64,000 bases of DNA, taken from assembly GCF_014695395.1 (NCBI RefSeq), contig NZ_JACJOF010000027.1, positions 620,001 to 684,000 on the forward strand, in the 5' to 3' direction. This DNA is from Nodosilinea sp. FACHB-131 (GTDB lineage Bacteria; Cyanobacteriota; Cyanobacteriia; Phormidesmidales; Phormidesmidaceae). Numbering within the stretch: the first letter of the stretch is position 1; each line of letters begins with the position of its first letter. Positions 1-64,000 of this stretch are shown here, in pieces. The notes under the pieces were generated by a model. The model saw only the letters and a list, made by a program, of their open reading frames with translations. It was not told where the DNA came from and made no database searches. Both the position numbers and the translations under genes were made by a program.

Positions 1-972
1 AATGGCCGGGCCGAAGGCCAGTTTGGGGGCCAGGGTTGCTCGGTAGAGGGCGTAGGCTGTGATCGCGGTAATCGCAGCTACCGCCACTGACCAAAGGGCT
101 GGAAAGGCGGCCAACAGGAGATTCAAGGCTAGCCGACCGATGACTCCACCCCCTAACCACAGCACCCCATCAACTACAGAGAGAGATGCTCCTCGCCTTG
201 GCTGCTCTAAGAGGGAGCTAGACGTAACCGAGGGCTTGGCATGCTGAGGGGCAATCAAGCGCGCGATCGCCAAACCCGCATCCCAAACGGTGCGACTCAG
301 GTGGGCAACCAGCTCAGAAGGCTCTTGCCCCAGGGCGACCAGGTCAGAGGTCAGGGCACCCCACTCGCTTCGACCGCGACGTTTAGAAGGGCCATAGGTG
401 GTGCGCAGGTGTCCAGCCAGTTGGTTGATCTCAGTTGGAATTGGGTTGGCCCGAGGGCCAGGGGATGAGGTGGGGCTGATGGTACGGTAAGCCAGTACGA
501 TATTGCCCTGGTGATCCATTTCTGCCGACGCTAAAACCGCCCGCTCAACATCGAGGTAGGGAGGCACCACCGGCTGCCCCTGGGTGTTAGCAATGGGATG
601 AATGCGAGTCAAGCGAGCCCGGATTAGCTGCATTTCTGCGATCGCCCGTTCCTGCTCTGACGACAGCTGGTTAATCTTGTGCGCCATAGCGTTCAGGCGC
701 TTGAGGTAGACTTCTGCAGGCGCTGATCCGGCGGGTAAGTTGGCCGCTAGATCGGCTCCCCCAGCCTGTTCAGATCGCCATTGCAGAGCATCAATAGCCG
801 TAGAAAAATCTACGCTGGGGCGCGATCGCCCTCTAGGGACAGCCTGAGCTTCTCGCACCACGGTGCTCGGCAGCGATGGTTCACCGGCCCAGTCAACCTG
901 CACGGTGGCATCACTTTGGCTCAGGGCGTTGACTGTATTAGTGAGTTTGGTTTGAATGCTTTGAAAATCCAT
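1..972 (-). CDS. Unknown protein with C-terminal membrane segment, cut by left edge
   Basis: Reading leftward from ATG at 972, the frame stays open for 324 codons and runs off the window, so the C-terminus is missing. I do not recognise the family. Residues 1-260 are polar, with a Pro/Ser-rich stretch (about 165-180) and a helical, charged segment (about 85-125) that could be a short coiled coil. Residues 268-312 are strongly hydrophobic (LWLGGGVIGR, then LALNLLLAAF and VAVAAITAITAY), giving one or two membrane helices. The pattern is of a cytoplasmic domain followed by a membrane anchor. A LexA-like palindrome lies about 127 bases upstream of the start, so DNA-damage control is possible but only inferred. 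Codon use and HIP1 sites match the neighbours. The reading frame is clear; the function is unknown. Confidence 0.75.
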   Translation of the reverse strand, partial: MDFQSIQTKLTNTVNALSQSDATVQVDWAGEPSLPSTVVREAQAVPRGRSRPSVDFSTAIDALQWRSEQAGGADLAANLPAGSAPAEVYLKRLNAMAHKINQLSSEQERAIAEMQLIRARLTRIHPIANTQGQPVVPPYLDVERAVLASAEMDHQGNIVLAYRTISPTSSPGPRANPIPTEINQLAGHLRTTYGPSKRRGRSEWGALTSDLVALGQEPSELVAHLSRTVWDAGLAIARLIAPQHAKPSVTSSSLLEQPRRGASLSVVDGVLWLGGGVIGRLALNLLLAAFPALWSVAVAAITAITAYALYRATLAPKLAFGPAI

Positions 973-1654
973 TGCCTGATAACCGTGTGAAGATCAGCCA
1001 AAAACCATTAACCCTGCCCATCAACTCAAGCTGGCCGGTGTAGAGCGATCGTTTGCGATCGCCAAATCACCTGGCCCAAGGCAGTTCCGGCAGAATTTGG
1101 TACAAGTGTACCATGTCTCTGCGGAATGTGTACCAAGAAATGTACTATTATCTTCGGCTTCCAGGGAAGCTGGGTTAGGAGAGCTAGCAGCAGGCAAAAG
1201 TTGATGTGGCCTAAAGCGGCGGCAATGCTGAGCACCCTCTTAAAAACGGGTTTCGCTTCAAAAAGCAGCCAATATTGTGAAAATTATCCGAAGAAATGTC
1301 AGTAACCCGGTCAGACTCTGTAAATTGGGGTCAATCGGGTGACGATTTATCACAATTGCCTCTAGTGCTTAGCCTTGGCAATGTCGGCTGCGCTGGCTTG
1401 GGGCGCGGTGTTAGGCCTCAATGGGGCTGATCTTACGCTCAGGTAAGAGGCATTTTTTGGCGTCGCTGCCGTTGCAGTATAGATCCACAAAACCGCTCTA
1501 TTAGGGCACCCTGAGCTTGGTAATTTGCCTCTGCCCATCTACCCTATGAGTTGTTGCCATGGTTAAGGCCTACGACAAAACCCTGCGGCGTTCCCTTGCC
1601 CTCCCAAAGTTGACCAACTCGGGCTGTGGCCCCCGGCCTGAACCCCGACCGGCA
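973..1654. other. Intergenic region between divergent genes
   Basis: This divergent region holds a LexA-like box (1099-1112) and extra TGTAC half-sites at 1129-1134 and 1141-1146. A 69-codon frame on the minus strand (1026-1235) has no family features and spans the palindrome, so I do not call it a gene. The right half (about 1240-1558) shows no convincing promoter or RNA. The ATG at 1559 is in frame with the permease and may extend it. Confidence 0.5.
1099..1112. promoter_or_regulatory. LexA-like (SOS-type) box
   Basis: GGTACAAGTGTACC has perfect six-base arms around a two-base centre. It fits the cyanobacterial LexA-box pattern RGTACNNNDGTWCB as I remember it. Two further TGTAC half-sites follow within 35 bases. 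It sits in the upstream region of the leftward unknown gene. Binding is inferred from sequence alone. Confidence 0.5.
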
Positions 1655-2425
1655 ATGACGGTGCAGGCAAAATCTTGTCCTTATCACATCGTGATGGCCT
1701 GCTTTTTGGGCGGACAGGTGTTCATGCGCATTCTGCGCGGTCGGGTCAATCGCCAGCGCACCCTAGAGCAAATGGTTGCGGCCGGACCATTGACCCTGAC
1801 TCCAGTGCTGCTGACCAATGTTTTTGCCGGCATGATTTTTACCGTTCAAACCGCGCGCGAGCTGGAGCGCTTTGGAGCAATGCACGCCCTGGGGGGAGCC
1901 TTTGCCATGGCTTTCTGCCGGGAACTGGCCCCCATCTTGACTGCGGCTATCATGGCTGGGCAGGTGGGCACGGCCTACGCTGCTGAAATTGGCTGCATGA
2001 AGGTAACGGACCAGATCGACGCCCTCAAGGTGCTGCGCACAGACCCGATCGACTATCTGGTGCTGCCTCGGGTGGTAGCCTGCTGCGTGATGCTGCCAGT
2101 GCTCACGGTGCTGGGCCTAGTGCTAGGAATTGTGGGCGGGGCTGGAGTGGCTTTTTTATTCTACGAAATGCCGGTGAGCCAGTTTCTAGACTCAGTGCGA
2201 TCGCTGATGGTGCTCAACGACCTGATTGCTGTCTTGATCAAATCGGTTTTGTTTGGGGCGATTGTGGCTTTGGCGGGCTGCACTTGGGGGCTGACGACCA
2301 CCTGTAGTCGGTCAGTCGGTCGAGCCGCGACATCAGCGGTGGTCACTACCTGGGTGGGGTTGTTTATGGTCGACTTCTTTTTGTCGCTGGTGTTGTTTGG
2401 TGGTGCCGGGGTGGCGCTGCACTAG
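1655..2425 (+). CDS. MlaE/YrbE-type ABC transporter permease
   Basis: This is an inner-membrane permease of the MlaE family, whose members move phospholipids or other lipids between membranes together with an MlaF ATPase and an MlaD-type MCE protein. Family hallmarks are present in order: LRGRVNRQRTLEQM near the N-terminus, VGTAYAAEIGCMKVTDQIDA in the cytoplasmic coupling region, then TDPIDYLVLPRVVACCVMLP and the C-terminal GCTWGLTTTCSRSVGRA. About five hydrophobic helices are visible. The frame is open back to ATG 1559 (32 extra residues), but the start at 1655 gives a length (256 residues) and N-terminal spacing typical of cyanobacterial homologues. No ATPase or MCE gene is adjacent, which is common in cyanobacteria, where this permease is often unlinked. 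Confidence 0.88.
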   Translation: MTVQAKSCPYHIVMACFLGGQVFMRILRGRVNRQRTLEQMVAAGPLTLTPVLLTNVFAGMIFTVQTARELERFGAMHALGGAFAMAFCRELAPILTAAIMAGQVGTAYAAEIGCMKVTDQIDALKVLRTDPIDYLVLPRVVACCVMLPVLTVLGLVLGIVGGAGVAFLFYEMPVSQFLDSVRSLMVLNDLIAVLIKSVLFGAIVALAGCTWGLTTTCSRSVGRAATSAVVTTWVGLFMVDFFLSLVLFGGAGVALH

Positions 2426-2557
2426 GTCATTGCCAGGTAAGGCCATAGTCGAGCGATCGCAAAACAAGGACGACTAGCTACTTTTAACCGCAGTAGGCTC
2501 CCTTGCCAAAACCGCTTGATTTTTGGGCGGCGACTGTTCGCCAAAATTGCTGGAGCG

Positions 2558-3118
2558 TTATTCTGCCCCAGCGGGCAGCATGTCAAAACTAAAGTCTATG
2601 TAGGTGTTGTCGGGCATCATAGCCCCAATCAGGTTAGCGCCATCGAGGTCAGCGTTGGTCAGGTCAGCTTCGCGCAGATCGGCTCCCTGGAGATTGGCGT
2701 GGCTGAGATTAGCGCCCCGCAGGCAGGCGCGCTTGAGGTTGGCACCGCAGAGGTCACTGCCACTGAGGACAGCTTCTTTGAGAATAGCGCCGTGAAGATT
2801 GATGCCGGTTAGCTTAGCCCCCGAAAGCAGAGCTCGGTTGAGCTGAGCACCAGACAAATCGGCTCGAAAAAAGTCGCTGCCGATCAGGTTGGCCCAGTTG
2901 AGTCTGCTCTTGCGCAGGAGACTGTGGGTAAACACACTCCCCGGCATAAAAGCGCCTGATAGATTCAAGCCTGAGAGGTTGCAGTCAATGAATTCAACAA
3001 AGGGCAACTTAATGCCCTCCAGCGACACATGCCGCAGATCCAAATGATGAAACTGGAGCTGCCCACGGCTGTAGTTTTGAGCAAGCAGGTCTAGGGAGTA
3101 GCGAGTGTAGGCGTGCAT
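2558..3118 (-). CDS. Pentapeptide repeat protein
   Basis: The 186-residue product is mostly A(D/N)LXX pentapeptides, for example [20 protein letters not shown] and [20 protein letters not shown], covering about residues 40-170. Such repeats fold as a right-handed quadrilateral beta-helix. Cyanobacteria encode many of these proteins and the function of most is unknown; a few elsewhere mimic DNA and protect gyrase. There is no signal peptide or other domain. The first 35 residues ([15 protein letters not shown]) are less regular and may cap the helix. It is transcribed toward the MlaE permease, with a 132-base gap between the convergent ends. No partner gene suggests a specific job. Confidence 0.85.
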
Positions 3119-3425
3119 GGCAAAGCCCTGTAGAGAAGGCTAGGTTGAGCGATCGCAGATAGACAACCGTCTGGGCGCTGTAGATGACCTATGCGCCTCA
3201 CCGATTGCCCTAAACCTTTGAAGAGAGAGGCATTGACGCCATTTAACCCTGAGCTTCATCCTAAACGCTTTGGCAGAGCTTATACCCAGTGGGCCTCTTA
3301 ATATTTGTGTCCTCTAAAGCTTCCCTGTCGGAGGTTCTATAGGGGTAAGGGGGAACCTGTGAACTCTGGCTCCGCAATCCGAGTAGAATTGCTTATCACT
3401 TGCAGCCGCTTTGCCGCAACTTAAT
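3119..3425. other. Upstream spacer between divergent genes
   Basis: This spacer separates the pentapeptide gene from the promoter of the small membrane protein. No coding frame, repeat or RNA structure could be supported. Divergent promoters are expected here, but only the rightward one, just beyond this stretch, is recognisable. Confidence 0.4.
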
Positions 3426-3454
3426 TTGACATTTTGTTACATTAAGTTTATATT
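3426..3454 (+). promoter_or_regulatory. Sigma-70-type promoter of the Psb35-like gene
   Basis: TTGACA (3426-3431), a 17-base spacer and TATATT (3449-3454) make a near-perfect housekeeping promoter. Transcription would start near 3461, leaving a leader of roughly 90 bases before ATG 3553. This is the cleanest promoter in the window, consistent with strong constitutive expression. Confidence 0.75.
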
Positions 3455-3552
3455 GAGTTACATAAGCGAAATGCGTCTGCATCGATTGCATTGCTAAGCC
3501 AGGTAAGCAGCGCGTTTTGCCGCTGTCACCATTCCGCACTGGAGGTTTATTC

Positions 3553-3783
3553 ATGACTGCCCTATTGATTTCTCTCTTTGTCATCGGCTGGGTCGCTGTT
3601 GCACTGATTGGCACCCAGGCCTATTTCCGGGGTGAGCAAACCAAGCCAATTCACGAGCGCAACTGGCGTTCTGATTCCTTTGACCAGTTAGCTCAGTCTG
3701 TGACCGGCCAGTCCACTGATTTCGGCGATCGCGTACCCGCTTACAGCGGCGATGCCTTTTCGAGCAACGTGATTGCTAATTAA
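3553..3783 (+). CDS. psb35: Small single-helix membrane protein, likely Psb35
   Basis: The 76-residue product has one N-terminal membrane helix (ALLISLFVIGWVAVALIG, about residues 3-20) followed by QAYFRGEQTKPIHERNW and a polar tail. This arrangement resembles the cyanobacterial small protein Psb35 (Synechocystis Ssl2148), which stabilises the CP47 assembly module of photosystem II and its high-light-inducible proteins. The match is from memory of the family, so the symbol is tentative. ATG 3553 is chosen because GGAGG (3541-3545) sits 7 bases upstream; a longer frame from 3517 would put the helix too far inside. A strong promoter precedes the gene and a strong terminator follows, so it is monocistronic and probably highly expressed. 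Confidence 0.6.
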   Translation: MTALLISLFVIGWVAVALIGTQAYFRGEQTKPIHERNWRSDSFDQLAQSVTGQSTDFGDRVPAYSGDAFSSNVIAN

Positions 3784-3846
3784 CAGCTAGGCCGATCCTT
3801 ATCTACTAGCCGCATCAGTCATTTCCTGTGGGACTCCTACCTCTAG

Positions 3847-3875
3847 AGCCGCCCCTGCATTGGGGGCGGCTTTTT
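3847..3875 (+). terminator. Rho-independent terminator
   Basis: AGCCGCCCC (3847-3855) pairs perfectly with GGGGCGGCT (3863-3871), with a 7-base loop and a run of T. It closes the small membrane-protein transcription unit. Confidence 0.9.
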
Positions 3876-3926
3876 GTCGCCGCTCAAGTCAGGCCTGTGC
3901 ACAAGTATTGCTCTTGCTAAGGATAA

Positions 3927-6692
3927 TTAGCTGGCTTCCCGCTCCACCACGATCACGTTTTCGGTCACCTGCTCGAAGGTGTCGTCGTGGCTGATGACAA
4001 ACAGCTGCTCAAAGGTTTTGATGCGGCCGATCGCTTCAGCTAACCCCTGGCGGCGAGGGCGATCCATATTGGTGGTGGGTTCGTCAAAGAAGGCAATGTC
4101 GGCATCGGCCAGCACCTTGAGCAGGGCCAGGCGCACTGCTAGAGCCGCACACATCTGCTCGCCTCCCGATAGGTTGATAAACCGCCGCTGGTTGGGTCCA
4201 TCCTGCACCACAATTTCGTAGTCTCGCGTCCACTGCAAAGCCACATTGGGGCGGTTGAGCAGATCGCGAAACAGGCGATCGGCCTGCTGCGAAACGCTGC
4301 GCAGGTACTGTTCAGTAATGCGTGGCCCCGCTTCGTTGTAGGCCTTGCGCGCAAAATTGACGAAGCGCCTGACCTTTTCCTGAGCCTGGAGCTGCTGTTT
4401 GGCGCTGTCGCGCCGCTGGGCGATCGCCTCAAGCCCGGCAATTTGCTGGTTGATGTCGGCCAGTCGCTGGCGCTGCTGGGGCACGCTCCCCGCCAGCTGG
4501 TCAGCTTCAGATTTGACCGTGCTGTAGTTGGTTTCCAGCGTGGCAGTGGCCTCGGGATCAAACTGCGCTAGGGCAGTCTGGTAAGCCTGGTCAGCATCCT
4601 GCTGCTGCTGCAACGCCTGGGCAAGTTCGGCCTGGGCAGCGGCAAGTTCGGCCTCTAGCTGTCTGTGCTGGTTCGCCAGCGACTGGTTTTGTAGATACAA
4701 CCCGTAGCCTGCTTGATATTGAGCGCGATCGCGCTGCACCTGAGCCAGGCGCTGGTCTAAGTCGGCGAAGGGCGCTAGCTGACTGGTCAACGCTTTTAGC
4801 TGTTGGTCTAGCGTGTCTAGGGCAGTGGTTTGGGCCGTGGCGGCCTGCTCTACTCGGGCCTTGTCTTGCAGGGTGCGCCCGAGAATTTGGCTTTTTTCGC
4901 GCGGTCGCCCCAGGGTTTCAAGCTCTCGCTCCAGCTTTTCTAGGGTGGTCTGTACCTGGGTATGCTGGGCCAGCTGCTGGGTGAGGGTTTCTCCCTGCGC
5001 AATCAACTCAGCTTGGGCTTGCTGAATCTGCTCTAGCTGAACGGCAATGCCATCGAGCTGCGTCAGCTCGGCCCGCCAGCCATAGCGCTGCCTGAGGTCG
5101 TTTTCCAGCGTTTGCAGCGCAGCTTTGAGGGCGGCCTCATCGGTTTGATCTGCTAGGTCGCTGAGAATGGCTTCCAGGGCCGAGAGCAGCGACCCGTGCA
5201 GGTCGGTAGCTCCCTGGAGCGATTGTTCCAAACGGTCTAGGGTCGGGCTTGAGAGCAACGGCAGGCTCTCGGCTAACACCGCTAAATCCCTTAGCACGGC
5301 TTCAATCTCAGACTGCTGGGCTTGACCTTGGCGGCGGCTGTCTGCCACTAGAGCATTAATTTCAGCTTCAAACTGGCGGGCTGCAGCCAGGCGGCTGAGC
5401 TGCTGCTGGAAGCGATCGCGCTGGTCTTCGAGGGCAGCAATGGCCTCGACCTGGGGCTGTAGAGCTCGCAGGCGATCGCGAGTTTGAACCGCCTGTTGCC
5501 GCTGCTGATCGAGTTGCTTCAGCTCCGCTTGGTACTGCTGCTGCTGGAGCTGCCACCGCTGGCCCTGCTCTAGCTGCTGCACCAGCGCTTGGCGCTGGGC
5601 CTCCAGCTGAATCTGAGTTGCGACATGGGGCTCCAGCTGAGCTAGCTCCCGCTCCGTAGCCGCAAACGATTCGAGCTGGGTTTGCCACCTGGCTAGCTCA
5701 ACCTGGGTTTTGCTCTGGGCAGTTTGCAGCGTTTGGTACTCGATCTGCAAGTGCTGACGCTGCTGCTGGGCCTGACCTAGCGCCTCCAACGCCTGCTCCG
5801 CCGCCTGATAGCCTTTGAAGGACTGCCGATGGGTTTGACAGAGGGCGATCGCCTGCTCCGCCTGCTGCACCGACTGTTGAAGTCGGACTAGTGCGGTCTG
5901 CTTGACCTCAAGCTGATGCACCAGCCCCTGGCGCTGGGTCGCTAAGGTCTGCACCGCTTGGGCTTGGGCCTTGAGCGCGTCACGCTGGGTTTGCAGAGTG
6001 GCGAGCGTGGTCCGCAAAGTCTCTAGGCGCTGCTCGCTGGTGCCAATTTCGCTGGTTAGGTTTTGCTGCCGCCGGTGCAGGTCATCCCAGAGAGTTAGCG
6101 CTTCTTCGTACTGGGCAATTTCTCGCTTAGTGGCCTCTGCCTGATCTTCGGCGTAGCGACGCAGGGCATTCATTTGCTTAAAGGCCAGCTTGTAGTCTTC
6201 CACCTTGAGAATGGCGTCGAACACAGCCTTGCGATGCTCGGCAGGCTGCAAAAAGTCGGCGGTGAAGGTGCCCTGGGGTACCCCCAGGGTGCGGGCAAAC
6301 AGCTGAGATAGGTTGGTGGTGGGGCCTAACCCCAGGTGCTGGCGCAGCCAAGGCAGCACCTCGTCTTTGATGCGGGTGTAGGGCAATCGCTCGTTAAGCT
6401 GAGGGTCAAACAGAGCGTAGCCCCGCTGGGTACAGCGCTGGGCATGGTACGTGCGGCCGTCGTAGTTGGAGGTGAAGGCCACCGTCACCTGGGCACTGCC
6501 GCTGCCGTTGCGAATCAGATCGTCTTTGCCGTAGTCGCCCTGGTAGTTGAAGAGCACCCAGGCGATCGCCTCTAAAATGCTGGTCTTGCCCGCGCCATTC
6601 TCGCCGCAGATGGCGTTGGTGCCCGGTTGAAACTCAAAGTAGCGATCGCGGTGGGTCTTAAAGTTTTGCAGCGCCACCGACAAAATTTGCAT
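3927..6692 (-). CDS. SbcC/Rad50-like SMC-family ATPase
   Basis: The 921-residue protein has the Rad50/SbcC layout. There is an N-terminal ATPase half with Walker A GENGAGKTS (residues 30-38). About 600 residues of Gln/Leu-rich coiled coil follow, then a C-terminal half with signature LSGGEQ (from about 841), Walker B IAFFDEPT (about 866) and switch SHDD (about 901). Relatives work with an SbcD/Mre11 nuclease to process DNA ends and hairpins. Two things are odd. I see no CxxC zinc-hook motif anywhere in the coiled coil (the only four cysteines are isolated), and no nuclease gene is adjacent. The gene lies 58 bases downstream of the caspase-nSTAND gene on the same strand, so the two are probably co-transcribed. 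Confidence 0.85.
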   Translation of the reverse strand: MQILSVALQNFKTHRDRYFEFQPGTNAICGENGAGKTSILEAIAWVLFNYQGDYGKDDLIRNGSGSAQVTVAFTSNYDGRTYHAQRCTQRGYALFDPQLNERLPYTRIKDEVLPWLRQHLGLGPTTNLSQLFARTLGVPQGTFTADFLQPAEHRKAVFDAILKVEDYKLAFKQMNALRRYAEDQAEATKREIAQYEEALTLWDDLHRRQQNLTSEIGTSEQRLETLRTTLATLQTQRDALKAQAQAVQTLATQRQGLVHQLEVKQTALVRLQQSVQQAEQAIALCQTHRQSFKGYQAAEQALEALGQAQQQRQHLQIEYQTLQTAQSKTQVELARWQTQLESFAATERELAQLEPHVATQIQLEAQRQALVQQLEQGQRWQLQQQQYQAELKQLDQQRQQAVQTRDRLRALQPQVEAIAALEDQRDRFQQQLSRLAAARQFEAEINALVADSRRQGQAQQSEIEAVLRDLAVLAESLPLLSSPTLDRLEQSLQGATDLHGSLLSALEAILSDLADQTDEAALKAALQTLENDLRQRYGWRAELTQLDGIAVQLEQIQQAQAELIAQGETLTQQLAQHTQVQTTLEKLERELETLGRPREKSQILGRTLQDKARVEQAATAQTTALDTLDQQLKALTSQLAPFADLDQRLAQVQRDRAQYQAGYGLYLQNQSLANQHRQLEAELAAAQAELAQALQQQQDADQAYQTALAQFDPEATATLETNYSTVKSEADQLAGSVPQQRQRLADINQQIAGLEAIAQRRDSAKQQLQAQEKVRRFVNFARKAYNEAGPRITEQYLRSVSQQADRLFRDLLNRPNVALQWTRDYEIVVQDGPNQRRFINLSGGEQMCAALAVRLALLKVLADADIAFFDEPTTNMDRPRRQGLAEAIGRIKTFEQLFVISHDDTFEQVTENVIVVEREAS

Positions 6693-6750
6693 TGCTTGCC
6701 CCGTTCCATCGCTTCAGCCACGAAGACTAGGATAGCTTTCTTTGCTGGGG

Positions 6751-9582
6751 CTAGGGTTGCCCCGGTTGACTGCGGGCGGCGGTGGAGGTAAAACAGACCG
6801 GTTCTGCCTGGGTGCGCGTACACCAGATTTGAATCATCACCGATGGGTCCTCGGGCGAAACCCACCAGGCCTCAAGCTTGACTACCTGGTTGGCCGGGGG
6901 CAGACTGCTGCTTTCGCTAGGGGCGGCTGAGGTAGCGAGGGTGGTCTGAGCTGCCTCTGAGTCATTGGTATGGTGGAGCGGCGCCAATTCTTGGGCCGTC
7001 TTGGCCAGGGCTACCTGCAGCTGGGGTGCGGCCGCCCGATGCGCTTGAGGCGGTGGGCTGGGCAGGGGCGAGCCTAGCGGCAGCATGTTGGTGCGCACCA
7101 CGCCTGTCTGGGGCGAGCCCAGATGGGTGGGAATGTTTGCGTCAGTAGGAGTGGGCGGGTCGGCCAGGTTGAAGGACGGGGTAATTGTGCTAACCGCAGG
7201 CTCTTTCGCTAGGCTAAACCCAGTCGCTGGCTGGCTGAGGTAGCTGTGGCCGTAGGCCGTCAACATGCCGGTGGCCATGCTCAGCGGAATCAGCAGCCGG
7301 ACCAGGTGACGTTGACGGCCGCAGCGCTTGGTGTAGCGATCGCAGGTCTCCAAATAACGGTTGGCCAGCACCGAGAGCTGTTCGGGGTGAGTCTGCTGAA
7401 ACGTTTTGGCCTCATTGAGGCGGGTTTTGCTCAAAAAATAGTCGGGATGGTTGGGTTGCTCCTGCTGTTGCCATTCTTGGGCGGCACTCTCAATGGCCCG
7501 CTGCTGCCTGATTCGTGGCCCCTGGGTTTGCAAACAGTCTTGCAGTAGCGGCCAGTTGCGGATCAAAGCCTCATGGGCAATGTCAAAGCAGGGGACGCTG
7601 GGGGTGGCTGGTTGAGTTAATAGCTCACCCGTAATGGTGGATAGGCTACCGTCAGGCGCTGCCGGTGCCCATCCAGGCACCGAATGGGTCGTGATATTGC
7701 ACCTGGGGAACTGTAGCTGGGTTTGGGCAACCACCAGCCGGGCTGCCATGAGCTTGTCTAGCACCGCGACCACGGCTGGCTCGGGCATGGCCTCGGTGAT
7801 CAGCTCAGGCAAACACACTGGGCGGCGAGCCACCATTGCGCCATCGCCCAGGTCGCAAAGACTCAGAAATATGCGCTGGGCAATGGCTTGCTCAGGAACC
7901 GTGAGGCTCTCGTACAGCTCGTTCGCCCGCTGGTTGAGCAGGTGACGAATGCCCCCCATCTTGGCGTAGGCGGCTAAGGTTAGATGCGGCGGCTTGGGGA
8001 GGTTAGGGGTGCTTTCTCGCCGTAGCCACAGCTCCTTTAGGATCAGCTGAAGCAGCGCTAAGTCGGCAGGGGCACTGACAATGTCGAGCAATAGCGTGTA
8101 GACCAGGTTGGCATCATAGCTCAGCCCCACCTTTTCGAGGGGGCCGATGATTGTGGCCTTGAGCTGGTTGTAGGTCATGGCCGGTACGGCCAGGCTGTGG
8201 GCCGCCACCAAAGCTTGAAACGCTGGGAACTCGTTCAGGCTCTCAAGGTGGTGGGTCCGTAGACCCAGCACTAAGTGAACCGGAGTGTGGGCGTTTTGCA
8301 CTGCCGCTGTCAAGCAATCGATCACCAGGCGGCGATCGCGATCGGAGATTGAACCCGGCATCAGCAGCGCTTCTATCTGATCGACAACGAGTACTAGGCG
8401 GGCTTCTGGGCCTTGTTCCCCCATCAGAGCTTGGATCAGCTGGCAAAATCCCTCAGCTCCCCGCTGCAAAAACGATTCGGCCCGATGCAGCTGTTCAGCC
8501 CGATGCAAGCCTGTAGCACCGGGGTCAACAAAGGCGTCTGCCAGGCTGGCAAGGGGCGAAGGCCCTAGGGCCAAGTAGCGCAGAGTCCAAGCGGTGGTGC
8601 CTTCGCCTTTGGCTAGGCGGGGCAGCAGTCCGGCCCGCAGTAGCGAAGTCTTGCCAATGCCCGATGCCCCTGTGACGACGCACAGTCGAGACGACTGCAC
8701 TTGCTCGACTAGGGTTTGGGTGATCTCGTCACGGCCAAAAAAGAATTCGCTATGGGCAGCCTCGAAGGGGGCGATTCCTGGAAAGGGGCAAAATCCATAG
8801 CGGAGCTTTTGCAGTCTCTCTAGCAGCGGGGGCGGTGTATCTGCGGCCGCGGCAACCATGCCTGACACGCGAGTGAGCACAATTTCGCTGCCAGAGCTTT
8901 CAAACAGAGGCTGCTGCAACTCGCCCTTGAGTTCTCGGTTGACCGTGTCCGTCAGGGAGTGGCCGTTGACAATGCCTCCCTTGATTTTGTAGGGGTTGAG
9001 ACCCGACAGCAGCGCCTGGGTAAAGACGCTGTGGTTGCTGTTGAGCGATTCATAGGCGGCTTCATACTCGCGGGCCGCTGCCATAAAGAGGCGATCGGTG
9101 CCGGCTCGGGCGCCTGGATCGGCCTCTAGCATGTTAAAAAACTCGCCGCTGTTGCAGCAGTCAAGCAGAATGACCCGTTGACGCACCGGGCTCTCCTGCA
9201 GCAGTCGCCGCAGCCAGTGCAGCGACAGTCCGTAATGCCCTGCGGCCGGATTGGCATCGCTAGTTGCTAAATAGCCTTCTTGAATACCTGCCTGGCGTTG
9301 TAAACCGTGGCCGGAATAATAAAAAATAGCGGTTTGAGGAATGGTTTTGCCGGCTGGCTTAAATAGTTTGATGAGCGCTTCTTCAAGCAGTGCTGTGGTC
9401 ACACCGCCGCGTTGACTAATCTCCGGTTTTTGGTGGGTGATGGCCTCCGGCAACCTGACTACACGGCATTCAGCAAAGCTTTCTAAGCAGCGAGCCACCG
9501 ACTCAGCATCGTGGGCTGGCGCCTGCAAAACTGGCAGGTGCTGATACGTATTGATCCCGACAACAAGCGCATCCCTTGACAT
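6751..9582 (-). CDS. Caspase-like (orthocaspase) nSTAND protein with membrane segment
   Basis: Residues 1-240 form a C14 caspase-like domain with catalytic His92 in YYSGHG and Cys143 in LLDCCNSGEF, both canonical. A STAND-type NTPase (nSTAND1-like) follows, opening with PFPGIAPFEAAHSEFFFGRD, with Walker A GASGIGKTS (305-313) and Walker B LVLVVDQIE. A likely membrane helix at 760-780 separates the ATPase arm from a Pro-rich linker and a short C-terminal domain beginning VVKLEAWWVSP. No WD40 or TPR sensor is present, so the C-terminal 160 residues, possibly outside the membrane, may sense the signal. Cyanobacterial orthocaspases cleave after basic residues; fusions to STAND modules are suspected stress or anti-phage death effectors. 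It is the first gene of a probable two-gene unit with the SbcC-like gene. Confidence 0.85.
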   Translation of the reverse strand: MSRDALVVGINTYQHLPVLQAPAHDAESVARCLESFAECRVVRLPEAITHQKPEISQRGGVTTALLEEALIKLFKPAGKTIPQTAIFYYSGHGLQRQAGIQEGYLATSDANPAAGHYGLSLHWLRRLLQESPVRQRVILLDCCNSGEFFNMLEADPGARAGTDRLFMAAAREYEAAYESLNSNHSVFTQALLSGLNPYKIKGGIVNGHSLTDTVNRELKGELQQPLFESSGSEIVLTRVSGMVAAAADTPPPLLERLQKLRYGFCPFPGIAPFEAAHSEFFFGRDEITQTLVEQVQSSRLCVVTGASGIGKTSLLRAGLLPRLAKGEGTTAWTLRYLALGPSPLASLADAFVDPGATGLHRAEQLHRAESFLQRGAEGFCQLIQALMGEQGPEARLVLVVDQIEALLMPGSISDRDRRLVIDCLTAAVQNAHTPVHLVLGLRTHHLESLNEFPAFQALVAAHSLAVPAMTYNQLKATIIGPLEKVGLSYDANLVYTLLLDIVSAPADLALLQLILKELWLRRESTPNLPKPPHLTLAAYAKMGGIRHLLNQRANELYESLTVPEQAIAQRIFLSLCDLGDGAMVARRPVCLPELITEAMPEPAVVAVLDKLMAARLVVAQTQLQFPRCNITTHSVPGWAPAAPDGSLSTITGELLTQPATPSVPCFDIAHEALIRNWPLLQDCLQTQGPRIRQQRAIESAAQEWQQQEQPNHPDYFLSKTRLNEAKTFQQTHPEQLSVLANRYLETCDRYTKRCGRQRHLVRLLIPLSMATGMLTAYGHSYLSQPATGFSLAKEPAVSTITPSFNLADPPTPTDANIPTHLGSPQTGVVRTNMLPLGSPLPSPPPQAHRAAAPQLQVALAKTAQELAPLHHTNDSEAAQTTLATSAAPSESSSLPPANQVVKLEAWWVSPEDPSVMIQIWCTRTQAEPVCFTSTAARSQPGQP

Positions 9583-10200
9583 TTTCCTCGCACCCTGATT
9601 TGGCTTTCTCTAAATTTGACTAACTAGTAAATAGAAAGGGGAACATGAAAACTTTAGCCATTACTTCAGGTGAGATTTTCAGTGACCCAGCTGATTGAGA
9701 ACTGTAGAAAATTAGCTCTCAAACTGAGCGCTTACGCCTCAATAGATTAAGTTTATCTAAGAGGCTGAAATCATTTAAGAGGGGTTTCACCCCCAAAGTA
9801 AATTCTGAGAAAGCAGATTCTTTTTGGCAATAAATCAATCCGTAGATCTGCGTAAACGCCCTGTCCTTGAGCGCCTTATAAGTCCGATCGCAACAGAGAA
9901 ATCCGAAAAGCATGGCGCGTTTTTTAGGGTCGAATTGGCCAACTGGTAGTAAGTTTCCGTAGGATTACAGAGGTAGGTTTGTACTTCCGTCATCTGGCTG
10001 AAACGAAAGTTTATTTCTTGGTTTCTAAAAGTAGGTGCAGGTTTTTGCAGATTTGTTGTCTTCTGAATTGCTAGAGCGACTGTCTAAATGGTGCCAATTA
10101 AGCTCTTGGCGATCGCCCGTTAACCAGCGATCGCCAAGAGGTTTGACATCTCTGCGCTACCGATAGTTTAATTTGGCGGTAATACTCTATATCTAGACCT
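9583..10200. other. AT-richer intergenic region
   Basis: This lies between the leftward caspase gene and the rightward pterin dehydratase region and is visibly AT-richer than its surroundings. It contains the HIP1 hairpin at 10103-10140. A 64-codon minus-strand frame (9719-9913) resembles nothing I know and is not called. The promoter of the caspase gene should lie here, but no clear -35/-10 pair stands out. Confidence 0.45.
10103..10140. repeat. Perfect hairpin built from two HIP1 sites
   Basis: CTCTTGGCGATCGC (10103-10116) and GCGATCGCCAAGAG (10127-10140) are perfect 14-base inverted arms around a 10-base loop. Each arm contains the HIP1 octamer GCGATCGC. There is no T-run, so a terminator is unlikely. 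It may be a cruciform, an mRNA structure or a by-product of HIP1 propagation. Confidence 0.8.
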
Positions 10201-10365
10201 ATGTCAGAATTACGGCCTAGGGGTTCATTGGTGAAACCTGACGTAGGGGAGAGCCGCATCTCTAGGCGATGCGACTTGGGTAGAAAGCTGGGCGCAATGA
10301 GTTTGGGAATTGCGCTTGGGGGAGGTCATGCCCTGCCTGGTGTAGCGGCCACGCCTTCTGAGTGA

Positions 10366-10626
10366 GTGGAGGAGGGCGAGAGCCTAGTGACGATCTGCCA
10401 ATTTGCTGATTTTGCCGCTGCCGTCGCCTTTGTAGAGCGCCTTGTAGAACCCGCTGACCGATTGGGGCACCACCCCGATCTAGCGATCGCCTACAACCGA
10501 GTCACCCTCTCTGTGACCACCCATGACGCCGGAGGTTTGACGAACCTAGATTTTGCCCTAGCTGAGGAAATCTCTGCGCTGCACGACGGGCAATGCCAAA
10601 CGCCTTTACATCCGCAAACCCCATGA
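10366..10626 (+). CDS. Pterin-4a-carbinolamine dehydratase-like, 5' end doubtful
   Basis: The 86-residue frame from GTG 10366 matches the core of pterin carbinolamine dehydratase (PCD/DCoH): CQFADFAAAVAFVERLVEPA, then LGHHPDLAIAYNRVTLSVTT and HDAGGLT. The family dehydrates 4a-hydroxytetrahydropterin. The usual N-terminal helix and the conserved Trp before the first strand are missing. An in-frame TGA (10363-10365) sits exactly where that Trp codon is expected, 13 residues before the F of FADF. Upstream, the same frame is open to ATG 10201, but those 54 residues do not look like the normal PCD start. Either translation begins at GTG 10366 or the gene is damaged at its 5' end. Its stop overlaps the methyltransferase start (ATGA), so the two are coupled. 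Confidence 0.7.
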   Translation: MEEGESLVTICQFADFAAAVAFVERLVEPADRLGHHPDLAIAYNRVTLSVTTHDAGGLTNLDFALAEEISALHDGQCQTPLHPQTP

Positions 10627-11273
10627 CTTCATCTTCGACCAGCAACCAATGGACCTCGGCCAGCCACGCCCTAGACTATTTGGCTCGGGCCGATACCATT
10701 CCGCACCGTACCGAAGGAGAAGCTGTACTGCTAAATCTGGTGCCCAGGACTGCTCGCCGTATTCTCGACCTGGGTACAGGGGATGGGCGGCTCCTGAGGC
10801 TACTAAAAATCGATCGCCCTGATGCCAGCTGCGTAGCGCTGGATTTTTCGCCGACGATGCTGGCGGCAGTGCGCGATCGCTTTGGCGCTGACCCTAGCGT
10901 CACCATTGTCAGCCACGACCTGTCTCAGCCTTTGCCCAATCTCGGCACCTTTGACGCAGTGGTCTCAAGCTTTGCTATTCATCACCTCGACCATCCTCGC
11001 AAGGCAGCGCTTTACGCAGAAATATGCCAAATACTGGAGCCCGGAGGCTGCTTTTGCAACCTAGAGCATGTGGCTTCTCCTACAGAACGGCTGCACCATC
11101 AGTTTCTAGCAGCTATTGGCTACACCCCCGAGGAAGAGGATCCCTCTAACCAGTTACTGGATGTGGAAACTCAGCTGAGCTGGCTCAGGCAGCTTGGGTT
11201 TGACGATGTCGACTGTCACTGGAAATGGCGTGAGATGGCGCTGCTGGCGGGTCTCAAGCCGCTAGAGAGCTAA
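10623..11273 (+). CDS. Class I SAM-dependent methyltransferase
   Basis: The 216-residue product has the Rossmann methyltransferase motifs: ILDLGTGDGRLLRLL (motif I, SAM-binding GxGxG-like loop), VALDFSPTMLAAV (motif II), FDAVVSSFAIHHLDH (motif IV) and ICQILEPGGCFCNLEH (motif V/VI). The substrate cannot be read from sequence. The C-terminal part (HHQFLAAIGYTPEEEDP) resembles UbiE/trans-aconitate-type small-molecule methyltransferases. ATG 10623 is preferred to 10593 because it overlaps the preceding stop as ATGA, the usual coupling arrangement. The gene ends 3 bases before the stop of the convergent DUF456 gene. Confidence 0.82.
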   Translation: MTSSSTSNQWTSASHALDYLARADTIPHRTEGEAVLLNLVPRTARRILDLGTGDGRLLRLLKIDRPDASCVALDFSPTMLAAVRDRFGADPSVTIVSHDLSQPLPNLGTFDAVVSSFAIHHLDHPRKAALYAEICQILEPGGCFCNLEHVASPTERLHHQFLAAIGYTPEEEDPSNQLLDVETQLSWLRQLGFDDVDCHWKWREMALLAGLKPLES

Positions 11274-11276
11274 ACT

Positions 11277-11993
11277 TTAGGCCCAGCTTCCTGGCCAGGT
11301 GGTCACTAAGAACACGATCAGGCTAATCAGAGCGAGAATGCCCTGTAAAACATTGCCGACTAGCGTACCAACCACAATGGCCAAGCCCACTTTGGCCGAC
11401 TGCTTAACCCGCTGCGGCAGCTTCAGCTCGCGGCGGTGCAAAAATTCGCCAATAAAAGCCCCCATCACCGTACCAACCAAAAGCCCGAGCAGGGGAATGC
11501 CAGTTGGCAACAGGGGCAGCAGCCCAAACAGGCCAAAAAACATGCCCACAAAAGCCCCAATTTGACCCCAGTTGCTGGCCCCTACCCGCTGCGCTCCCAG
11601 CACTCCAGCCAAATAGTCGATGGCAAAGCTGAGGATGAGAGCGGCGATCGCAACCCCCAACGCCCACTTCAGGCCGACAAACCCAACCACCAGGCCCCAG
11701 ATCACAATAGCCCCTACAATCAGCGTGATTCCCGGCAGGGCAGGCACGACTGCGCCAATTACCCCTACCACCATGACCAGCACCAGCAGCCAGTACAGGG
11801 CTAGATGCCACGCCTCGGTAGTATCGATCGCTGTGGGTATCTGTACCTGGGCGGGCAAGGTAGCAAGGCTGTGACCGATCTGAATGAGGGAGCTGCTTAG
11901 GCTAGCTGCCCACTGGGTCACTTGGGAGTAAACCTCAGAGAGGCCTTGGGGCAAAGGCAATGTAGTCGGGTCAAGGGCTAGAAAATCAGGCAT
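11277..11993 (-). CDS. DUF456 family membrane protein
   Basis: After an N-terminal stretch of about 65 residues, the product has four or five hydrophobic helices with the DUF456 pattern: VGVIGAVVPALPGITLIV, LSFAIDYLAGVLGAQRVGAS and FFGLFGLLPLLPTGIPLLG. The Gly-rich loop and the cytoplasmic GEFLHRRELKLPQRVKQSAK are also typical. Function is unknown; it is predicted to be an integral plasma or thylakoid membrane protein. ATG 11993 has AGGA 9 bases upstream and is preferred to the GTG at 12020. It faces the methyltransferase gene tail to tail with only 3 bases between the stops. Confidence 0.8.
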   Translation of the reverse strand: MPDFLALDPTTLPLPQGLSEVYSQVTQWAASLSSSLIQIGHSLATLPAQVQIPTAIDTTEAWHLALYWLLVLVMVVGVIGAVVPALPGITLIVGAIVIWGLVVGFVGLKWALGVAIAALILSFAIDYLAGVLGAQRVGASNWGQIGAFVGMFFGLFGLLPLLPTGIPLLGLLVGTVMGAFIGEFLHRRELKLPQRVKQSAKVGLAIVVGTLVGNVLQGILALISLIVFLVTTWPGSWA

Positions 11994-12214
11994 AGAAAGC
12001 ATCCTGGAGAAATGTTGCACCTCTAGGAGCAGGGTGCTGGAGTGATTGCCATAGTCTAAAGCGGATCATAGCCAAAACCAGGGCCACCGCCAGGACGGCT
12101 AGAGGTGCGGCCATCCATACATCTATATATTTATGCGGGTGATAACAGAGTATCGATGCCGTTGCTAGGTCGGGTTGGTCGGAGGGCGTTAGAGTTGGAG
12201 GACTTCCCACCTCC

Positions 12215-13120
12215 TTGCTCCTGGAGCTTTGCCCTGTGCTGCCTAATTCTTGGCTACCCAAGCCCTTGCTGCCTGCTTTCAACCCACCAGCGCCGCTGCT
12301 GGTGATAGCCGCTATGGGCTCGACTCAACTGGGCTCGACCTTGGCCAAGAGCCTGTTTGGTCAGGTGGGCCCCTTGGGCATGGTGCTGTTGCGGGTAGGG
12401 TTGTCGGCTGTGGTGCTGGTAGCTTGGTGCCGTCCCCGGTGGCGCGGGCACCGGCTAGCTGACTACCGGCTGCTGGTGACCTTTGGGCTGTCGCTGGCGG
12501 TGATGAATGCGCTGTTTTACTGTGCGATCGCCCGAATCCCCATCGGAGTTGCGGTGGCGCTAGAATTTTCCGGGCCGCTGACGGTGGCGCTGCTGCACTC
12601 GCGTCGCTGGCTCGACGGGCTTTGGGTGGCTCTGGCAGCGGTGGGCATCGTGCTGCTGTCGCCCCTCAATACCCCGGCGCTCGACAGTTTGGGCGTGGTG
12701 ATGGCGCTGCTGGCTGGAGTGGCGTGGGGCGCCTATATTGTGCTGTCGGCTCGCATGGGCCAAGCCTTTCGCGGCGGGGAGGGGCTAGCCCTGTCGATGG
12801 CGGTAGGAGCCTTGTTGTTGCTGCCCGTCGGGATCATGGCGGAGGGCCGACTGCTGCTGTCACCCAATATTTTGCTGCTGGGGTTGGGGGTAGCGATGCT
12901 GGCTTCGACCCTGCCCTATTCTCTAGAGATGACGGCGCTGCGCCGGATGCCGGTAAACGTGTTTGGCGTGCTGATGAGTTTAGAGCCTGCGATCGCCGCC
13001 GTGATCAGCTTTTTCTGGCTTGGCGAAACCCTGAGCTTGACCATGATTGGTGCCATTGGTTTAGTCACGATCGCCGCCGCCGGTGTGTCCCTATTCCAGC
13101 CCGCCGCTAAGACTGTCTGA
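12215..13120 (+). CDS. EamA/DMT transporter, RhtA-like exporter
   Basis: About ten hydrophobic helices in two EamA repeats make this a drug/metabolite transporter. Motifs match the RhtA branch (threonine/homoserine exporters): STLAKSLFGQVGPLGMVLLR, YCAIARIPIGVAVALEFSGP and PYSLEMTALRRMPVNVFGVL followed by LEPAIAA. The likely role is export of amino acids or related metabolites. The start is uncertain. The frame opens with TTG 12215, and the first helix (PLLVIAAMGSTQLGST) begins before the first internal ATG (12314), so a non-ATG start upstream is required; GTG 12236 is another candidate. Confidence 0.82.
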   Translation: MLLELCPVLPNSWLPKPLLPAFNPPAPLLVIAAMGSTQLGSTLAKSLFGQVGPLGMVLLRVGLSAVVLVAWCRPRWRGHRLADYRLLVTFGLSLAVMNALFYCAIARIPIGVAVALEFSGPLTVALLHSRRWLDGLWVALAAVGIVLLSPLNTPALDSLGVVMALLAGVAWGAYIVLSARMGQAFRGGEGLALSMAVGALLLLPVGIMAEGRLLLSPNILLLGLGVAMLASTLPYSLEMTALRRMPVNVFGVLMSLEPAIAAVISFFWLGETLSLTMIGAIGLVTIAAAGVSLFQPAAKTV

Positions 13121-13251
13121 GTTGAGCGGGCTGAAAAAAGCGCCGATCTGCTGAACTTAATAGAGGCTTCCCTCCCCCGCGGTAGGAGTGATCGCCGCCG
13201 AGTTCAGGGGAATTCTTGAGTTAACCAACACGGCGGAGGCGGGGTTAACCA

Positions 13252-14394
13252 GTGGCAACAATCAGTGGAACACTGCGGCAGAAATGGCTCTTAGTCATGG
13301 GTGTAGGTGCCCTGATGGGTCTAGTGCTCTGCGCTCCTAACTCCGCCCTAGGCAACGCTGACGTCCCGTCCGTTCTCAGCCAAACCGCTGCCGTCCCTCT
13401 GCTAGCCCAGGCTCGAACCGGCTATCCCCAGCGCCAAGACGCCCTGATCAACGACTATGGCGAGGTGCTGTTGCCGGCTGATGCCGACCGTCTGCGAGAG
13501 TTGCTAGAGCAGGTTAAGACGACTACCGGCATCGAGATCGTGGTGGTGACGGTGCCCTCAATTGGGGTTTATGAAACCGGGGATGCCGCGATTGAGAGCT
13601 TTGCCACCCAGCTTTTCAACAGCTGGGGCATTGGCGATGCCCAACGCAACGACGGGGTACTGGTGCTGTTTTCCCAGGGCGATCGCGCCGTGCGCATTGA
13701 GCTAGGTAAGGGCTACAGCCGCGACTACGACGCTCGCATGCAGACCGTAATTGATGACTACATGCTGCCGCGCTTTCGATCTTCGGCCTACAGCACGGGA
13801 TTGTACGAAGGTACCCAGGCCCTGGTGGGGCAGCTGACCGGCCCGCCGCCCACGGCTTCAGAAAAACTGCCTTGGGGGTGGCTGATTCTGGGCCTAGGCG
13901 GACTCGTTTCTGGTGGAGTTGCGATCCTGGGTTCTAAACTGCTGATCAACCTATTGCGACCCAAATGTGAGCTATGCCAGGTACACATGAATGATCTGAG
14001 TGACACCGAGGCCAAAGCTCACCTCGACGCAGGGCAAATTTTAGAGCTGGAGCTGAAGTCGGTATTTCATACTGTTGCGGAGTGCCCCCAGTGCCATAAG
14101 CACACCGCTCGTCACTTTGGTAACCTATTCACTTCCTTTGAGTCCTGTCCGAGCTGTCACTATAAAACCCTGGAGGAGGTGCAGCGCACCACAGTGAGAG
14201 AGCCGACCTATCACTCGTCGGGAGAAGCGCTGGCCAAACGGCACTGCCGCCACTGCGACCATAGCGACCAACAGACCATTACCCTATCTCAGCTGCGTCA
14301 CAGCAGTAGCTCATCCTCTAGCAGTAGCTTTGGGGGTAGTTCGTCTTCGGGAGGCGGCTCGTCTTCGGGAGGCGGAGCTAGCGGTAAGTGGTAA
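13252..14394 (+). CDS. TPM-domain (YgcG/Psb32-type) membrane protein with zinc-ribbon cysteines
   Basis: The 380-residue protein starts with a signal-type helix (residues 10-32). A TPM domain follows (DALINDYGEVLLPADADRLR, then TTGIEIVVVTVPSI and NDGVLVLFSQGDRAVRIELG), of the kind found in Psb32 and YgcG. A second helix at about 208-228 is followed by a Cys-rich domain with CxxC pairs (CELCQ, CPQCH, CPSCH, CRHCD), probably zinc-binding. The last 35 residues are almost only Ser and Gly, ending SGGGASGKW, as in many YgcG proteins. TPM proteins have weak phosphatase activity and roles in photosystem repair or envelope stress. GTG 13252 is supported by an upstream GGAGG. The TPM domain is probably on the lumenal or periplasmic side. 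Confidence 0.82.
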   Translation: MATISGTLRQKWLLVMGVGALMGLVLCAPNSALGNADVPSVLSQTAAVPLLAQARTGYPQRQDALINDYGEVLLPADADRLRELLEQVKTTTGIEIVVVTVPSIGVYETGDAAIESFATQLFNSWGIGDAQRNDGVLVLFSQGDRAVRIELGKGYSRDYDARMQTVIDDYMLPRFRSSAYSTGLYEGTQALVGQLTGPPPTASEKLPWGWLILGLGGLVSGGVAILGSKLLINLLRPKCELCQVHMNDLSDTEAKAHLDAGQILELELKSVFHTVAECPQCHKHTARHFGNLFTSFESCPSCHYKTLEEVQRTTVREPTYHSSGEALAKRHCRHCDHSDQQTITLSQLRHSSSSSSSSSFGGSSSSGGGSSSGGGASGKW

Positions 14395-14432
14395 CTGAAC
14401 CCTACTTTTGGCCGTTGACCAATTGCAAAGAA

Positions 14433-14457
14433 AGGCGGTTGCCTAGACAAACCGCCT
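14433..14457. repeat. Hairpin between TPM and kinase genes
   Basis: AGGCGGTT (14433-14440) pairs with AACCGCCT (14450-14457). No T-run follows, so termination would be weak or need help. It lies 52 bases before the kinase start. Confidence 0.5.
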
Positions 14458-14508
14458 GCATTCCGTGGAACACTGTTGCTACACAGGGAATGCATTTTAA
14501 CGTCGGCT

Positions 14509-16605
14509 ATGAGTCTTTGTATTAACCCACGTTGCCGTCAGCCTAACCATCCAGATAACGGGGGCAGCCCTACCTGCGCGGCCTGTGGGTCAGCTCTGGT
14601 GCTCCAGGGTCGCTACCGGGTGATGCGGTTGATTAGCAGCGACAGCGGCTTTGGCCGCGTGTATGAGGCTTATGAGCGCAACGTCCCCAAAATTCTCAAG
14701 GTGCTGAAAGAGGGCTACAACGCCAACGACAAAGTGGTGGAGCTGTTTCGCCGTGAGGCTCAGGTGCTGAGCCAGCTCAACCACCCAGGCGTGCCTCGGA
14801 TAGAGCCCGAGGGCTATTTTCTCTACTACCCAGCCGATGGTGGCGAGCCTTCTCACTGTTTGGTGATGGAGAAAATTGAAGGCCCCAACTTGAAGCAGTG
14901 GATGGTGCAGCAGGGCAACCACCCGATCAGCGAGAAGCAGGCCATGCTGTGGCTGACCCAGCTGACCGATGTGCTCGATCTGGTGCACCAGCACAACTAC
15001 TTTCACCGCGACATCAAGCCCGAAAACATTATGCTGCGTCCGTCGGGGCAGCTGGTGCTGGTCGACTTTGGTGCGGCCCGCGAGATGACCCAGACCTACA
15101 TGGCCAACCTGGGCGATAGCGGCATCACGACCGTGAGTTCGGCGGGCTACACGCCCCCCGAGCAGGAGCAGGGCCAGGCCGTGCCCCAGTCTGACTTCTA
15201 TGCCCTGGGTCGCACGCTCATTTATTTGATGACGGCCAAGCTACCCAACGACCCGGCGATCTACAACTCGCGCACCAATGCGTTTGCGTGGCGCTCGGCA
15301 GCGCCGCAGATCTCGTCACCCCTGGCCGATCTGATTGACCATCTAATCGCTCCGGCGGCGGCCAATCGACCTCAAAACACTGAGGCGATTTTAGAACGTC
15401 TGGCTCAAGTGCGATCGCGCCAAGTTTCCGGTCTACCTCGCTCGACCAGCACCGCTGCCCCAACCTGGCCCCTGACTACCCTCAACCCCCACGAGGCCCA
15501 GACCCTTCCTGAACCGTCGCGCAGCTTTTTGCCCCCCTGGTTAGACCAGCGCCCTTGGCTACTGGCCGGCCTGACGGGGTTAGCTCTGGCGGTACCGTTG
15601 GGCTGGTATGCTCTGATGCGATCGACAAGTCCGCAGGGACTGTTGTCTGGGCCTGCTCAAACCTTGCCCCAGGTGCAGGTGCAGTTGCTGGGCACCCTGG
15701 CCGGGCACGAAGCCGACATCCAAGACCTGCTGTTGCTGAAGGACGGTCGCACCCTGGTGACGGCCAGCACCGACAACACCGTGCGCTTTTGGAACTTAGA
15801 CGCAGGCCGCCTGGTGCGCACCTTGAGCGCTCACACCAACGTGGTCAAGGCTCTAACCATGACTACTGATCAAGAAATTTTGATCAGTGCTGGGGATGAC
15901 CGAACGATTCGATTTTGGACTATGGCTGAGGGCCGGCCCCTGGTGACGCTGGCCAATGCCCATGCAGTACCTATCAAAGCTCTAGAGGTCAGCAACAACG
16001 GCAAGCTGATGGTCAGCGCCGACAGCGACGGCACTATTTATCTATGGGACCTGGTTGGCCCCGACGGCAGCATCGATCCCCGGCACCTGGTAACAACCGG
16101 GCCAACCCATACCCTTCAGGCCGATGGCACCGTCAACGACCTGCGGTTTACCCGCGACGACAGCTACCTGGTGAGCGGGGGCAAAAGCCTTCACTTGTGG
16201 GACATGGAGAATTTGGACCAACCCACCACTCTAGAAGGCCACGAGCCGCTGACCTTTATCAATCGCCTTGATATCAGCGATGACAACCGCATTTTGGTGA
16301 GTGCCTCGAGCGACAAAACCGTGCGTCTGTGGAACCTGGCCGACCAGACGCTCTACGCTACCCTGCCCGGTCACCAAAGCTACGTCAACGACGTCAGAAT
16401 TGATGGCCCGCGCCTGTGGAGTTCTGACGCCAACAACACCATTCTGGTGTGGGATTTGAACCAAAAAACCTATGTTGAAACCATCACTGGCTTCAACACC
16501 GACATTTGGCGCTTTGCGGTGCAGCCCAACGGCCACATTGTCACCATCGGCGGCACAGAGCACCTGTTGTCGCTGTGGAGCCTGCCTGCTGACGCCGACA
16601 AGTGA
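14509..16605 (+). CDS. 4-Cys Ser/Thr protein kinase with WD40 repeats
   Basis: The 698-residue protein begins with the cyanobacterial four-cysteine motif (Cys4, Cys9, Cys23, Cys26), a likely redox- or zinc-sensing element. The Hanks-type kinase domain has a P-loop at 42-50 (SSDSGFGRVYEAYE), HRD at 166-168 (FHRDIKPENIML) and DFG at 186-188, all intact. A membrane helix at 350-370 follows, then about seven WD40 repeats (395-698), for example DNTVRFWNLD, DRTIRFWTMA and DKTVRLWNLA. The kinase is cytoplasmic and the propeller is placed across the membrane if the single helix is real. SpkB-type 4-Cys kinases take part in oxidative-stress signalling. ATG 14509 is chosen because the Cys motif starts there; TTG 14476 would add 11 residues without family support. 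Confidence 0.9.
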   Translation: MSLCINPRCRQPNHPDNGGSPTCAACGSALVLQGRYRVMRLISSDSGFGRVYEAYERNVPKILKVLKEGYNANDKVVELFRREAQVLSQLNHPGVPRIEPEGYFLYYPADGGEPSHCLVMEKIEGPNLKQWMVQQGNHPISEKQAMLWLTQLTDVLDLVHQHNYFHRDIKPENIMLRPSGQLVLVDFGAAREMTQTYMANLGDSGITTVSSAGYTPPEQEQGQAVPQSDFYALGRTLIYLMTAKLPNDPAIYNSRTNAFAWRSAAPQISSPLADLIDHLIAPAAANRPQNTEAILERLAQVRSRQVSGLPRSTSTAAPTWPLTTLNPHEAQTLPEPSRSFLPPWLDQRPWLLAGLTGLALAVPLGWYALMRSTSPQGLLSGPAQTLPQVQVQLLGTLAGHEADIQDLLLLKDGRTLVTASTDNTVRFWNLDAGRLVRTLSAHTNVVKALTMTTDQEILISAGDDRTIRFWTMAEGRPLVTLANAHAVPIKALEVSNNGKLMVSADSDGTIYLWDLVGPDGSIDPRHLVTTGPTHTLQADGTVNDLRFTRDDSYLVSGGKSLHLWDMENLDQPTTLEGHEPLTFINRLDISDDNRILVSASSDKTVRLWNLADQTLYATLPGHQSYVNDVRIDGPRLWSSDANNTILVWDLNQKTYVETITGFNTDIWRFAVQPNGHIVTIGGTEHLLSLWSLPADADK

Positions 16606-16692
16606 AATGGTGTTTAAAGCTGGATTGCGGTTTGAGGACCGATGTTGAGCCTAGAACCCATAGCGCCAGCCGTTCAGACAGACAGTCTCTAG

Positions 16693-17550
16693 CTAACGAG
16701 CGGCGGATAGCACTTTGCGGTGATTGATGTCGAAGCGATCGCCGTGGGCCAGCAGGTGCAGCCGCAGCCCATGGATGCTAAGCGGGTCGGAGGCGGTAAT
16801 GTCGGGCTCGTTGGTGTGGGTCATATCCCCAGGGTCGACCACGGCAATCACTCCTTTGCCGATCACGCGAAAGCTACCGTCGCCCTCGAATAGAGCACAG
16901 GTGTCTTCGTCAATGCCCAACCCGAGCCGGTTGGGCTGCATGGCCATGGCGCTCATCAGCCGAGCCATGCGGTTGCGGTTGTGAAAGTGCTGGTCGACAA
17001 TCACCTCGGGCACAAAGCCCAGGCCAATCGCCATATCCACCAGCGATCGATTGGGCGACTCGCCGCTGCCGCCTCCAGCAATCATGTGGTGGCCCATCAC
17101 GGCGGCCCCGGCGCTGGTGCCGCCGAGGGTGATTTCGCCTAGCTGCGCCCGCTGCCGCACCACGTTAATTAAGGGGGTGTCGGCCAGCAGGCCACAGAGG
17201 CGTACCTGGTCGCCGCCGGTGATAAAGACTCCGGTGCAGGGTTCGACGATGGTTTTCCAGCTCGGGTCTTCCCCCTGGGCGCGATCGCGAATATCCATCA
17301 CCACCGTTTCGGGAGCGCCCATTTCGGTAAAAATCTCTTGATAGCGACCCGAAATTGCTACGGGGTCCCGCGAAGCGCAGGGAATGATACCAATGCAAGC
17401 CGCCGTCCCCCCAGACCGCTCGAAAAAGGTGTGCAAAATCTCTTTGCCGTGAACTTTATCTTCTGCGCCACCAATGGCCAGAATCGCATGGTGCTTGACG
17501 GGAGACATGGGCCGCTCAACAAAGGGACGAAAATTGCTACCTAGACTCAA
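16693..17550 (-). CDS. cphB: Cyanophycinase
   Basis: This is a serine exopeptidase (S51 family) that releases beta-Asp-Arg dipeptides from the nitrogen store cyanophycin. The catalytic Ser lies in the nucleophile elbow GGTSAGAAVMG (Ser146 counting from the first possible start), and SPNRSLVDMAIGLGFVPE with VDQHFHNRNRMARL follows as in the family. The length of 285 residues (271 from ATG 17508, MSPVKHHAIL) is normal; the second ATG matches the usual N-terminus better. Cyanophycin synthetase (cphA), often next door in other cyanobacteria, is not in this window. The gene diverges from trmD across a structured spacer. Confidence 0.93.
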   Translation of the reverse strand: MSLGSNFRPFVERPMSPVKHHAILAIGGAEDKVHGKEILHTFFERSGGTAACIGIIPCASRDPVAISGRYQEIFTEMGAPETVVMDIRDRAQGEDPSWKTIVEPCTGVFITGGDQVRLCGLLADTPLINVVRQRAQLGEITLGGTSAGAAVMGHHMIAGGGSGESPNRSLVDMAIGLGFVPEVIVDQHFHNRNRMARLMSAMAMQPNRLGLGIDEDTCALFEGDGSFRVIGKGVIAVVDPGDMTHTNEPDITASDPLSIHGLRLHLLAHGDRFDINHRKVLSAAR

Positions 17551-17577
17551 TTACTGCATGATAGAGAGCGTTATATA

Positions 17578-17636
17578 CCAAGTCCAGCTCAAGATCTGTA
17601 GTTTTCCTACCGGTAGGGCTTCACTTCTGGACTTGG
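17578..17636. promoter_or_regulatory. Nested inverted repeats in the cphB-trmD spacer
   Basis: CCAAGTCCAG (17578-17587) and CTGGACTTGG (17627-17636) are perfect inverted arms. They enclose a perfect 12-base palindrome, CCTACCGGTAGG (17606-17617). The structure lies 50 bases upstream of trmD and 28 bases upstream of the leftward cphB start. It could be an operator, a leader RNA fold or a small repeat element; no known riboswitch consensus is recognised. Confidence 0.6.
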
Positions 17637-17685
17637 ATGACATTTACTCAACCCATCAGGTCGTTAGGCCTCAGCAGTCTAGGCT

Positions 17686-18408
17686 ATGACAACTGGCATT
17701 TCGGGGGCTTCCCATCTGAGAGTAGATGTTGTCAGCCTGTTTCCAGACTTTTTTGCGTCCCCTTTGGAGTCAGGGTTGATTGGTAAAGCCCTGGCGCGCC
17801 AAATTGCAGAAGTTTATCTTACCAATCCCAGGGACTTTACAACGGATAAGCACCACCGGGTCGATGACGAACCCTACGGCGGTGGTGTAGGCATGCTGAT
17901 GAAGCCCGACCCCATCTTTGCGGCGGTGGAATCGCTGCCCGTGCTGCCCCGGCGCGAGGTGATTTTGCTCACCCCCCAGGGCGAAGCGATGACCCAAGAT
18001 CTGTTTCGCCACCTGGTCACGCTGGATCAGCTGGTGCTGATCTGCGGCCACTATGAAGGGGTCGATGAGCGCGTCAGCCATCTGCTGACGCGGGAAGTTT
18101 CTCTGGGAGACTTTGTGCTTACCTGCGGCGAAATTCCGGCCCTGGCGTTGATCAACGGCGTGGTGCGGCTGCTGCCGGGCACCGTGGGCAAAACCGACTC
18201 CCTGCGCTACGAGAGCTTTGAAACCCCGCTGCTCGACTATCCCCAGTACACGCGCCCCGCCAGCTTTCGCGGCTGGGAGGTGCCAGAGGTGCTGCGATCG
18301 GGGAACCACGAGGCGATCGCCCAGTGGCGACGGCAGCAGCAGATCGAGCGCACGCGGCAGCGGCGGCCTGATCTATACGAGCGGTGGGTGGAGGAGTGTG
18401 GGGAGTAG
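17686..18408 (+). CDS. trmD: tRNA (guanine37-N1)-methyltransferase
   Basis: The 240-residue SPOUT methyltransferase carries DVVSLFPDFFASPLESGLIG at the N-terminus, then HHRVDDEPYGGGVGMLMKPD, the knot loop CGHYEGVDERV and DFVLTCGEIPAL. These are TrmD signatures. It methylates G37 of tRNAs that read CNN codons, which prevents frameshifting. The start at 17686 leaves nine extra N-terminal residues (MTTGISGAS); no better start is apparent. The stop codon falls within a G-rich copy of the dispersed heptamer-like tract (18383-18437), so the C-terminus (ERWVEECGE) may have been shaped by that repeat. ispF follows 124 bases later on the same strand. Confidence 0.96.
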   Translation: MTTGISGASHLRVDVVSLFPDFFASPLESGLIGKALARQIAEVYLTNPRDFTTDKHHRVDDEPYGGGVGMLMKPDPIFAAVESLPVLPRREVILLTPQGEAMTQDLFRHLVTLDQLVLICGHYEGVDERVSHLLTREVSLGDFVLTCGEIPALALINGVVRLLPGTVGKTDSLRYESFETPLLDYPQYTRPASFRGWEVPEVLRSGNHEAIAQWRRQQQIERTRQRRPDLYERWVEECGE

Positions 18409-18437
18409 GTGGGTGGATGAGTAGGAGGGTGAGGGGA
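18383..18437. repeat. G-rich heptamer-like tract at the trmD stop
   Basis: Repeated GGTGGGTGGA/GAGTAGG units run across the end of trmD into the spacer. On the opposite strand they match the CCCATCCA/CCCACCTA tracts found elsewhere in this window. Confidence 0.6.
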
Positions 18438-18451
18438 TAATCATGCAGGAC

Positions 18452-18479
18452 GTAGGGTGCATTAGCGAAGCAATGCACC
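18452..18479. repeat. Short palindromic interspersed repeat (GGTGCATT type)
   Basis: GGTGCATT (18456-18463) and AATGCACC (18472-18479) flank AGCGAAGC, preceded by GTAG. Elements of this form, with a GGTGC stem and a GCGAAGC loop, recur in cyanobacterial spacers as I recall. It lies between trmD and ispF. Confidence 0.65.
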
Positions 18480-18532
18480 GTCGATAAAACCATGTCTACT
18501 CAAAAAATTTAAGAGAATAAGGACGAAAACTT

Positions 18533-19015
18533 ATGGGGATCAGAATTGGCAACGGGTACGACATTCATCGGCTGGTGGAGGGGCGATCGCTCATTCTGGG
18601 CGGGGTCACCATTCCCCACCATCTGGGGCTCGATGGCCACAGCGATGCCGATGTGCTGACCCACGCGATCATGGATGCGCTGCTGGGGGCGCTGAGTTTG
18701 GGCGATATTGGTCTCTACTTTCCGCCGGGCGACCCGGAGTGGGCACGGGCTGACAGCCTCAAGCTGCTGGCCCAGGTGAATGCGATGGTGCAGGAGCGGG
18801 GCTGGCAGGTGAGCAACATTGACTCAGTGGTAGTGGCCGAGCAGCCCAAGCTCAAGCCCCACATTGAGGCGATGCGATCGCGCCTAGCGGGCCAGCTGGG
18901 CCTGGCTCCCGATCAGGTCGGGGTAAAAGCAACCACTAACGAAAAACTCGGCCCCGTGGGACGCCAAGAGGGGATCGCTGCCTATGCGGTAGCGCTTCTG
19001 ACAACCGTTAACTAA
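18533..19015 (+). CDS. ispF: 2-C-methyl-D-erythritol 2,4-cyclodiphosphate synthase
   Basis: The 160-residue protein cyclises CDP-methylerythritol 2-phosphate in the non-mevalonate isoprenoid pathway. Metal ligands Asp10 and His12 lie in GNGYDIHRL, and the third His is in [12 protein letters not shown]. The conserved C-terminal stretch [20 protein letters not shown] is intact. The length is typical. AUG is preceded by an A-rich, GGA-containing leader. Isoprenoids from this pathway feed carotenoid, chlorophyll phytol and quinone synthesis. Confidence 0.97.
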
Positions 19016-19375
19016 AACGGCTCTCCCCCACAAGAGCTCTATAGGATGGTGAGAATTGACTTGCGCAAAGCGGGAACATTTTGTCTTGTAGGGGGTCAAA
19101 CCACTTTGTAAAATCTTTACGGACAGCCCGTCACCGATGTAGATTTGACCTCAATAACTCTCAGCAATGGTTGTAAAAGATACTTAATCTGTTAGAGAAA
19201 CCCGTAAACTACTTTATAATATCTTCAAGTTTGATAAGGGTTTGCAACGGAATTTGCGGTAATGGCTGTGTATTTATTGCTGAGCCTTGATGTAGGTCTG
19301 GTCTCAAAGCAAATCTATGAGGGTTTGCGGCTGTAGGTGCGGTTTTTGTCCAAGAGGCAGAGGGGTAGGGCTTAG
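19016..19375. other. Intergenic region with a possible -10 element
   Basis: The AT-rich spacer upstream of the BON-like gene contains a perfect TATAAT at 19215-19220. The -35 positions 17-18 bases before it are poor (TTAGAG). A transcript from here would have a leader of about 150 bases. No small-RNA family is recognised. Confidence 0.4.
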
Positions 19376-19762
19376 ATGGCTAACGTCATACAATCGCTGG
19401 TAGCAACTGGTCACACCATTCGTGGGGTCTGTTATGCAAAAACCAATTATTTAAACCAGTCGATCGCGGCCCTGTCGGCTATTCCCCCTGAGCGGGTTGG
19501 GCTCAATGGCGAATACGACTACTACGGTTTAGCTAAGCGCATCAAGACGAGTTTTCACGGTCAGGTGGGGCGCGAGGCCGTTAAGCAGCTCACCGTTAAG
19601 CAGCGAGGCTCGGCCGTCATTCTCAGCGGTCAGGTGGATACCTTAGAGTTGCTCGATCAGCTGGTTGACCTGGCTCTGCACACCGAAGGCACGACCCACG
19701 TCGAAGTTCATGACGTGCAGGTTAATGTTTTAGAACTAGCCCAGCCTGTGCGGGTGGCCTAA
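19376..19762 (+). CDS. Small BON-like domain protein
   Basis: The 128-residue product is not firmly recognised. Its C-terminal two thirds (YDYYGLAKRIKTSF, then LTVKQRGSAVILSGQVDTLE and THVEVHDVQV) show the beta-alpha-beta rhythm and central Gly of a BON domain, a fold that binds lipids or stabilises envelope proteins. The N-terminal 40 residues (VATGHTIRGVCYAKTNYLNQ) are family-specific. There is no signal peptide, so it is probably cytoplasmic. The gene stands alone and converges on the sugar permease gene. Confidence 0.55.
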   Translation: MANVIQSLVATGHTIRGVCYAKTNYLNQSIAALSAIPPERVGLNGEYDYYGLAKRIKTSFHGQVGREAVKQLTVKQRGSAVILSGQVDTLELLDQLVDLALHTEGTTHVEVHDVQVNVLELAQPVRVA

Positions 19763-19911
19763 GCATTCCTTCACAAAAAGTGGATTAAGGAGCACACAGT
19801 TTAGGCTGAGGGTGCAATACTCAATCGGCGCAATCGTTTGATCTCTAGACGGTTGGCCAATGTTAGGGTTCAAACTGGCCAGCCCAACTGTCAAAATCCT
19901 GCTTTTTGCTG

Positions 19912-19933
19912 GTCTCAAACCCAGGTTCGAGAC
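19912..19933. repeat. Hairpin between convergent genes
   Basis: GTCTC and GAGAC (outer arms) with AACC and GGTT (inner arms) form a near-perfect 22-base hairpin in the spacer between the BON-like gene and the sugar permease. It could help terminate either transcript, though there is no T-run. Confidence 0.4.
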
Positions 19934-19985
19934 AGGACTCGCCGCTGAAGCTATGGCACTGCAACATCGCGATTGTGCCGAGTTT

Positions 19986-20912
19986 TTAGGCCATAGGTGT
20001 AGAGCCGTCGTTGACAGCCAGGCGTAGGGCAGACAGCGCGAGAATGACCAAGAATAGCCCTAGCCCAATGGTGCAGGCATAGCTGATTTCCAGCTTTTGA
20101 AAGGCTTGCTCGTAGATGTAGTAGACCACGGTTTTAGAGCTGTGGCGCGGCCCGCCCTGGGTCATGATGTAAACCTCTTCAAAGACTTTGGTGGCTGCGA
20201 TCGCCGAGATCACGCTCACCAGCACCAGGTAGGGCCGCATCAGCGGCAGCGTAATATCCCAGTGGCGTCGCCAGCCATCAGAGCCATCCAGCGACGCCGC
20301 TTCATAGAGGTCTTGGGGAATGCCTTGGAGCCCCGCCAAATAGATCACCATGTAGTAGCCCAGCCCCTTCCACACCGTCACCACCATGACGCTAAACAGC
20401 GCCAGGGCCGGGCTGGTCAGCCAGGGAATACCGTTCTCCGTCAGCCCCAAGGACTTGAGCACCTGGTTAAATAGGCCTGTTTCGGCATAGAGCCAGCGCC
20501 AGGCAATGCCTGCCACCACCATCGACACCACCACGGGCGAGTAGTAGGCCACCCGCAGCCAGTGGATGCCCCGCAGCTGTCGGTTGACTAAAATTGCCAG
20601 GCCCAGCGGCGCAAAGGTCAAAATTGGCACCACCCCAGCTAAATACACCAGGGTATTGCGCACCGTCTGCCAGAAGATTGGGTCAGTTCGCAGCCGCTGC
20701 ACGTTGGCCCAGCCCACCCAGGTGGGAGCCGCTGTCAGATCTACCCCAAAGGTGGTAAAGCTCAAATAAAACGCCTGTAGCGCTGGCCAAAATACCGAGA
20801 TCCCTAGGGCTGCCAAGGCGGGCAGCAAAAATAGGTAGGGAATTACTCGTTGAGGAACTGTAATACCTAAGGGCCAGATTTTGCTGGGAACGCGGCGCGG
20901 AGATGCAGTCAT
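19986..20912 (-). CDS. Sugar-type ABC transporter permease (MalF/LacF/UgpA family)
   Basis: This 308-residue inner-membrane permease has six predicted helices. The EAA coupling loop (YEAASLDGSDGWRRHWDITL followed by PLMRP) is typical of carbohydrate-uptake class 1 permeases. The N-terminus (VIPYLFLLPALAALGISVFW) and the ending TQGGPRHSSKTVVYYIYEQA also fit. The usual partners, a second permease, a substrate-binding protein and an ATPase, are all absent from both sides. Cyanobacteria often scatter these genes, so the partner set may lie elsewhere. The substrate may be a sugar, glucosylglycerol or glycerol-3-phosphate; sequence alone does not decide. Confidence 0.88.
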   Translation of the reverse strand: MTASPRRVPSKIWPLGITVPQRVIPYLFLLPALAALGISVFWPALQAFYLSFTTFGVDLTAAPTWVGWANVQRLRTDPIFWQTVRNTLVYLAGVVPILTFAPLGLAILVNRQLRGIHWLRVAYYSPVVVSMVVAGIAWRWLYAETGLFNQVLKSLGLTENGIPWLTSPALALFSVMVVTVWKGLGYYMVIYLAGLQGIPQDLYEAASLDGSDGWRRHWDITLPLMRPYLVLVSVISAIAATKVFEEVYIMTQGGPRHSSKTVVYYIYEQAFQKLEISYACTIGLGLFLVILALSALRLAVNDGSTPMA

Positions 20913-21198
20913 AGATCGCCGACAAACATTAGGAACTTCGTCTACCTACAGAATCCCACAACCGCAGCAGCCCGATCCCGTAATAGAAAAACCTACTTAG
21001 AGAGTATATGAAGAAGCAGTGTTCCTACGGCTCTAAACTGCCCCGGAGATCAAGGTTAATGGATGGGAGGGCGTTTTGTGTAGCGACTACCTTGCCACGC
21101 CGACCGGCAATATAGCGCAAAACGACACGTCAAGGCCCCACCTACAGCCCTACTGAGCGCCTCCATCGAGCCACCTACTGTTGTGGTGGAGGACACCA

Positions 21199-22309
21199 AT
21201 GGCTGACGATTTACAGGCCACAAAGCGCCTAGTTGAGATTATTCGAGATTTATGCCTCGCCCCTAGCCTAGACATTCTCATGACCCTGGTGGGGGTAGCC
21301 GCCCGTGAACTCACCCATGCCGATGGGGCTACCTTTGTGCTCAAGGAAGGGGATCAATGCTTCTACGCCCACGAAAACTCGGTTGCTCCACTGTGGAAGG
21401 GGCAGCGGTTTCCGCTCTGTAGCTGCAATCTGTGGCTGGGCTATTAACCATAAACAGGCGGCCATCATTGAAGACGTGTACAGCGATGCGCGGATTCCCG
21501 TAGAGGCCTATGCCCCGACCTTTGTGAAAAGCCTGACTGTGGTGCCCATGCGCCAGGACGATCCGGTAGGTGTGATCGGTGTGTACTGGGCCGAACGCCA
21601 TCAACCCCTGACCGAAGAAGTTGAGCTGCTGCAAGTCTTAGCTGATACCACCGCTACTGTGCTCGATCGCCTCCTCGGTCAGGAGATGCCAGAGGCGGCG
21701 GCGCGATCGCAGCTCGAAGTGCTTGAGCACACCAATGCCAAACTGCGGGCCGAGGTCTTGCAGCGCCACACGAGCGAAGCTGAGCTAACGCGGCTTTCGC
21801 TCACCGATGGCTTAACCGGCTTGTACAACCGCCGCGGCTTTTTTCTACTGGCCAATCCACAGCTGCTGCAAGCCCATCGTCAGCAACAGTCGGTGACAGT
21901 CTTCTTTATTGATGTTGACTATCTCAAGCAGGTCAACGACCACTATGGCCACAAGTCAGGTGACTGGCTAATTTTGGGCACCGCCGCTAGTCTGCATAAG
22001 ACCTTCCGCGAGGGCGATATTTTGGCGCGGCTAGGGGGCGATGAGTTTGTTGTGCTAGCGATCGACTGCGTCGATGGCCAAGAGGTGGTCAACCGGCTCA
22101 AAGCCAATGCCGAGTTCTTTGCCCAAGACAATGAGCTCTCCTATCCTCTCTCGATGAGTGTGGGCCTAGCGGTGAGCCAGTGGGAAGGTAGCAACCTAAC
22201 GTTAAATCAGCTGGTCTCCAAAGCCGATGCTGCCATGTATGCCCAAAAGCAGTGCAGACGGCAGCTCAACATCGCCGAAATTAAGGCCTCTCGACGCTGG
22301 AGCGTTTGA
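21199..22309 (+). pseudogene. GAF-GGDEF diguanylate cyclase gene with a frameshift
   Basis: Two overlapping frames make one protein. From ATG 21199, the first frame encodes a GAF start (RELTHADGATFVLKEGDQCF, then SVAPLWKGQRFPL). It runs out of homology near 21427 and stops at 21447. The second frame resumes the GAF domain as ICGWAINHKQAAIIEDVYSD and continues through a short coiled linker to a GGDEF domain. One extra A near 21427-21428 (TGC A ATC) explains the break. Everything after it is well preserved: RLGGDEF and the I-site REGD five residues before it are both intact, as expected for an active, feedback-inhibited cyclase making cyclic di-GMP. Either the mutation is recent or the base call is wrong. 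Confidence 0.85.
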
Positions 22310-22353
22310 GTGCAGAGCACGGGTGTAGATCAGTCTAAGCCCGGTTTGGGTGA

Positions 22354-23844
22354 CTAGCCTAGCAGCGGGGTCAAGTCTAAATGCTCGCTGACCGCTTCAG
22401 TGAGTTCATTGAGAATGGCCTCGCGCTGTTCGCGGTAGTTGGGAATGCCGGTGGGCAGTGACCCCAGACCCCGCTGCTGGCGCAGACGGTTGAGCCAGGC
22501 CCGCCGCCAGGGGCCGTTGTCGAAGATGCCGTGTAGGTAAGTGCCCCACAGCGACTGGCTGACATCAACTACGCCTAAACTGCGGTCTTCAAATAGGAAC
22601 TCGAACTTGGTGCCCTTCTCGTCTTGCCCCTCGGAGAGGAGGAGCTGAGTGCGGCCCTGGTGCAGCTCGTAGCCCGACACCGGCAGCCCCTCCTGGGGAA
22701 ATCGGGAGCTGACGGTGCGCTGGCGGGCGATCTTTTGCTGGGTGATGACTGTTCTCAGCGGGAATAGATCGAGACCGGGGAAGCGGCCTTCGTGGCCCTC
22801 AATGCCTTCGGGATCGGCTAAGAACTGGCCCATCATTTGGAAGCCGCCGCAGACGCCCATCACCGTGCCCCCAGCAGCGACGTAGTTCTGAATTTCCTCG
22901 GCCATGCCGGTGCGCTGCAAAATCAGTAGGTCGGCGATGGTGGTCTTGGTGCCGGGGATGATCACCGCATCGGGGTAGCTGAGCTTTTCTTTGGGGCTGA
23001 GATAAACCACCCGCACGTTGGGCTCAGCCTCCAGCGGGTCGAAGTCGGTGAAGTTAGAGATGCGCGGCAGTCGAATGACGGCGATGGTGATGTCGGCCTG
23101 TTTTTTGCTGCCGGGGGTGCGATCGAGCAGGCTGAGGGAGTCTTCGGCGGGGAGGGCGTTTTCAACCCAGGGCACCACGCCGAGGACGGGGATGCCGGTG
23201 CGCTCTTTGAGCCAGGCTAGACCGGGCTCAAGCACCTCGCGCTGGCCGCGAAATTTGTTGATGATGATCCCTTTGACTAGGGCGCGCTCCTCAGGATCCA
23301 TCAGCTCTAGGGTGCCGATGATGTGGGCAAACACGCCGCCGCGATCGATGTCGGCCACCAGCACAGTGGGGGCGTTGAGGTGCTTGGCGATGCGCATGTT
23401 GGTGAGATCGCGGTGTTTGAGGTTGACCTCCACCGGGCTACCGGCCCCTTCGCAGACCAAAAAGTCGAAGTCTTGGCTGAGGCGAGTGAGACTTTCCTGA
23501 ATGGCCTGCCAGCCCTGGTCAAAAAAGTTTTCGTAGTACTGCATGGCGGTGGTGCGCCCCACGGCCCGGCCCTTGAGAATGACCTGGGAGGTCATGTCGC
23601 CCTGGGGCTTGAGCAGAATGGGGTTCATCTCCACCTGGGGAGGCACGCCTGCGGCCCAAGCCTGTACTGCCTGGGCGTAACCCATTTCGCCACCGTTGGC
23701 CGTGACGTAGGAGTTGAGGGCCATGTTTTGCCCTTTGAAGGGGGCGACCCGCCAGCCCCGACGGCTGAGAATGCGGCAAAGGGCCGTGGTAATCAATGAT
23801 TTACCCACGTGGGAGGCTGTTCCCACTACCATGATTGCTCTCAT
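22354..23844 (-). CDS. cobQ: Cobyric acid synthase
   Basis: The 496-residue amidotransferase amidates four side chains of adenosylcobyrinate a,c-diamide in (pseudo)cobalamin synthesis. The N-terminal dethiobiotin-synthetase-like ATPase carries VGTASHVGKS and FKGQNMALNSYVTANGGEMG. The C-terminal glutaminase domain has its nucleophile Cys in VMGVCGGFQMMG and a His in GTYLHGIFDN. The length is normal. No cobalamin riboswitch is recognisable in the 157-base upstream spacer, and no other cobalamin gene is linked. Confidence 0.96.
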   Translation of the reverse strand: MRAIMVVGTASHVGKSLITTALCRILSRRGWRVAPFKGQNMALNSYVTANGGEMGYAQAVQAWAAGVPPQVEMNPILLKPQGDMTSQVILKGRAVGRTTAMQYYENFFDQGWQAIQESLTRLSQDFDFLVCEGAGSPVEVNLKHRDLTNMRIAKHLNAPTVLVADIDRGGVFAHIIGTLELMDPEERALVKGIIINKFRGQREVLEPGLAWLKERTGIPVLGVVPWVENALPAEDSLSLLDRTPGSKKQADITIAVIRLPRISNFTDFDPLEAEPNVRVVYLSPKEKLSYPDAVIIPGTKTTIADLLILQRTGMAEEIQNYVAAGGTVMGVCGGFQMMGQFLADPEGIEGHEGRFPGLDLFPLRTVITQQKIARQRTVSSRFPQEGLPVSGYELHQGRTQLLLSEGQDEKGTKFEFLFEDRSLGVVDVSQSLWGTYLHGIFDNGPWRRAWLNRLRQQRGLGSLPTGIPNYREQREAILNELTEAVSEHLDLTPLLG

Positions 23845-24001
23845 GGAGCGTCTCCAAAATTGAATGAGTTCGATGGTAGGGCTAGAGCCGGAGTAGATTT
23901 ACTTGCCGGGCCGCAGCCACTGCCTATGCAGATTCTTCAGGAACAACGCAACCCATCAGGACGATATAGCCCTGCCACCGGCTGGGCGATGGTCAACCAG
24001 C

Positions 24002-24412
24002 CTAGTAGGGCCAGCGCACCCACCGGCACCATGCATTATAAAGATGATCGCCCAAGGTGGGGCGATACTGGGTCGGGCTCAGGGGGGATAGGTGCTCAAA
24101 CACCTGCCGCCCCATAGGGGTGAGGCGAAAGCTGTCGGTGAGCCCCTGGCCATCAACTTCGCGGCGCAAAATGCCCACGGCGATTAGCCACATCATTTCG
24201 TTTTCGGCCTGGAGCTCGGCCAGGTTTCGACGGCTGTAGCGGCTTTTGACCCCGGCTGGGCCACTCACTTGGCGAATGGAAATGCTTTGCGATCGCATAT
24301 CCGCTAGCAAATCTAGCCGAAAAGACGAGCACCGAAAGGCACGTTCGGCCCGCTTGAGCGATCGCCGGGGATAGCGAAGGGCAGTGGCGTAACCGGACTC
24401 AACTGAGGCCAT
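24002..24412 (-). CDS. Npun_F0494 family protein
   Basis: The 136-residue product resembles a small, cyanobacteria-restricted family I remember as Npun_F0494. Shared features are YPRRSLKRAERAFRCSSFRL, MRSQSISIRQVSGPAGVKS, ENEMMWLIAVGILRREVDGQ and TDSFRLTPMGRQVFE. Several predicted helices with basic residues suggest a winged-helix-like or other small helical fold, but function is unknown. It lies upstream of cobQ on the same strand with a 157-base gap and diverges from the riboswitch operon. Confidence 0.6.
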   Translation of the reverse strand: MASVESGYATALRYPRRSLKRAERAFRCSSFRLDLLADMRSQSISIRQVSGPAGVKSRYSRRNLAELQAENEMMWLIAVGILRREVDGQGLTDSFRLTPMGRQVFEHLSPLSPTQYRPTLGDHLYNAWCRWVRWPY

Positions 24413-24684
24413 GGGTTTAGAAAATGTGACTGCCTTAAATTGTAGGTTTATTTCACCGTTAATCGGGCGAAAAGCAGAGAAGAATTCTGCTTGTTCGAAT
24501 ATATCTAAGTGCGGCTTGGGATCCGGAGTTTTTCCGTGAAAACTCCACTTTTGGACCTGAATTTGGTTTAAAGGACGATTTAGTAACAGCGGTTACTTTC
24601 TAATGGTTAAGCAATTGATAAGCCTATTAGTGCATCAACCGTCGACTTAAGTCGTCAGTCACTCAACTAGTTTTAATAGCCAAA
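24413..24684. other. Promoter region of the guanidine-riboswitch operon
   Basis: This spacer contains the NtcA-type site (24583-24596) and the expected start of the operon transcript. An inverted repeat, AGAATTCT within GAGAAGAATTCTGCTTG near 24479, is also present. No coding frame is supported. The -10 element is not clear; TATTAG at 24625-24630 lies 28 bases after the NtcA site, a little far from the usual 20-24. Confidence 0.5.
24583..24596 (+). promoter_or_regulatory. NtcA-type binding site
   Basis: GTAACAGCGGTTAC fits the GTA-N8-TAC core bound by the cyanobacterial nitrogen regulator NtcA, with extended GTAAC/GTTAC arms. It lies about 100 bases before the riboswitch, in the promoter region of the operon. 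This implies activation under nitrogen shortage, but the pattern can occur by chance and the -10 is weak. Confidence 0.55.
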
Positions 24685-24822
24685 CGGTTTCTAGGGTTCC
24701 GGCTTGCCGCCGCTGCGGTGGAGCGTCTGGTCCGAGAGAAACCGCCAGATAAGTTATTAGCCCTGCTGTTGAAGCAGGGCTCACGGCATCTGGTACACGG
24801 CGGGATAAAAGCCCGGGAGGAT
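24685..24822 (+). ncRNA. Guanidine-I (ykkC class) riboswitch aptamer
   Basis: The conserved blocks of the guanidine-I riboswitch occur in order. CTAGGGTTCCG is at 24691-24701, CTGGTCCGAGAGAAACCG at 24727-24744 and ACACGGCGGGATAAAAGCCC at 24795-24814, followed by GGGAGG. A variable stem (GCCCTGCTGTTGAAGCAGGGC) lies between blocks two and three. This RNA binds guanidinium and switches on downstream genes. It overlaps the 5' arm of a terminator hairpin, the expected expression platform, so guanidine should allow read-through. The only downstream genes are the GS-III-like, ABC transporter, Rieske and unknown genes. No alternative RNA class fits. Confidence 0.92.
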
Positions 24823-24865
24823 AGCGAAGCATTGCTTTGCCATTCTCTCGGGCTGTTGTTTTTCA
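24810..24865 (+). terminator. Riboswitch expression-platform terminator
   Basis: A 21-base arm starting AGCCCGGGAGGATAGCGAAG (24810-24830) pairs with 24834-24854 through 17 Watson-Crick pairs, three G-U pairs and one A-C mismatch, around an ATT loop. GTTGTTTTT follows. Its 5' arm shares AGCCCGGGAG with the 3' end of the aptamer, so ligand binding should block hairpin formation. Confidence 0.9.
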
Positions 24866-24909
24866 TGACATTTTTCCTCCCACAGCACCCATCCACCCCT
24901 AACCCATCT

Positions 24910-26271
24910 ATGGCCCACCCGCTAACTCCTGAAATCGAAGCGCTGCGATCCTCTTTGGAGGCTAGGGGTGTCAAGTACGCCCTGGCTAGCTATGTGGATA
25001 TCCACGGCATGGGCAAGGCCAAAATGGTGCCCCTAACTCACCTAGGCCAAATGATGGCAGGTTCAGAGCTATTTACCGGCGCGGCCCTCGATGGGGTGCC
25101 TCAGGAGATCAGCGATGAGGAAGTCGCAGCGATGCCCGACCCGGCTTCGGCTACGGTGCTGCCCTGGAAGCCTGAAGTGGCTTGGTTCGCCAGTGATCTC
25201 TATCTCAAGGGACAGCCCTTTGAGGCCTGCTGCCGCACCATTCTCAAGCAAATGCTGGCCAAGGCGGCGGCGATGGGGTTTACGTTTAACCTGGGCATTG
25301 AGACCGAGTTCTTTATGCTCAAGGAGCACTCGGATGGGAGCTTTGGGCCGGTGAGCGATCGCGACCACCTGGCCAAGCCCTGCTACGACCTGCCCAGCCT
25401 GCTCGACAACACCCCTTGGCTGAGTGAGCTGGTGGACTACATGAACCAACTGGGCTGGGATGTCTATTCTTTTGACCACGAAGACGCTAACGGCCAGTTT
25501 GAGACTGACTTTGCCTACAGCGATGCCCTGACCATGGCCGATCGCCTCACCTTCTTTCGGCTGATGGTTAAGGAGATCGCCCGCAAGCATGGCTACTTTG
25601 CCAGCTTTATGCCCAAGCCCTTTGGCGATCGCACCGGCAGCGGTGCCCACTACAACATGTCTTTGGCCGATATCCACACCGGGCAAAACCTGTTTGAAGA
25701 CCCGGATGACCTACGCGGCTGCAAGCTGTCGAAGCTGGGCTACCAGTTTATTGCCGGGGTGCTGCGCCACGCCAAGGCCATCTGCGCCGTCACCTGCCCC
25801 ACGGTCAACAGCTACAAGCGGCTGCTGCGCCAGGGCAGCATGTCGGGTTTTACCTGGGCCCCGGTCTACATCTGTTACGGCAACAACAACCGCACCAACA
25901 TGCTGCGCATTCCTCTGGCGGGGGGCCGAGTTGAGTGCCGCGCCGCCGATATTGCCACCAACCCCTACTTGGGGGCGGCGATGATTTTGGCCGCTGGGCT
26001 AGAGGGCATTGCCGAGGGGCTCGACCCCGGTGACCCCCACACCGAAAACATGTACAACTATTCCCTAAGCGACCTGAAGACCATGGGCATCGACATGCTG
26101 CCCCGCACGCTGCAAGAGGCGATCGACGCCTTTGAGGCTGACTCCCTGAGCCAGGCCGTGATGGGGCCGCTGATGTACCAGACCTACATCGACTTTCGCC
26201 GTCGGGAATGGGAGGAGTACCACACCCACATTTCCGACTGGGAAATTAAGCGGTATCTAAAGTTTTTCTAG
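24910..26271 (+). CDS. glnT: Glutamine synthetase III-like (GlnT/GmaS-type) ligase
   Basis: This 453-residue ATP-dependent ligase of the glutamine synthetase superfamily has FNLGIETEFFML (metal-binding Glu), SFDHEDANGQFETDF, SGAHYNMSL (His/Asn region) and GNNNRTNMLRIPLAGGRVE (substrate and ATP Arg residues). It belongs to the type III glutamate-ammonia ligase/GlnT group, whose relatives include gamma-glutamylmethylamide synthetase. It may therefore join glutamate to ammonia or to an amine. ATG 24910 is required because a longer frame (from 24718) would translate the riboswitch. It is the first gene behind the riboswitch, so its substrate is probably released from, or related to, guanidine; that is inference. 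A short C-rich tract rather than a Shine-Dalgarno sequence precedes the ATG. Confidence 0.85.
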   Translation: MAHPLTPEIEALRSSLEARGVKYALASYVDIHGMGKAKMVPLTHLGQMMAGSELFTGAALDGVPQEISDEEVAAMPDPASATVLPWKPEVAWFASDLYLKGQPFEACCRTILKQMLAKAAAMGFTFNLGIETEFFMLKEHSDGSFGPVSDRDHLAKPCYDLPSLLDNTPWLSELVDYMNQLGWDVYSFDHEDANGQFETDFAYSDALTMADRLTFFRLMVKEIARKHGYFASFMPKPFGDRTGSGAHYNMSLADIHTGQNLFEDPDDLRGCKLSKLGYQFIAGVLRHAKAICAVTCPTVNSYKRLLRQGSMSGFTWAPVYICYGNNNRTNMLRIPLAGGRVECRAADIATNPYLGAAMILAAGLEGIAEGLDPGDPHTENMYNYSLSDLKTMGIDMLPRTLQEAIDAFEADSLSQAVMGPLMYQTYIDFRRREWEEYHTHISDWEIKRYLKFF

Positions 26272-26359
26272 CGATTGCCCAGACGTGTAGCTTCTCCTCA
26301 AGGGCGTCCAGATGCCCTGCAGCTTTTTCCGCAGTTTTTGAGTCTCAAATATCACCGCT

Positions 26360-27403
26360 ATGAAACGACGCACCTTTTTGCCTACGCTGTTTGCTTTCTT
26401 TTGCAGCCTGTTGATAACCGTCAGCTGCGCCCAAAATGCACCCCAGGCCGATGCCCCTGCCGATGCGCCCGCGAGCGCTACAGCTGGAGAGCCCGTGAAA
26501 CTGGGCTACAGCAGCTGGGCGGGCTGGTGGCCCTGGGCGATCGCCGAAGAAGAGGGCCTATTCGAAAAGAATGGGGCCAACGTCGAGCTGATCTGGTTTG
26601 ACGGCTACCTAGAATCAATCCAATCCTTAGCCGCCGGGCAACTTGATGCCAACAGCCAAACCCTCAACGACACCATCTCCTTTGCAGGGGATGCCGTCAA
26701 CGGCATGGTGGCGGTGCTGGTCAACGACAACTCCGCCGGCAACGACAAGGTAATTGGGGCTGAGGGCATCGACACCGTCGCCGATCTGGCCGGCAAAACC
26801 GTTGCTCTAGAGGAGGGCGTAGTGGGCGACTTTTTGCTCAGCCTGGCTTTGGAAGAGGCGGGGCTAACCCGCGACGCTGTAGAAATTAAAAATCTTGAAA
26901 CCGGGGCTGCGGCCACGGCCTTTGCTGCCGAACAGGTAGATGGCTTTGCGGGCTGGGTACCCTTCTGGGAAACGGCGCTTTCGCGCGAAGGCAGCCAGGA
27001 GCTGGCGAGCTCGGCAGATTTCCCAGGCGCGATTCCTGACCTGCTGGTGGTGACCCAAAAGCTGATCGACAGCCGCCCCGACCAGGTGCAAGCTCTGGTG
27101 AACACCTGGTTCGACATTTTGGCCTTTATCGAAGAAAACCCTGAGCGGGCCAACGAAATTATGGCGAAGCGAGCCAGCGTCAGCGACACCGAGTTTGAAA
27201 AATATACCGAGGGCACCAAAATTTTCACTCTAGATGAAAACTTAGAAGCCTTTAGCGCAGGCGGTGACGACATGAAATACATGCCCTACGCCTCTCAAAA
27301 AATGGCCGAATTCATGGTGGAGCTGAAGTTTATCCCCGAGGCCCCCGACCTAGAGGCCATTCTCGATGACCAATTTATTAAGGCCTATACCGCCAAGAAG
27401 TAG
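26360..27403 (+). CDS. ABC transporter substrate-binding lipoprotein (NMT1/TauA-like)
   Basis: The 347-residue protein starts with a lipoprotein signal (KRRTFLPTLFAFFCSLLI, Cys23 after TVS) and an Ala/Pro/Asp-rich tether. The binding domain has PVKLGYSSWAGWWPWAIAEE, GANVELIWFDGYLESIQSLA, QTLNDTISFAGD and KTVALEEGVVGDFLL, typical of the NrtA/SsuA/TauA/NMT1 group that captures nitrate, sulfonates, pyrimidine precursors or, in riboswitch-linked members, guanidine. With the downstream permease and ATPase it makes a complete importer. Position behind the guanidine-I riboswitch makes guanidinium or an alkylguanidine the leading candidate substrate. The Trp-rich SSWAGWWPW segment could supply an aromatic cage for a cation. 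Confidence 0.88.
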   Translation: MKRRTFLPTLFAFFCSLLITVSCAQNAPQADAPADAPASATAGEPVKLGYSSWAGWWPWAIAEEEGLFEKNGANVELIWFDGYLESIQSLAAGQLDANSQTLNDTISFAGDAVNGMVAVLVNDNSAGNDKVIGAEGIDTVADLAGKTVALEEGVVGDFLLSLALEEAGLTRDAVEIKNLETGAAATAFAAEQVDGFAGWVPFWETALSREGSQELASSADFPGAIPDLLVVTQKLIDSRPDQVQALVNTWFDILAFIEENPERANEIMAKRASVSDTEFEKYTEGTKIFTLDENLEAFSAGGDDMKYMPYASQKMAEFMVELKFIPEAPDLEAILDDQFIKAYTAKK

Positions 27404-27538
27404 CCGTTGATGCAAGCCCCGATCGCCGTTCTGTGGATGATGGGGGCTGATGCTTTTCAGGTTTGTTGTACGTTTGGGCTAACCCCTGTGACTCCCGCTT
27501 CCCCTTCCTTTTCCACCGCGCCCACCGCCTCCCAGGGC

Positions 27539-28330
27539 ATGAAGCCCAGTGTCTTTTGGCGGCTGGCCGATGACATTCCCAAGCCGATGAGCACGGCGTT
27601 GATGGTGCTCTCCATTGCGGTACCCTTTGCCCTCTGGTGGATAGTGGCCAGCCTAGACCTGGTGAATGACAAGTTTTTGCCCTCACCATTTCAGGTGGCC
27701 CAGGCTTTGGGCCGGCTCTGGACGGATGGCTTTTTGCTGGGAGATACCGCTGCCAGCATCATGCGGGTGACTGTGGGCTTCTTGCTGGCGGCGCTGGTAT
27801 CGATCCCCATCGGCATTGCGATGGGGGCTTTTGCTAGCGTGCGATCGCTGCTCGAACCAATTGTCGGTGTGGTGCGCTACATGCCCGCTCCCGCCTTCAT
27901 TCCCCTGCTGCTGATCTACTTGGGTTTGGGTGAAGCGCCCAAAATCGCTCTGATCTTTATGGGCACCGTGTTCTTTAACATCCTGATGATTATGGATGCG
28001 GTGAAGTTTGTGCCCAAGGCTCTGCTCGAAACCACCTACACCCTGGGCGGGCAGCGACGACAGGCGCTGTTTCAGGTGATTACGCCCTACGTGGTGCCTA
28101 ACATCATCGATACCTTTCGCATCAACATTGCCACCTCCTGGAACCTGGTGGTGGTGGCGGAGCTGGTGGCGGCAGAAAACGGCCTAGGCAAGCGGATCGT
28201 GCTGGCCCAAAAGTTCTTCAACACCGACGAAATCTTTGCCTGCCTGATCATTCTGGGCGTAATCGGCTTTGCCCTAGATTTATCGCTGCGAGGGTTGATG
28301 AAAGCCACTTGTAAATGGGCGATGGATTGA
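27539..28330 (+). CDS. ABC transporter permease (SsuC/TauC/NrtB-like)
   Basis: The 263-residue permease has about six hydrophobic helices and a coupling loop (ETTYTLGGQRRQALFQVITP followed by YVVPNIIDTFRI) of the taurine/nitrate/sulfonate type, with FIPLLLIYLGLGEAPKIALI before it. ATG 27539 gives a normal length and begins about 20 residues before the first helix. The frame is open to ATG 27410 with a Ser/Thr/Pro-rich stretch (SPSFSTAPTAS) that has no family support. It is the second component of the riboswitch-controlled importer. Confidence 0.88.
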   Translation: MKPSVFWRLADDIPKPMSTALMVLSIAVPFALWWIVASLDLVNDKFLPSPFQVAQALGRLWTDGFLLGDTAASIMRVTVGFLLAALVSIPIGIAMGAFASVRSLLEPIVGVVRYMPAPAFIPLLLIYLGLGEAPKIALIFMGTVFFNILMIMDAVKFVPKALLETTYTLGGQRRQALFQVITPYVVPNIIDTFRINIATSWNLVVVAELVAAENGLGKRIVLAQKFFNTDEIFACLIILGVIGFALDLSLRGLMKATCKWAMD

Positions 28331-28569
28331 GCGCTGGCGTTCCCTCAGCTTGTGAGGTGCGCGATAGATCCCCCGAGATCCTCGCGTTCTAAGTTTTACT
28401 CCGAACCCCGTCAAAAAGGGGCAGGGGGAATCTAACCAGGGTTATCCAACCTGCTCTATTCATCCTGAATCCGACTCAATCTAGCTTTCGTGGGCAGTGC
28501 CCACCCTACGGCGTACCCATCCACCCTCCTACCCATCCACCCGCCCACCCCTACCCCCTACTCCCCACC
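28331..28569. repeat. Repeat-filled gap inside the riboswitch operon
   Basis: The 239-base gap between permease and ATPase genes contains a hairpin (CCCC/GGGG around GTCAAAAA, near 28407-28422), one copy of the GTGGGCAGTGCCCACCCTAC palindrome (28490-28509) and a C-rich tract (28514-28569) reaching the ATG. No coding frame is present. The gap looks like stacked insertions of small repeats into an originally tight operon. Confidence 0.7.
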
Positions 28570-29343
28570 ATGCACTTAGAAATCAACAACCTCAGCAAAC
28601 AGTTCGACACCCGCCAAGGGCCGGTGGTGGCGCTCGATGACATCAACATGCACGTGGAAACGGGCGAATTTGTCTGCGTGGTCGGGGCCTCAGGCTCCGG
28701 CAAATCTACGCTGCTGCGGCTGGTGGCGGGGCTGGATATGCCCACGGCAGGAGAGATTACGGTGGATGGCCAAGTGGTGACGGGGCCAGGATCCGATCGC
28801 GGCATGATCTTCCAGAGCTACACCCTCTATCCCTGGATGACGGTGCAGAAAAATGTGGAGTTTGGCCTCAAGCTCCAGGGCGTGGGGCCGCGGGAGCGGC
28901 GAGAAATGGCTTCCTACTATCTAGATGTGGTGGGGCTGACCAAGTTTGCGCGATCGCTGCCCAAGCAACTCTCTGGCGGCATGAAGCAGCGGGTGGCGAT
29001 CGCCCGTACCCTGGCCTCGCGGCCCAAAATTATGCTGATGGATGAGCCCTTTGGAGCGCTAGATGTGCAGACCAAGGAGACCATGCAGCAATTTATGCTC
29101 GACCTGTGGAACCGCACCGGGGTGAGCATTTTGATGATCACCCACGATGTCGATGAGGCGGTGTTTCTCTCCCAGCGGATCTACGTGCTGACGGCGCACC
29201 CCGGCACCATTCAGCGAGAGGTATTTGTGGACTTGCCCAGCGATCGCACCTACACAATTCGCCGCGATCGCACCTTTCAGGACTACCGCGAAGGCATCAT
29301 GGACCTGCTGCGGGGCAAGGCAGCGCCGGCCTTGGTGAGCTGA
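28570..29343 (+). CDS. ABC transporter ATP-binding protein (SsuB/TauB/NrtD-like)
   Basis: The 257-residue ATPase is complete: Walker A VVGASGSGKST, Q-loop MIFQSYTLYPWMTV, signature QLSGGMKQRVAIAR, Walker B IMLMDEPFGALD and H-loop MITHDVDEAVFL. These are the hallmarks of nitrate/sulfonate/taurine-type importers. It powers the importer formed with the two preceding genes. Its ATG follows directly on a C-rich repeat tract, with no Shine-Dalgarno sequence. The Rieske gene follows 16 bases later. Confidence 0.92.
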   Translation: MHLEINNLSKQFDTRQGPVVALDDINMHVETGEFVCVVGASGSGKSTLLRLVAGLDMPTAGEITVDGQVVTGPGSDRGMIFQSYTLYPWMTVQKNVEFGLKLQGVGPRERREMASYYLDVVGLTKFARSLPKQLSGGMKQRVAIARTLASRPKIMLMDEPFGALDVQTKETMQQFMLDLWNRTGVSILMITHDVDEAVFLSQRIYVLTAHPGTIQREVFVDLPSDRTYTIRRDRTFQDYREGIMDLLRGKAAPALVS

Positions 29344-29359
29344 TAGGGAGTATCTAGCC

Positions 29360-30520
29360 ATGGTTTCTAGTCTGCCGCTGCAATGGTCAAAGACCAGCCC
29401 TCAGGGGGCATCGCCGGTTCCCCCCGACGCTCACGGGCTGCCGGAGCGATTTTTGCTCACCGCCGACCACTACACCAATCCTCAATGGATCCCGATAGAG
29501 CAGCAGGCGATCTTTCGCCGCACCTGGCTCTACGTGGGCGATGGCGAACTCCTCCAGCCAGGGATGGTGTGGGCCAGGTCGGTGGCGGGCGCTCCCCTGC
29601 TGATTGTTCGAGACGACGAGGGCGAGCTGCGGGCCTTTTATAACCTCTGCCCCCACCGGGCCGCAATTTTGTCGCCCCAGGCGGGCATTCATCCCTGCCA
29701 AAAGCTGGTGTGTCCTTACCACGCCTGGGTGTACGACCTCGCTGGGGAATTGGTGGGGGTGCCCTCTCAAAATCAGTTTCCAAAGTCCTTTCAAAAAGAG
29801 GATTTTGCGCTGCGATCGCTACGGCTAGAGACCTGGTCGGGCTTCATGTTTGTCTGCTTCGACGACAGTGCGCCGCCGCTAGTAGAATTTCTCGGCAGCA
29901 TCCCCGAGCACCTGGGGCAGCACCGCACCCCCGCCACCCAACCCCTGGCGGCCAAGCAGTACACCGTCGCTTGCAACTGGAAGAACTACCACGACAACAC
30001 CCTGTGCGACTACCACGTGGCGATCGCCCACCGCACCACCCTCAATCAGGTGCAAGGCCCGATTCGCCACTACCAGCACCAGCTCGAAGCCTTCGTCAAC
30101 CTGCTCTACACCCCCACCACTGCCGACTGGCAGGCCGAAAACCCTGTTCTGCCAACCCTCCAGGGTCGCAGCCGCGACGGATTTTTTACCTACGGCATCT
30201 ACCCCAATCTGCACCTGCTGGGGCTGCCCAACGGCCTGCTGGCCTGGCTGCACATCGAGCCGCTCACCGCTGAGTCTTGCCAGGTTTCCTTAGACATCTA
30301 CGGCGACCCCGAATTTTGCCCGCCCACCGACACCCTGCTGGCCGAATTTGAAGCCTTCATGCAAGAAGACATGGTGCTCACCGAAAGCGTGCAGCAAGGC
30401 TACGCCAGCGGTGCCTACACCCCCGGCCCGGTGAATGGTCTAGAAGCGCGCATCATTCACCAGCAACAACTGATCTGGGATGCCCTTGCCACCACTGGTG
30501 ATGCTGGATTAGCGGCGTAA
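29360..30520 (+). CDS. Rieske non-heme iron oxygenase, alpha subunit
   Basis: The 386-residue protein has an N-terminal Rieske [2Fe-2S] domain with ligands Cys97, His99 (NLCPHRA) and Cys118, His121 (VCPYHAW). A catalytic domain follows whose mononuclear iron ligands include His219 and His224 (CDYHVAIAH), with bridging Asp217 and a downstream acidic ligand in FMQEDMVLTESVQQG. This arrangement is closest to the choline/carnitine/betaine-type oxygenases that attack N-methyl or C-H bonds of small ammonium compounds. No reductase is encoded nearby; photosynthetic ferredoxin could supply electrons. It starts 16 bases after the ATPase, so it is co-transcribed behind the guanidine riboswitch, a setting that suggests oxidation of guanidine or an N-alkylguanidine. 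Confidence 0.88.
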   Translation: MVSSLPLQWSKTSPQGASPVPPDAHGLPERFLLTADHYTNPQWIPIEQQAIFRRTWLYVGDGELLQPGMVWARSVAGAPLLIVRDDEGELRAFYNLCPHRAAILSPQAGIHPCQKLVCPYHAWVYDLAGELVGVPSQNQFPKSFQKEDFALRSLRLETWSGFMFVCFDDSAPPLVEFLGSIPEHLGQHRTPATQPLAAKQYTVACNWKNYHDNTLCDYHVAIAHRTTLNQVQGPIRHYQHQLEAFVNLLYTPTTADWQAENPVLPTLQGRSRDGFFTYGIYPNLHLLGLPNGLLAWLHIEPLTAESCQVSLDIYGDPEFCPPTDTLLAEFEAFMQEDMVLTESVQQGYASGAYTPGPVNGLEARIIHQQQLIWDALATTGDAGLAA

Positions 30521-30654
30521 CATTGATGCCGGGCAAACACCGTTTGCCCCTACGGGAAACCCTGGTGCATTGCGCTGGTCAACGCTGGTGGGCACTGCCC
30601 ACCCTACGCTCCCTTAACCCATCCACTCATCTACCCGCCTACCCATCCACCCCT
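30521..30654. repeat. Repeat cluster between Rieske and last operon gene
   Basis: Three elements are packed in 134 bases: a hairpin GGGCAAACACCGTTTGCCC (30531-30549), one GTGGGCACTGCCCACCCTAC palindrome (30588-30607) and a C-rich CCCATCCACTCATCTACCCG-like tract (30609-30654) ending at the ATG. Confidence 0.75.
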
Positions 30655-31392
30655 ATGCCCCTCAACCCCTTCCTCGGCGTCTGGCAACGCCGCTCCATTC
30701 AGTTTGACCAAGGCCCGATCGAAACTAGCCAATCTGTCCTGTGGATTCAGGCTGAAACCTACTTCGCCGATGTGCGTAGCGCTCCCTTTGCGGGACGGCT
30801 CACGCCAGAGCGATATCGGGCAATGGACTGGCGATCGCGCTTTGACGCCGACCTGCTGGGCTTTGCCGGTACCTTCAGCTGGTCTGAGGCTCCCCCAACC
30901 TGTACCTGGCACCACCGCCTTGCCCTCACCCCGCGCCAGTGGCCCGACACCAGCAACTATCAATGGCTGGGGGCAGACGAATTCTTAGAACAGGGCACCT
31001 GCGAGGATGACGAGGGTGGTCTTCATCCCTTTGTTGAGCACTGGCATCGCCTTCACCCTGGCCCTGTGCAGGTGTGGCGTCTGGATCAGGCAGAGCAGCA
31101 GGGGCAGGCCCTCAGGGTGGGCAACTGGGCTGTCTTAGTGCATCAATGGCGCTCGCGAAGCGTCTCCAGTGGAGAATCGCCCCAAGCTGATCCCTTGCAG
31201 GAGATTGACATCTTTCGCGCGTTTTCTGCCACCGCCTGGGAGTATCGGGATGCCACTTGGCGTGCTCTGTTTGGCACTGAGACTAGCCTCGGCACCCCGC
31301 CTCGATGGACGCCGCTAGATCTAGACGATCCGCTCGGCCTATGGCAGCTAGAGCGCTCGACCCCAGTGAGCCAGAGCCTAGAGCTTAACTAA
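30655..31392 (+). CDS. Unknown protein at the end of the riboswitch operon
   Basis: I do not recognise this 245-residue family with confidence. The N-terminus (FLGVWQRRSIQFDQGPIETS followed by QSVLWIQAETYFADVR) and evenly spaced Trp and beta-strand-like segments (FAGTFSWSEAPPTCTWHHRL, VQVWRLDQ, ALRVGNWAVLVHQW) suggest a lipocalin-like or HRI1-like beta-barrel. There is no signal peptide or membrane helix. ATG 30655 follows a C-rich tract; the frame is open further back only through repeats. It follows the Rieske gene on the same strand, so it may be the last gene of the guanidine-riboswitch operon. A binding or accessory role for the oxygenase substrate is possible but unproven. Confidence 0.65.
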   Translation: MPLNPFLGVWQRRSIQFDQGPIETSQSVLWIQAETYFADVRSAPFAGRLTPERYRAMDWRSRFDADLLGFAGTFSWSEAPPTCTWHHRLALTPRQWPDTSNYQWLGADEFLEQGTCEDDEGGLHPFVEHWHRLHPGPVQVWRLDQAEQQGQALRVGNWAVLVHQWRSRSVSSGESPQADPLQEIDIFRAFSATAWEYRDATWRALFGTETSLGTPPRWTPLDLDDPLGLWQLERSTPVSQSLELN

Positions 31393-31501
31393 GTATTGAG
31401 CGTGGGCATCTGGCAAACTCTCGGTGATAAGGTAAAGCCTTAGAACGTGAGGCTATCTCTGGTAGAGAGGTACGGTCAGCGTTCAGCATACAGGTCGCGC
31501 T

Positions 31502-33571
31502 ATGAGTCCAAAAGTTCTTCCTGGCCAAAGCTACCCCCTGGGGGCCACCGTCTACGCTGTGGGGGTAAATTTTTGCCTTTACTCCAAACACGCTACCGGC
31601 ATAGACCTGCTGCTGTTTGAGGCCGATGACCTCACTGAGCCCAGCCGAGTGATCGCCTTCGATCCGCTGTGGAACCGCACGTTTTACTACTGGCACCTGT
31701 TTGTGCCGGGGCTAAAAAGCGGGCAGGTCTACGCCTACCGCGTCCATGGCCCCTTTGACCCGGCCCGTGGCCACCGCTTTGATGCCACTAAGGTACTGCT
31801 CGACCCCTACGCCCGCGCCATTGTCGGTGACGACATCTACGATCGCAGCCGCGCCATCGGCCCCGGCGACAACTGTGCCACCGCCATCAAGGGGGTAGTG
31901 GTTGACACCCGCAACTACGACTGGCAGGGCGATCGCCCCCTGCACATTCCCTACTCCAGCAGCGTTATCTACGAAATGCACGTGGGTGGCTTTACCCGCC
32001 ACTCCTCATCGGGACTGCCCGAGGAGCAGCGGGGCACCTACGCGGGGCTAATTGAAAAAATCCCCTACCTACAAGCGCTGGGCATTACGGCGGTGGAACT
32101 GCTGCCCATTCACCAGTTCGACTCCCAGGATGCGATGCCTGGGCGAGAAAACTACTGGGGCTATAGCACCCTGGGCTTTTTTGCTCCCCACCGCGCCTAC
32201 AGCTCCCGCAAAGATCCCCTGGGGCCGGTGAACGAGTTTCGCGACATGGTCAAGGCTCTGCACCGAGCCGGTATTGAAGTCATTCTCGACGTGGTGTTCA
32301 ACCATTCTGCCGAGGGCAACCATGAAGGCCCCACCCTGAGCTTTAAGGGCATCGACAACGAAACCTATTACATGCTCGAAGACAACCCAATCTACTACTC
32401 CAACTACAGCGGTTGCGGCAATACTCTGTCGCCCAACCACGCTGTCGTGGGGCGCATGATTCTCGACAGTCTGCGCTATTGGGTGTCGGAGATGCACGTG
32501 GATGGCTTTCGCTTTGACCTGGCTTCGGTGATGTCGCGCGACATGGCGGGCAACCCCCTGGAAGACCCGCCGATTCTGTGGAATATTGAGTCGGAGCCGA
32601 TTTTGGCGGGCACCAAGATCATTGCTGAGGCCTGGGATGCGGCGGGGCTATACCAGGTGGGCAGCTTTATTGGCGATCGCTTTGCCGAATGGAATGGCCC
32701 CTACCGCGACCACGTGCGCCAGTTTATCAAAGGTGACGAGGGCGTGGTGCCCGACCTGGCCGCCCGCCTGTTGGGCAGCCCTGACATCTACCAAAAGCCT
32801 AACCGCGAGCCCAACCGCAGCATTCACTTTGTCACCTGCCATGATGGCTTTACCCTCAACGACCTGGTCTCGTATAACCAAAAGTACAACGAGGCCAACG
32901 GCGAGCATAACCGCGACGGCACCGACGCCAACTACAGCTGGAACTGCGGCGTAGAAGGCCTCTCGGCCCCACCCGAGGTCGAGCAGCTGCGCCAGCGGCA
33001 GATTAAAAACTTTCTCACCCTGCTGTTTATGTCCCAGGGCACTCCCATGCTGCTGATGGGCGACGAGGTGCGCCGCACCCAGCGGGGCAATAACAACGCC
33101 TATTGCCAAGACAACGACCTGAGCTGGTTTAACTGGGATGCCGTGGAGAAGGAACAGCCGTTGCTGCGCTTTACCCAGGGGTTGATCCACTTCATTCAAA
33201 ACCTGAAGGTGTTTCAGCTCCAGCACCTGCTGCGGGTGACCACCACCTGGCACTACGAACCCCACATTGTCTGGCACGGCACCGCTCTCAACCAGCCCGA
33301 CTGGTCGGAGCACTCTCGCACCCTGGCCTTTACCCTGCGCTACCCCGACGCCAAGGAGCAAATTCACGTCATGCTCAACGCCTACTGGGAGGCGCTGATG
33401 TTTAACCTGCCGGGGCTGGGTCCCCACGATCGCTGGCATCGCATTGTCGATACTGCTGTGCCGCCCCCCCGCGACTTTTGCTACCCGGAGGAAGCCCCAG
33501 TGTTTGAAAGCGACCTCTACCCGATGGGGCCGCGATCGACTGTAGTGCTGATGAGCCAGCCGCAGGGTTAG
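31502..33571 (+). CDS. glgX: Glycogen debranching enzyme (isoamylase type)
   Basis: The 689-residue GH13 enzyme cleaves alpha-1,6 branches of glycogen. An N-terminal CBM48 domain (YPLGATVYAVGVNFCLYSKH) is followed by the catalytic barrel with VILDVVFNHSAEGN (region I), VDGFRFDLASVM (nucleophile Asp, region II), IIAEAWDAAGLYQ (acid Glu, region III) and FVTCHDGFTLNDLV (region IV). All catalytic residues are intact and the length is normal for GlgX/TreX. The product feeds night-time glycogen use. It stands alone between the riboswitch operon and recF. Confidence 0.95.
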   Translation: MSPKVLPGQSYPLGATVYAVGVNFCLYSKHATGIDLLLFEADDLTEPSRVIAFDPLWNRTFYYWHLFVPGLKSGQVYAYRVHGPFDPARGHRFDATKVLLDPYARAIVGDDIYDRSRAIGPGDNCATAIKGVVVDTRNYDWQGDRPLHIPYSSSVIYEMHVGGFTRHSSSGLPEEQRGTYAGLIEKIPYLQALGITAVELLPIHQFDSQDAMPGRENYWGYSTLGFFAPHRAYSSRKDPLGPVNEFRDMVKALHRAGIEVILDVVFNHSAEGNHEGPTLSFKGIDNETYYMLEDNPIYYSNYSGCGNTLSPNHAVVGRMILDSLRYWVSEMHVDGFRFDLASVMSRDMAGNPLEDPPILWNIESEPILAGTKIIAEAWDAAGLYQVGSFIGDRFAEWNGPYRDHVRQFIKGDEGVVPDLAARLLGSPDIYQKPNREPNRSIHFVTCHDGFTLNDLVSYNQKYNEANGEHNRDGTDANYSWNCGVEGLSAPPEVEQLRQRQIKNFLTLLFMSQGTPMLLMGDEVRRTQRGNNNAYCQDNDLSWFNWDAVEKEQPLLRFTQGLIHFIQNLKVFQLQHLLRVTTTWHYEPHIVWHGTALNQPDWSEHSRTLAFTLRYPDAKEQIHVMLNAYWEALMFNLPGLGPHDRWHRIVDTAVPPPRDFCYPEEAPVFESDLYPMGPRSTVVLMSQPQG

Positions 33572-33642
33572 CGCCCTGCAGGCCCAGCGCTTAGATTCTC
33601 TACGCCGTCCTGTATCCTAAACAAGTTCAGCCCTGGTGCCCT

Positions 33643-34776
33643 TTGTACCTCACCCATCTATCGCTCAGGCACTTTCGCAACTACGGCGAGCAGCAGATCG
33701 ACTTTGCCGCTCCCAAAACCATTTTGGTGGGGGAAAATGCCCAGGGTAAGTCGAATCTGCTAGAGGCCGTGGAGCTGTTGGCGACGCTCAAGTCGCACCG
33801 AACTAGCCGCGATCGCGATCTGGTGCATCAAGACCAGCCCGTAGCTCAAATCACCGCCTCGGTGCGCAGAGATTTGGGCATAGCCGATCTCTCCCTGGTG
33901 CTGCGCCAGGCGGGGCGGCGCACGGCCGTTCTCAACGGCGAAAAGCTGCGGCGACAGCTCGACTTTCTCGGCGCCCTCAACGCGGTGCAGTTCTCTAGCC
34001 TCGACATTGACCTAGTGCGGGGCGGGCCGGGGGAACGGCGCGACTGGCTCGATACGTTGCTGATTCAGCTAGAGCCGATCTATGCCCACATTCTCAGCCA
34101 GTACAACCAGGTGCTCAAGCAGCGCAACGCCCTGATCAAAAAATCCTTTGGCGATGACGATGGCGAGCCTGCCCCTGCCCTAGACGCCACCGAGTTTGCC
34201 CTGTGGGATGCCCAGCTGGCGGCTCTGGGCACGCGGGTGATTCGGCGGCGGGCCAGGGCGATCGATCGCCTCGCCCCAATCGCCCACCAATGGCACCAGG
34301 CGATCAGCGGCCAGCGCGAAGACCTGCGCATGCATTACCAGCCCAATGTGCCAATGACAGAGGATGATCCGCAGGTGATTCAGGCTAGCTTTTTGGAGAA
34401 GATTAAGCAGCGGGCGATCGCAGAACAGCACCAGCGCACCACTCTGGTTGGCCCCCATCGTGACGATATTGAGTTCACCATCAACGACACCCCCAGCCGC
34501 CAATATGGATCCCAGGGCCAGCAGCGCACCCTGGTGCTGGCGCTCAAGCTGGCAGAACTGCACCTGATTGATGAGGTGGTGGGTGAACCGCCCCTGCTGC
34601 TGCTCGACGACGTGCTGGCCGAGCTAGATCTCAACCGCCAAAATCAGCTTTTGGAAGCGATTCAAGACCGCTTTCAAACCATCATCACCACCACCCACCT
34701 CGGCGCTTTCGGCAGCCAGTGGATGACCTCATCGCAGATTTTGACAGTGAAGGCGGGGCGGATTGAGGATAGCTAA
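33643..34776 (+). CDS. recF: DNA replication and repair protein RecF
   Basis: The 377-residue ABC-type ATPase loads RecA at gaps together with RecO and RecR. Walker A is [10 protein letters not shown] (about residues 29-38), the signature is [14 protein letters not shown] and Walker B is [12 protein letters not shown]. The N-terminus [20 protein letters not shown] fits only with the TTG start at 33643, a rare but common enough start for recF. The length is usual. It lies 71 bases after glgX with no clear terminator between them. Confidence 0.95.
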
Positions 34777-34981
34777 AGGGCTTTGCATTTTCGCTCTGTC
34801 TCAACGACCTTGCCAATTCGTGAGGGAGACCGATAAGTAGAGGTGCGATCGCCCTCACCAGATTCGTCACGCGCTGGGTTAAATACTCGGCTTAAGCGTG
34901 ATGATTGGCTTTGAGGCAGCTGAGGAATCATCATAGTGAGAGAAAGTTTCCCATCCCCAAGCTTGATTAGGTCATCGAAGC

Positions 34982-35278
34982 GTGTTTGAAAGTCAGAAAG
35001 TTTCCCCTACCGCTACTAACGGTCGTGCTGTTCCTCCACGGCATCGCGCGATTCTCAGTCGAGGGAGTTATTTTAGCTTGTTAAGTCTGGGCAGCGCCGG
35101 CAGCATTCTCAGCATCGGCAGCACCGGCAGCATTCTTAGCATCGGCAGTGCGGGTAGTATCTTGAGCATTGGCAGTGTAGGCAGCATTTTGAGCGTTGGC
35201 AGCGCCGGTAGCGTGCTGTCGGTATTGAGTATGGACAGCATTCTTAGCGTCTTGCAGTTTTGGGCCGTTCGTCAATAA
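34982..35278 (+). CDS. Small Gly-Ser-Ile repeat protein
   Basis: From GTG 34982, 98 residues are encoded. After about 27 residues (SRGSYFSLLSLGS) the protein consists of near-perfect GS(A/T/V)GSILSIGS units, about five in tandem, ending VLSMDSILSVLQFWAV. At the DNA level the units (GGCAGCATTCTCAGCATC) are also tandem repeats but use varied codons, which points to selection on the protein. A regular Gly-Ser-x-hydrophobic pattern fits a beta-solenoid or a structural/antifreeze-like surface. I recall similar short proteins in other cyanobacteria without a function. Start and expression are unproven. Confidence 0.6.
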   Translation: MFESQKVSPTATNGRAVPPRHRAILSRGSYFSLLSLGSAGSILSIGSTGSILSIGSAGSILSIGSVGSILSVGSAGSVLSVLSMDSILSVLQFWAVRQ

Positions 35279-35458
35279 AATTCTGGCTGTGGCTTAGTTT
35301 GGGAAGCGGAAGTCGAGGCACTACTCAAAACGGTTGTAATACCCATCCTAAGGAGCGGTTAAAAGTAGAGGATTTTACAGCTGAAGAAAGAGGTTGAGGC
35401 CGATTCAGGTGCTTTAAGGTCTATGCAAGAACTACCGCATGACCAAGGAGACAATCCC

Positions 35459-35701
35459 ATGCCTTATGAAAATGTAGAAGCGTTGCCCCAAGATACTCAG
35501 TCGCTGCCCCAAGAAGCTAAGCAGATCTTTATGGCAGCTTTTAATGCTGCGACAAGTGATGGTTTTAGCGAAGATGGTGCCCGCGATGTGGCCTGGAGCT
35601 CGGTGAAAAACACCTTTGCCCAAGACAGCAATGGCGAGTGGTACTTCAGAGCTGAAGACCGCGATGCCCGAAGCAGCACAGGTACAATGCCCGGTAACTA
35701 A
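35459..35701 (+). CDS. ChaB-like small protein
   Basis: The 80-residue product starts MPYENVEALPQD and continues with LPQEAKQIFMAAFNAAT and ARDVAWSSVKNTFAQDSNGE, matching the ChaB family (LPxxAQxIYxxAFN and VAWxxVK). ChaB in E. coli is linked to the ChaA cation antiporter, but the biochemical role of the family is not established; related baculovirus proteins bind DNA. AAGGAG (35444-35449) sits 9 bases before ATG 35459, which favours it over the upstream ATG at 35423. No cation antiporter is next to it. Confidence 0.75.
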   Translation: MPYENVEALPQDTQSLPQEAKQIFMAAFNAATSDGFSEDGARDVAWSSVKNTFAQDSNGEWYFRAEDRDARSSTGTMPGN

Positions 35702-36034
35702 GCTTGTTTGAGAGTTGGCGCTATGCACGAATTGTGACATAGGTGCCGCTCAAGCCGGTTTCTAGCCGGACTTGTTAGATATAAGGTGGGTATTGTTTTG
35801 GCTAAACTTAAAGTCGAAACAATGCCCATTTTTCGTAGAAAACGAAGAACAAAGATACGTCCATTAAGATCGAATCTTGACAGTTTGAGCTGTCCTAACG
35901 CACGCTTCACCTGTTATAGCTACTATTAAATTTATATTTGTTTACTTCTAAGCTGAAAAGAGTCTAATTCTTAAAGATATACTCTGCTGATTTGAATGCG
36001 CTAGATAGGGTTTACACACAATAGCTTGACAATT
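35702..36034. other. AT-rich intergenic region
   Basis: The spacer lies between the convergent ends of the ChaB-like gene and xdhC. A short hairpin (CAAG-CCGG/CCGG-CTTG) near 35749-35772 may end the ChaB transcript, and TTGACAA/TTGTC near 36025-36042 may end the leftward one. A 70-codon minus-strand frame (35698-35910) has no family features. Confidence 0.4.
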
Positions 36035-37018
36035 TTAGTTGTCCAACCGGCTTCGGCGGAGCCGTTCGGAAAGCGATCGCCCCGTGCCTCCCCGCTGCAC
36101 CAAAATCAACTCGGCGCTGATGCTAACCGCGATCTCTTCTGGGGTGAGTGCCCCAATATCTAGCCCAATGGGGCCATAGATATTAGCTAACTTTTCTCTT
36201 GCTATACCCATCTGCTCGATCGCCCCATAGACTTGACGCACCCGCTTTTCGCTGCCGATCATGCCGATATAGCGACAGGGAATGGGACGCTGCAGCAATT
36301 GCTGCAGAGCGTCGAGATCGTAGGTGTAGCCGCGCGTGACGAGGGCAGTGTAGAGGTTTTGGTGGGGGTTGAGGGCGGCGATCGCACCCTCAACCCCGCC
36401 CGTCAAAATTTGACTTGCCTGGGGATAGTGCTCAGCGTTGGCCCAATCGGGGCGATCGTCCTGCACAATTATTTGAAAGCCGATTAGATCAGCGACTTTA
36501 GCGAGTTGAATGCCAACATGACCTGCTCCGACAATCAGCAGTGTGGGCGGTGGTTCGAGGGTTTGTACGAAGGCGATCGCTGCATCTACTGAAACAAATT
36601 TGTCGGCCAGGTACGGATCGTGAGCTCCGTCTAAGGGCGTTACCAGCGTTACCGACTGTCCCTGATGGAGCTGATGCAAAATCGTTTGAACAAGGGATTT
36701 TGCGGCTTCCCCCTGCCATCGCTCAAGCCACACCCGCATGTGGCCCCCACAAATTCCTTGAGTTTGTCGTTGGGGAGCGCCAGAGAGGTCAATGTCTACA
36801 AACTGCTTTTGGCCGGTTTGCAGCACCTCTTTGGCTTGGCGAATCACTTTGGCTTCTCCGGCACCACCACCAATGGTGTTAAAGGCCTGACCCGTAGCAT
36901 CAACGATCAACTTGGCTCCCACTTCGCGGGGCACGGAACCCTTGACGGTAGTAACGGTGGCAAGAACCGCCGGGCCATAGATGAGAGCCTGCGCCAGTTG
37001 TTGAAAGCAGTTCACCAT
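36035..37018 (-). CDS. xdhC: XdhC/CoxI family protein
   Basis: The 327-residue protein belongs to the XdhC family, which inserts the sulfurated molybdenum cofactor into xanthine dehydrogenase. The N-terminal part has ATVTTVKGSVPREVGAKLIV, TIGGGAGEAKVIRQA and CGGHMRVWLE. The C-terminal Rossmann domain has LLIVGAGHVGIQLAKVADL and ALVTRGYTYDLDALQ with RYIGMIGSEKR, and a closing GPIGLDIGALTPEEIAVSI. All usual motifs are present. It is downstream of xdhB on the same strand with an 83-base gap, consistent with an xdhA-xdhB-xdhC unit. Confidence 0.92.
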   Translation of the reverse strand: MVNCFQQLAQALIYGPAVLATVTTVKGSVPREVGAKLIVDATGQAFNTIGGGAGEAKVIRQAKEVLQTGQKQFVDIDLSGAPQRQTQGICGGHMRVWLERWQGEAAKSLVQTILHQLHQGQSVTLVTPLDGAHDPYLADKFVSVDAAIAFVQTLEPPPTLLIVGAGHVGIQLAKVADLIGFQIIVQDDRPDWANAEHYPQASQILTGGVEGAIAALNPHQNLYTALVTRGYTYDLDALQQLLQRPIPCRYIGMIGSEKRVRQVYGAIEQMGIAREKLANIYGPIGLDIGALTPEEIAVSISAELILVQRGGTGRSLSERLRRSRLDN

Positions 37019-37101
37019 GAGTTAGACAGATTTTGTATGGCAAGAAACAGAGTGCTGTTTGAACAGGCGATCGCCCCGAAACCCCGTTTCAACTCAGCAG
37101 A

Positions 37102-39432
37102 TTACGACACAACTTCCACAGGTTGCTCCTGCCTCACCGCTGCCTTCACCGCCTCGATCGCCCACAGTGTCGCCTCTGGGGTCGCCGGTAGCGCCAGGGG
37201 CACATAGTCGGCATTGCCAAACGCTGCCACTGCGGCGCGAATCGCCTCTCGCACCGACATGGCAAGCATAAACGGCGGTTCGCCCACGGCCTTGCTGCCG
37301 TAGATCACGCCATCTTGGGCGGCGCGCTCCAGCAGGTGGATGGTGAAGTTTTCTGGGACCTCGCTGATGGTGGGAATTTTGTAGGTGCTGGGGGCAAAGG
37401 TGCGCAGGCGGCCCTCGCCATCCCACACCAGCTCTTCCATGGTGAGCCAGCCCATGCCCTGCACAAAGGCTCCTTCGATCTGACCCCGATCCACCAGTGG
37501 ATTGAGGGATTTGCCCACATCGTGAACAATGTCGACCTGGCGCAGTTTAAAGGTGCCGGTAAAGCCATCGACCTCTACTTCACAGACCGCTGTACCGTAG
37601 GCGAAGTAGTAAAAGGGGCGACCCTTACCCAATTTTGCATCCCAAAAAATGTTGGGAGTGCGGTAAAAGCCGGTAGCGGAGAGGCTAATGCGTTCGCTGT
37701 AGGCCTGCTGCACCACTTCGTCGAAGGCGATGCGGGCGCTGGGGTAGGTGCGGCAGTAGATCCAGTCGTCCTCAAAGACCATATCTTCGGGAGCGTCCAG
37801 ATTCAGCATGCGCACGGCGACGGCGGCGAGGCGATCGCGCAGGGTCTCACAGGCATTCTTTACCGCCTGGCCGTTGAGGTCTGACCCGCTAGAGGCGGCG
37901 GTGGCCGAGGTGTTGGGCACTTTATCGGTGCTGGTGTGCATCATGCGCAGGCGATCGCTCTTCACTCCCAGCGCTTTGGCGGCAACCTGAATCATTTTGG
38001 TGTGCAGCCCCTGGCCCATTTCGGTGCCGCCGTGGTTGAGCTGAATGCTGCCATCGGTGTAGATCAGCACTAGCGCTCCTGCCTGGTTGTACCGCACATT
38101 GTTGAAGGAAATGCCGAACTTGACTGGGGTGATGGCCAGCCCGCGCTTTTTGTAGGGGCTGGTTTCGTTGAAGGCGGCGATCGCCGCCCGCCGCGCCATA
38201 TAATTGGCCCCTTCCTTGGCCTCTTGCCAGATCCGAGCGATGCGATTGTCAACGATGTCTTGGTCGTAGTGGGTGCGGTTGGTGTCGCCCTCGCCGTGGT
38301 AGAAGTTGCGCTCGCGCACTACATCGGGAGGCAGGTTGAGGGTGCGGGCAATGCGATCGATCACTTCCTCAATCACAATCATGCCCTGGGGACCACCAAA
38401 GCCGCGATAGGCGGTATTCGAAACCCGGTTGGTTTTAGCAATGCGCCCTTCGATCACCAGGTTGGGCACGTAGTAGGCGTTATCGACGTGGAGCATCGCC
38501 CGCCCCAATACTGGAGGCGACAGATCCAAGCTCCAGCCGCCGTCCGATACCAGGGTGACGTTCATGGCCGTGATGGTGCCGTCGTCGTTAAAGCCGACTT
38601 CATATTGACCCAGAAAGCCGTGGCGCTTGCCGGTGATCAGCATGTCGTGGTGGCGGCGCAGTCGGCAGCGGGCGGGGCGACCCGTCTTGTAGGTGGCCAG
38701 GGCAGCCGCTGAAGCAAAGGGGTTCGACTGGGATTCTTTGCCGCCAAAGCCGCCGCCCATGCGCAGGCAGGTGCAGACAACGCGGTTTTTGGGCAGGCCG
38801 AGAATGCGGGCAACGATTTCCTGAGTTTCGGTCGGGTGCTGGGTAGAGCTGTAGAGCTGGAGGTTGCCCTCGCCATCGGGAATGGCCCAGCTGACCTGGG
38901 TCTCAAGATAAAAGTGGTCTTGCCCGCCGATCTCAATTTCTCCAGAGAAGGTGTGTTGAGCTTGGGCGATCGCCGCATTGGGGTCACCCCGACGAATGAA
39001 TTGGGGGACGTCGTGGTAGCTGTGGGCGGCGATCGCCTCCTTCACCGTCTTAATCGCCGGCAGTGGCTCGTACTCCACCACAATCTTGGCTGCCCCTTCC
39101 CGGGCGGCGGCTTCATCTTCACCCACGGCCCAGGCCACAACCTGGCCGTAGTAGCTGATTTCGTCAGTTGGCAACAGCACCTCATCGTGGACGATGACGC
39201 CAGTGTTGTTTTCTCCGGGCACGTCAGCGGCGGTGAGCACTGTGACGCAGCCCGCTACCGCCATTGCCGGGGCCACATCTAGCTTGGTGATTCTCGCCCT
39301 CGCGTGGGGTGAGAGCACGGGATAGAGCGATAGCATCCCCGCTGGTTCACGCTGGTCGTCGGTGTAAACGGCGGTGCCGCTGACATGGGCCACGGCGCTT
39401 TCATGACTTTTGTGCTTGCCGACTGGGCTCAT
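37102..39432 (-). CDS. xdhB: Xanthine dehydrogenase, molybdopterin-binding subunit
   Basis: The 776-residue large subunit oxidises hypoxanthine and xanthine to urate at the molybdenum centre. It begins MSPVGKHKSHESAVAHVSGT with the typical GTAVYTDD, and contains CTCLRMGGGFGGKESQSNPF (Mo-pterin loop), AYRGFGGPQGM and LNHGGTEMGQGLHTKMIQVA. The essential base Glu is in SKAVGEPPFMLAMSVREAIR. ATG 39432 is preferred; the frame continues 39 codons upstream without homology. A 263-base spacer holding a possible MITE separates it from xdhA, unusual for an operon where these genes normally abut. Confidence 0.93.
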   Translation of the reverse strand: MSPVGKHKSHESAVAHVSGTAVYTDDQREPAGMLSLYPVLSPHARARITKLDVAPAMAVAGCVTVLTAADVPGENNTGVIVHDEVLLPTDEISYYGQVVAWAVGEDEAAAREGAAKIVVEYEPLPAIKTVKEAIAAHSYHDVPQFIRRGDPNAAIAQAQHTFSGEIEIGGQDHFYLETQVSWAIPDGEGNLQLYSSTQHPTETQEIVARILGLPKNRVVCTCLRMGGGFGGKESQSNPFASAAALATYKTGRPARCRLRRHHDMLITGKRHGFLGQYEVGFNDDGTITAMNVTLVSDGGWSLDLSPPVLGRAMLHVDNAYYVPNLVIEGRIAKTNRVSNTAYRGFGGPQGMIVIEEVIDRIARTLNLPPDVVRERNFYHGEGDTNRTHYDQDIVDNRIARIWQEAKEGANYMARRAAIAAFNETSPYKKRGLAITPVKFGISFNNVRYNQAGALVLIYTDGSIQLNHGGTEMGQGLHTKMIQVAAKALGVKSDRLRMMHTSTDKVPNTSATAASSGSDLNGQAVKNACETLRDRLAAVAVRMLNLDAPEDMVFEDDWIYCRTYPSARIAFDEVVQQAYSERISLSATGFYRTPNIFWDAKLGKGRPFYYFAYGTAVCEVEVDGFTGTFKLRQVDIVHDVGKSLNPLVDRGQIEGAFVQGMGWLTMEELVWDGEGRLRTFAPSTYKIPTISEVPENFTIHLLERAAQDGVIYGSKAVGEPPFMLAMSVREAIRAAVAAFGNADYVPLALPATPEATLWAIEAVKAAVRQEQPVEVVS

Positions 39433-39507
39433 GGAATACCTCGCTGGGGACTTCGGATTGGCGTTTTGGGTTTGTCTTCCTGGGAGTAACAGGGGCAAGT
39501 TTGGGAG

Positions 39508-39618
39508 GTAGGGTAGGCACTGCCCACCACAATCATGGGGCAGAATCACAAAACTGATAAGGCAGCGGGGGATGGACTATCGCTTGCATTGAGGGCGGTG
39601 GGCAGTGCCCACCCTACG
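39508..39618. mobile_element. Candidate MITE between xdhA and xdhB
   Basis: GTAGGGTAGGCACTGCCCAC (39508-39527) and GTGGGCAGTGCCCACCCTAC (39598-39617) are near-perfect 20-base terminal inverted repeats around about 70 bases of non-coding DNA. Each end is itself a small palindrome. Single ends of the same sequence occur at 28490, 30588 and 52568. No target-site duplication is obvious. Confidence 0.6.
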
Positions 39619-39695
39619 AGGATTGAAGGTTTTTGATTGTGGCTTGGCTCCCCTCCCTGGGAGAGGGGTTGGGGGAGAGGGAATCAGGGTCTACG

Positions 39696-41156
39696 CTACG
39701 GAAATTCCACAAAGAATTTCTCGAATAAATTCACTACCAAGCGCTTGCGGTACTCGGCGCTGCCCCGCAGGTCAGTCAACGGTGTAAACGCCTCTTGTAG
39801 GATAGGCTTCACCGCGTGAATAGTTTCAGCCGTCCAAGGCTTACCCAGCAAAAACTCCTCCGCTGCGATCGCCCTGGCCGGAGTCGCCGCCACCCCGCCA
39901 TAGCCCAATCGGGCATGGAGAATCTGATTGCTGCTATCCACATCCACTACAAAAGCCGCCGCCACAATGCTGATGTCATCGGTGCCGCGCTTGCCAATTT
40001 TGTAAGACTGGCTCAGTCGGCGATCGGTGCCAGGAGTAAGGGCTTTGGGAATTTGGACGGAGACAATCACCTCGCCGGGCTGTAGCTCAGTTTGGCGGTA
40101 GCCGATAAAAAAGTTTGCTAGAGGCAGCGTTCTTTCACCCCCAGGGCCAGCTAGCTGCAACATCGCATCCAGCGACAGGAGCACTGGGGGCAGGTCGCCA
40201 ATTGGGGAAGCGGTGCCGATGTTGCCGCCCAGGGTGGCCCGGTTGCGGACTTGGCGAGCGGCAAACCAGTGGATCATTTCATCCAGGCTGGGGAAGATGC
40301 CGTGCAGGGTGGCCTCAATATGGCTGAGGGGCACTGCCGCGCCGATTTCAACGTAGTCCTCGGTTTGGTGGATCTGCTTCAGTTCGGCGATCGCTTCGAG
40401 AGAAATTAGAACGGGATAGTGCTGCCGGTGCCAGCTCATCTCTAGGCCCAGGTCTGTCGCTCCGGCGACTAGGGTGGCAGTGGGGTGCTGCTGCAACAAT
40501 TCCAGCACTTCTGACAGCTGGGTAGGCCGATGGAACTGCTCGCTGTGGCCGTTGTTTTGGGTGGTGTAAGCCAGCGACGAAAGCACAGTAGATGCTGACA
40601 CCAGCTGCTCCATAAAAGTATCCTGGGGTGCCGCTGCGGCTACCATCTGGGCGGCGCGGCGAATGGGGATGTAGCCGGTGCAGCGGCAGAGGTTGCCCTC
40701 CACCGAGAGGTCGTTGGGAGTGCCATCGTAGTAGGCGGCAAACAAGCTCATGATGAAACCTGGGGTGCAGTAGCCGCACTGAGAGCCGCCCGTTTCTACC
40801 ATGGCGGCCTGCACAGGGTGAAGCTGGTCGGCGGTGACGGGCTCTTTAACAAAGGCAACTTTGGGAATTTGGCATTGGGTAATGCCGTCAGCGGTCAAGA
40901 CCTGCCGCCCCGCCACCGCTCCCAGGGGAATCAGGCAGCTATTTACCGCCTGGTAGTGGGGTTGGCCATCGGCCCCTTTGCCGATCAGGGCTACAGTGCA
41001 GGCACCGCAATCGCCGTCGCCGCAGCCCTCTTTGGTGCCGGCTCGCCCGCTCAGGCGCAGATACTCCAGCAACGTCATCGCGGGAGAAACGTCTTTAACA
41101 GAGACAGGCTCTCCATTAACCGTAAAACTGAGTTGAATGTCGAGTTGTTGAATCAC
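39696..41156 (-). CDS. xdhA: Xanthine dehydrogenase, FeS/FAD subunit
   Basis: The 486-residue small subunit carries a plant-type [2Fe-2S] ferredoxin domain (KEGCGDGDCGACTVAL, with a fourth Cys in NSCLIPL). A second [2Fe-2S] domain follows (GSQCGYCTPGFIMS and EGNLCRCTGYIPI), then a FAD-binding domain (TLVAGATDLGLEM, NRATLGGNIGTASPIGDLPP). It passes electrons from the Mo subunit to NAD. This fused FeS+FAD form is typical of bacterial XdhA. It is the promoter-proximal gene of the xdhA-xdhB-xdhC set, so purines can serve as a nitrogen source. The spacer just downstream is rich in small repeats. Confidence 0.93.
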   Translation of the reverse strand: MIQQLDIQLSFTVNGEPVSVKDVSPAMTLLEYLRLSGRAGTKEGCGDGDCGACTVALIGKGADGQPHYQAVNSCLIPLGAVAGRQVLTADGITQCQIPKVAFVKEPVTADQLHPVQAAMVETGGSQCGYCTPGFIMSLFAAYYDGTPNDLSVEGNLCRCTGYIPIRRAAQMVAAAAPQDTFMEQLVSASTVLSSLAYTTQNNGHSEQFHRPTQLSEVLELLQQHPTATLVAGATDLGLEMSWHRQHYPVLISLEAIAELKQIHQTEDYVEIGAAVPLSHIEATLHGIFPSLDEMIHWFAARQVRNRATLGGNIGTASPIGDLPPVLLSLDAMLQLAGPGGERTLPLANFFIGYRQTELQPGEVIVSVQIPKALTPGTDRRLSQSYKIGKRGTDDISIVAAAFVVDVDSSNQILHARLGYGGVAATPARAIAAEEFLLGKPWTAETIHAVKPILQEAFTPLTDLRGSAEYRKRLVVNLFEKFFVEFP

Positions 41157-41559
41157 AGGTGCTGTAGTGCGGTTAAAAACGTATACCCACGGGCCATGAG
41201 ATTAGTGTTCAACTTAGCGACAATTTAGTAGGCAGAATGACAAATTGACTAAATTTAATTTGAGTTTAGGACATTGACTGAACCTCTATTGGGCGAGCTG
41301 GGGTTTGAGCCAGTGCGTCAGGTCGCGATTCGCGGAGCGATCCGTCCCGGAATCGCTGCCGACCTGCCAGCGTGCGGTTTTGGCAGACAGAATCTATTAA
41401 ATTGATCACTCGCGCTGCCAAAATGGCGATCAGCAAACCAGGCAAGGCGCGTCTGTCTAAACCTGCGAGTACCTGACCAGCGCTGCGACCACATGCCCAA
41501 ATTGATGTCGTTGCCCATCGCGATCGGTCATGCTGATAAAAGCGATTTTCTGCACAACC
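41157..41559. other. Intergenic region upstream of xdhA and the HD hydrolase gene
   Basis: This divergent spacer should contain both promoters. A near-miss to an NtcA site (GTA-N8-GAC, 41228-41241) is present. A 66-codon minus-strand frame (41318-41518) looks spurious. No RNA or repeat element is supported. Confidence 0.35.
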
Positions 41560-42135
41560 ATGACTTCATCTGCTTTGGCTTCCGCCCCTGCTACCACTGC
41601 TTTGCTAGAGGCCCTGCACTTTTCAGCCACCAAACACAGCGAGCAGCGCCGCAAAGATAAAGAAGCCTCGCCCTACATCAACCATCCCATTCGCGTGGCT
41701 CAACTCTTAGCCAGCGAAGGCGGCGTGACCGATCTGGTAACCCTACAAGCCGCCATTCTCCACGATACGGTAGAGGATACCGACACCACCCCCGAGGAGA
41801 TCGAGCGTCACTTCGGCCCCGAGGTACGGCGAGTGGTGGAAGAAGTCACCGACGACAAAGAGTTGCCCAAGGCCGAGCGCAAGCAACGGCAAGTGGAGCA
41901 CGCCCCCCATCTATCGCCCCAGGCCAAGCAGCTCAAAATTGCCGACAAAACCGCCAACGTGCAAAACATCACCACCTCGCCCCCCGATGGCTGGTCGCTA
42001 GAACGGAAGCGCGAATATTTAGACTGGGCCGATCGGGTCGTGGCCGGGTGCCGAGGCTGCAACCCAGCCCTAGAAGCCGTCTATGACGAGATCATTGCCC
42101 AGGGACGACAGGCGCTGGCAGCGGTGGCCGTGTAG
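41560..42135 (+). CDS. MESH1-like HD-domain hydrolase
   Basis: The 191-residue protein is a stand-alone HD hydrolase similar to MESH1/HDDC3 and to the hydrolase half of RelA/SpoT. Metal-binding residues include His in [20 protein letters not shown], the HD pair in [16 protein letters not shown] and the late Asp in [12 protein letters not shown]. Such enzymes remove the 3'-pyrophosphate of (p)ppGpp or, for MESH1, also dephosphorylate NADPH. No synthetase domain is attached. ATG 41560 is preferred to 41530 because the extra ten residues are not conserved-looking. Confidence 0.87.
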
Positions 42136-42269
42136 CTCAAAAGGATTGAGTAGCAAGAAACGTAGGACCGCCAGGTGTCCACAGCAGGTGGAATCTGGAT
42201 TGAGACAGCCCAAGATGCCGAGCTTTGAGCCTATAGGACATTTGCCGCTCTTCTATCTTCGTTCTTTTG

Positions 42270-42863
42270 CTACATATGCTGATACAGCACCTGAGCCGCA
42301 GCCTCCAGGGTGGGGCCAAACACCAGCACCCCCTCCTCGTGCCCCGCCATGATTAAAATGCGCGTTTGCATCAGATCTTCCTGGTTCAACAGCCGCATCA
42401 TTTCGTAGGCCATCGCCGGGGTGCCGTAGGGAACGCTGGCGGCGGTGGTAGGCAGCACTCCCTGGCCCCGCTGCCACAGCGGGCGGTTATGAACGTGAAT
42501 AATTGCTCGAATGGCGCTGCTGTAGTCGTAGAGAGCCGCATGGGTGAGCGATTCTGAGGAGGCTTGAATCGGGCCGGTGCAGTGCAGGGTGTTGCGATCG
42601 ATATCCCAATCGTCGACCAGGGTGTAATGGTGGACAGAGGTTTGGGCCAGGTGCCCGGTTTGGGTGCCCGAAACGGCAAAGCTGTGGGCCGATCGCCGAA
42701 GGCTGATATTGCCGTAGCCAATACCGTTGGGGTATAGCCCGATCTGTTGGGCTTGCCACATGCGATCGCGCCACGCCACCAGCTCCGTCAGCTCAGCCTC
42801 TTTCATCGGCGCACCGGGCGTCCAGTGGCCGACATACTTAATGACACCCTCGTCCATGCCCAT
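42270..42863 (-). CDS. Class II aldolase/adducin family protein
   Basis: The 197-residue protein has the class II aldolase pattern: NGIGYGNISLRRSAHSFAVS (phosphate-binding Gly/Asn loop), ALYDYSSAIRAIIHVHNRPL (metal-binding HVH) and MAGHEEGVLVFGPTLEAAA (third His). It starts 5 bases after the mtnA stop, so it is translationally linked to mtnA. That pairing suggests it acts on methylthioribulose-1-phosphate. It could be the dehydratase MtnB of methionine salvage or the aldolase of the DHAP shunt, which yields dihydroxyacetone phosphate and a methylthio-aldehyde. It lacks the usual MtnB ending GHGLYVWG, which leans toward a different reaction. Confidence 0.82.
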   Translation of the reverse strand: MGMDEGVIKYVGHWTPGAPMKEAELTELVAWRDRMWQAQQIGLYPNGIGYGNISLRRSAHSFAVSGTQTGHLAQTSVHHYTLVDDWDIDRNTLHCTGPIQASSESLTHAALYDYSSAIRAIIHVHNRPLWQRGQGVLPTTAASVPYGTPAMAYEMMRLLNQEDLMQTRILIMAGHEEGVLVFGPTLEAAAQVLYQHM

Positions 42864-42868
42864 AGCCG

Positions 42869-43972
42869 TTAGGCGGCTTCGGGGAACAGACTCAGCAACC
42901 CGGCCTCAGACGCCGGACAGATTCCCCGTTCGGTAATCAAACCCGTCACCAGTCGGGCGGGGGTGACATCAAAGGCATAGTTGGCGGCGGGGGAAGATTC
43001 GGGACAGATCAGCACCGAGGTGATCCCATGGGGAGACAGTCCATCGATGTACTTCACTTCGTCCTGGCTGCGCTGCTCAATGGGAATCTCTTTTACCCCG
43101 TCGCGCAAAGTCCAGTCGAGGGTGGAGGAAGGTAGGGCGACGTAGAAGGGCACGCCGTTGTCGTGGGCGGCTAAGGCTTTGAGGTAGGTGCCGATTTTGT
43201 TGGCGACATCGCCTTGGCGGGTGGTGCGATCGGTGCCCACGATCGCCAGATCGACCATGCCGTGTTGCATCAGGTGGCCCCCGGTGTTGTCTGGAATGAC
43301 GGTGTGAGGCACACCATGCTGCCCCAGTTCCCAAGCGGTAAGCCTGGCCCCCTGGTTGCGGGGGCGGGTTTCATCGACCCAAACGTGGATGGGCAGGCCG
43401 CGATCGTGGGCGTGGTAGATGGGCGAGGTGGCGGTGCCCCAGTCTACACAGGCCAGCCAGCCAGCATTGCAGTGGGTCAAAATGTTGACGGGCCGCCCGG
43501 TGCGGGCGTAGATGTCTTCGATTAGCTTGACGCCGTGGATCCCAATCTGGCGGCACTGTTCTTCGTCAGCATCGAGAATGGCCTCGGCGTTTTGCCGCAG
43601 CCGCTCAATGGCTTCCGAGGCCGTTGTTACCTGTCCCAGCACCTCTAGCTGGGAGGTTAGCGCCCAGTGCAGATTGACTGCCGTAGGGCGGGTTTGGCCC
43701 AGGGTGTGGGCGGCTTGAGTCAAAACGTCGCGAAAGTCTGGCTCAGAAGCCGCATCCAGAGCCGCCAAATACATGCCCATGGCAGCGGTGGCCCCAATCA
43801 GCGGAGCACCACGTACCACCATGTCTTTGATGGCGTAGGCCGCCTCATCCACCGAAGTCAGGTCCATCCAGGTGAGCTGGTGGGGAAGCTGGCGCTGGTC
43901 AATCACCTGCACAACGCGAGGATTATCTGGGTGTAAACGAATGGTTCTTGTCGGCTCGCCGTTAATTTTCAC
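42869..43972 (-). CDS. mtnA: S-methyl-5-thioribose-1-phosphate isomerase
   Basis: The 367-residue eIF2B-like isomerase converts methylthioribose-1-phosphate to methylthioribulose-1-phosphate in 5'-methylthioadenosine salvage. Motifs: YAIKDMVVRGAPLIGATAAM, ILTHCNAGWLACVDWGTATS (catalytic Cys), VDETRPRNQGARLTAWEL and VDLAIVGTDRTTRQGDVANK (catalytic Asp), all intact. The length is usual. The class II aldolase follows directly. A kinase (mtnK) or phosphorylase is not in the window. Confidence 0.94.
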   Translation of the reverse strand: MKINGEPTRTIRLHPDNPRVVQVIDQRQLPHQLTWMDLTSVDEAAYAIKDMVVRGAPLIGATAAMGMYLAALDAASEPDFRDVLTQAAHTLGQTRPTAVNLHWALTSQLEVLGQVTTASEAIERLRQNAEAILDADEEQCRQIGIHGVKLIEDIYARTGRPVNILTHCNAGWLACVDWGTATSPIYHAHDRGLPIHVWVDETRPRNQGARLTAWELGQHGVPHTVIPDNTGGHLMQHGMVDLAIVGTDRTTRQGDVANKIGTYLKALAAHDNGVPFYVALPSSTLDWTLRDGVKEIPIEQRSQDEVKYIDGLSPHGITSVLICPESSPAANYAFDVTPARLVTGLITERGICPASEAGLLSLFPEAA

Positions 43973-44177
43973 AGGCCCGTTCTAGCCCCCAAAATTCCAA
44001 TGTTTATTATGACAGACCACAGCGGCGCTTGAGTTTGCTGCTGCATTGCTCAACGGCCATCAAGCCTTTGGCTTGACTGTGTGCCCTTAACCAAATTCAT
44101 GCCTCAGTTCAGCAGCGCCAAACCGCTCAAACGTTCCAACGTTCGGTTAGGAAAGGTCTGCACCAGACAAGCTACAG

Positions 44178-46400
44178 CTATAGAATGCAGCGAATGGATG
44201 CTACGACCTGCTGGCGCAAAGGAACCGCCTGAAGTTGACTGGCTACCTGCTGGGCTCGATCGCCCTGTCCCAACTGGGCATATTGCAGCGCGATCGCTTC
44301 TAACAAACTGCCCCGATCATCCTCTTTGTCGATGACCGTGTAGCCTCCAACCCCGAGGCGATCGACCTGAGATTCTTCCCCCGGAATGGTCTGCGCCGTC
44401 TGGAAGGCTTGCGCCAGAACGGGAAGTGCGGCCTCGACCTGCTGCAAATCGCCATAGCGTTGAGCGATCGCCAGCAGGAGCTGAGCCCGGCGGCTGGGCT
44501 CTGTGAGTTCGTTGACCACGGGCAGGGCCAGGTCAAAGTGATTTTGCTGTAGTAGAGCCGTTGCACTGCGCTGCAAGCGCGCTGTGCGCACTTCTGAAGG
44601 AGGGGTAGCCTGGGCGAGTTGTAGGGCACCAACGTACTGCCTTGCGGCCATAAAGACCTCAAAGGGTTGGTCAATCGGTCCCCCAAAGGAGGGATCGGTG
44701 ATCGAGCTATCCAAAACGCTGACCCGCTGTAAGAGTTCTCGGGTGGAGTCGGTTTGCCCCGTTTGGGCATAGACAACGGCAATAGCGGTGAGGGCACTGG
44801 GCTCGATCAAAGGGCTTTGCGTCAGATCGTCGGGGAACTGACGCTGATAGGTGGCAACCAGATTGTCTACGCTCTCCAACGTTTGCTGGAGCAAGTTGTT
44901 GGCCCAGGTGGTTTGACCGGCCTGATGGGCGGTCAGGGCGATCGCCGCTAGCAGTCGAACCCTCAAGACGGGCCGGTTGGCGAGGGGCAGCTGCTGAGCC
45001 CATGCCGTCGCTTGGTCATACTGCCCGGTGGCCGCGTATGCGGTGGCGGCCTTAACCATCAGCTCATCCTGAGGGCCATAGTTGATAGCCACAATCTGGT
45101 CCCAAGATTGGCGAATCCAGTCAAACTGTTGGGTGTCGATCGCCAGCTGCAGCAGGTCTACCAGGTAAAGGCTTTGTTCCCAGGGGTCGGCAACCGTTTG
45201 CAAAAAACTCAACCGGTCTGACAGCCACGCCTCGACCACATCCTGCTGCCCGGCCTGGCTGTGGGCCACCATTACCGACTTAATCGACTCCTGTTGAGAG
45301 GCCTTGAGCTGAGTTTGGGCCAGCTCTAGGGCTTCATCGCGCTGCCCCAGCTGTAAATAGGCATCAACCAAGGTTCCAAAGACAAATTCTGGATCCGGGA
45401 AGCCCGTAGCTGATTCAGCTTCGGCCCTGGCCTGAGCCATCACCTCGGTGGCTTTGGCAGGCTGGTTGGCGTTGTGGTAGGCGATCGCCACCTTCGTCAA
45501 GGCCCAAATGCGCTGGGTGGCAGCAGGGATGGCCTGCGCGTCCGCCTCTGCCGAGTTCCAACTTTGAACGGTAAGCGACCCTTCTACTATTCCCCGCAGC
45601 GCGATCGACTGCAGCTCATACTCATCGGGCAAATCGGCGGCAATGGCTCTGGCCGGTGCAAAGTGGCCAATGTGGGCATAGGTGGTCGCCATGCGCTGCA
45701 AAATCGACAACTTCAGCGACTGCGACGTACCGGGCGGAATTTGCTCCGCCGCTCCGCCTACCTGGATCAGCACCACCAGTGCCGAGGTCGTGTCACCCAT
45801 CAGGGCATAGGTTTCGGCAATGTCGATCAGCGCACTGGCGGTAAAATCGCTGCCCTGAATCAAGGTTGCTGCCTGCCGCGCCTGTTCCAGGGCTTCCCTA
45901 GCGAGTGGGGTTTCACGCTGCTCTAGCACGGTGTAGTAGCGGGCGATCGCCGCGAGCGATCGCGCTTTGACATAGCTGTGGCTCGAAGGCACCTGATTGG
46001 CCAGCACCATAAACTGGCCTAGTATGGCCTGAAGCTGGGGCCGGCGCACTTGCTGATCTCCCTGGATCAATCGCTGCCATCGCGTAGTCAGGTAGCCCTC
46101 GCGATGATCCAACAACCACTGCTCTAGCAAATCTGCCTGAAGCCGCCCATTCCGCAGTTGCCCACCAATCGCCAAAGTTTCCTGTAACGATTGCAGAGCC
46201 TGGTCGGTTCGAGCGTTTTCTAGGGCAGACCGCGCCTGCTCCCCTGCTAGGCCCAGCCGATTTTGCAGGGCGGCATCGGGGTTGCAAACTGCAGGAGCCA
46301 CCGCCTGCGCCCGCGCCACGTAGGCGGGGTTGATGGCGCTTTCCAGAGGGGCGATCGCCAGCACACCCAACAACAAAACCGACTGAATAGAGCGAATCAT
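44178..46400 (-). CDS. Exported TPR-like helical repeat protein
   Basis: The 740-residue protein has an N-terminal signal peptide (SIQSVLLLGVLAIAPLESAI, cleavage probably near ARA-QAV). It then consists almost entirely of helical pairs with TPR character: ALIDIAETYALMGDTTSALV, LQRMATTYAHIGHFAPARAI, ALTKVAIAYHNANQPAKATE and AIALQYAQLGQGDRAQQVAS. No catalytic domain is visible. It is probably a periplasmic or lumenal scaffold. Cyanobacteria have many such proteins, and I cannot assign a partner. It is monocistronic, between mtnA and the small frame at 46476. Confidence 0.8.
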   Translation of the reverse strand: MIRSIQSVLLLGVLAIAPLESAINPAYVARAQAVAPAVCNPDAALQNRLGLAGEQARSALENARTDQALQSLQETLAIGGQLRNGRLQADLLEQWLLDHREGYLTTRWQRLIQGDQQVRRPQLQAILGQFMVLANQVPSSHSYVKARSLAAIARYYTVLEQRETPLAREALEQARQAATLIQGSDFTASALIDIAETYALMGDTTSALVVLIQVGGAAEQIPPGTSQSLKLSILQRMATTYAHIGHFAPARAIAADLPDEYELQSIALRGIVEGSLTVQSWNSAEADAQAIPAATQRIWALTKVAIAYHNANQPAKATEVMAQARAEAESATGFPDPEFVFGTLVDAYLQLGQRDEALELAQTQLKASQQESIKSVMVAHSQAGQQDVVEAWLSDRLSFLQTVADPWEQSLYLVDLLQLAIDTQQFDWIRQSWDQIVAINYGPQDELMVKAATAYAATGQYDQATAWAQQLPLANRPVLRVRLLAAIALTAHQAGQTTWANNLLQQTLESVDNLVATYQRQFPDDLTQSPLIEPSALTAIAVVYAQTGQTDSTRELLQRVSVLDSSITDPSFGGPIDQPFEVFMAARQYVGALQLAQATPPSEVRTARLQRSATALLQQNHFDLALPVVNELTEPSRRAQLLLAIAQRYGDLQQVEAALPVLAQAFQTAQTIPGEESQVDRLGVGGYTVIDKEDDRGSLLEAIALQYAQLGQGDRAQQVASQLQAVPLRQQVVASIRCIL

Positions 46401-46475
46401 GGTGGCAAGAGAATGATTGGGTTAATGGGGAAGAGTGAGCGATCGCTAGGCCTGTTCAACCGCCCGCCAAAAGAT

Positions 46476-46706
46476 TTAGAGGCGTTCTACAGAAACCTCA
46501 GAGGCCAGCATCTCCCGCGTGCCATCGCCGGCATTTAGGGTAAAACGCACCCGACTAGCAGCAAACTTTGCTCGGTAGATGGCCATTTGCGCAGAGCTGA
46601 CGTTGCCTGAGTACTGACTAAACTCTGCGCATAGCGATCCGCTGGCCGAGGTCAGCAAACGAAAAAAAGTCGCAGCATTCCACACCGCAATCTTGCCCCA
46701 AGCCAT
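46476..46706 (-). CDS. Possible small protein, not recognised
   Basis: A 76-codon frame (AWGKIAVWNAATFFRLLTSA at the start; YRAKFAASRVRFTLNAGDGT near the end) fills the space between the TPR-like gene and the NB-ARC/WD40 gene on the same strand. It has no known motif. A shorter start at the internal ATG (QMAIYRAKF) is also possible. It may be real or chance. Confidence 0.25.
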   Translation of the reverse strand: MAWGKIAVWNAATFFRLLTSASGSLCAEFSQYSGNVSSAQMAIYRAKFAASRVRFTLNAGDGTREMLASEVSVERL

Positions 46707-46821
46707 GGGGGGCAGTGGGTTAAAATAGACGCTCGTTTAAAGTGGCACTGCCGCTGCTAAGAGGGGATCGGGCTGGTTTTACTGTTGCTTGTCCCTAGGC
46801 TGGCCAACCCCGCAACTCAAA

Positions 46822-49800
46822 TTACAGGCTTACCGCCCCCAGGCTTTTGAGGATGTCAATTTCGCTGGGAGAGAGTCCCGTAATACCGGTGATATTCATC
46901 GCTTCGTAGAGGCGATCGGGGCGCATGACGGCGAGGCATTTCCCAGTTTCCACATTCCAGAGGCGAATGGTTTCGTCGAGACTAGCGCTAGCCAGGATAG
47001 GGTATTGGCTGCCGGGGGCCGGGGTGGGCAAAAAGATCATGGCGGTAACGACGGACGTGTGGCCCTCGATCACCCGCTGGCACTGCCAGGTCGCGACATC
47101 CCACAGGCGAATGGTGCGATCGCTGCGGCCACTGACCAAGAGCGATCCATCTGGGCTAAACACCACGCTGCCGTGAATGCCGGTGTGCCCTTCCAGCATG
47201 CGTAGATATTCCCCCGTCTCGGCATGCCACAGCTTGATGTCGAACAGGTTGCCCACGGTGGCGATCAGAGGTTGCTGAGGATGAATGGCAACGCCCCAGG
47301 TGTGCCCCTCTTTGCCACCGCCCACCCGCAGGCTGGCACCGGTTTCTATATCCCACCAGCGCAGAGCGCCATCGTTACCTGTGGTGACGAAGTACTGGCC
47401 TTGGGGATCGACGGCCATGCCCAGAATGTAAGCGCCGGGGTCGAGCACAATGCTGCGCAGGCATTCGCCGCTGTCGCTGTCCCAGTAGCGAATAGTGGCG
47501 TCGGAACTGGTAGCGCTGAGGAGATAGCCCTGGGGCGTGTAGCTAAAGGCTTGAATCCACGAATTGTTCTCGCGGCGCAGGATGTAGCGGCAGCGCCCCG
47601 TGGCCAATTCCCAAATGCGCACTTCGCCGTTGAGGCTAGCGCTAGCCAGCAGATCGCCCCGGGGGTGAAAGGCGACTTTCCAAATGCTGCCCTCATAGTC
47701 GCTGAAGGTTTGTACGCACTCACCGGCCTCGTTCCACAGGCGAATGGTGCCGCCCAAGCCGCCGCCAGCGATTAGGGGCCGGTGGGGGTGGTAGGCGATG
47801 GAGCGCAGACCGGTGCTGCCGCCTTGGATGGTTTTGAGGCAGTGGCCGGAGGGGGTGGGGGAGTGGGGGAGTGGGAGGGTGGATGGGTGGATGGGTGGGG
47901 AGGGTGAGGGAGATGGGGAAGGTGGGGGGTGGGGGGTGGATGGGTGGACGGGTAGGGAAGGTGAGGGAGATGAGGAGGGTGAGGGGGGTGCCGTAAGGGC
48001 GGACTTGTGGGTGTGTTCAGAGGGTTGGGGAGAAGGCGGGGCGGCGGGGCGGCTGACGTCCCAGAAGCGGATTGTTTGGTCGATGCCGATGCTGACTAGG
48101 GCTTGGCCGGGGAGCCATTGGCCATCGGGGGTGTTGCCTTTGATAAAGGCGATGCCCCAAACGCTGTCGGTGTGACCGGTGAGCACGGCGAGGCATTCGC
48201 CGGTGGCGACATTCCACAGGCGGATGGTGCGATCGCTGCTGGCGCTGGCGACCAACTGGCCGTCGGGGCTAAAGTGAACGCCGCAGACTTCGGCGGTATG
48301 GCCGCGCAGGGTGTGCAGGCAGGTGCCTGTGGCGATCTGCCAAATTTTGACGGTGTGGTCAAAGCTGGAGGTGGCAAAGCGATCGCCCGCGGGGTGCATG
48401 GCCAGTGCCCAGCACATGCCCCTGTGCTCGGTCAGAGTGTGCAGGCACTCACCGCTGTCGATATCCCACACTTTGACCAAGCCATCTTGACCGCAGCTAA
48501 CTAGGATATGGCGGGGCGGTTCGCCAGGGGCAAGGGCGATCGGGTAGGGGGCAAAGGCAATGCCGTTGGCCGGACCGCTGTGTCCCGTGAGCGATTGAAG
48601 CACCTCACCCGTGCGCCAGTTCCACAGCAAAATCGAGCGGCTGGTGTCGCCCAGGCTGCCCGCCAGCACATTGCCGTCAGGGCTAAAGGTCAGCCCCCAA
48701 GGGTGGTCATAGTGCCAGGTTTGTAGACAGTTGCCGGTGGCCACATCCCAGAACTTAATCCCCGTATCCATGCTGCCGCTGACCAGGGTGCGCCTGTTCC
48801 CCCCTGGGGACTCTTCGAGAACGGGGCTAAAGGCCAGGGCAAAAATGTAGGTGCTGTGGGCCTGGGTAATCAACACAGGCAGCCCCGTCGAGGCCTGCCA
48901 CATTTGCACCATGCCGTCTTCGCCACCCATGGCAATGTATTCGCCATCGTGGCTGGCCACCAGGGAGTTGGGGTGGGGCACCGGCTCGGCAAAGCGGCAG
49001 GCCATCAGGTTGGCGTGGGCCAGGTTGACTCGGTGCAGGGGCGCCTTTTGCAGACAGGCTTGACGGATGGTCAGCCCCGAGAGGTCGTAGCCGGTGAGAT
49101 CGAGCTTGAGGTGGCACATCAGGTTGAGCAGGTTGCCGACCCCGTAGCTATAGCTCTGGGTAAAGGTCTGCCGCAGCAGGGTCAGCAGCTGCCGCATCTG
49201 GCGATCGAGGGCAGCGGTCGAATTAAACCGGGCGCAGAGGTTTTGGGCAATGGGCTGCAAAATTAGCCGGGTCTGACTGTCGCGGATATATTCTTTGGCG
49301 GTGGCTTTGAGCAGAGCGTAGCGGTCAATCAGCAGCCCCTCAGCTGTGGCCACCTGGGGCATGGCGATGATCTCGTCGCTGATCTGCTCAATCAGGCGCT
49401 CGGTCACATACTCCATCACCACGGGCTGCTGGGTAAAGCGGGCATGCTTTTGCTCGATTAGGCTGCGCCGCGCCAGCGACTCTAGGGTTTCGAGCAGGCG
49501 CTGCTTGGGAATGGCGGGCACGATGTCGCCCTGCAAATCGGCAATGGTTACCCAGTCGCGGTTGATCGCCAACCAGCCCATAATCTGCTGCTCCAGGGGA
49601 GCGAGGCGCTGGTATTGCTGGTCGAGCAGGCGACGAATGCCGTTGAAGACGGTGGTTTCTTCCTGCACAAAGGCATCGACATCGCCGCCAAATAGCTCGC
49701 GAATGGAGGTGGCGACGATCTTGAGCGCCAGAGGGTTGCCGCTGTAGCTGTTGAGCAGCTGGTAGCGACCGGTGGGCGATCGCGACAGCCCGATCGCGTC

Positions 49801-50946
49801 AAAGATTTGGTCAGTATCTGCCGGCGGTAGGCCGGGCAGAGTGAGCGATCGCACCGGCAGCGTCGCCCCCTCCATATCTGCTAGCACCGACGGCTTTTCG
49901 CGACTGGTCAGCACCACACAGCTCTGGTGGGGCAGCTCCCCCACCTGGCGCAGCAGCTCGCTGTAGGCCTCGTAGCCCTCACGGTAGGCTCCGGTCAGTT
50001 TGCCCTCTTGCAGCAGGGTTTCGCCGTTGTCGAGCACCAGCAGACAGCGCTGCTGCCGCAGGTAGTGCATCAATCGGGAGAGCAGCGGCGCAACCGCCAG
50101 AGTCGAGGGGCTTTCCTGCTGGCCCGAGAGCACCTGAATCAGATCGGTCAGCAGTAGCTCCAGGGGTGGGGCGTTGCGGAGGGTGCGCCAGATGATGGCG
50201 GAGAAGGGGGGAAGGGTGGATGGGTCGGGGGTGGATGGGTGGGAGGGTAAGGGAGTAGGCGAGTGGGAGGGTAGGTAGGTAGAGAGGGAATTTGCTGCCT
50301 GGTTTTCTAAGGCATCGGCTTTTGGCTGACTCATCCACCCATCCACCCATCTACCCTCCCACCCATCTACCCTCCCACCCTCCCACTCACTCAGCCGCTG
50401 GGCCAGCTTCACCGACAGGGCCGTCTTGCCAATGCCGCCCATGCCGAGAATGGCGACTAGACGGCAGCGATCGCGCTGGATCCAATGCTCTAGGGTATCG
50501 AGTTCACTGGCGCGGCCGTAGAAGAGGGAGGCGTCGATGGCTTCGCCCCAGTCGAGGGTGAGGGGGGTAGGGGGTGGGAGGGTGGATGGGTAGGGGGTAG
50601 ATGGGTGAGTAGGTGCAGACCCATGGGTCTGCCCTGAGGATGGAGCAGTTGGGGTTTCTAGTAGAGGGGGCTCGCCCGCGTTGGGGTGTTGGTAGTCGGT
50701 GCGCTCGAGGAGCAGGTCGAAGGCGGCGAAGAATTGGTCGAGGGTTTGTTTGTCGACGCCGTTTTGGCCGTCGAGCACGCGGGTGACGGTGCTGAGGGCA
50801 AGGCGGGTGCGATCGCTAATTTCTTCGAGGGTGAAGCGATCGCCGTTGTTGAGGGTTGCCTCTAGCTGTCGGCGTGCCGCATCTAGTTTGCGCTGACCCA
50901 TTAGCGATAAAACTACTCCCCGGCGACGACTCTTTTTAACGGGCAT
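46822..50946 (-). CDS. HTH/NB-ARC/WD40 STAND protein with repeat-derived insertions
   Basis: The 1374-residue protein starts with a helix-turn-helix-like domain (FTLEEISDRTRLALSTVTRV, about residues 20-85). An NB-ARC ATPase follows (Walker A GMGGIGKTA at 168-176, Walker B CLLVLDN, LLNSYSGNPLALKIVAT), then a helical arm, a short pentapeptide-like stretch (DLSGLTIRQACLQKAPLHRV) and roughly 13 WD40 repeats to the C-terminus (DRTIRLWNVATGECLAVLTG). This is a STAND signalling switch: the propeller senses, the ATPase oligomerises. Three Pro/Ser/Thr-rich or Gly/Trp-rich segments (about 112-130, 188-247 and a long one within the propeller) are encoded by the same repeat tracts found between genes in this window. 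The second sits inside the NB-ARC domain. The start may be the internal ATG giving MGQRKLDAAR. Confidence 0.88.
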   Translation of the reverse strand: MPVKKSRRRGVVLSLMGQRKLDAARRQLEATLNNGDRFTLEEISDRTRLALSTVTRVLDGQNGVDKQTLDQFFAAFDLLLERTDYQHPNAGEPPLLETPTAPSSGQTHGSAPTHPSTPYPSTLPPPTPLTLDWGEAIDASLFYGRASELDTLEHWIQRDRCRLVAILGMGGIGKTALSVKLAQRLSEWEGGRVDGWEGRWVDGWMSQPKADALENQAANSLSTYLPSHSPTPLPSHPSTPDPSTLPPFSAIIWRTLRNAPPLELLLTDLIQVLSGQQESPSTLAVAPLLSRLMHYLRQQRCLLVLDNGETLLQEGKLTGAYREGYEAYSELLRQVGELPHQSCVVLTSREKPSVLADMEGATLPVRSLTLPGLPPADTDQIFDAIGLSRSPTGRYQLLNSYSGNPLALKIVATSIRELFGGDVDAFVQEETTVFNGIRRLLDQQYQRLAPLEQQIMGWLAINRDWVTIADLQGDIVPAIPKQRLLETLESLARRSLIEQKHARFTQQPVVMEYVTERLIEQISDEIIAMPQVATAEGLLIDRYALLKATAKEYIRDSQTRLILQPIAQNLCARFNSTAALDRQMRQLLTLLRQTFTQSYSYGVGNLLNLMCHLKLDLTGYDLSGLTIRQACLQKAPLHRVNLAHANLMACRFAEPVPHPNSLVASHDGEYIAMGGEDGMVQMWQASTGLPVLITQAHSTYIFALAFSPVLEESPGGNRRTLVSGSMDTGIKFWDVATGNCLQTWHYDHPWGLTFSPDGNVLAGSLGDTSRSILLWNWRTGEVLQSLTGHSGPANGIAFAPYPIALAPGEPPRHILVSCGQDGLVKVWDIDSGECLHTLTEHRGMCWALAMHPAGDRFATSSFDHTVKIWQIATGTCLHTLRGHTAEVCGVHFSPDGQLVASASSDRTIRLWNVATGECLAVLTGHTDSVWGIAFIKGNTPDGQWLPGQALVSIGIDQTIRFWDVSRPAAPPSPQPSEHTHKSALTAPPSPSSSPSPSLPVHPSTPHPPPSPSPSPSPPIHPSTLPLPHSPTPSGHCLKTIQGGSTGLRSIAYHPHRPLIAGGGLGGTIRLWNEAGECVQTFSDYEGSIWKVAFHPRGDLLASASLNGEVRIWELATGRCRYILRRENNSWIQAFSYTPQGYLLSATSSDATIRYWDSDSGECLRSIVLDPGAYILGMAVDPQGQYFVTTGNDGALRWWDIETGASLRVGGGKEGHTWGVAIHPQQPLIATVGNLFDIKLWHAETGEYLRMLEGHTGIHGSVVFSPDGSLLVSGRSDRTIRLWDVATWQCQRVIEGHTSVVTAMIFLPTPAPGSQYPILASASLDETIRLWNVETGKCLAVMRPDRLYEAMNITGITGLSPSEIDILKSLGAVSL
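47848..47990. repeat. G-rich heptamer-like tract inside the WD40 propeller
   Basis: GGGTGGATGGGTGG-type units run for about 140 bases, translated on the minus strand as PSPS/HPSTP-rich linker between WD40 repeats. It is the longest copy of the dispersed tract and has many G-runs that could form quadruplexes. Confidence 0.75.
50204..50391. repeat. Inverted pair of repeat tracts inside the NB-ARC domain
   Basis: A G-rich tract (50204-50288) and a C-rich tract (50331-50391) face each other around a 42-base unique centre. On the coding strand they encode EGGRVDGWEGRWVDGW and then LPSHSPTPLPSHPSTPDPST. The unit separates KLAQRLSEW from FSAIIWRTLRNAP, which are normally almost adjacent in NB-ARC proteins. 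Confidence 0.75.
50556..50614. repeat. G-rich tract in the linker before NB-ARC
   Basis: Another GGGTGGATGGGTAGG-type tract, translated as HPSTPYPSTLPPPTP between the HTH-like and NB-ARC domains. Confidence 0.65.
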
Positions 50947-51417
50947 AGCGGGTCAAGGTAGATCAAAGAATGACAATCAGGCATACGGTCAGCCGCAAAC
51001 CCAGGAATGTTACTTATTTTACGTCAGTTAACCGAGATAAGTTCGAGTTAAGGATGGACTAGGGCTAGGGTCCAGGGCTGGTCTCGACCAGCACACAACC
51101 TTGAATGGGCCGTCCCTTAAGCGGGTTCACCTAACTCAAAACTGACGCCTAACTAAGGGGTCTAAGTGACCGCCTAACTATCCGTATCTTCTCTGGTGAC
51201 AGCGGGGCTTTCTGACGATATTGGGGACATGGTTAAACACCAACCGGCAAGGGTTGAGTGAACCAGGAGCTAGCAACTGGCCGTGCAAAGGTTGCCCGCC
51301 CTGGCTGACTTGATACTTTGCTTCCCCATTTCCATGTGTGAGTGGAAATGCCTAGCGGTTCTGCCGCTGCCAAGGTTGCAGAACCGCCTTCACTACTTGC
51401 TGTAAGGAGAACCCCCA
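50947..51417. promoter_or_regulatory. Long structured leader upstream of the cupin gene
   Basis: This 471-base divergent region ends with two tandem hairpins: CATTTCCA/TGGAAATG (51327-51334 and 51343-51350) and GCGGTTCTGC/GCAGAACCGC (51355-51364 and 51378-51387), both perfect. A Shine-Dalgarno AAGGAGA follows before ATG 51418. The second could be a terminator-like or attenuator hairpin though no T-run follows. No known riboswitch consensus is recognised. Confidence 0.5.
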
Positions 51418-51870
51418 ATGACGATTGCCCTGCAACGCCAACGCCCCGTTTTCTTAGGTGCCGATGAGGGTCGAGCTTATCAAATGCTGACCCACACTGT
51501 TATTCGCAAAGTCACGCCCGTAGACACCAACGGCTACTACGCCCTCGCTGAACTCACCGATACCGCTGGGTCAGGTGCCCCTCTGCATAGCCACCCCTGG
51601 GAAGAGACCTTCTACATTCTTGAAGGAGAGTTGGAGGTACAAATCGGCAACCAGCAGCAAATCTGCACGACGGGCAGTGTGGCCCATGTGCCAGCCAATG
51701 CGGTGCACGGCTTTAAGATTCTTTCCCCAGTGGCGCGCGCCCTGCTCCTGCTCGCCCCTGCCTCTGCCGAAGCGTTTTATCTCGAAATGGGCGATCGCAT
51801 CTCAGACCTAACCACCGACATGGCAACCATGCAAGAAATCTGCGCCAAGCATGGCGTCCAACTGCGCTAA
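51418..51870 (+). CDS. Cupin-domain protein
   Basis: The 150-residue product contains a single cupin domain with metal ligands in GAPLHSHPWEETFYILEGEL (motif 1: two His and a Glu) and VAHVPANAVHGFKIL (motif 2 His). The arrangement resembles quercetin-2,3-dioxygenase-like and other small-molecule cupins; the substrate is unknown. It has a strong Shine-Dalgarno sequence and follows a leader with two hairpins. The VOC-like gene follows 39 bases later, so the two are probably co-transcribed. Confidence 0.85.
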   Translation: MTIALQRQRPVFLGADEGRAYQMLTHTVIRKVTPVDTNGYYALAELTDTAGSGAPLHSHPWEETFYILEGELEVQIGNQQQICTTGSVAHVPANAVHGFKILSPVARALLLLAPASAEAFYLEMGDRISDLTTDMATMQEICAKHGVQLR

Positions 51871-51909
51871 ACCCACCCGCTATCCCCTTTATCAACCCAG
51901 GAGATTTCA

Positions 51910-52392
51910 ATGATTCACCATATTTCTGTCAGCGTTAACGACCCGCTCCATGTGGCCACCGTCATGGCCGAAATTTTTCAGGGCTATGTCATTCCCTTCC
52001 CGGTCAACCCCGGTAGCTATATGGCCCTCGCTGCGGATGCCGCTGGTACCGCGATCGAGTTTTACCCCGCCGGCTCCGAGATCCTGCCTGACAGTCACCA
52101 GGGCGAGGCGGGCTTTCGCCTCAATCCCCAACCGACTCAGTACTGCGCGTTTCATGCCGCTATCTCTGTGCCCATTAGCCTTGAAGAAATTGAGCGAATT
52201 GGCGATCGCGAAGGCTGGCGTGTACTGTTTGCCAGCCGCGACGGCATGTTTGATGTGGTGGAGTTTTGGGTCGAAAACCGGCTCATGCTAGAGCTGCTGA
52301 CCCCAACGATGGCCGTCAAATACCAGGCCGTCCTCAGCCCCGAGCACCTGCCCGCCCTAGTCGATCAGCTCACCCTCGTCGAAGCTCGATAG
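51910..52392 (+). CDS. VOC (glyoxalase/bleomycin-resistance) fold protein
   Basis: The 160-residue protein opens with IHHISVSVNDPLHVATVMAE, followed by GSYMALAADAAGTAIEFYP, as in one vicinal-oxygen-chelate module. The second half (FHAAISVPISLEEIERIGDR, then FDVVEFWVENRLMLELL) gives the matching beta-alpha-beta unit. Candidate metal ligands are His3/His4 and Glu residues in IEFYP and LMLELL. The reaction is not known. AGGAG precedes its ATG by 8 bases. It is co-oriented with the cupin gene. Confidence 0.72.
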   Translation: MIHHISVSVNDPLHVATVMAEIFQGYVIPFPVNPGSYMALAADAAGTAIEFYPAGSEILPDSHQGEAGFRLNPQPTQYCAFHAAISVPISLEEIERIGDREGWRVLFASRDGMFDVVEFWVENRLMLELLTPTMAVKYQAVLSPEHLPALVDQLTLVEAR

Positions 52393-52580
52393 TCAAGCTG
52401 GCAAGCCACCAGGATGTCCTCTTTGCATTAACTGTCCCTGGCAATCGCCCTGGGCAAAAGATTCCCTCGGCTAAGTCGAGTCTTCTTTCACTCTCAATAC
52501 CTAGCCCCTGCCATTGATCAAAGTATTGATGGCCCAGCCTATAGCGACTTCACCCCGCAGTGCTCCGGTGGGCAATGCCC

Positions 52581-52656
52581 ACCCTACCCACCTACCCGCC
52601 CACCCCCTACCCCCATCCACCCATCTACCCATCCACCCCCTACCCCCAAAAGCCCC
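52581..52656. repeat. C-rich heptamer-like tract before the TTHB210-like gene
   Basis: ACCCACCTACCCGCCCACCC and CCCATCCACCCATCTACCCA units follow directly on one GTGGGCAATGCCCACCCTAC palindrome (52568-52587) and reach to within a few bases of ATG 52657. Confidence 0.75.
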
Positions 52657-53487
52657 ATGCGTCCCTTTCAAATTCTGCTCTACAGCACTAGCGCTGCCCT
52701 GGTGCTGCTCTCAGCCACTGGCTACTCCCAGGTATCAAGCCTGACCTTAGACAGCAATCCCCAGCCGATCGCGGGCATGGCCTCGGCCTCTGAAGACAAC
52801 ACCGACCCGTCGGTGATCGAAGGCGAGCCCCAACCCTTGGGCAATGGCACCGTGCGCACCTATGTTGCTCTAGACAGCCAAAACCATCCCCAAGAGGTGG
52901 GGGTGATGATCACGGCGGCGGCTCTGGCCGGGCTGCCCCAGGAAGGCACTGAACTCCTGTTGCCCCTGCCCTTTCAGGCTGAATCTACGGCGATCGACCA
53001 CATTGCCATTGACTGGCGGCCCCACGGTCACCCTCCCGAGCCCATCTACGGCGATGCCCACTTCGATATTCACGCCTACACCCTAACCCCCGCCGAGCGC
53101 GAGGCCATCACCGCCCAGGGGGCCGACCTGGAGAAAGCTTACAAAACTCCCGCCCCAGAGTACATTCCGGCAGGCTATGTGATGGCCCCCGACAGTGCTG
53201 AACCCCGCATGGGTGCCCACTGGGCCAACCCCACGGCGGCAGAGTTTCAGGGCCACCCCCACGGCTTTGACCACACGCTGATCTACGGCTTCTATGAAGG
53301 GGCGATCGCCTTTATCGAACCCATGGTGTCCTTCGATTTTCTTCGCAGCCAGCAGGATTTTGAAGGAGCCTTTGCTCTCCCCCAAAGCTACGCCAAACCG
53401 GGGCTCTACCCCACTCGCTACCGCATCGCCTATGACGAAGCCACCCAGACCTATACCGTGGCGCTGACGGATTTTTGGCAGCCCTAG
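52657..53487 (+). CDS. TTHB210-like (DUF5602) exported protein
   Basis: The 276-residue protein has an N-terminal signal sequence (ILLYSTSAALVLLSATGYSQ). It then has features of the TTHB210-like family: GNGTVRTYVALDSQNHPQEV, IDWRPHGHPPEPIYGDAHFD, EYIPAGYVMAPDSAEPRMGA and HPHGFDHTLIYGFYEGAIAF. Several conserved His and Asp residues could bind metal. The Thermus relative is a structurally known protein of unclear function. It is probably periplasmic. It starts directly after a C-rich tract and lies in the same direction as the cupin, VOC-like and sulfotransferase genes. Confidence 0.72.
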   Translation: MRPFQILLYSTSAALVLLSATGYSQVSSLTLDSNPQPIAGMASASEDNTDPSVIEGEPQPLGNGTVRTYVALDSQNHPQEVGVMITAAALAGLPQEGTELLLPLPFQAESTAIDHIAIDWRPHGHPPEPIYGDAHFDIHAYTLTPAEREAITAQGADLEKAYKTPAPEYIPAGYVMAPDSAEPRMGAHWANPTAAEFQGHPHGFDHTLIYGFYEGAIAFIEPMVSFDFLRSQQDFEGAFALPQSYAKPGLYPTRYRIAYDEATQTYTVALTDFWQP

Positions 53488-53501
53488 CAGGGCATGGGTT
53501 G

Positions 53502-53519
53502 GTAGGGCGATCGCCCTAC
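53502..53519. repeat. Perfect palindrome centred on HIP1
   Basis: GTAGGGCGATCGCCCTAC is an 18-base perfect palindrome containing GGCGATCGCC, just after the TTHB210-like gene. It could serve as a weak transcription end. Confidence 0.6.
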
Positions 53520-53707
53520 TGCCGTTCTGTTCATGTCCTGCGGCTGTAACGCTCGACTGTTCTCAAAGCCAAGCCGACCCCTCTGGGAAGGCTACGGACG
53601 TTAGCTCAACGAAGTCACCGTCTGTCAGGAAAGCCTGCGCCGCTGCTTGTAGCTATTAGAGCTGTGTAACAACCACTACATTTTGCCTCTTCTAAGGAGA
53701 TCCATTT

Positions 53708-54670
53708 ATGACCCAAGCCATCCACAAGCCTGCTCAAACCCCAGTTGCAGATCCCAGTCGGGCCTGGGCCAATAACTGGCCAGTCAAGACCCATGAACTG
53801 CATAGCCATCACTTCGACTCCACTATCTGGAATGACTTTCAGTTTCGCGACGACGACATTGTCATTGCCACCTACGGCAAGTCTGGCACCACCTGGATGC
53901 AGCAGATTATCGCCCAGCTGATTTTTAACGGTCAGGAGGGGCTCAGTGTCGGCGATATGTCGCCCTGGATGGATCTGCGGGTGCCCCCTGCCCCGGTGAA
54001 ACTGGCCGCTATGGAGGCCCAAACCCACCGTCGCTTTCTCAAGACCCATTTGCCGGTGGATGCCCTGGTCTTTTCGCCTCAGGCAAAGTACATCTACATT
54101 GGCCGCGATGGCCGCGACGTGCTGTGGAGCCTCTACAACCACCACGCCAACGCCAATGACCTGTTCTACGACCTGGTAAACAACACCCCCGGACTGGTGG
54201 GGCCACCCCTTGAGCCGCCTTGCAGCTCGATTCGGCAGTACTTCCATGACTGGTTGCAGGGCGACGGCTACCCCTTCTGGTCACTGTGGGACAACATGCG
54301 ATCGTGGTGGGAGGTGCGACACCTGCCCAACGTGCTGCTGGTGCACTACGCCCAGCTCAAGCAAGATCTGCCCGGTCAAATGCGCCGCATTGCCGATTTT
54401 CTCGAAATTCCCACCGACGAGGCTCAGTGGGACAAGGTTGTGGAGCACTGCACCTTCGACTACATGAAGCGCCACGCTGAGCAGGTCGCCCCCCTGGGCG
54501 GTCAGATCTTTGCGGGTGGAGCCAAAACCTTTATCAACAAGGGCACCAACGGCCGCTGGCGCGACATTCTCACGGCTGAGGATATTGAATGGTATGAGTC
54601 TGTGGCCCAGGCCCAACTCGGCGAGGATTGCGCCTATTGGCTAGCCAACGGTGAACTACCCGTAGTCTAG
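53708..54670 (+). CDS. PAPS-dependent sulfotransferase
   Basis: The 320-residue cytosolic-type sulfotransferase transfers sulfate from PAPS to a hydroxyl or amine. The 5'-phosphosulfate loop is IATYGKSGTTWMQQI, the 3'-phosphate motif is KYIYIGRDGRDVLWSLYNHH, and the C-terminal PAPS motif INKGTNGRWRDILT is intact. The catalytic His follows the usual KTHLP stretch. The acceptor is unknown; in cyanobacteria candidates include secondary metabolites and glycolipids. AAGGAGATC before the ATG is a strong ribosome site. A good terminator lies 33 bases after the stop. Confidence 0.92.
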   Translation: MTQAIHKPAQTPVADPSRAWANNWPVKTHELHSHHFDSTIWNDFQFRDDDIVIATYGKSGTTWMQQIIAQLIFNGQEGLSVGDMSPWMDLRVPPAPVKLAAMEAQTHRRFLKTHLPVDALVFSPQAKYIYIGRDGRDVLWSLYNHHANANDLFYDLVNNTPGLVGPPLEPPCSSIRQYFHDWLQGDGYPFWSLWDNMRSWWEVRHLPNVLLVHYAQLKQDLPGQMRRIADFLEIPTDEAQWDKVVEHCTFDYMKRHAEQVAPLGGQIFAGGAKTFINKGTNGRWRDILTAEDIEWYESVAQAQLGEDCAYWLANGELPVV

Positions 54671-54703
54671 GCCTCTCCTGTAGAAGTTCAGTCATTAAAG
54701 TCC

Positions 54704-54737
54704 AAAGCCACCCTAAGCATGCGGCTAGGGTGGCTTT
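54704..54737 (+). terminator. Terminator-like hairpin after the sulfotransferase gene
   Basis: AAAGCCACCCTA (54704-54715) pairs perfectly with TAGGGTGGCTTT (54726-54737). The short T-run is part of the stem. Confidence 0.75.
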
Positions 54738-54969
54738 GCTGTGGAGATGATGGAGCCGCACCTTTGACGTGGCTCAGCAGAAATTGTCAACGCTGCGATC
54801 GAACAATTCGAATTACTTTAGGTTGGGTAATTTAGCTGCCAAGGGCCTTGGTTATGGGCATCATGAACGGTATGGCGTGTATCTGAAAGCACAAATTAGC
54901 GGCTCTCAGCTAGACATGATGTAAACGCTAACAGCTGCCGGCTGCTAGCACTTTCTCGGCTAGGTTGGC

Positions 54970-57900
54970 ATGGCTGAAACTCTTGACCATAGACCCCTGC
55001 GATCGCTCAACAATGACGATTTGCTTGCCCTAGAGGTCTGCAATCCCTATCCGATCCGCTTTATCCAGAACATTCAGCCCCACGGCCTGTTGCTCTCCCT
55101 GAGCTACCCAGACCTGACGATCTTGCAGGTGAGCGCCAACGTCGAGGCGCTCCTGCACCAGCCCCCCGCCGCGCTGATCGGGCAGCCCTTAACCGTGGTC
55201 TTCGCCGCCGCTGACATTGAGCTGCTGCGCCACTGCCTCGACCAAACCCAGGCGTCGGCCTACCTCACCCTGACCCACCCGGCGACCGAGCAGTCCTTTG
55301 CGGTCAGCCTGCACTGGCAGCAAGAGACTCTGCTGATGGAGCTAGAGCCGCAGACCGCCGATGAACCCCTATCGGAGGAGCTGTGCTGCCAAATCAACAC
55401 GGCGATCGCCGCCTTTGGCACCGCCTCAGATTTGCAGTCGCTGGTTGAGATTTTTGCCCACGAGATTCAGCGGTTGACGGGGTTTGACCGGGTGATGGTC
55501 TATCGCTTTCAGCCCGATCAGAGCGGGGTGGTGGTGGCGGAAGTCAACCGCAGCCCTCACGAGAACTATCTGGGGTTACACTACCCGGCCACCGATATTC
55601 CCCGCGAGGCGCGATCGCTGTTCTATGAAAACCCGCTTCGGTTTATTCCCGATCTCGACTATGTGCCGGTGCCGTTGATCCCGGAGGAAAATCCCATCAC
55701 CTGCGGCCCCCTAGACCTGGGTGCCGCCGAACTGCGGGGGGTGTCGCTACCCCACATCGACTATTTACACCGCATGGGCGTCAGCACCTCCATGACCTTT
55801 TCGCTCACCGACGATCAGCGGTTGTGGGGGCTGGTAGCCTGCCACCACTACCAACCCAAGCCGGTGCCCAAAATTACCCGCATGGCGTTTACGATGCTGG
55901 TCAAGGTGGCCAGCCTAGAGCTGATGCGCCGCCAGGAGCAAGAGCGCAGCTATTACCAGGCCCAAAACAAAAGCCTGCTGGGGCAGCTCGGCATCGCCAT
56001 CAACGAAACCGAAGACGCGGTGCTCAAAACCCTCACTACCAACGCCCACCTGCTGCTGGATATGTTTGAGGCCGAGGGGGCCGCTCTGGTCTTAGATCAG
56101 GACTATGCCCTAGTGGGGTCTACGCCGGCCCAGGCCGAGATCAAAGCCTTGATTGACTGGCTGGCCGAGCAGGGCGAAGACCAAGTGTTTGCCACCCAGG
56201 CGCTGGCGCAGGCATACCCCGCCAGCCAGCAGTGGTCGGTGAAACCGGCGGGCGTACTGGCGATCTCGATCTTTTTGCAGCAGCCCCGGCCGGTGTCGTA
56301 CCACATTTTGCTGTTTCGCCCCGAGCAGATCGAAACGGTGCACTGGGCGGGTGAGCTAAGCGCCAGTGTCACCCTCGATGAGTCTGGAGAACCCAAGCTC
56401 TGCCCCCGCCATTCGTTTGACCTGTGGAAAGAGTTGGTGCGGGAGCGATCGGTGGCTTGGTCGCCCCGGCAGCTCGAAGCAGCGGCCGACCTACGCAGCA
56501 CCCTCATGCTAGCCGTGCTGAACTTTTCGAATGTGGCCCTAGAGCAGGCGGCAGAACGTGCCGAAGTGGCCAACCGGGCCAAGAGCGAGTTTTTGGCCAA
56601 CATGAGCCATGAGATTCGCACGCCGATGAACGCCGTGCTGGGGTTTACCGATCTGCTGCAAACCATTATTCAAAACCCGGTGGCGCTGGACTATCTAGAG
56701 GCGATTTCGTCTAGTGGCAAGACCCTGATGTCGCTGATTAACGACATTCTTGACCTGTCTAAAATTGAGGCGGGTCAAATGGATATCAAGCTGGAGCCGA
56801 CGGATATTGCGCTGTTGATCCAGGATATTCAGCATATTTTTCAGCAAAAGGCGGCGCAAAAAGGCATCCGGCTGCGGATGATTTTGGGCACGGGGTTGCC
56901 CAAGGCGCTGTGGTTGGACGAGGTGCGACTGCGGCAAATTTTGTTTAATTTAGTCGGCAATGCGCTGAAATTTACTGAGCAGGGCCATGTCGATATCGAG
57001 GTGGCCTGCACGAGGCTGTCGACAGTACAGGGCGAACCGTCGGTCAATCTAAAGATTTCTGTGGCCGACACAGGCATTGGCATTGCCGAAGCCGATCAGC
57101 AGCGAATTTTTAATGCTTTCACCCAGAGCTACGGCCAGAGCGATCGCAAGTTTGGCGGCACGGGTCTGGGGCTGGCGATTACCTATCGGCTAACCGAGCT
57201 CATGGGCGGCACCATTGAGGTCGAGAGTCAGCTGGGGCGGGGGAGCACGTTTATCTGTGAGTTCAATCGGGTGGCGATCGCCCCTGAGGGTAGCTCCCAG
57301 CCAACGGCGATCGAGGCCGAGACCGACCTAAACCAGTGGGCACCGCTCAAAATTTTGGTGGTAGACGATGCCCGATCAAACCAAGAGCTGATCGCGGGCT
57401 ACTTTCGCAATACCCACCATCGCCTGCTGTTTGCCGAGAACGGGCTGGAGGGTGTACAGATGGCGCAGACCCATCTGCCCGACCTGATTTTGCTCGATCT
57501 GCGTATGCCGCTGATGGATGGTCAGGCGGCCGCCCTGGCCCTCAAGCAGCATGAGCCAACTCGCTCTATCCCAATTATTTTGATCACGGCTTCGCTCAGC
57601 TACGAGGGCGAAACCATGCTCGCCAACGACCTGTACGACGGGCTGCTGCACAAGCCCGTCAAGCGCCAGCAAATCTTAGAGTTGATGCAGCACGTGGTTG
57701 GCGCTGGGGTGCTTCCAGCGTTAGAGGGTCGCTCTAGCGCTGGGTCAGAAGCGATCGCATCCAGTCCGATCGCCGCTGGCCCGGCGACCATGGGCCCAGA
57801 GCGGCTGTTGGCGTTGCTCACCCAGCTCCAGGCGATCGCCGTTGACTGCTGGCAACCGCTGCGGCAAACCCTGGAAACGCGATCGCTCGAAACCTTTGTC

Positions 57901-58089
57901 GAACGACTGCGAGAGGCGATCGCGGTTTACCCTTACCCACCGCTGGCCGACTACCTGACCACCCTGACCATGCAGCTAGAGCAGTTTGATTGGGAGCATT
58001 TACCTCATACCGTGAATGCGTTTGCGCCCCTGCTAGAGACGCTGACTCACCAGGTCGCGGCTTTTGGTGAGGCCCCCTCCAATGATTAA
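54970..58089 (+). CDS. Bacteriophytochrome hybrid histidine kinase
   Basis: This is a red/far-red photoreceptor of 1039 residues with PAS (about 15-130), GAF (about 145-320), PHY (about 330-510), HisKA (phosphoacceptor His547 in [11 protein letters not shown]), HATPase ([25 protein letters not shown]) and a C-terminal receiver (phospho-Asp843 in LLDLRMP). The chromophore Cys is at residue 24 in the PAS domain ([10 protein letters not shown]...IQPHG), aligned exactly with biliverdin-binding bacteriophytochromes. The GAF Cys of Cph1-type phytochromes is replaced by Pro261 ([12 protein letters not shown]). DIP (209-211), His262 and the PHY tongue PRHSF are conserved. About 130 further residues follow the receiver. 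The regulator gene overlaps the end by 8 bases. Confidence 0.95.
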
Positions 58090-59590
58090 TTCCCCAGCGT
58101 TTGAGCCCGATCAGTGCCTGATTATGGCCGTTGACGACGTGCCCGCCAATCTCAAGATCTTGCAGAAGGTGCTCGACGTGGTGGGCTATCGCACCACCTT
58201 TGCCACCCGGGGGCAGCAGGTTTTAGATCGGCTGAACGATGTCAAGCCCGACCTAATTCTGCTCGATCTGATGATGCCAGAAATGAGCGGTATCAACGTG
58301 TGCGCTCAGCTGAAGCAGAATCCAACGACAGCGCATGTCCCGATTATTTTCTTGACGGCTAGCCATGAGATTGAGCATTTGGCCCAGGCCTTTGAGTGCG
58401 GTGCGGTCGACTATGTCACCAAGCCCTTTAATGCGATCGAGCTGCTGGCCCGCATTCGCACCCATTTGGAGCTGAGCCAGCTGCGCAAACGGGCTCAGTT
58501 TCAGGCCCAGTGGGAGGCGATCTCGCGGCAGATCGTGCAGGACATTCACGCCTCTATCCATCTGCAAGACATTCTCAACAACACCGTCAAGGCGATTCAG
58601 CAGTTGCTGACAGCACGTCGGGTGATGGTTTACCGCTCCTGCGATCCCCAGGGCTGCAAACTGCTGGCCCTCTCCGGCGACAGTTTGGCCTCAGAGCTCT
58701 GCGTCCAAGGGTTGGGTTGCCCTTACCTGGAGCACCATCCCCCGGTGGTGCCCACGCTCACCGAGCAGCAGATTTGCCTGATCGAAGCGGCCCCGATTCC
58801 TTCCCAGGGCGGAGCGTCTTCTTGCAGCACCAATGTTCCCCAGGAGCTGTGTTTACCCATTCACCAACAGGGGCAGTTGTGGGGCGGCTTGGTGGTGCAA
58901 AATGACCCCTGCGCCCGCCCCTGGGCCCAGCAAGAGGTCGAAACCTTGACCCTAGTTGTGCAGCAGCTCGAAATTTCGATTCAACACGCCGAGCTGCATC
59001 AGCGCCTGAGCGCGGCTAACCAAGAGCTAGAGCGCATCTCAAATACCGACAGCCTCACGCAAATTGCCAATCGACGCTGCTTCGACCGGCAGCTATCTCG
59101 AGAATGGCGACGCCTACAGCGAGAAAAGCGACCCCTGTCGCTAATTCTCTGTGATATTGACTATTTCAAACAGTTTAACGACACCTACGGCCATCCCAGC
59201 GGCGACACCTGCCTGGTGGCGGTGGCCCAGGCCCTCAAGCGCTGCCTCAAACGCCCCGCCGACCTGGTAGCTCGCTACGGGGGCGAAGAGTTTGTGGTGC
59301 TCTTGCCGAATACTGAACTGGCGGGTGCTATCGAGGTAGTCGAGCAGATGCAGAGCGCGATCGCTAAAGTGGCGATCGCCGACGCCCCCACGCACCAGCT
59401 CACCCTGAGTTTTGGCATCTATGCGGCGGTGCCCCAGCACTGCACCAAGGCTACCACTGCCCTGGCCTTAGCCGATCGGGCGCTCTACGCCGCCAAACAA
59501 GCCGGGCGCGACCAATACATCATCTCCCCAGATATAGCCGTCGCCAGCTCAGTTGAGACATTGCCAGGGTCTAAATGTGCAGACGTTTGA
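58082..59590 (+). CDS. Response regulator with REC, GAF-like and GGDEF domains
   Basis: The 502-residue protein has a receiver (phospho-Asp62 in [13 protein letters not shown], Lys in YVTKPFN), a degenerate GAF-like middle domain ([39 protein letters not shown]) and a GGDEF domain with active-site [12 protein letters not shown]. The inhibitory RxxD site (RPAD) is five residues before it. It should make cyclic di-GMP when phosphorylated. It overlaps the phytochrome gene by 8 bases, so it is very probably the output partner of that kinase. ATG 58082 is chosen over GTG 58064 because it starts the receiver family N-terminus. Confidence 0.93.
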
Positions 59591-59746
59591 ACGCTTCAGA
59601 GATGCCCAATGTCCCCACACCGAAGTGGCTACAGCTTTACGAAGGTTAGGCTCAAAACCGTAGCTTCACCCCCAGCAGCACTGGCGGGGTAAGACGCTGC
59701 TAACCCCCTACCCCTATAGGGAGCTAACGAGATTCTGCTATTGCGC

Positions 59747-60940
59747 CTACTGCGCCGCTAGTGCGTCTCGCAGGGGCTTGGTCATCCAGTTCAACCCTAC
59801 CCGCACCTGGTGCGAGAACGTCGGCATGCGGTAGAGGTAGGCTAGGCGGCGGGCGACGTGGGCCAGCTCGCCATCGAGCTGAATGCCCAACCCGGTGAGG
59901 GTGGCGCGACTGGTGCCAAGGGTGAGCATTTCGCCCATGTGGCGGTAGCGGAAGGGGAGCTGGGGGCGATCGCTGATCTCAGCCCAGATATTCCACCCGA
60001 CAAAGTCGGCCTGTTGCAGAGCGACCTGGGCCGTGGTCGGCACCTGCTGAGCCTCGGCATCGCGGCAGTCGGCCACATCGCCCAGGGCATAGACACCGGG
60101 AATATCAAGCGCCTCTAGGGTCGGCTTCACGACCACCTGCTGGCGCTCGTTGTGCTTGAGAGGCAGGTTGGCGATGACAGGGTTGACCTGGGTGCCCACG
60201 GTCCACAGCACCAGATCTACAGGCAAAATGTCGGTTTGCTCACGGAACGTGAGACTGATGGTGTCGGCGGTGACGTTGTCCACGGTGGTTTCGAGATCGA
60301 TCCATACTCCCAAGTCAGAGAGCACCTTTTGGGCCACCTCACGGTTGTATTCAGGCGAGGTACGGAGAATCATATCGGTGCTTTCAACTAGGCGCACCCG
60401 GCCCCGTTCCCCTAAATGTTCCGCTACTTTGCAGGCTAGCTCGACACCGCTGTAGCCGCCGCCTACTACCGCCACGCGAATTTTCTCGGCGTCGGAGGCT
60501 TCGAGCAGACGTAGGCGTTCCTTCAAGTGGTAAGCATCTTCCAGGGTGCGGAAGGCATGGGCGTGCTCGGCCACACCGGGGGCCATGTGCATGGGGGTGT
60601 TGCCGCCCAGGGCCAGAACCAGGCGATCGTAGGTGAGCGTTACGCCGTCGCTAAGGCTGACGCGGTGCTGGTCGAGGTCGATGCCGGTGACTTCTGCCTG
60701 ACGAAACTGCACCGCAGTACCGGCCAGCAGCTCGGCGTAGGGCGGCGCTACTTCCCAGGTTTGCAGTTCGTCGGTGACCAGCTCGTAGAGTAAAGGCAGG
60801 AAGAGAAAGCGATCGCGGTGGTCCACCAAAGTGATCGTCGGTGGAGTGCCCTCCCACGGCAGCTGACTGAGGCGCAGAGCGGTGTAGAGGCCGCCAAAGC
60901 CACCACCGAGAATACAAATTTGCTGGGAAGCGTCTGCCAT
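59747..60940 (-). CDS. ndbB: Type II NAD(P)H dehydrogenase, NdbB-like (demethylphylloquinone reductase)
   Basis: The 397-residue flavoprotein has the FAD motif ICILGGGFGGLYTALRLSQL, the NAD(P)H motif VAVVGGGYSGVELACKVAEH and the ending VYALGDVADCRDAEAQQVPT. The stretch DRFLFLPLLYELVTDELQTW closely resembles Synechocystis NdbB (Slr1743), which reduces demethylphylloquinone late in vitamin K1 synthesis. Other NDH-2 proteins (NdbA, NdbC) are less similar as I recall them, so the symbol is likely but not certain. No membrane helix is needed; such enzymes bind the membrane peripherally. It diverges from azlC. Confidence 0.82.
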   Translation of the reverse strand: MADASQQICILGGGFGGLYTALRLSQLPWEGTPPTITLVDHRDRFLFLPLLYELVTDELQTWEVAPPYAELLAGTAVQFRQAEVTGIDLDQHRVSLSDGVTLTYDRLVLALGGNTPMHMAPGVAEHAHAFRTLEDAYHLKERLRLLEASDAEKIRVAVVGGGYSGVELACKVAEHLGERGRVRLVESTDMILRTSPEYNREVAQKVLSDLGVWIDLETTVDNVTADTISLTFREQTDILPVDLVLWTVGTQVNPVIANLPLKHNERQQVVVKPTLEALDIPGVYALGDVADCRDAEAQQVPTTAQVALQQADFVGWNIWAEISDRPQLPFRYRHMGEMLTLGTSRATLTGLGIQLDGELAHVARRLAYLYRMPTFSHQVRVGLNWMTKPLRDALAAQ

Positions 60941-61015
60941 AGGTGTATATCTATTGCTAGGAGCCTGTGATACCTCTTCTACCTTCTAACTCAAAATGGA
61001 AAGAGTCATCCTGCT

Positions 61016-61768
61016 TTGCGGAGATTTCTTTTGGCTATAGCGTCAGACTTTGGCATCCGCTCTCCCCGCCAAGAGGTGCTGGCCGGGGCGCGAGACATCA
61101 TTCCCCTAGTAGTGGGGGCAGTCCCCTTCGGCATTGTTTTTGGCACCCTGGCCCAGGGCAGCGGCCTATCCTTTGGGGCGACGATTGGGATGTCGGCGTT
61201 TGTGTTTGCCGGGTCGTCGCAGTTCATCGCCCTGGGGCTTTTGGCGGCGGGCAGCACCCTGCCCTTGATCGTGCTGACTACAGTGGTGGTCAACCTGCGC
61301 CACATGCTCTATGCGGCTAGCCTGCTGCCCTACGTGCAGGGCTCCTCCGGGCGATGGAAAGCGGTGATTGGCTTCTTTTTAACCGACGAAGCCTTTGCCG
61401 TAGCCATTCGCCGCTACGTGCAGCCCGACCCTAGCCCCCACAAGCACTGGTACTACCTGGGCGCGGCGGTCACCATGTACGGCAACTGGATTCTCTGTAC
61501 CTGGCTGGGGCTGACGGTGGGACAGCTGATTCCCAACGCAGCCGCCTGGGGGCTAGATTTTGCCATGGTGGCGACGTTTGTTGGCATGATCGTGCCCTAC
61601 GCGACGACCCGACCGATGGTAGGAGCCACCCTGGTTGCAGGAATTGTGGCTGTTCTAGCCAATGGATTACCTCATAAACTGGGGTTGATGGTGGCGGCGA
61701 TCGCAGGCGTCACCACTGGCTTCTGGCTCGAAACCCGCCTCCCTCCCCGACCCAAGGCCAAAGGATAA
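61016..61768 (+). CDS. azlC: AzlC family branched-chain amino acid exporter, large subunit
   Basis: The 250-residue membrane protein has AGARDIIPLVVGAVPFGIVF, FVFAGSSQFIALGLLAAG and LTTVVVNLRHMLYAASLLPY, all typical of AzlC (BrnF). AzlC and AzlD together export branched-chain amino acids or analogues. About seven helices are predicted. The frame begins with TTG 61016; no ATG or GTG start lies before the conserved part, so the TTG start is accepted with some doubt. azlD follows after a 45-base gap that contains heptamer repeats. Confidence 0.9.
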   Translation: MRRFLLAIASDFGIRSPRQEVLAGARDIIPLVVGAVPFGIVFGTLAQGSGLSFGATIGMSAFVFAGSSQFIALGLLAAGSTLPLIVLTTVVVNLRHMLYAASLLPYVQGSSGRWKAVIGFFLTDEAFAVAIRRYVQPDPSPHKHWYYLGAAVTMYGNWILCTWLGLTVGQLIPNAAAWGLDFAMVATFVGMIVPYATTRPMVGATLVAGIVAVLANGLPHKLGLMVAAIAGVTTGFWLETRLPPRPKAKG

Positions 61769-61779
61769 CGCCCGTCCAA

Positions 61780-61807
61780 TTCAAAATTCAAAGTTCAAAA
61801 TTCAAAA
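61780..61807. repeat. TTCAAAA heptamer tandem repeat
   Basis: Four tandem heptamers (TTCAAAA, TTCAAAG, TTCAAAA, TTCAAAA) lie between azlC and azlD. Short tandemly repeated heptamers of this kind are known from cyanobacterial spacers. Confidence 0.85.
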
Positions 61808-61813
61808 CTTTCT

Positions 61814-62134
61814 ATGAATGACTGGCTCCTCGTCGCCTCCATGGCCCTGGTAACATTCACCATTCGCTACGTGCTGCTGGCCTTTAGCGGCCGCATTCAG
61901 CTGTCGCCGACCCTGGTGCAGGCACTGGGCTATGTGCCTCCGGTGGTGCTGACGGCGATCGTGGTGCCTGCGGTGGTGCTGCCCGATGGCGAAACCCTGT
62001 TGCTGGGCTGGCAAAATGCGCGACTGGTGGGGGCGATCGCCTGCGTCATCCTCGCCCTGTGGCGCAAAAATCTGCTGCTCACCATTGCGGGCGGCATGGC
62101 CACCTTCTGGGGCTGGCAGTGGTTAGTAAGCTAA
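61814..62134 (+). CDS. azlD: AzlD family branched-chain amino acid exporter, small subunit
   Basis: The 106-residue protein has four hydrophobic helices with TFTIRYVLLAFSGRIQLSPT and LGYVPPVVLTAIVVPAVVLP, typical of AzlD (BrnE). It pairs with AzlC to form the exporter. The order azlC-azlD and the 45-base spacing are as expected for an operon. Length is normal. Confidence 0.9.
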   Translation: MNDWLLVASMALVTFTIRYVLLAFSGRIQLSPTLVQALGYVPPVVLTAIVVPAVVLPDGETLLLGWQNARLVGAIACVILALWRKNLLLTIAGGMATFWGWQWLVS

Positions 62135-62206
62135 GCAGTGGTGCCCCTGTGTAAACTGCGCTTAGGACATTTTGCTGAATTGGCTAAGTTGTGATCTCGT
62201 TTTGCA

Positions 62207-62575
62207 ATGCAACTCTTAACCGACAACTTGCTAACAACTATTACCGATAGGTTGGTCAGCCAATTTCAGCCTGAGCAGGTGATTTTATTTGGCTCCTATG
62301 CGTGGGGAGAGCCCACACCAGACAGCGATGTAGATTTAATGGTGATTGTTGGCAAAAGCAGCCTCTCAGATTACCAACGCTCTGTGCTAGGACATCGTTG
62401 TTTGAGTGGTTTGGGCATTGCCAAAGATATTGTGGTCAGAACTCGCGAAGAGTTTGACCGTTGGCAAGCGGTGCGATCGTCGCTGGAGTGCAAAGTAGCT
62501 CGTCAAGGAAAGGTTCTCTATGACCGATGCCAGGACTCAGCTGGTGCAAAGTTGGCTGACCAAGGCGCAGCATGA
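62207..62575 (+). CDS. Minimal nucleotidyltransferase (MNT), probable antitoxin
   Basis: The 122-residue protein is a minimal nucleotidyltransferase of the DNA polymerase beta fold: ILFGSYAWGEPTPDSDVDLM, with GS at 29-30 and metal-binding Asp41 and Asp43. In MNT-HEPN pairs this protein is the antitoxin, often inactivating the HEPN partner by adding AMP. It overlaps the HEPN gene by 56 bases, longer than the usual few bases, so its last 18 residues are encoded by the HEPN start region. Both catalytic Asp residues are present, so activity is plausible. Confidence 0.88.
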   Translation: MQLLTDNLLTTITDRLVSQFQPEQVILFGSYAWGEPTPDSDVDLMVIVGKSSLSDYQRSVLGHRCLSGLGIAKDIVVRTREEFDRWQAVRSSLECKVARQGKVLYDRCQDSAGAKLADQGAA

Positions 62576-62918
62576 CTTGGCCTCAGCGCAGGTCTTGGCT
62601 ACCGCTAACCCACCATTGCTAGATACAGCTATTTATCACTGTCAGCAAGCGGCAGAAAAGGCCATCAAGGGATACTTGACCTTTTGTGACCATGACATCA
62701 ACCGCACCCACGATGTTGAGCTACTGATCAGAACGGCGATACCCTACGCTCAAGAGTTTGAGAACTGGGTTGAGGCAGGCGTAGTTTTAACGCCCTACGC
62801 TCGCATGTACCGCTACCCAGGTTTTGTAGATGAGCCTAGCCAAGCCGAATTTGAACAGGCTCTCGCTGTAGCAGAAGGAATTTATGCGGTGGTCTTGTCC
62901 CTGATTCCGTTACCGTAA
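62520..62918 (+). CDS. HEPN-domain protein, probable toxin partner
   Basis: The 132-residue all-helical protein carries the HEPN pattern: WLTKAQHDLASAQVLATANP, LDTAIYHCQQAAEKAIKGYL and RTHDVELLIRTAIPYAQEFE, then ARMYRYPGF. HEPN toxins are usually RNases with an R-x4-6-H motif. I do not find that spacing here; the only nearby match is R-T-H. It may therefore lack the classical active site, as do other HEPN proteins that only bind nucleotides. It overlaps the MNT gene by 56 bases and is followed by the formamidase gene 85 bases later. Confidence 0.85.
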   Translation: MTDARTQLVQSWLTKAQHDLASAQVLATANPPLLDTAIYHCQQAAEKAIKGYLTFCDHDINRTHDVELLIRTAIPYAQEFENWVEAGVVLTPYARMYRYPGFVDEPSQAEFEQALAVAEGIYAVVLSLIPLP

Positions 62919-63003
62919 TTTCGTGCTGTCGAACACTATCACCCTGGCGCGATCGCCCTATAGTGCTACTCGATCGAGTCGGGTTGTTCCAGAGAGATAA
63001 CAA

Positions 63004-64000
63004 ATGAGTGGACTTGGTAGCCTCAATAAATCTCCCAACGGTGTGGTGCTGGGCATGGTGCAATTGCAACTGCCCAACGTCGTCACCCCCGACGATCTGG
63101 CCGCCCAGACGCAGCGCATTTGCGAGATGGTCGCCAAAGCCCGTCGCAACATGCCCTCGATGGATCTGGTAGTGTTTCCCGAATACTCGCTCCACGGGCT
63201 GTCGATGGATACCAACCCGGCCATCATGTGCAGCCTGGATGGTCCCGAGGTTGCGGCCTTCCGCCAGGCCTGCATCGACAACGACATCTGGGGCTGCTTC
63301 TCGATCATGGAGCACAACCTCGAGGGCAACCCCTACAACACCGGCCTAATTATCAATGACCAGGGCGAACTCAAGCTCTACTACCGCAAGCTCCACCCCT
63401 GGGTGCCTGTAGAGCCCTGGGAACCTGGAAACGTGAGCATCCCTGTCTGTGACGGCCCAAACGGCAGCAAGCTATCGCTGATCATCTGCCACGACGGCAT
63501 GTTCCCAGAAATGGCTCGGGAATGTGCCTATAAGGGAGCCGAGATCATGATTCGCACGGCGGGCTACACAGCTCCCATTCGCCACTCCTGGCAGATCACT
63601 AATCAGGCCAATGCCTTTTGCAATCTGATGGTGACAGCATCGGTGTGCATGTGCGGCAGCGACGGCAGCTTCGATTCCATGGGCGAGGGCATGATCGTCA
63701 ACTTCGACGGCACGCCGCTGGTGATGGGCAGCCACCGCCCCGACGAAATTATCACCGCCGAGGTGCGCCCCGACCTGGTGCGCGAGGCCCGCATTCACTG
63801 GGGCGTAGAAAATAACATCTACCAGTTTGGCCATCGCGGCTATGTGGCGGTCAAAGGCGGTGCCCAAGACTGCCCCTACACCTACATGAAAGACATGGTG
63901 AAGGAGCGCTACCGCCTGCCTTGGGAAGATGAGGTGGTTCACCAAGACGGCACCGCCTGCGGCTTCCCAACACCAACCCGCGACTACAAGGGCGAAGAAT
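63004..64000 (+). CDS. amiF: Formamidase (AmiF-type), cut by right edge
   Basis: The frame from ATG 63004 stays open to the window end (332 residues visible). The sequence is a nitrilase-superfamily formamidase: FPEYSLHG with Glu60, YYRKLHPWVPVEPWEPG with Lys129 and IICHDGMFPEMARECAYKGA with Cys162 form the Glu-Lys-Cys triad. GVENNIYQFGHRGYVAVKGG and RYRLPWEDEVV near the end match H. pylori AmiF, which is about 334 residues, so only a few residues are missing. It hydrolyses formamide to formate and ammonia. The gene is a second small-amide nitrogen source gene in the window, but it is not linked to the riboswitch operon. Confidence 0.92.
   Translation, partial: MSGLGSLNKSPNGVVLGMVQLQLPNVVTPDDLAAQTQRICEMVAKARRNMPSMDLVVFPEYSLHGLSMDTNPAIMCSLDGPEVAAFRQACIDNDIWGCFSIMEHNLEGNPYNTGLIINDQGELKLYYRKLHPWVPVEPWEPGNVSIPVCDGPNGSKLSLIICHDGMFPEMARECAYKGAEIMIRTAGYTAPIRHSWQITNQANAFCNLMVTASVCMCGSDGSFDSMGEGMIVNFDGTPLVMGSHRPDEIITAEVRPDLVREARIHWGVENNIYQFGHRGYVAVKGGAQDCPYTYMKDMVKERYRLPWEDEVVHQDGTACGFPTPTRDYKGEE

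Follow-up and report, generated by a model that had tools for sequence, protein, structure and literature searches.

A guanidine-I riboswitch operon of Nodosilinea that probably forms the importer half of a cyanobacterial guanidine hydrolase regulon and carries accessory enzymes

Among the closest described systems, the gdmH-ghaA-ghaB-ABC operon of Synechocystis PCC 6803 combines guanidine-I control with an importer similar to the one reported here (PMC12186494, PMC12930504). Compared with that operon, the hydrolase and importer genes of Nodosilinea lie in two units with a switch each, and a glutamine synthetase (GS)-like ligase, a Rieske oxygenase and an HRI1-like protein are added. In marine Synechococcus and Cyanobium, a Rieske gene downstream of a ykkC-controlled guanidinase cluster was reported in 2023. 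This cluster shares the ykkC switch and a TauABC-like importer with our locus and has its Rieske gene at the end, but it holds gdmH in the same operon, and the available part of the report mentions neither a GS-like ligase nor an HRI1-like gene (PMC10119275). Judged from gene order, the loci that we group as f20 are likely this marine cluster; their Rieske proteins are 33–38% identical to ours. In Vreelandella boliviensis, the methylguanidine demethylation operon encoding MgdH and MgdL resembles our locus in its guanidine-I switch and in an oxygenase followed by a beta-barrel with an Asp-x-Arg motif. By contrast, MgdH is a 2-oxoglutarate enzyme, whereas ours is a Rieske oxygenase, and that organism uses a carboxylase pathway where Nodosilinea has GdmH (PMC12508155). 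Degradation of 1-naphthylamine unites the GS-like NpaA1 and a Rieske dioxygenase in one cluster, as in our locus (PMC11335346). Unlike in that cluster, the Nodosilinea Rieske gene has no beta-subunit or reductase gene beside it, ligase and Rieske genes are separable across genomes, and the predicted control is by guanidine. Our literature search, made mostly at the level of listings and with subscription papers thinly covered, found no description of a GS-like ligase or HRI1-like protein in a guanidine-I/gdmH cluster; an earlier description may nonetheless be in print. The sequence-only reading knew of no description of the ligase–oxygenase combination; it is anticipated in part by the Rieske gene of the marine guanidinase cluster (PMC10119275).

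The locus lies in a window of 64,000 nucleotides, the whole stretch of DNA analysed, from Nodosilinea sp. FACHB-131 (contig NZ_JACJOF010000027.1, positions 620,001 to 684,000). Behind a riboswitch, six co-oriented genes encode a GS-like ligase, a three-gene ABC importer, a Rieske oxygenase and an HRI1-like barrel:

24680..24821, + strand: Guanidine-I riboswitch aptamer (RF00442, 78.9 bits)
24811..24864, + strand: intrinsic terminator, a 19-pair hairpin (24811-24853) with a U-rich tail (from sequence and folding)
24910..26271, + strand: GS-like ligase of the gamma-glutamylmethylamide synthetase (GmaS) type, with Ser187 and Asp200 in the amine pocket (TIGR03105, 9qur, residues)
26360..27403, + strand: substrate-binding lipoprotein of the ABC importer, SsuA family (TIGR01728, 269.6 bits, cut-off 163.5)
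27407..28330, + strand: ABC permease (PF00528, 84.4 bits)
28570..29343, + strand: ABC ATPase (PF00005, 113.9 bits)
29360..30520, + strand: Rieske non-haem iron oxygenase, alpha subunit (PF00355, PF00848)
30655..31392, + strand: HRI1-like lipocalin-type beta-barrel protein, ORF opening at 30523 (PF16815, 31.1 bits, cut-off 27)

The Guanidine-I match is full length, exceeds the Rfam gathering score of 63 (E = 2.2e-12) and is the sole above-threshold cmscan match in the whole window. Its 3' end shares positions 24811-24821 with the terminator hairpin. A simple terminator scan does not list the 19-pair hairpin; the 62-nt terminator stretch has a folding energy of −32.9 kcal/mol, and the 191-nt leader as a whole folds more stably than every one of 200 shuffled versions (z = −5.4). 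A terminator overlapping the 3' end of the aptamer is the layout of an ON switch, from which guanidine binding and transcription control are predicted. The RF00442 score, the overlapping hairpin and the profile matches bear out the aptamer, terminator and six co-oriented genes proposed by the sequence-only reading. The permease ORF opens at a TTG (27407), and the ATG at 27539 appears the likelier start. For the ATPase, the top NCBIfam models (SaoA, TauB and NtrCD) all score under their cut-offs.

Profile searches of the six genes found no hydrolase or carboxylase gene. The earlier statement that no known guanidine-degrading enzyme is encoded thus holds for the operon, but it fails for the genome. 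A second RF00442 match (C20:322413) stands directly ahead of gdmH and two nickel helper genes. The protein following this switch belongs to the arginase family and has by far its best PDB match in 7esr/7oi1 (824.6 bits), of which we take 7oi1 to be the Synechocystis guanidine hydrolase. The next genes encode HypA (122.3 bits, cut-off 88.1) and HypB (305 bits, cut-off 121.2), and the names GdmH, GhaA and GhaB are our own assignment from profile and PDB matches and from the make-up of the Synechocystis cluster. With gdmH-ghaA-ghaB behind a second switch in the genome, though outside the window operon, we discarded the argument that this organism has a new route because it has no guanidine hydrolase. 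The same genome encodes urease alpha. No importer genes were found in the 11.6 kb covered at the second switch. In every one of the 12 genomes sampled from the genus that carry the importer operon, it is likewise separate from gdmH, which has a switch to itself.

In sister genera the same ligase sits inside the gdmH operon, and relatives carry ligase, importer and Rieske genes within gdmH operons. Relatives of the lipoprotein, permease and ATPase genes follow gdmH there in a common order, and the window importer genes are 47–75% alike to them by blastp. From the second switch with gdmH, the genus-wide split and the presence of ligase and Rieske in gdmH operons, we conclude that the window operon is probably that half of the GdmH regulon of cyanobacteria which encodes the importer; it stands separate from the hydrolase unit, under a guanidine-I switch of its own, and includes accessory enzymes. 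A self-standing alternative guanidine route needing no hydrolase would explain why the operon holds neither hydrolase nor carboxylase, but the split with its importer-less gdmH unit, and the ligase and Rieske genes in gdmH operons elsewhere, make it very improbable. A new route should not be deduced from one operon before the genome has been searched for a second switch.

In the GdmH regulon as we picture it, free guanidine would stabilise the aptamer, the terminator would fail to form and both units would be transcribed. The importer would take up guanidine and probably N-alkylguanidines too, GdmH would convert guanidine to urea and ammonium, and urease would then cleave the urea. On this reading, the cyanobacterial guanidine regulon extends beyond hydrolase and importer and is built of modules that can be split up, with a switch for each, and two O2- or ATP-using accessory enzymes travel along. 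One published finding weighs against our reading: a guanidine-I switch assayed with methylguanidine showed no binding (PMC12508155), so induction of the operon would need guanidine first.

Comparison across cyanobacteria drew on 68 loci picked for having the switch (L011–L078, covering 69 of 70 same-class places, the window being the 70th) and on loci picked by ligase or Rieske matches (L139–L238). These were scanned with a mismatch-tolerant pattern of the switch core, which can miss diverged copies. The core precedes the ligase in 11 of 11 genus relatives (L139–L149), and eight of them have all six genes; L145 and L148 stop at contig ends, while L147 is without a permease and HRI1-like match. 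Nodosilinea nodulosa PCC 7104 carries the operon on record NZ_JH976537. RF00442 is present in 75 of 85 genomes with a ligase of this clade against 130 of 303 others, and in 45 of 53 with the Rieske clade against 160 of 335 others, counts that are uncorrected for kinship. The same Rieske gene closes gdmH operons in several families, and its loci carry the switch in 35 of 53 genomes and gdmH or gha genes in 3 more. The proposed tie of ligase and Rieske to guanidine loci is therefore real across cyanobacteria. Against our interpretation stand 10 of the 53 Rieske genomes with neither switch nor gdmH/gha at the locus (in three the locus runs into the end of its contig), and the gdmH-ligase-Rieske operons L158 and L159, in which no Rfam switch was found. 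Each enzyme is also encoded where the other is missing (only the Rieske in L012, L019, L042, L051, L221 and L225; only the ligase in L150–L156), which likewise speaks against it; for this reason a strict ligase-then-Rieske pathway was dropped as the main reading.

The ligase scores 589.7 bits with TIGR03105 (cut-off 469.6), a model that NCBI names type III glutamate-ammonia ligase. Its best solved match, however, is a methylamine ligase and not a GS (9qur, 429.6 bits), and overall it is closer to glutamate-methylamine ligase than to ammonia GS. This supports the earlier placement in the group that includes GmaS. We compared it with 89 matches of at least 56% identity from outside the window, leaving out two partial G400 matches and setting aside 14 matches below 50% identity as a comparison. 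The ammonia-GS acids, Asp50 and the flap Glu, are replaced by Thr56 and Trp316 (Thr in 87 and Trp in 88 of the 90 clade members). GmaS likewise lacks both, and equivalents of its Asp177, Glu186 and Arg312 are common to the two enzymes (PMC7948447). These catalytic residues correspond to Asp189, Glu198 and Arg328 in the window ligase and are kept in 89, 90 and 90 of 90 members. Of the seven residues of the GmaS methylamine pocket (Tyr147, Gln175, Asp177, Glu179, Glu186, Asn188 and Lys30'), five are kept; Gln175 is changed to Ser in 90 of 90 members and Asn188 to Asp in 89 of 90. On the missing acids we rejected a plain ammonia GS, and on the two changed pocket residues a plain GmaS. We consider it quite unlikely that the ligase provides extra assimilation of ammonium from GdmH and urease while the Rieske oxygenase has an unrelated task. 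The family name, ammonium as the regulon's product and the acceptance of ammonium by GmaS (Km 8.7 mM; PMC7948447) would fit, but the Thr and Trp replacements, the methylamine ligase as best solved match and the recurrence of the Rieske gene at guanidine loci in several families do not.

In a quick tree supported by SH-aLRT only, the window ligase falls in a 20-row clade (SH-aLRT 99) in which 12 rows belong to operons of the window type and 8 to sister genera; seven of these eight have gdmH and a switch at the locus, and the contig of the eighth (L155) begins at ghaA. The sequence-only reading named, as a finding that would refute it, homologues that lack any riboswitch and act on unrelated substrates, and this is borne out in part: at 39 of the 89 rows the fetched locus shows neither a switch nor gdmH nor any gene of the carboxylase pathway, and no Rfam switch was found in the six no-switch loci scanned. 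A neighbour of 1200 aa that we call guanidine carboxylase is presumed to be one; its matches are annotated as urea carboxylase. Three switch-less clade ligases (L178, L200 and L213) adjoin a TMAO-demethylase-like protein (830–852 bits, below the cut-off of 1100), a point in favour of our reading. Thirteen of the 39 adjoin a class-I amidotransferase and carry the same pocket residues, which argues against a ligase that glutamylates guanidine or an alkylguanidine itself, its gamma-glutamyl product then going into storage, being rendered harmless or serving as substrate of the Rieske oxygenase as in 1-naphthylamine and aniline degradation. We regard such an activity as unlikely. Ligase and Rieske share one guanidine-controlled unit, the Ser and Asp that replace the GmaS Gln and Asn are nearly invariant, and a GS-like ligase acting before a Rieske dioxygenase has a precedent (PMC11335346); yet each enzyme occurs alone, ammonia GS 8s59 has Asp at the same place, and the literature search found no mention of 'glutamylguanidine'. 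Within the GdmH regulon, the ligase would instead join glutamate to a small amine rather than ammonia, most likely an alkylamine freed from alkylguanidines or other N-methyl compounds. A SoxA-like subunit of the N-methylglutamate route, which would use gamma-glutamylmethylamide, was not found above cut-off in the genome, a point against this assignment.

The best solved match of the Rieske protein is a carnitine monooxygenase, in agreement with its proposed kinship to N-methyl-attacking enzymes. Residues C97, H99, C118, H121, H219, H224 and D337 are invariant in 20 rows; we take them to be the Cys/His cluster ligands and the 2-His-1-Asp iron site. Fed by ferredoxin, the oxygenase may oxidise the N-alkyl group of alkylguanidines, for example turning methylguanidine into guanidine and an aldehyde, and a formaldehyde-dehydrogenase homologue scores above cut-off in the same genome. 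The HRI1-like barrel may hasten collapse of the hydroxylated intermediate. Our best guess is that the two proteins remove alkyl groups from N-alkylguanidines much as MgdH and MgdL do, the barrel being likened to MgdL through the latter's published description (PMC12508155). Should alkylguanidines be the substrates of ligase and Rieske, widespread phototrophs would have methylated guanidines as a source of nitrogen; both are single-gene enzymes and directly assayable. A more specific version is rather unlikely: under the control of guanidine-I switches, cyanobacteria would break down alkylguanidines with oxygen, the Rieske enzyme hydroxylating N-methylguanidine, the barrel acting as lyase on the hydroxymethyl intermediate (a distant or independent MgdL counterpart) and a new Ser/Asp-pocket GS-like subfamily attaching glutamate to the amine set free or to guanidine itself. 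If true, it would give an HRI1-family protein its first function.

Relatives of the barrel were found at 18 loci, all cyanobacterial, and outside cyanobacteria in one weak Streptomyces match (E = 0.05). MgdL is a barrel with conserved Asp-x-Arg, Trp and Glu; in the HRI1-like proteins, Asp39-x-Arg41, Trp10, Trp30 and Glu34 are invariant in 13 rows. The Asp-x-Arg also occurs in the Streptomyces relative, near which no guanidine gene is annotated, a point against our preferred reading. Other than Hri1, the structural matches of the barrel are generic lipocalin-type barrels, uninformative on function. The structure model has a mean pLDDT of 83.7, with two of five models near 41, and matches yeast Hri1 (3rby_A) with a Z-score of 16.6, the next row reaching 10.9.

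In the window, a guanidine-I riboswitch heads six genes that form a genuine and conserved operon; its aptamer was the single match above threshold in an Rfam scan of the whole window. The features are as follows:

24680–24821, + strand: guanidine-I aptamer (RF00442, 78.9 bits)
24811–24864, + strand: terminator, a 19-pair hairpin with a U-rich tail (from sequence and folding)
After the switch, six co-oriented genes: GS-like ligase, SsuA/TauABC-type ABC importer encoded by three genes, Rieske alpha subunit and a smaller protein
From 31502: glycogen-debranching (GlgX) gene

The 5′ arm of the terminator hairpin overlaps the 3′ end of the aptamer, so that the two structures would be mutually exclusive; by this layout, the element is predicted to be an ON switch. 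The repeat CCCATCCACC occurs at 24888, 28516, 28532 and 30642, in the gaps before three operon genes, and at eight further window sites on both strands. It forms a repeat family, perhaps located in leaders.

The sequence-only reading had seen no known guanidine-degrading enzyme here and proposed another route. This holds for the operon but not for the organism. A second guanidine-I switch lies on the same contig, 322 kb from the first, followed by a 398-aa arginase-family protein (best solved match 7esr/7oi1, 824.6 bits; next 590.7) and then by homologues of HypA and HypB, both above their own cut-offs. By sequence, these genes are the gdmH–ghaA–ghaB set, a predicted guanidine hydrolase with its nickel helpers. 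No importer matched within the 11.6 kb fetched at the second switch. In the genus sample, gdmH was present in 20 of 26 genomes. The 12 genomes with a window-type operon (the window's own and the 11 behind loci L139–L149) all have gdmH shortly behind a switch; no importer match appeared beside it in the stretches fetched, which span 5.6–8.3 kb in those 11. The window's own genome also encodes urease alpha.

Across the class sample, RF00442 was found in 205 of 388 genomes. Among 68 switch loci of the phylum sample, 53 contain gdmH, 14 the same Rieske and 6 the same ligase, and the usual order is gdmH–ghaA–ghaB–SBP (substrate-binding protein)–permease–ATPase. The importer of the Synechocystis operon is described as a guanidine importer (PMC12186494 and PMC12930504). 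Taken alone, the reading of the window operon as the detached importer half of the GdmH regulon, joined by accessory enzymes, is very probably right. Both the hydrolase/importer split and the ligase subfamily count as new variations on a known kind of system; no description of a GS-like ligase or an HRI1-like protein in a GdmH regulon was found in the literature searched, which covers subscription papers incompletely.

Within gdmH operons, the ligase gene has two positions. In sister genera (loci L067, L150–L154 and L156), it separates ghaA from ghaB; in 3.0–3.7-Mb genomes that also have the Rieske gene (L024, L053, L060, L062, L216 and L217), it follows ghaB. In a third set, it adjoins a different ABC system and a creatininase-family gene. 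The ligase tree places the window in a 20-row clade (SH-aLRT 99) made up of 8 copies from sister genera and 12 window-type operons. A switch is found in the locus for 46 of 89 ligase rows and gdmH for 21; 50 show at least one of a switch, gdmH and carboxylase-pathway genes. Thirteen of the 89 adjoin a class-I amidotransferase, and none of these thirteen has a switch. The ligase frequently belongs to the guanidine regulon, though not exclusively.

Other ligase loci showed further arrangements. L158 and L159 carry gdmH–ghaA–ligase–ghaB–importer–Rieske in a single run; a search for the Rfam guanidine-I switch found none, and switch control is either lost or diverged. In six switch-led units (L160, L165, L169, L171, L174 and L184), the same ligase subfamily accompanies a different ABC system, a protein of the metallo-beta-lactamase fold and one of the creatininase family (PF02633; under the NCBIfam creatininase cut-off); four of the six also encode an isochorismatase-family protein. 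These units have the appearance of a broader nitrogen pathway of the guanidino/creatinine type. At L182, L187, L194, L198, L202, L204, L206, L207, L210, L211 and L213, a switch-less ligase adjoins a class-I amidotransferase; a second, divergent GS-like gene (41–43%), an iron alcohol dehydrogenase and mostly an aldehyde dehydrogenase are also there. These loci look as if they encode a gamma-glutamyl amine pathway.

Against solved structures, the ligase scored highest with glutamate–methylamine ligase (9qur, 429.6 bits), ahead of gamma-glutamylmethylamide synthetase (GmaS; 7cql, 347.5) and GS (8s59, 269.5). As in GmaS, both ammonium-site acids are absent: in the ligase clade (n = 90), Thr takes the Asp50 place in 87 rows and Trp the Glu-flap place in 88. 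Equivalents of GmaS Asp177, Glu186 and Arg312, whose catalytic roles are described in PMC7948447, are retained in 89, 90 and 90 rows. Unlike GmaS, the clade has two of seven methylamine-pocket residues altered, Gln175 to Ser (90/90) and Asn188 to Asp (89/90); Gln and Asn are both retained in all 14 of the remaining GS-like rows at the loci fetched. These predicted pocket marks separate a ligase subfamily, which perhaps uses a different amine; GS 8s59 likewise has Asp at the second of these places, so this change alone does not name guanidine. A TMAO-demethylase-like protein in the switch-less ligase loci L178, L200 and L213 (830–852 bits, below the cut-off of 1100) points to N-methyl amines as ligase context. 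L178 has two tandem ligase copies beside this protein and a creatininase-family gene.

The Rieske protein retains its cluster and iron ligands. Among solved structures, it matches carnitine monooxygenase best (118.2 bits), and among NCBIfam models, glycine betaine monooxygenase (118.8 bits; cut-off 670); both enzymes have N-alkyl compounds as substrates. No beta-subunit or reductase gene adjoins it in the window. An HDNTL[CD]DYHV stretch is present in 44 of 47 Rieske-clade rows, versus 0 of 10 rows of another Rieske group at the same loci. Among 53 Rieske-clade genomes, the locus includes a switch in 35 and gdmH/gha without a detected switch in 3; 10 have neither, of which 3 are at contig ends, and 5 gave no locus. 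Some ligase-less gdmH operons also end in the Rieske gene (for example, L012, L019, L042, L051, L221 and L225). In marine picocyanobacteria, a Rieske gene downstream of a ykkC-controlled guanidinase cluster was reported in 2023 and taken to indicate iron use (PMC10119275). At L229, L230 and L231 (genus g27), the switch is immediately preceded by the Rieske gene in the same orientation, and the importer is divergent; carboxylase-pathway-like genes follow the switch in L231.

The smaller protein matches Pfam HRI1 slightly over the cut-off, and in the genus loci, L042 (a shorter reading frame) and L221, the Rieske gene has an HRI1-like gene downstream of it. The structure predicted for the window's protein is confident in the best of five models (pLDDT 83.7; two others were near 41) and resembles yeast Hri1 much more than other chains (Z 16.6; other chains ≤10.9). 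The protein has invariant Trp10, Trp30, Glu34 and Asp39-x-Arg41. In the guanidine-I operon of Vreelandella boliviensis, a 2-oxoglutarate methylguanidine hydroxylase (MgdH) is followed by a beta-barrel lyase (MgdL) that requires Asp49 and Arg51 to cleave N-(hydroxymethyl)guanidine (PMC12508155). The window likewise has an oxygenase followed by a lipocalin-type barrel with an invariant Asp-x-Arg, and alkylguanidine demethylation is proposed mainly by analogy with this pair. A Streptomyces relative near which no guanidine gene is annotated shares the Asp-x-Arg. Demethylation would need a formaldehyde-dehydrogenase-type enzyme, and the homologue over the cut-off in the window's own genome fits; its relatives are common. 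By this analogy, an alkylguanidine role for the accessory enzymes is conceivable, if somewhat doubtful.

Switch loci elsewhere hold other transporters. L020, L031, L063 and L077 encode a protein of the sodium:solute symporter family, which may offer another means of importing guanidine; in L020 its gene is immediately behind the switch. Many 2-Mb relatives outside the class have a guanidine-I switch, every same-phylum match belonging to family f31; in one (L005), the switch precedes a SugE/Gdx-type exporter (132.6 bits, cut-off 126).
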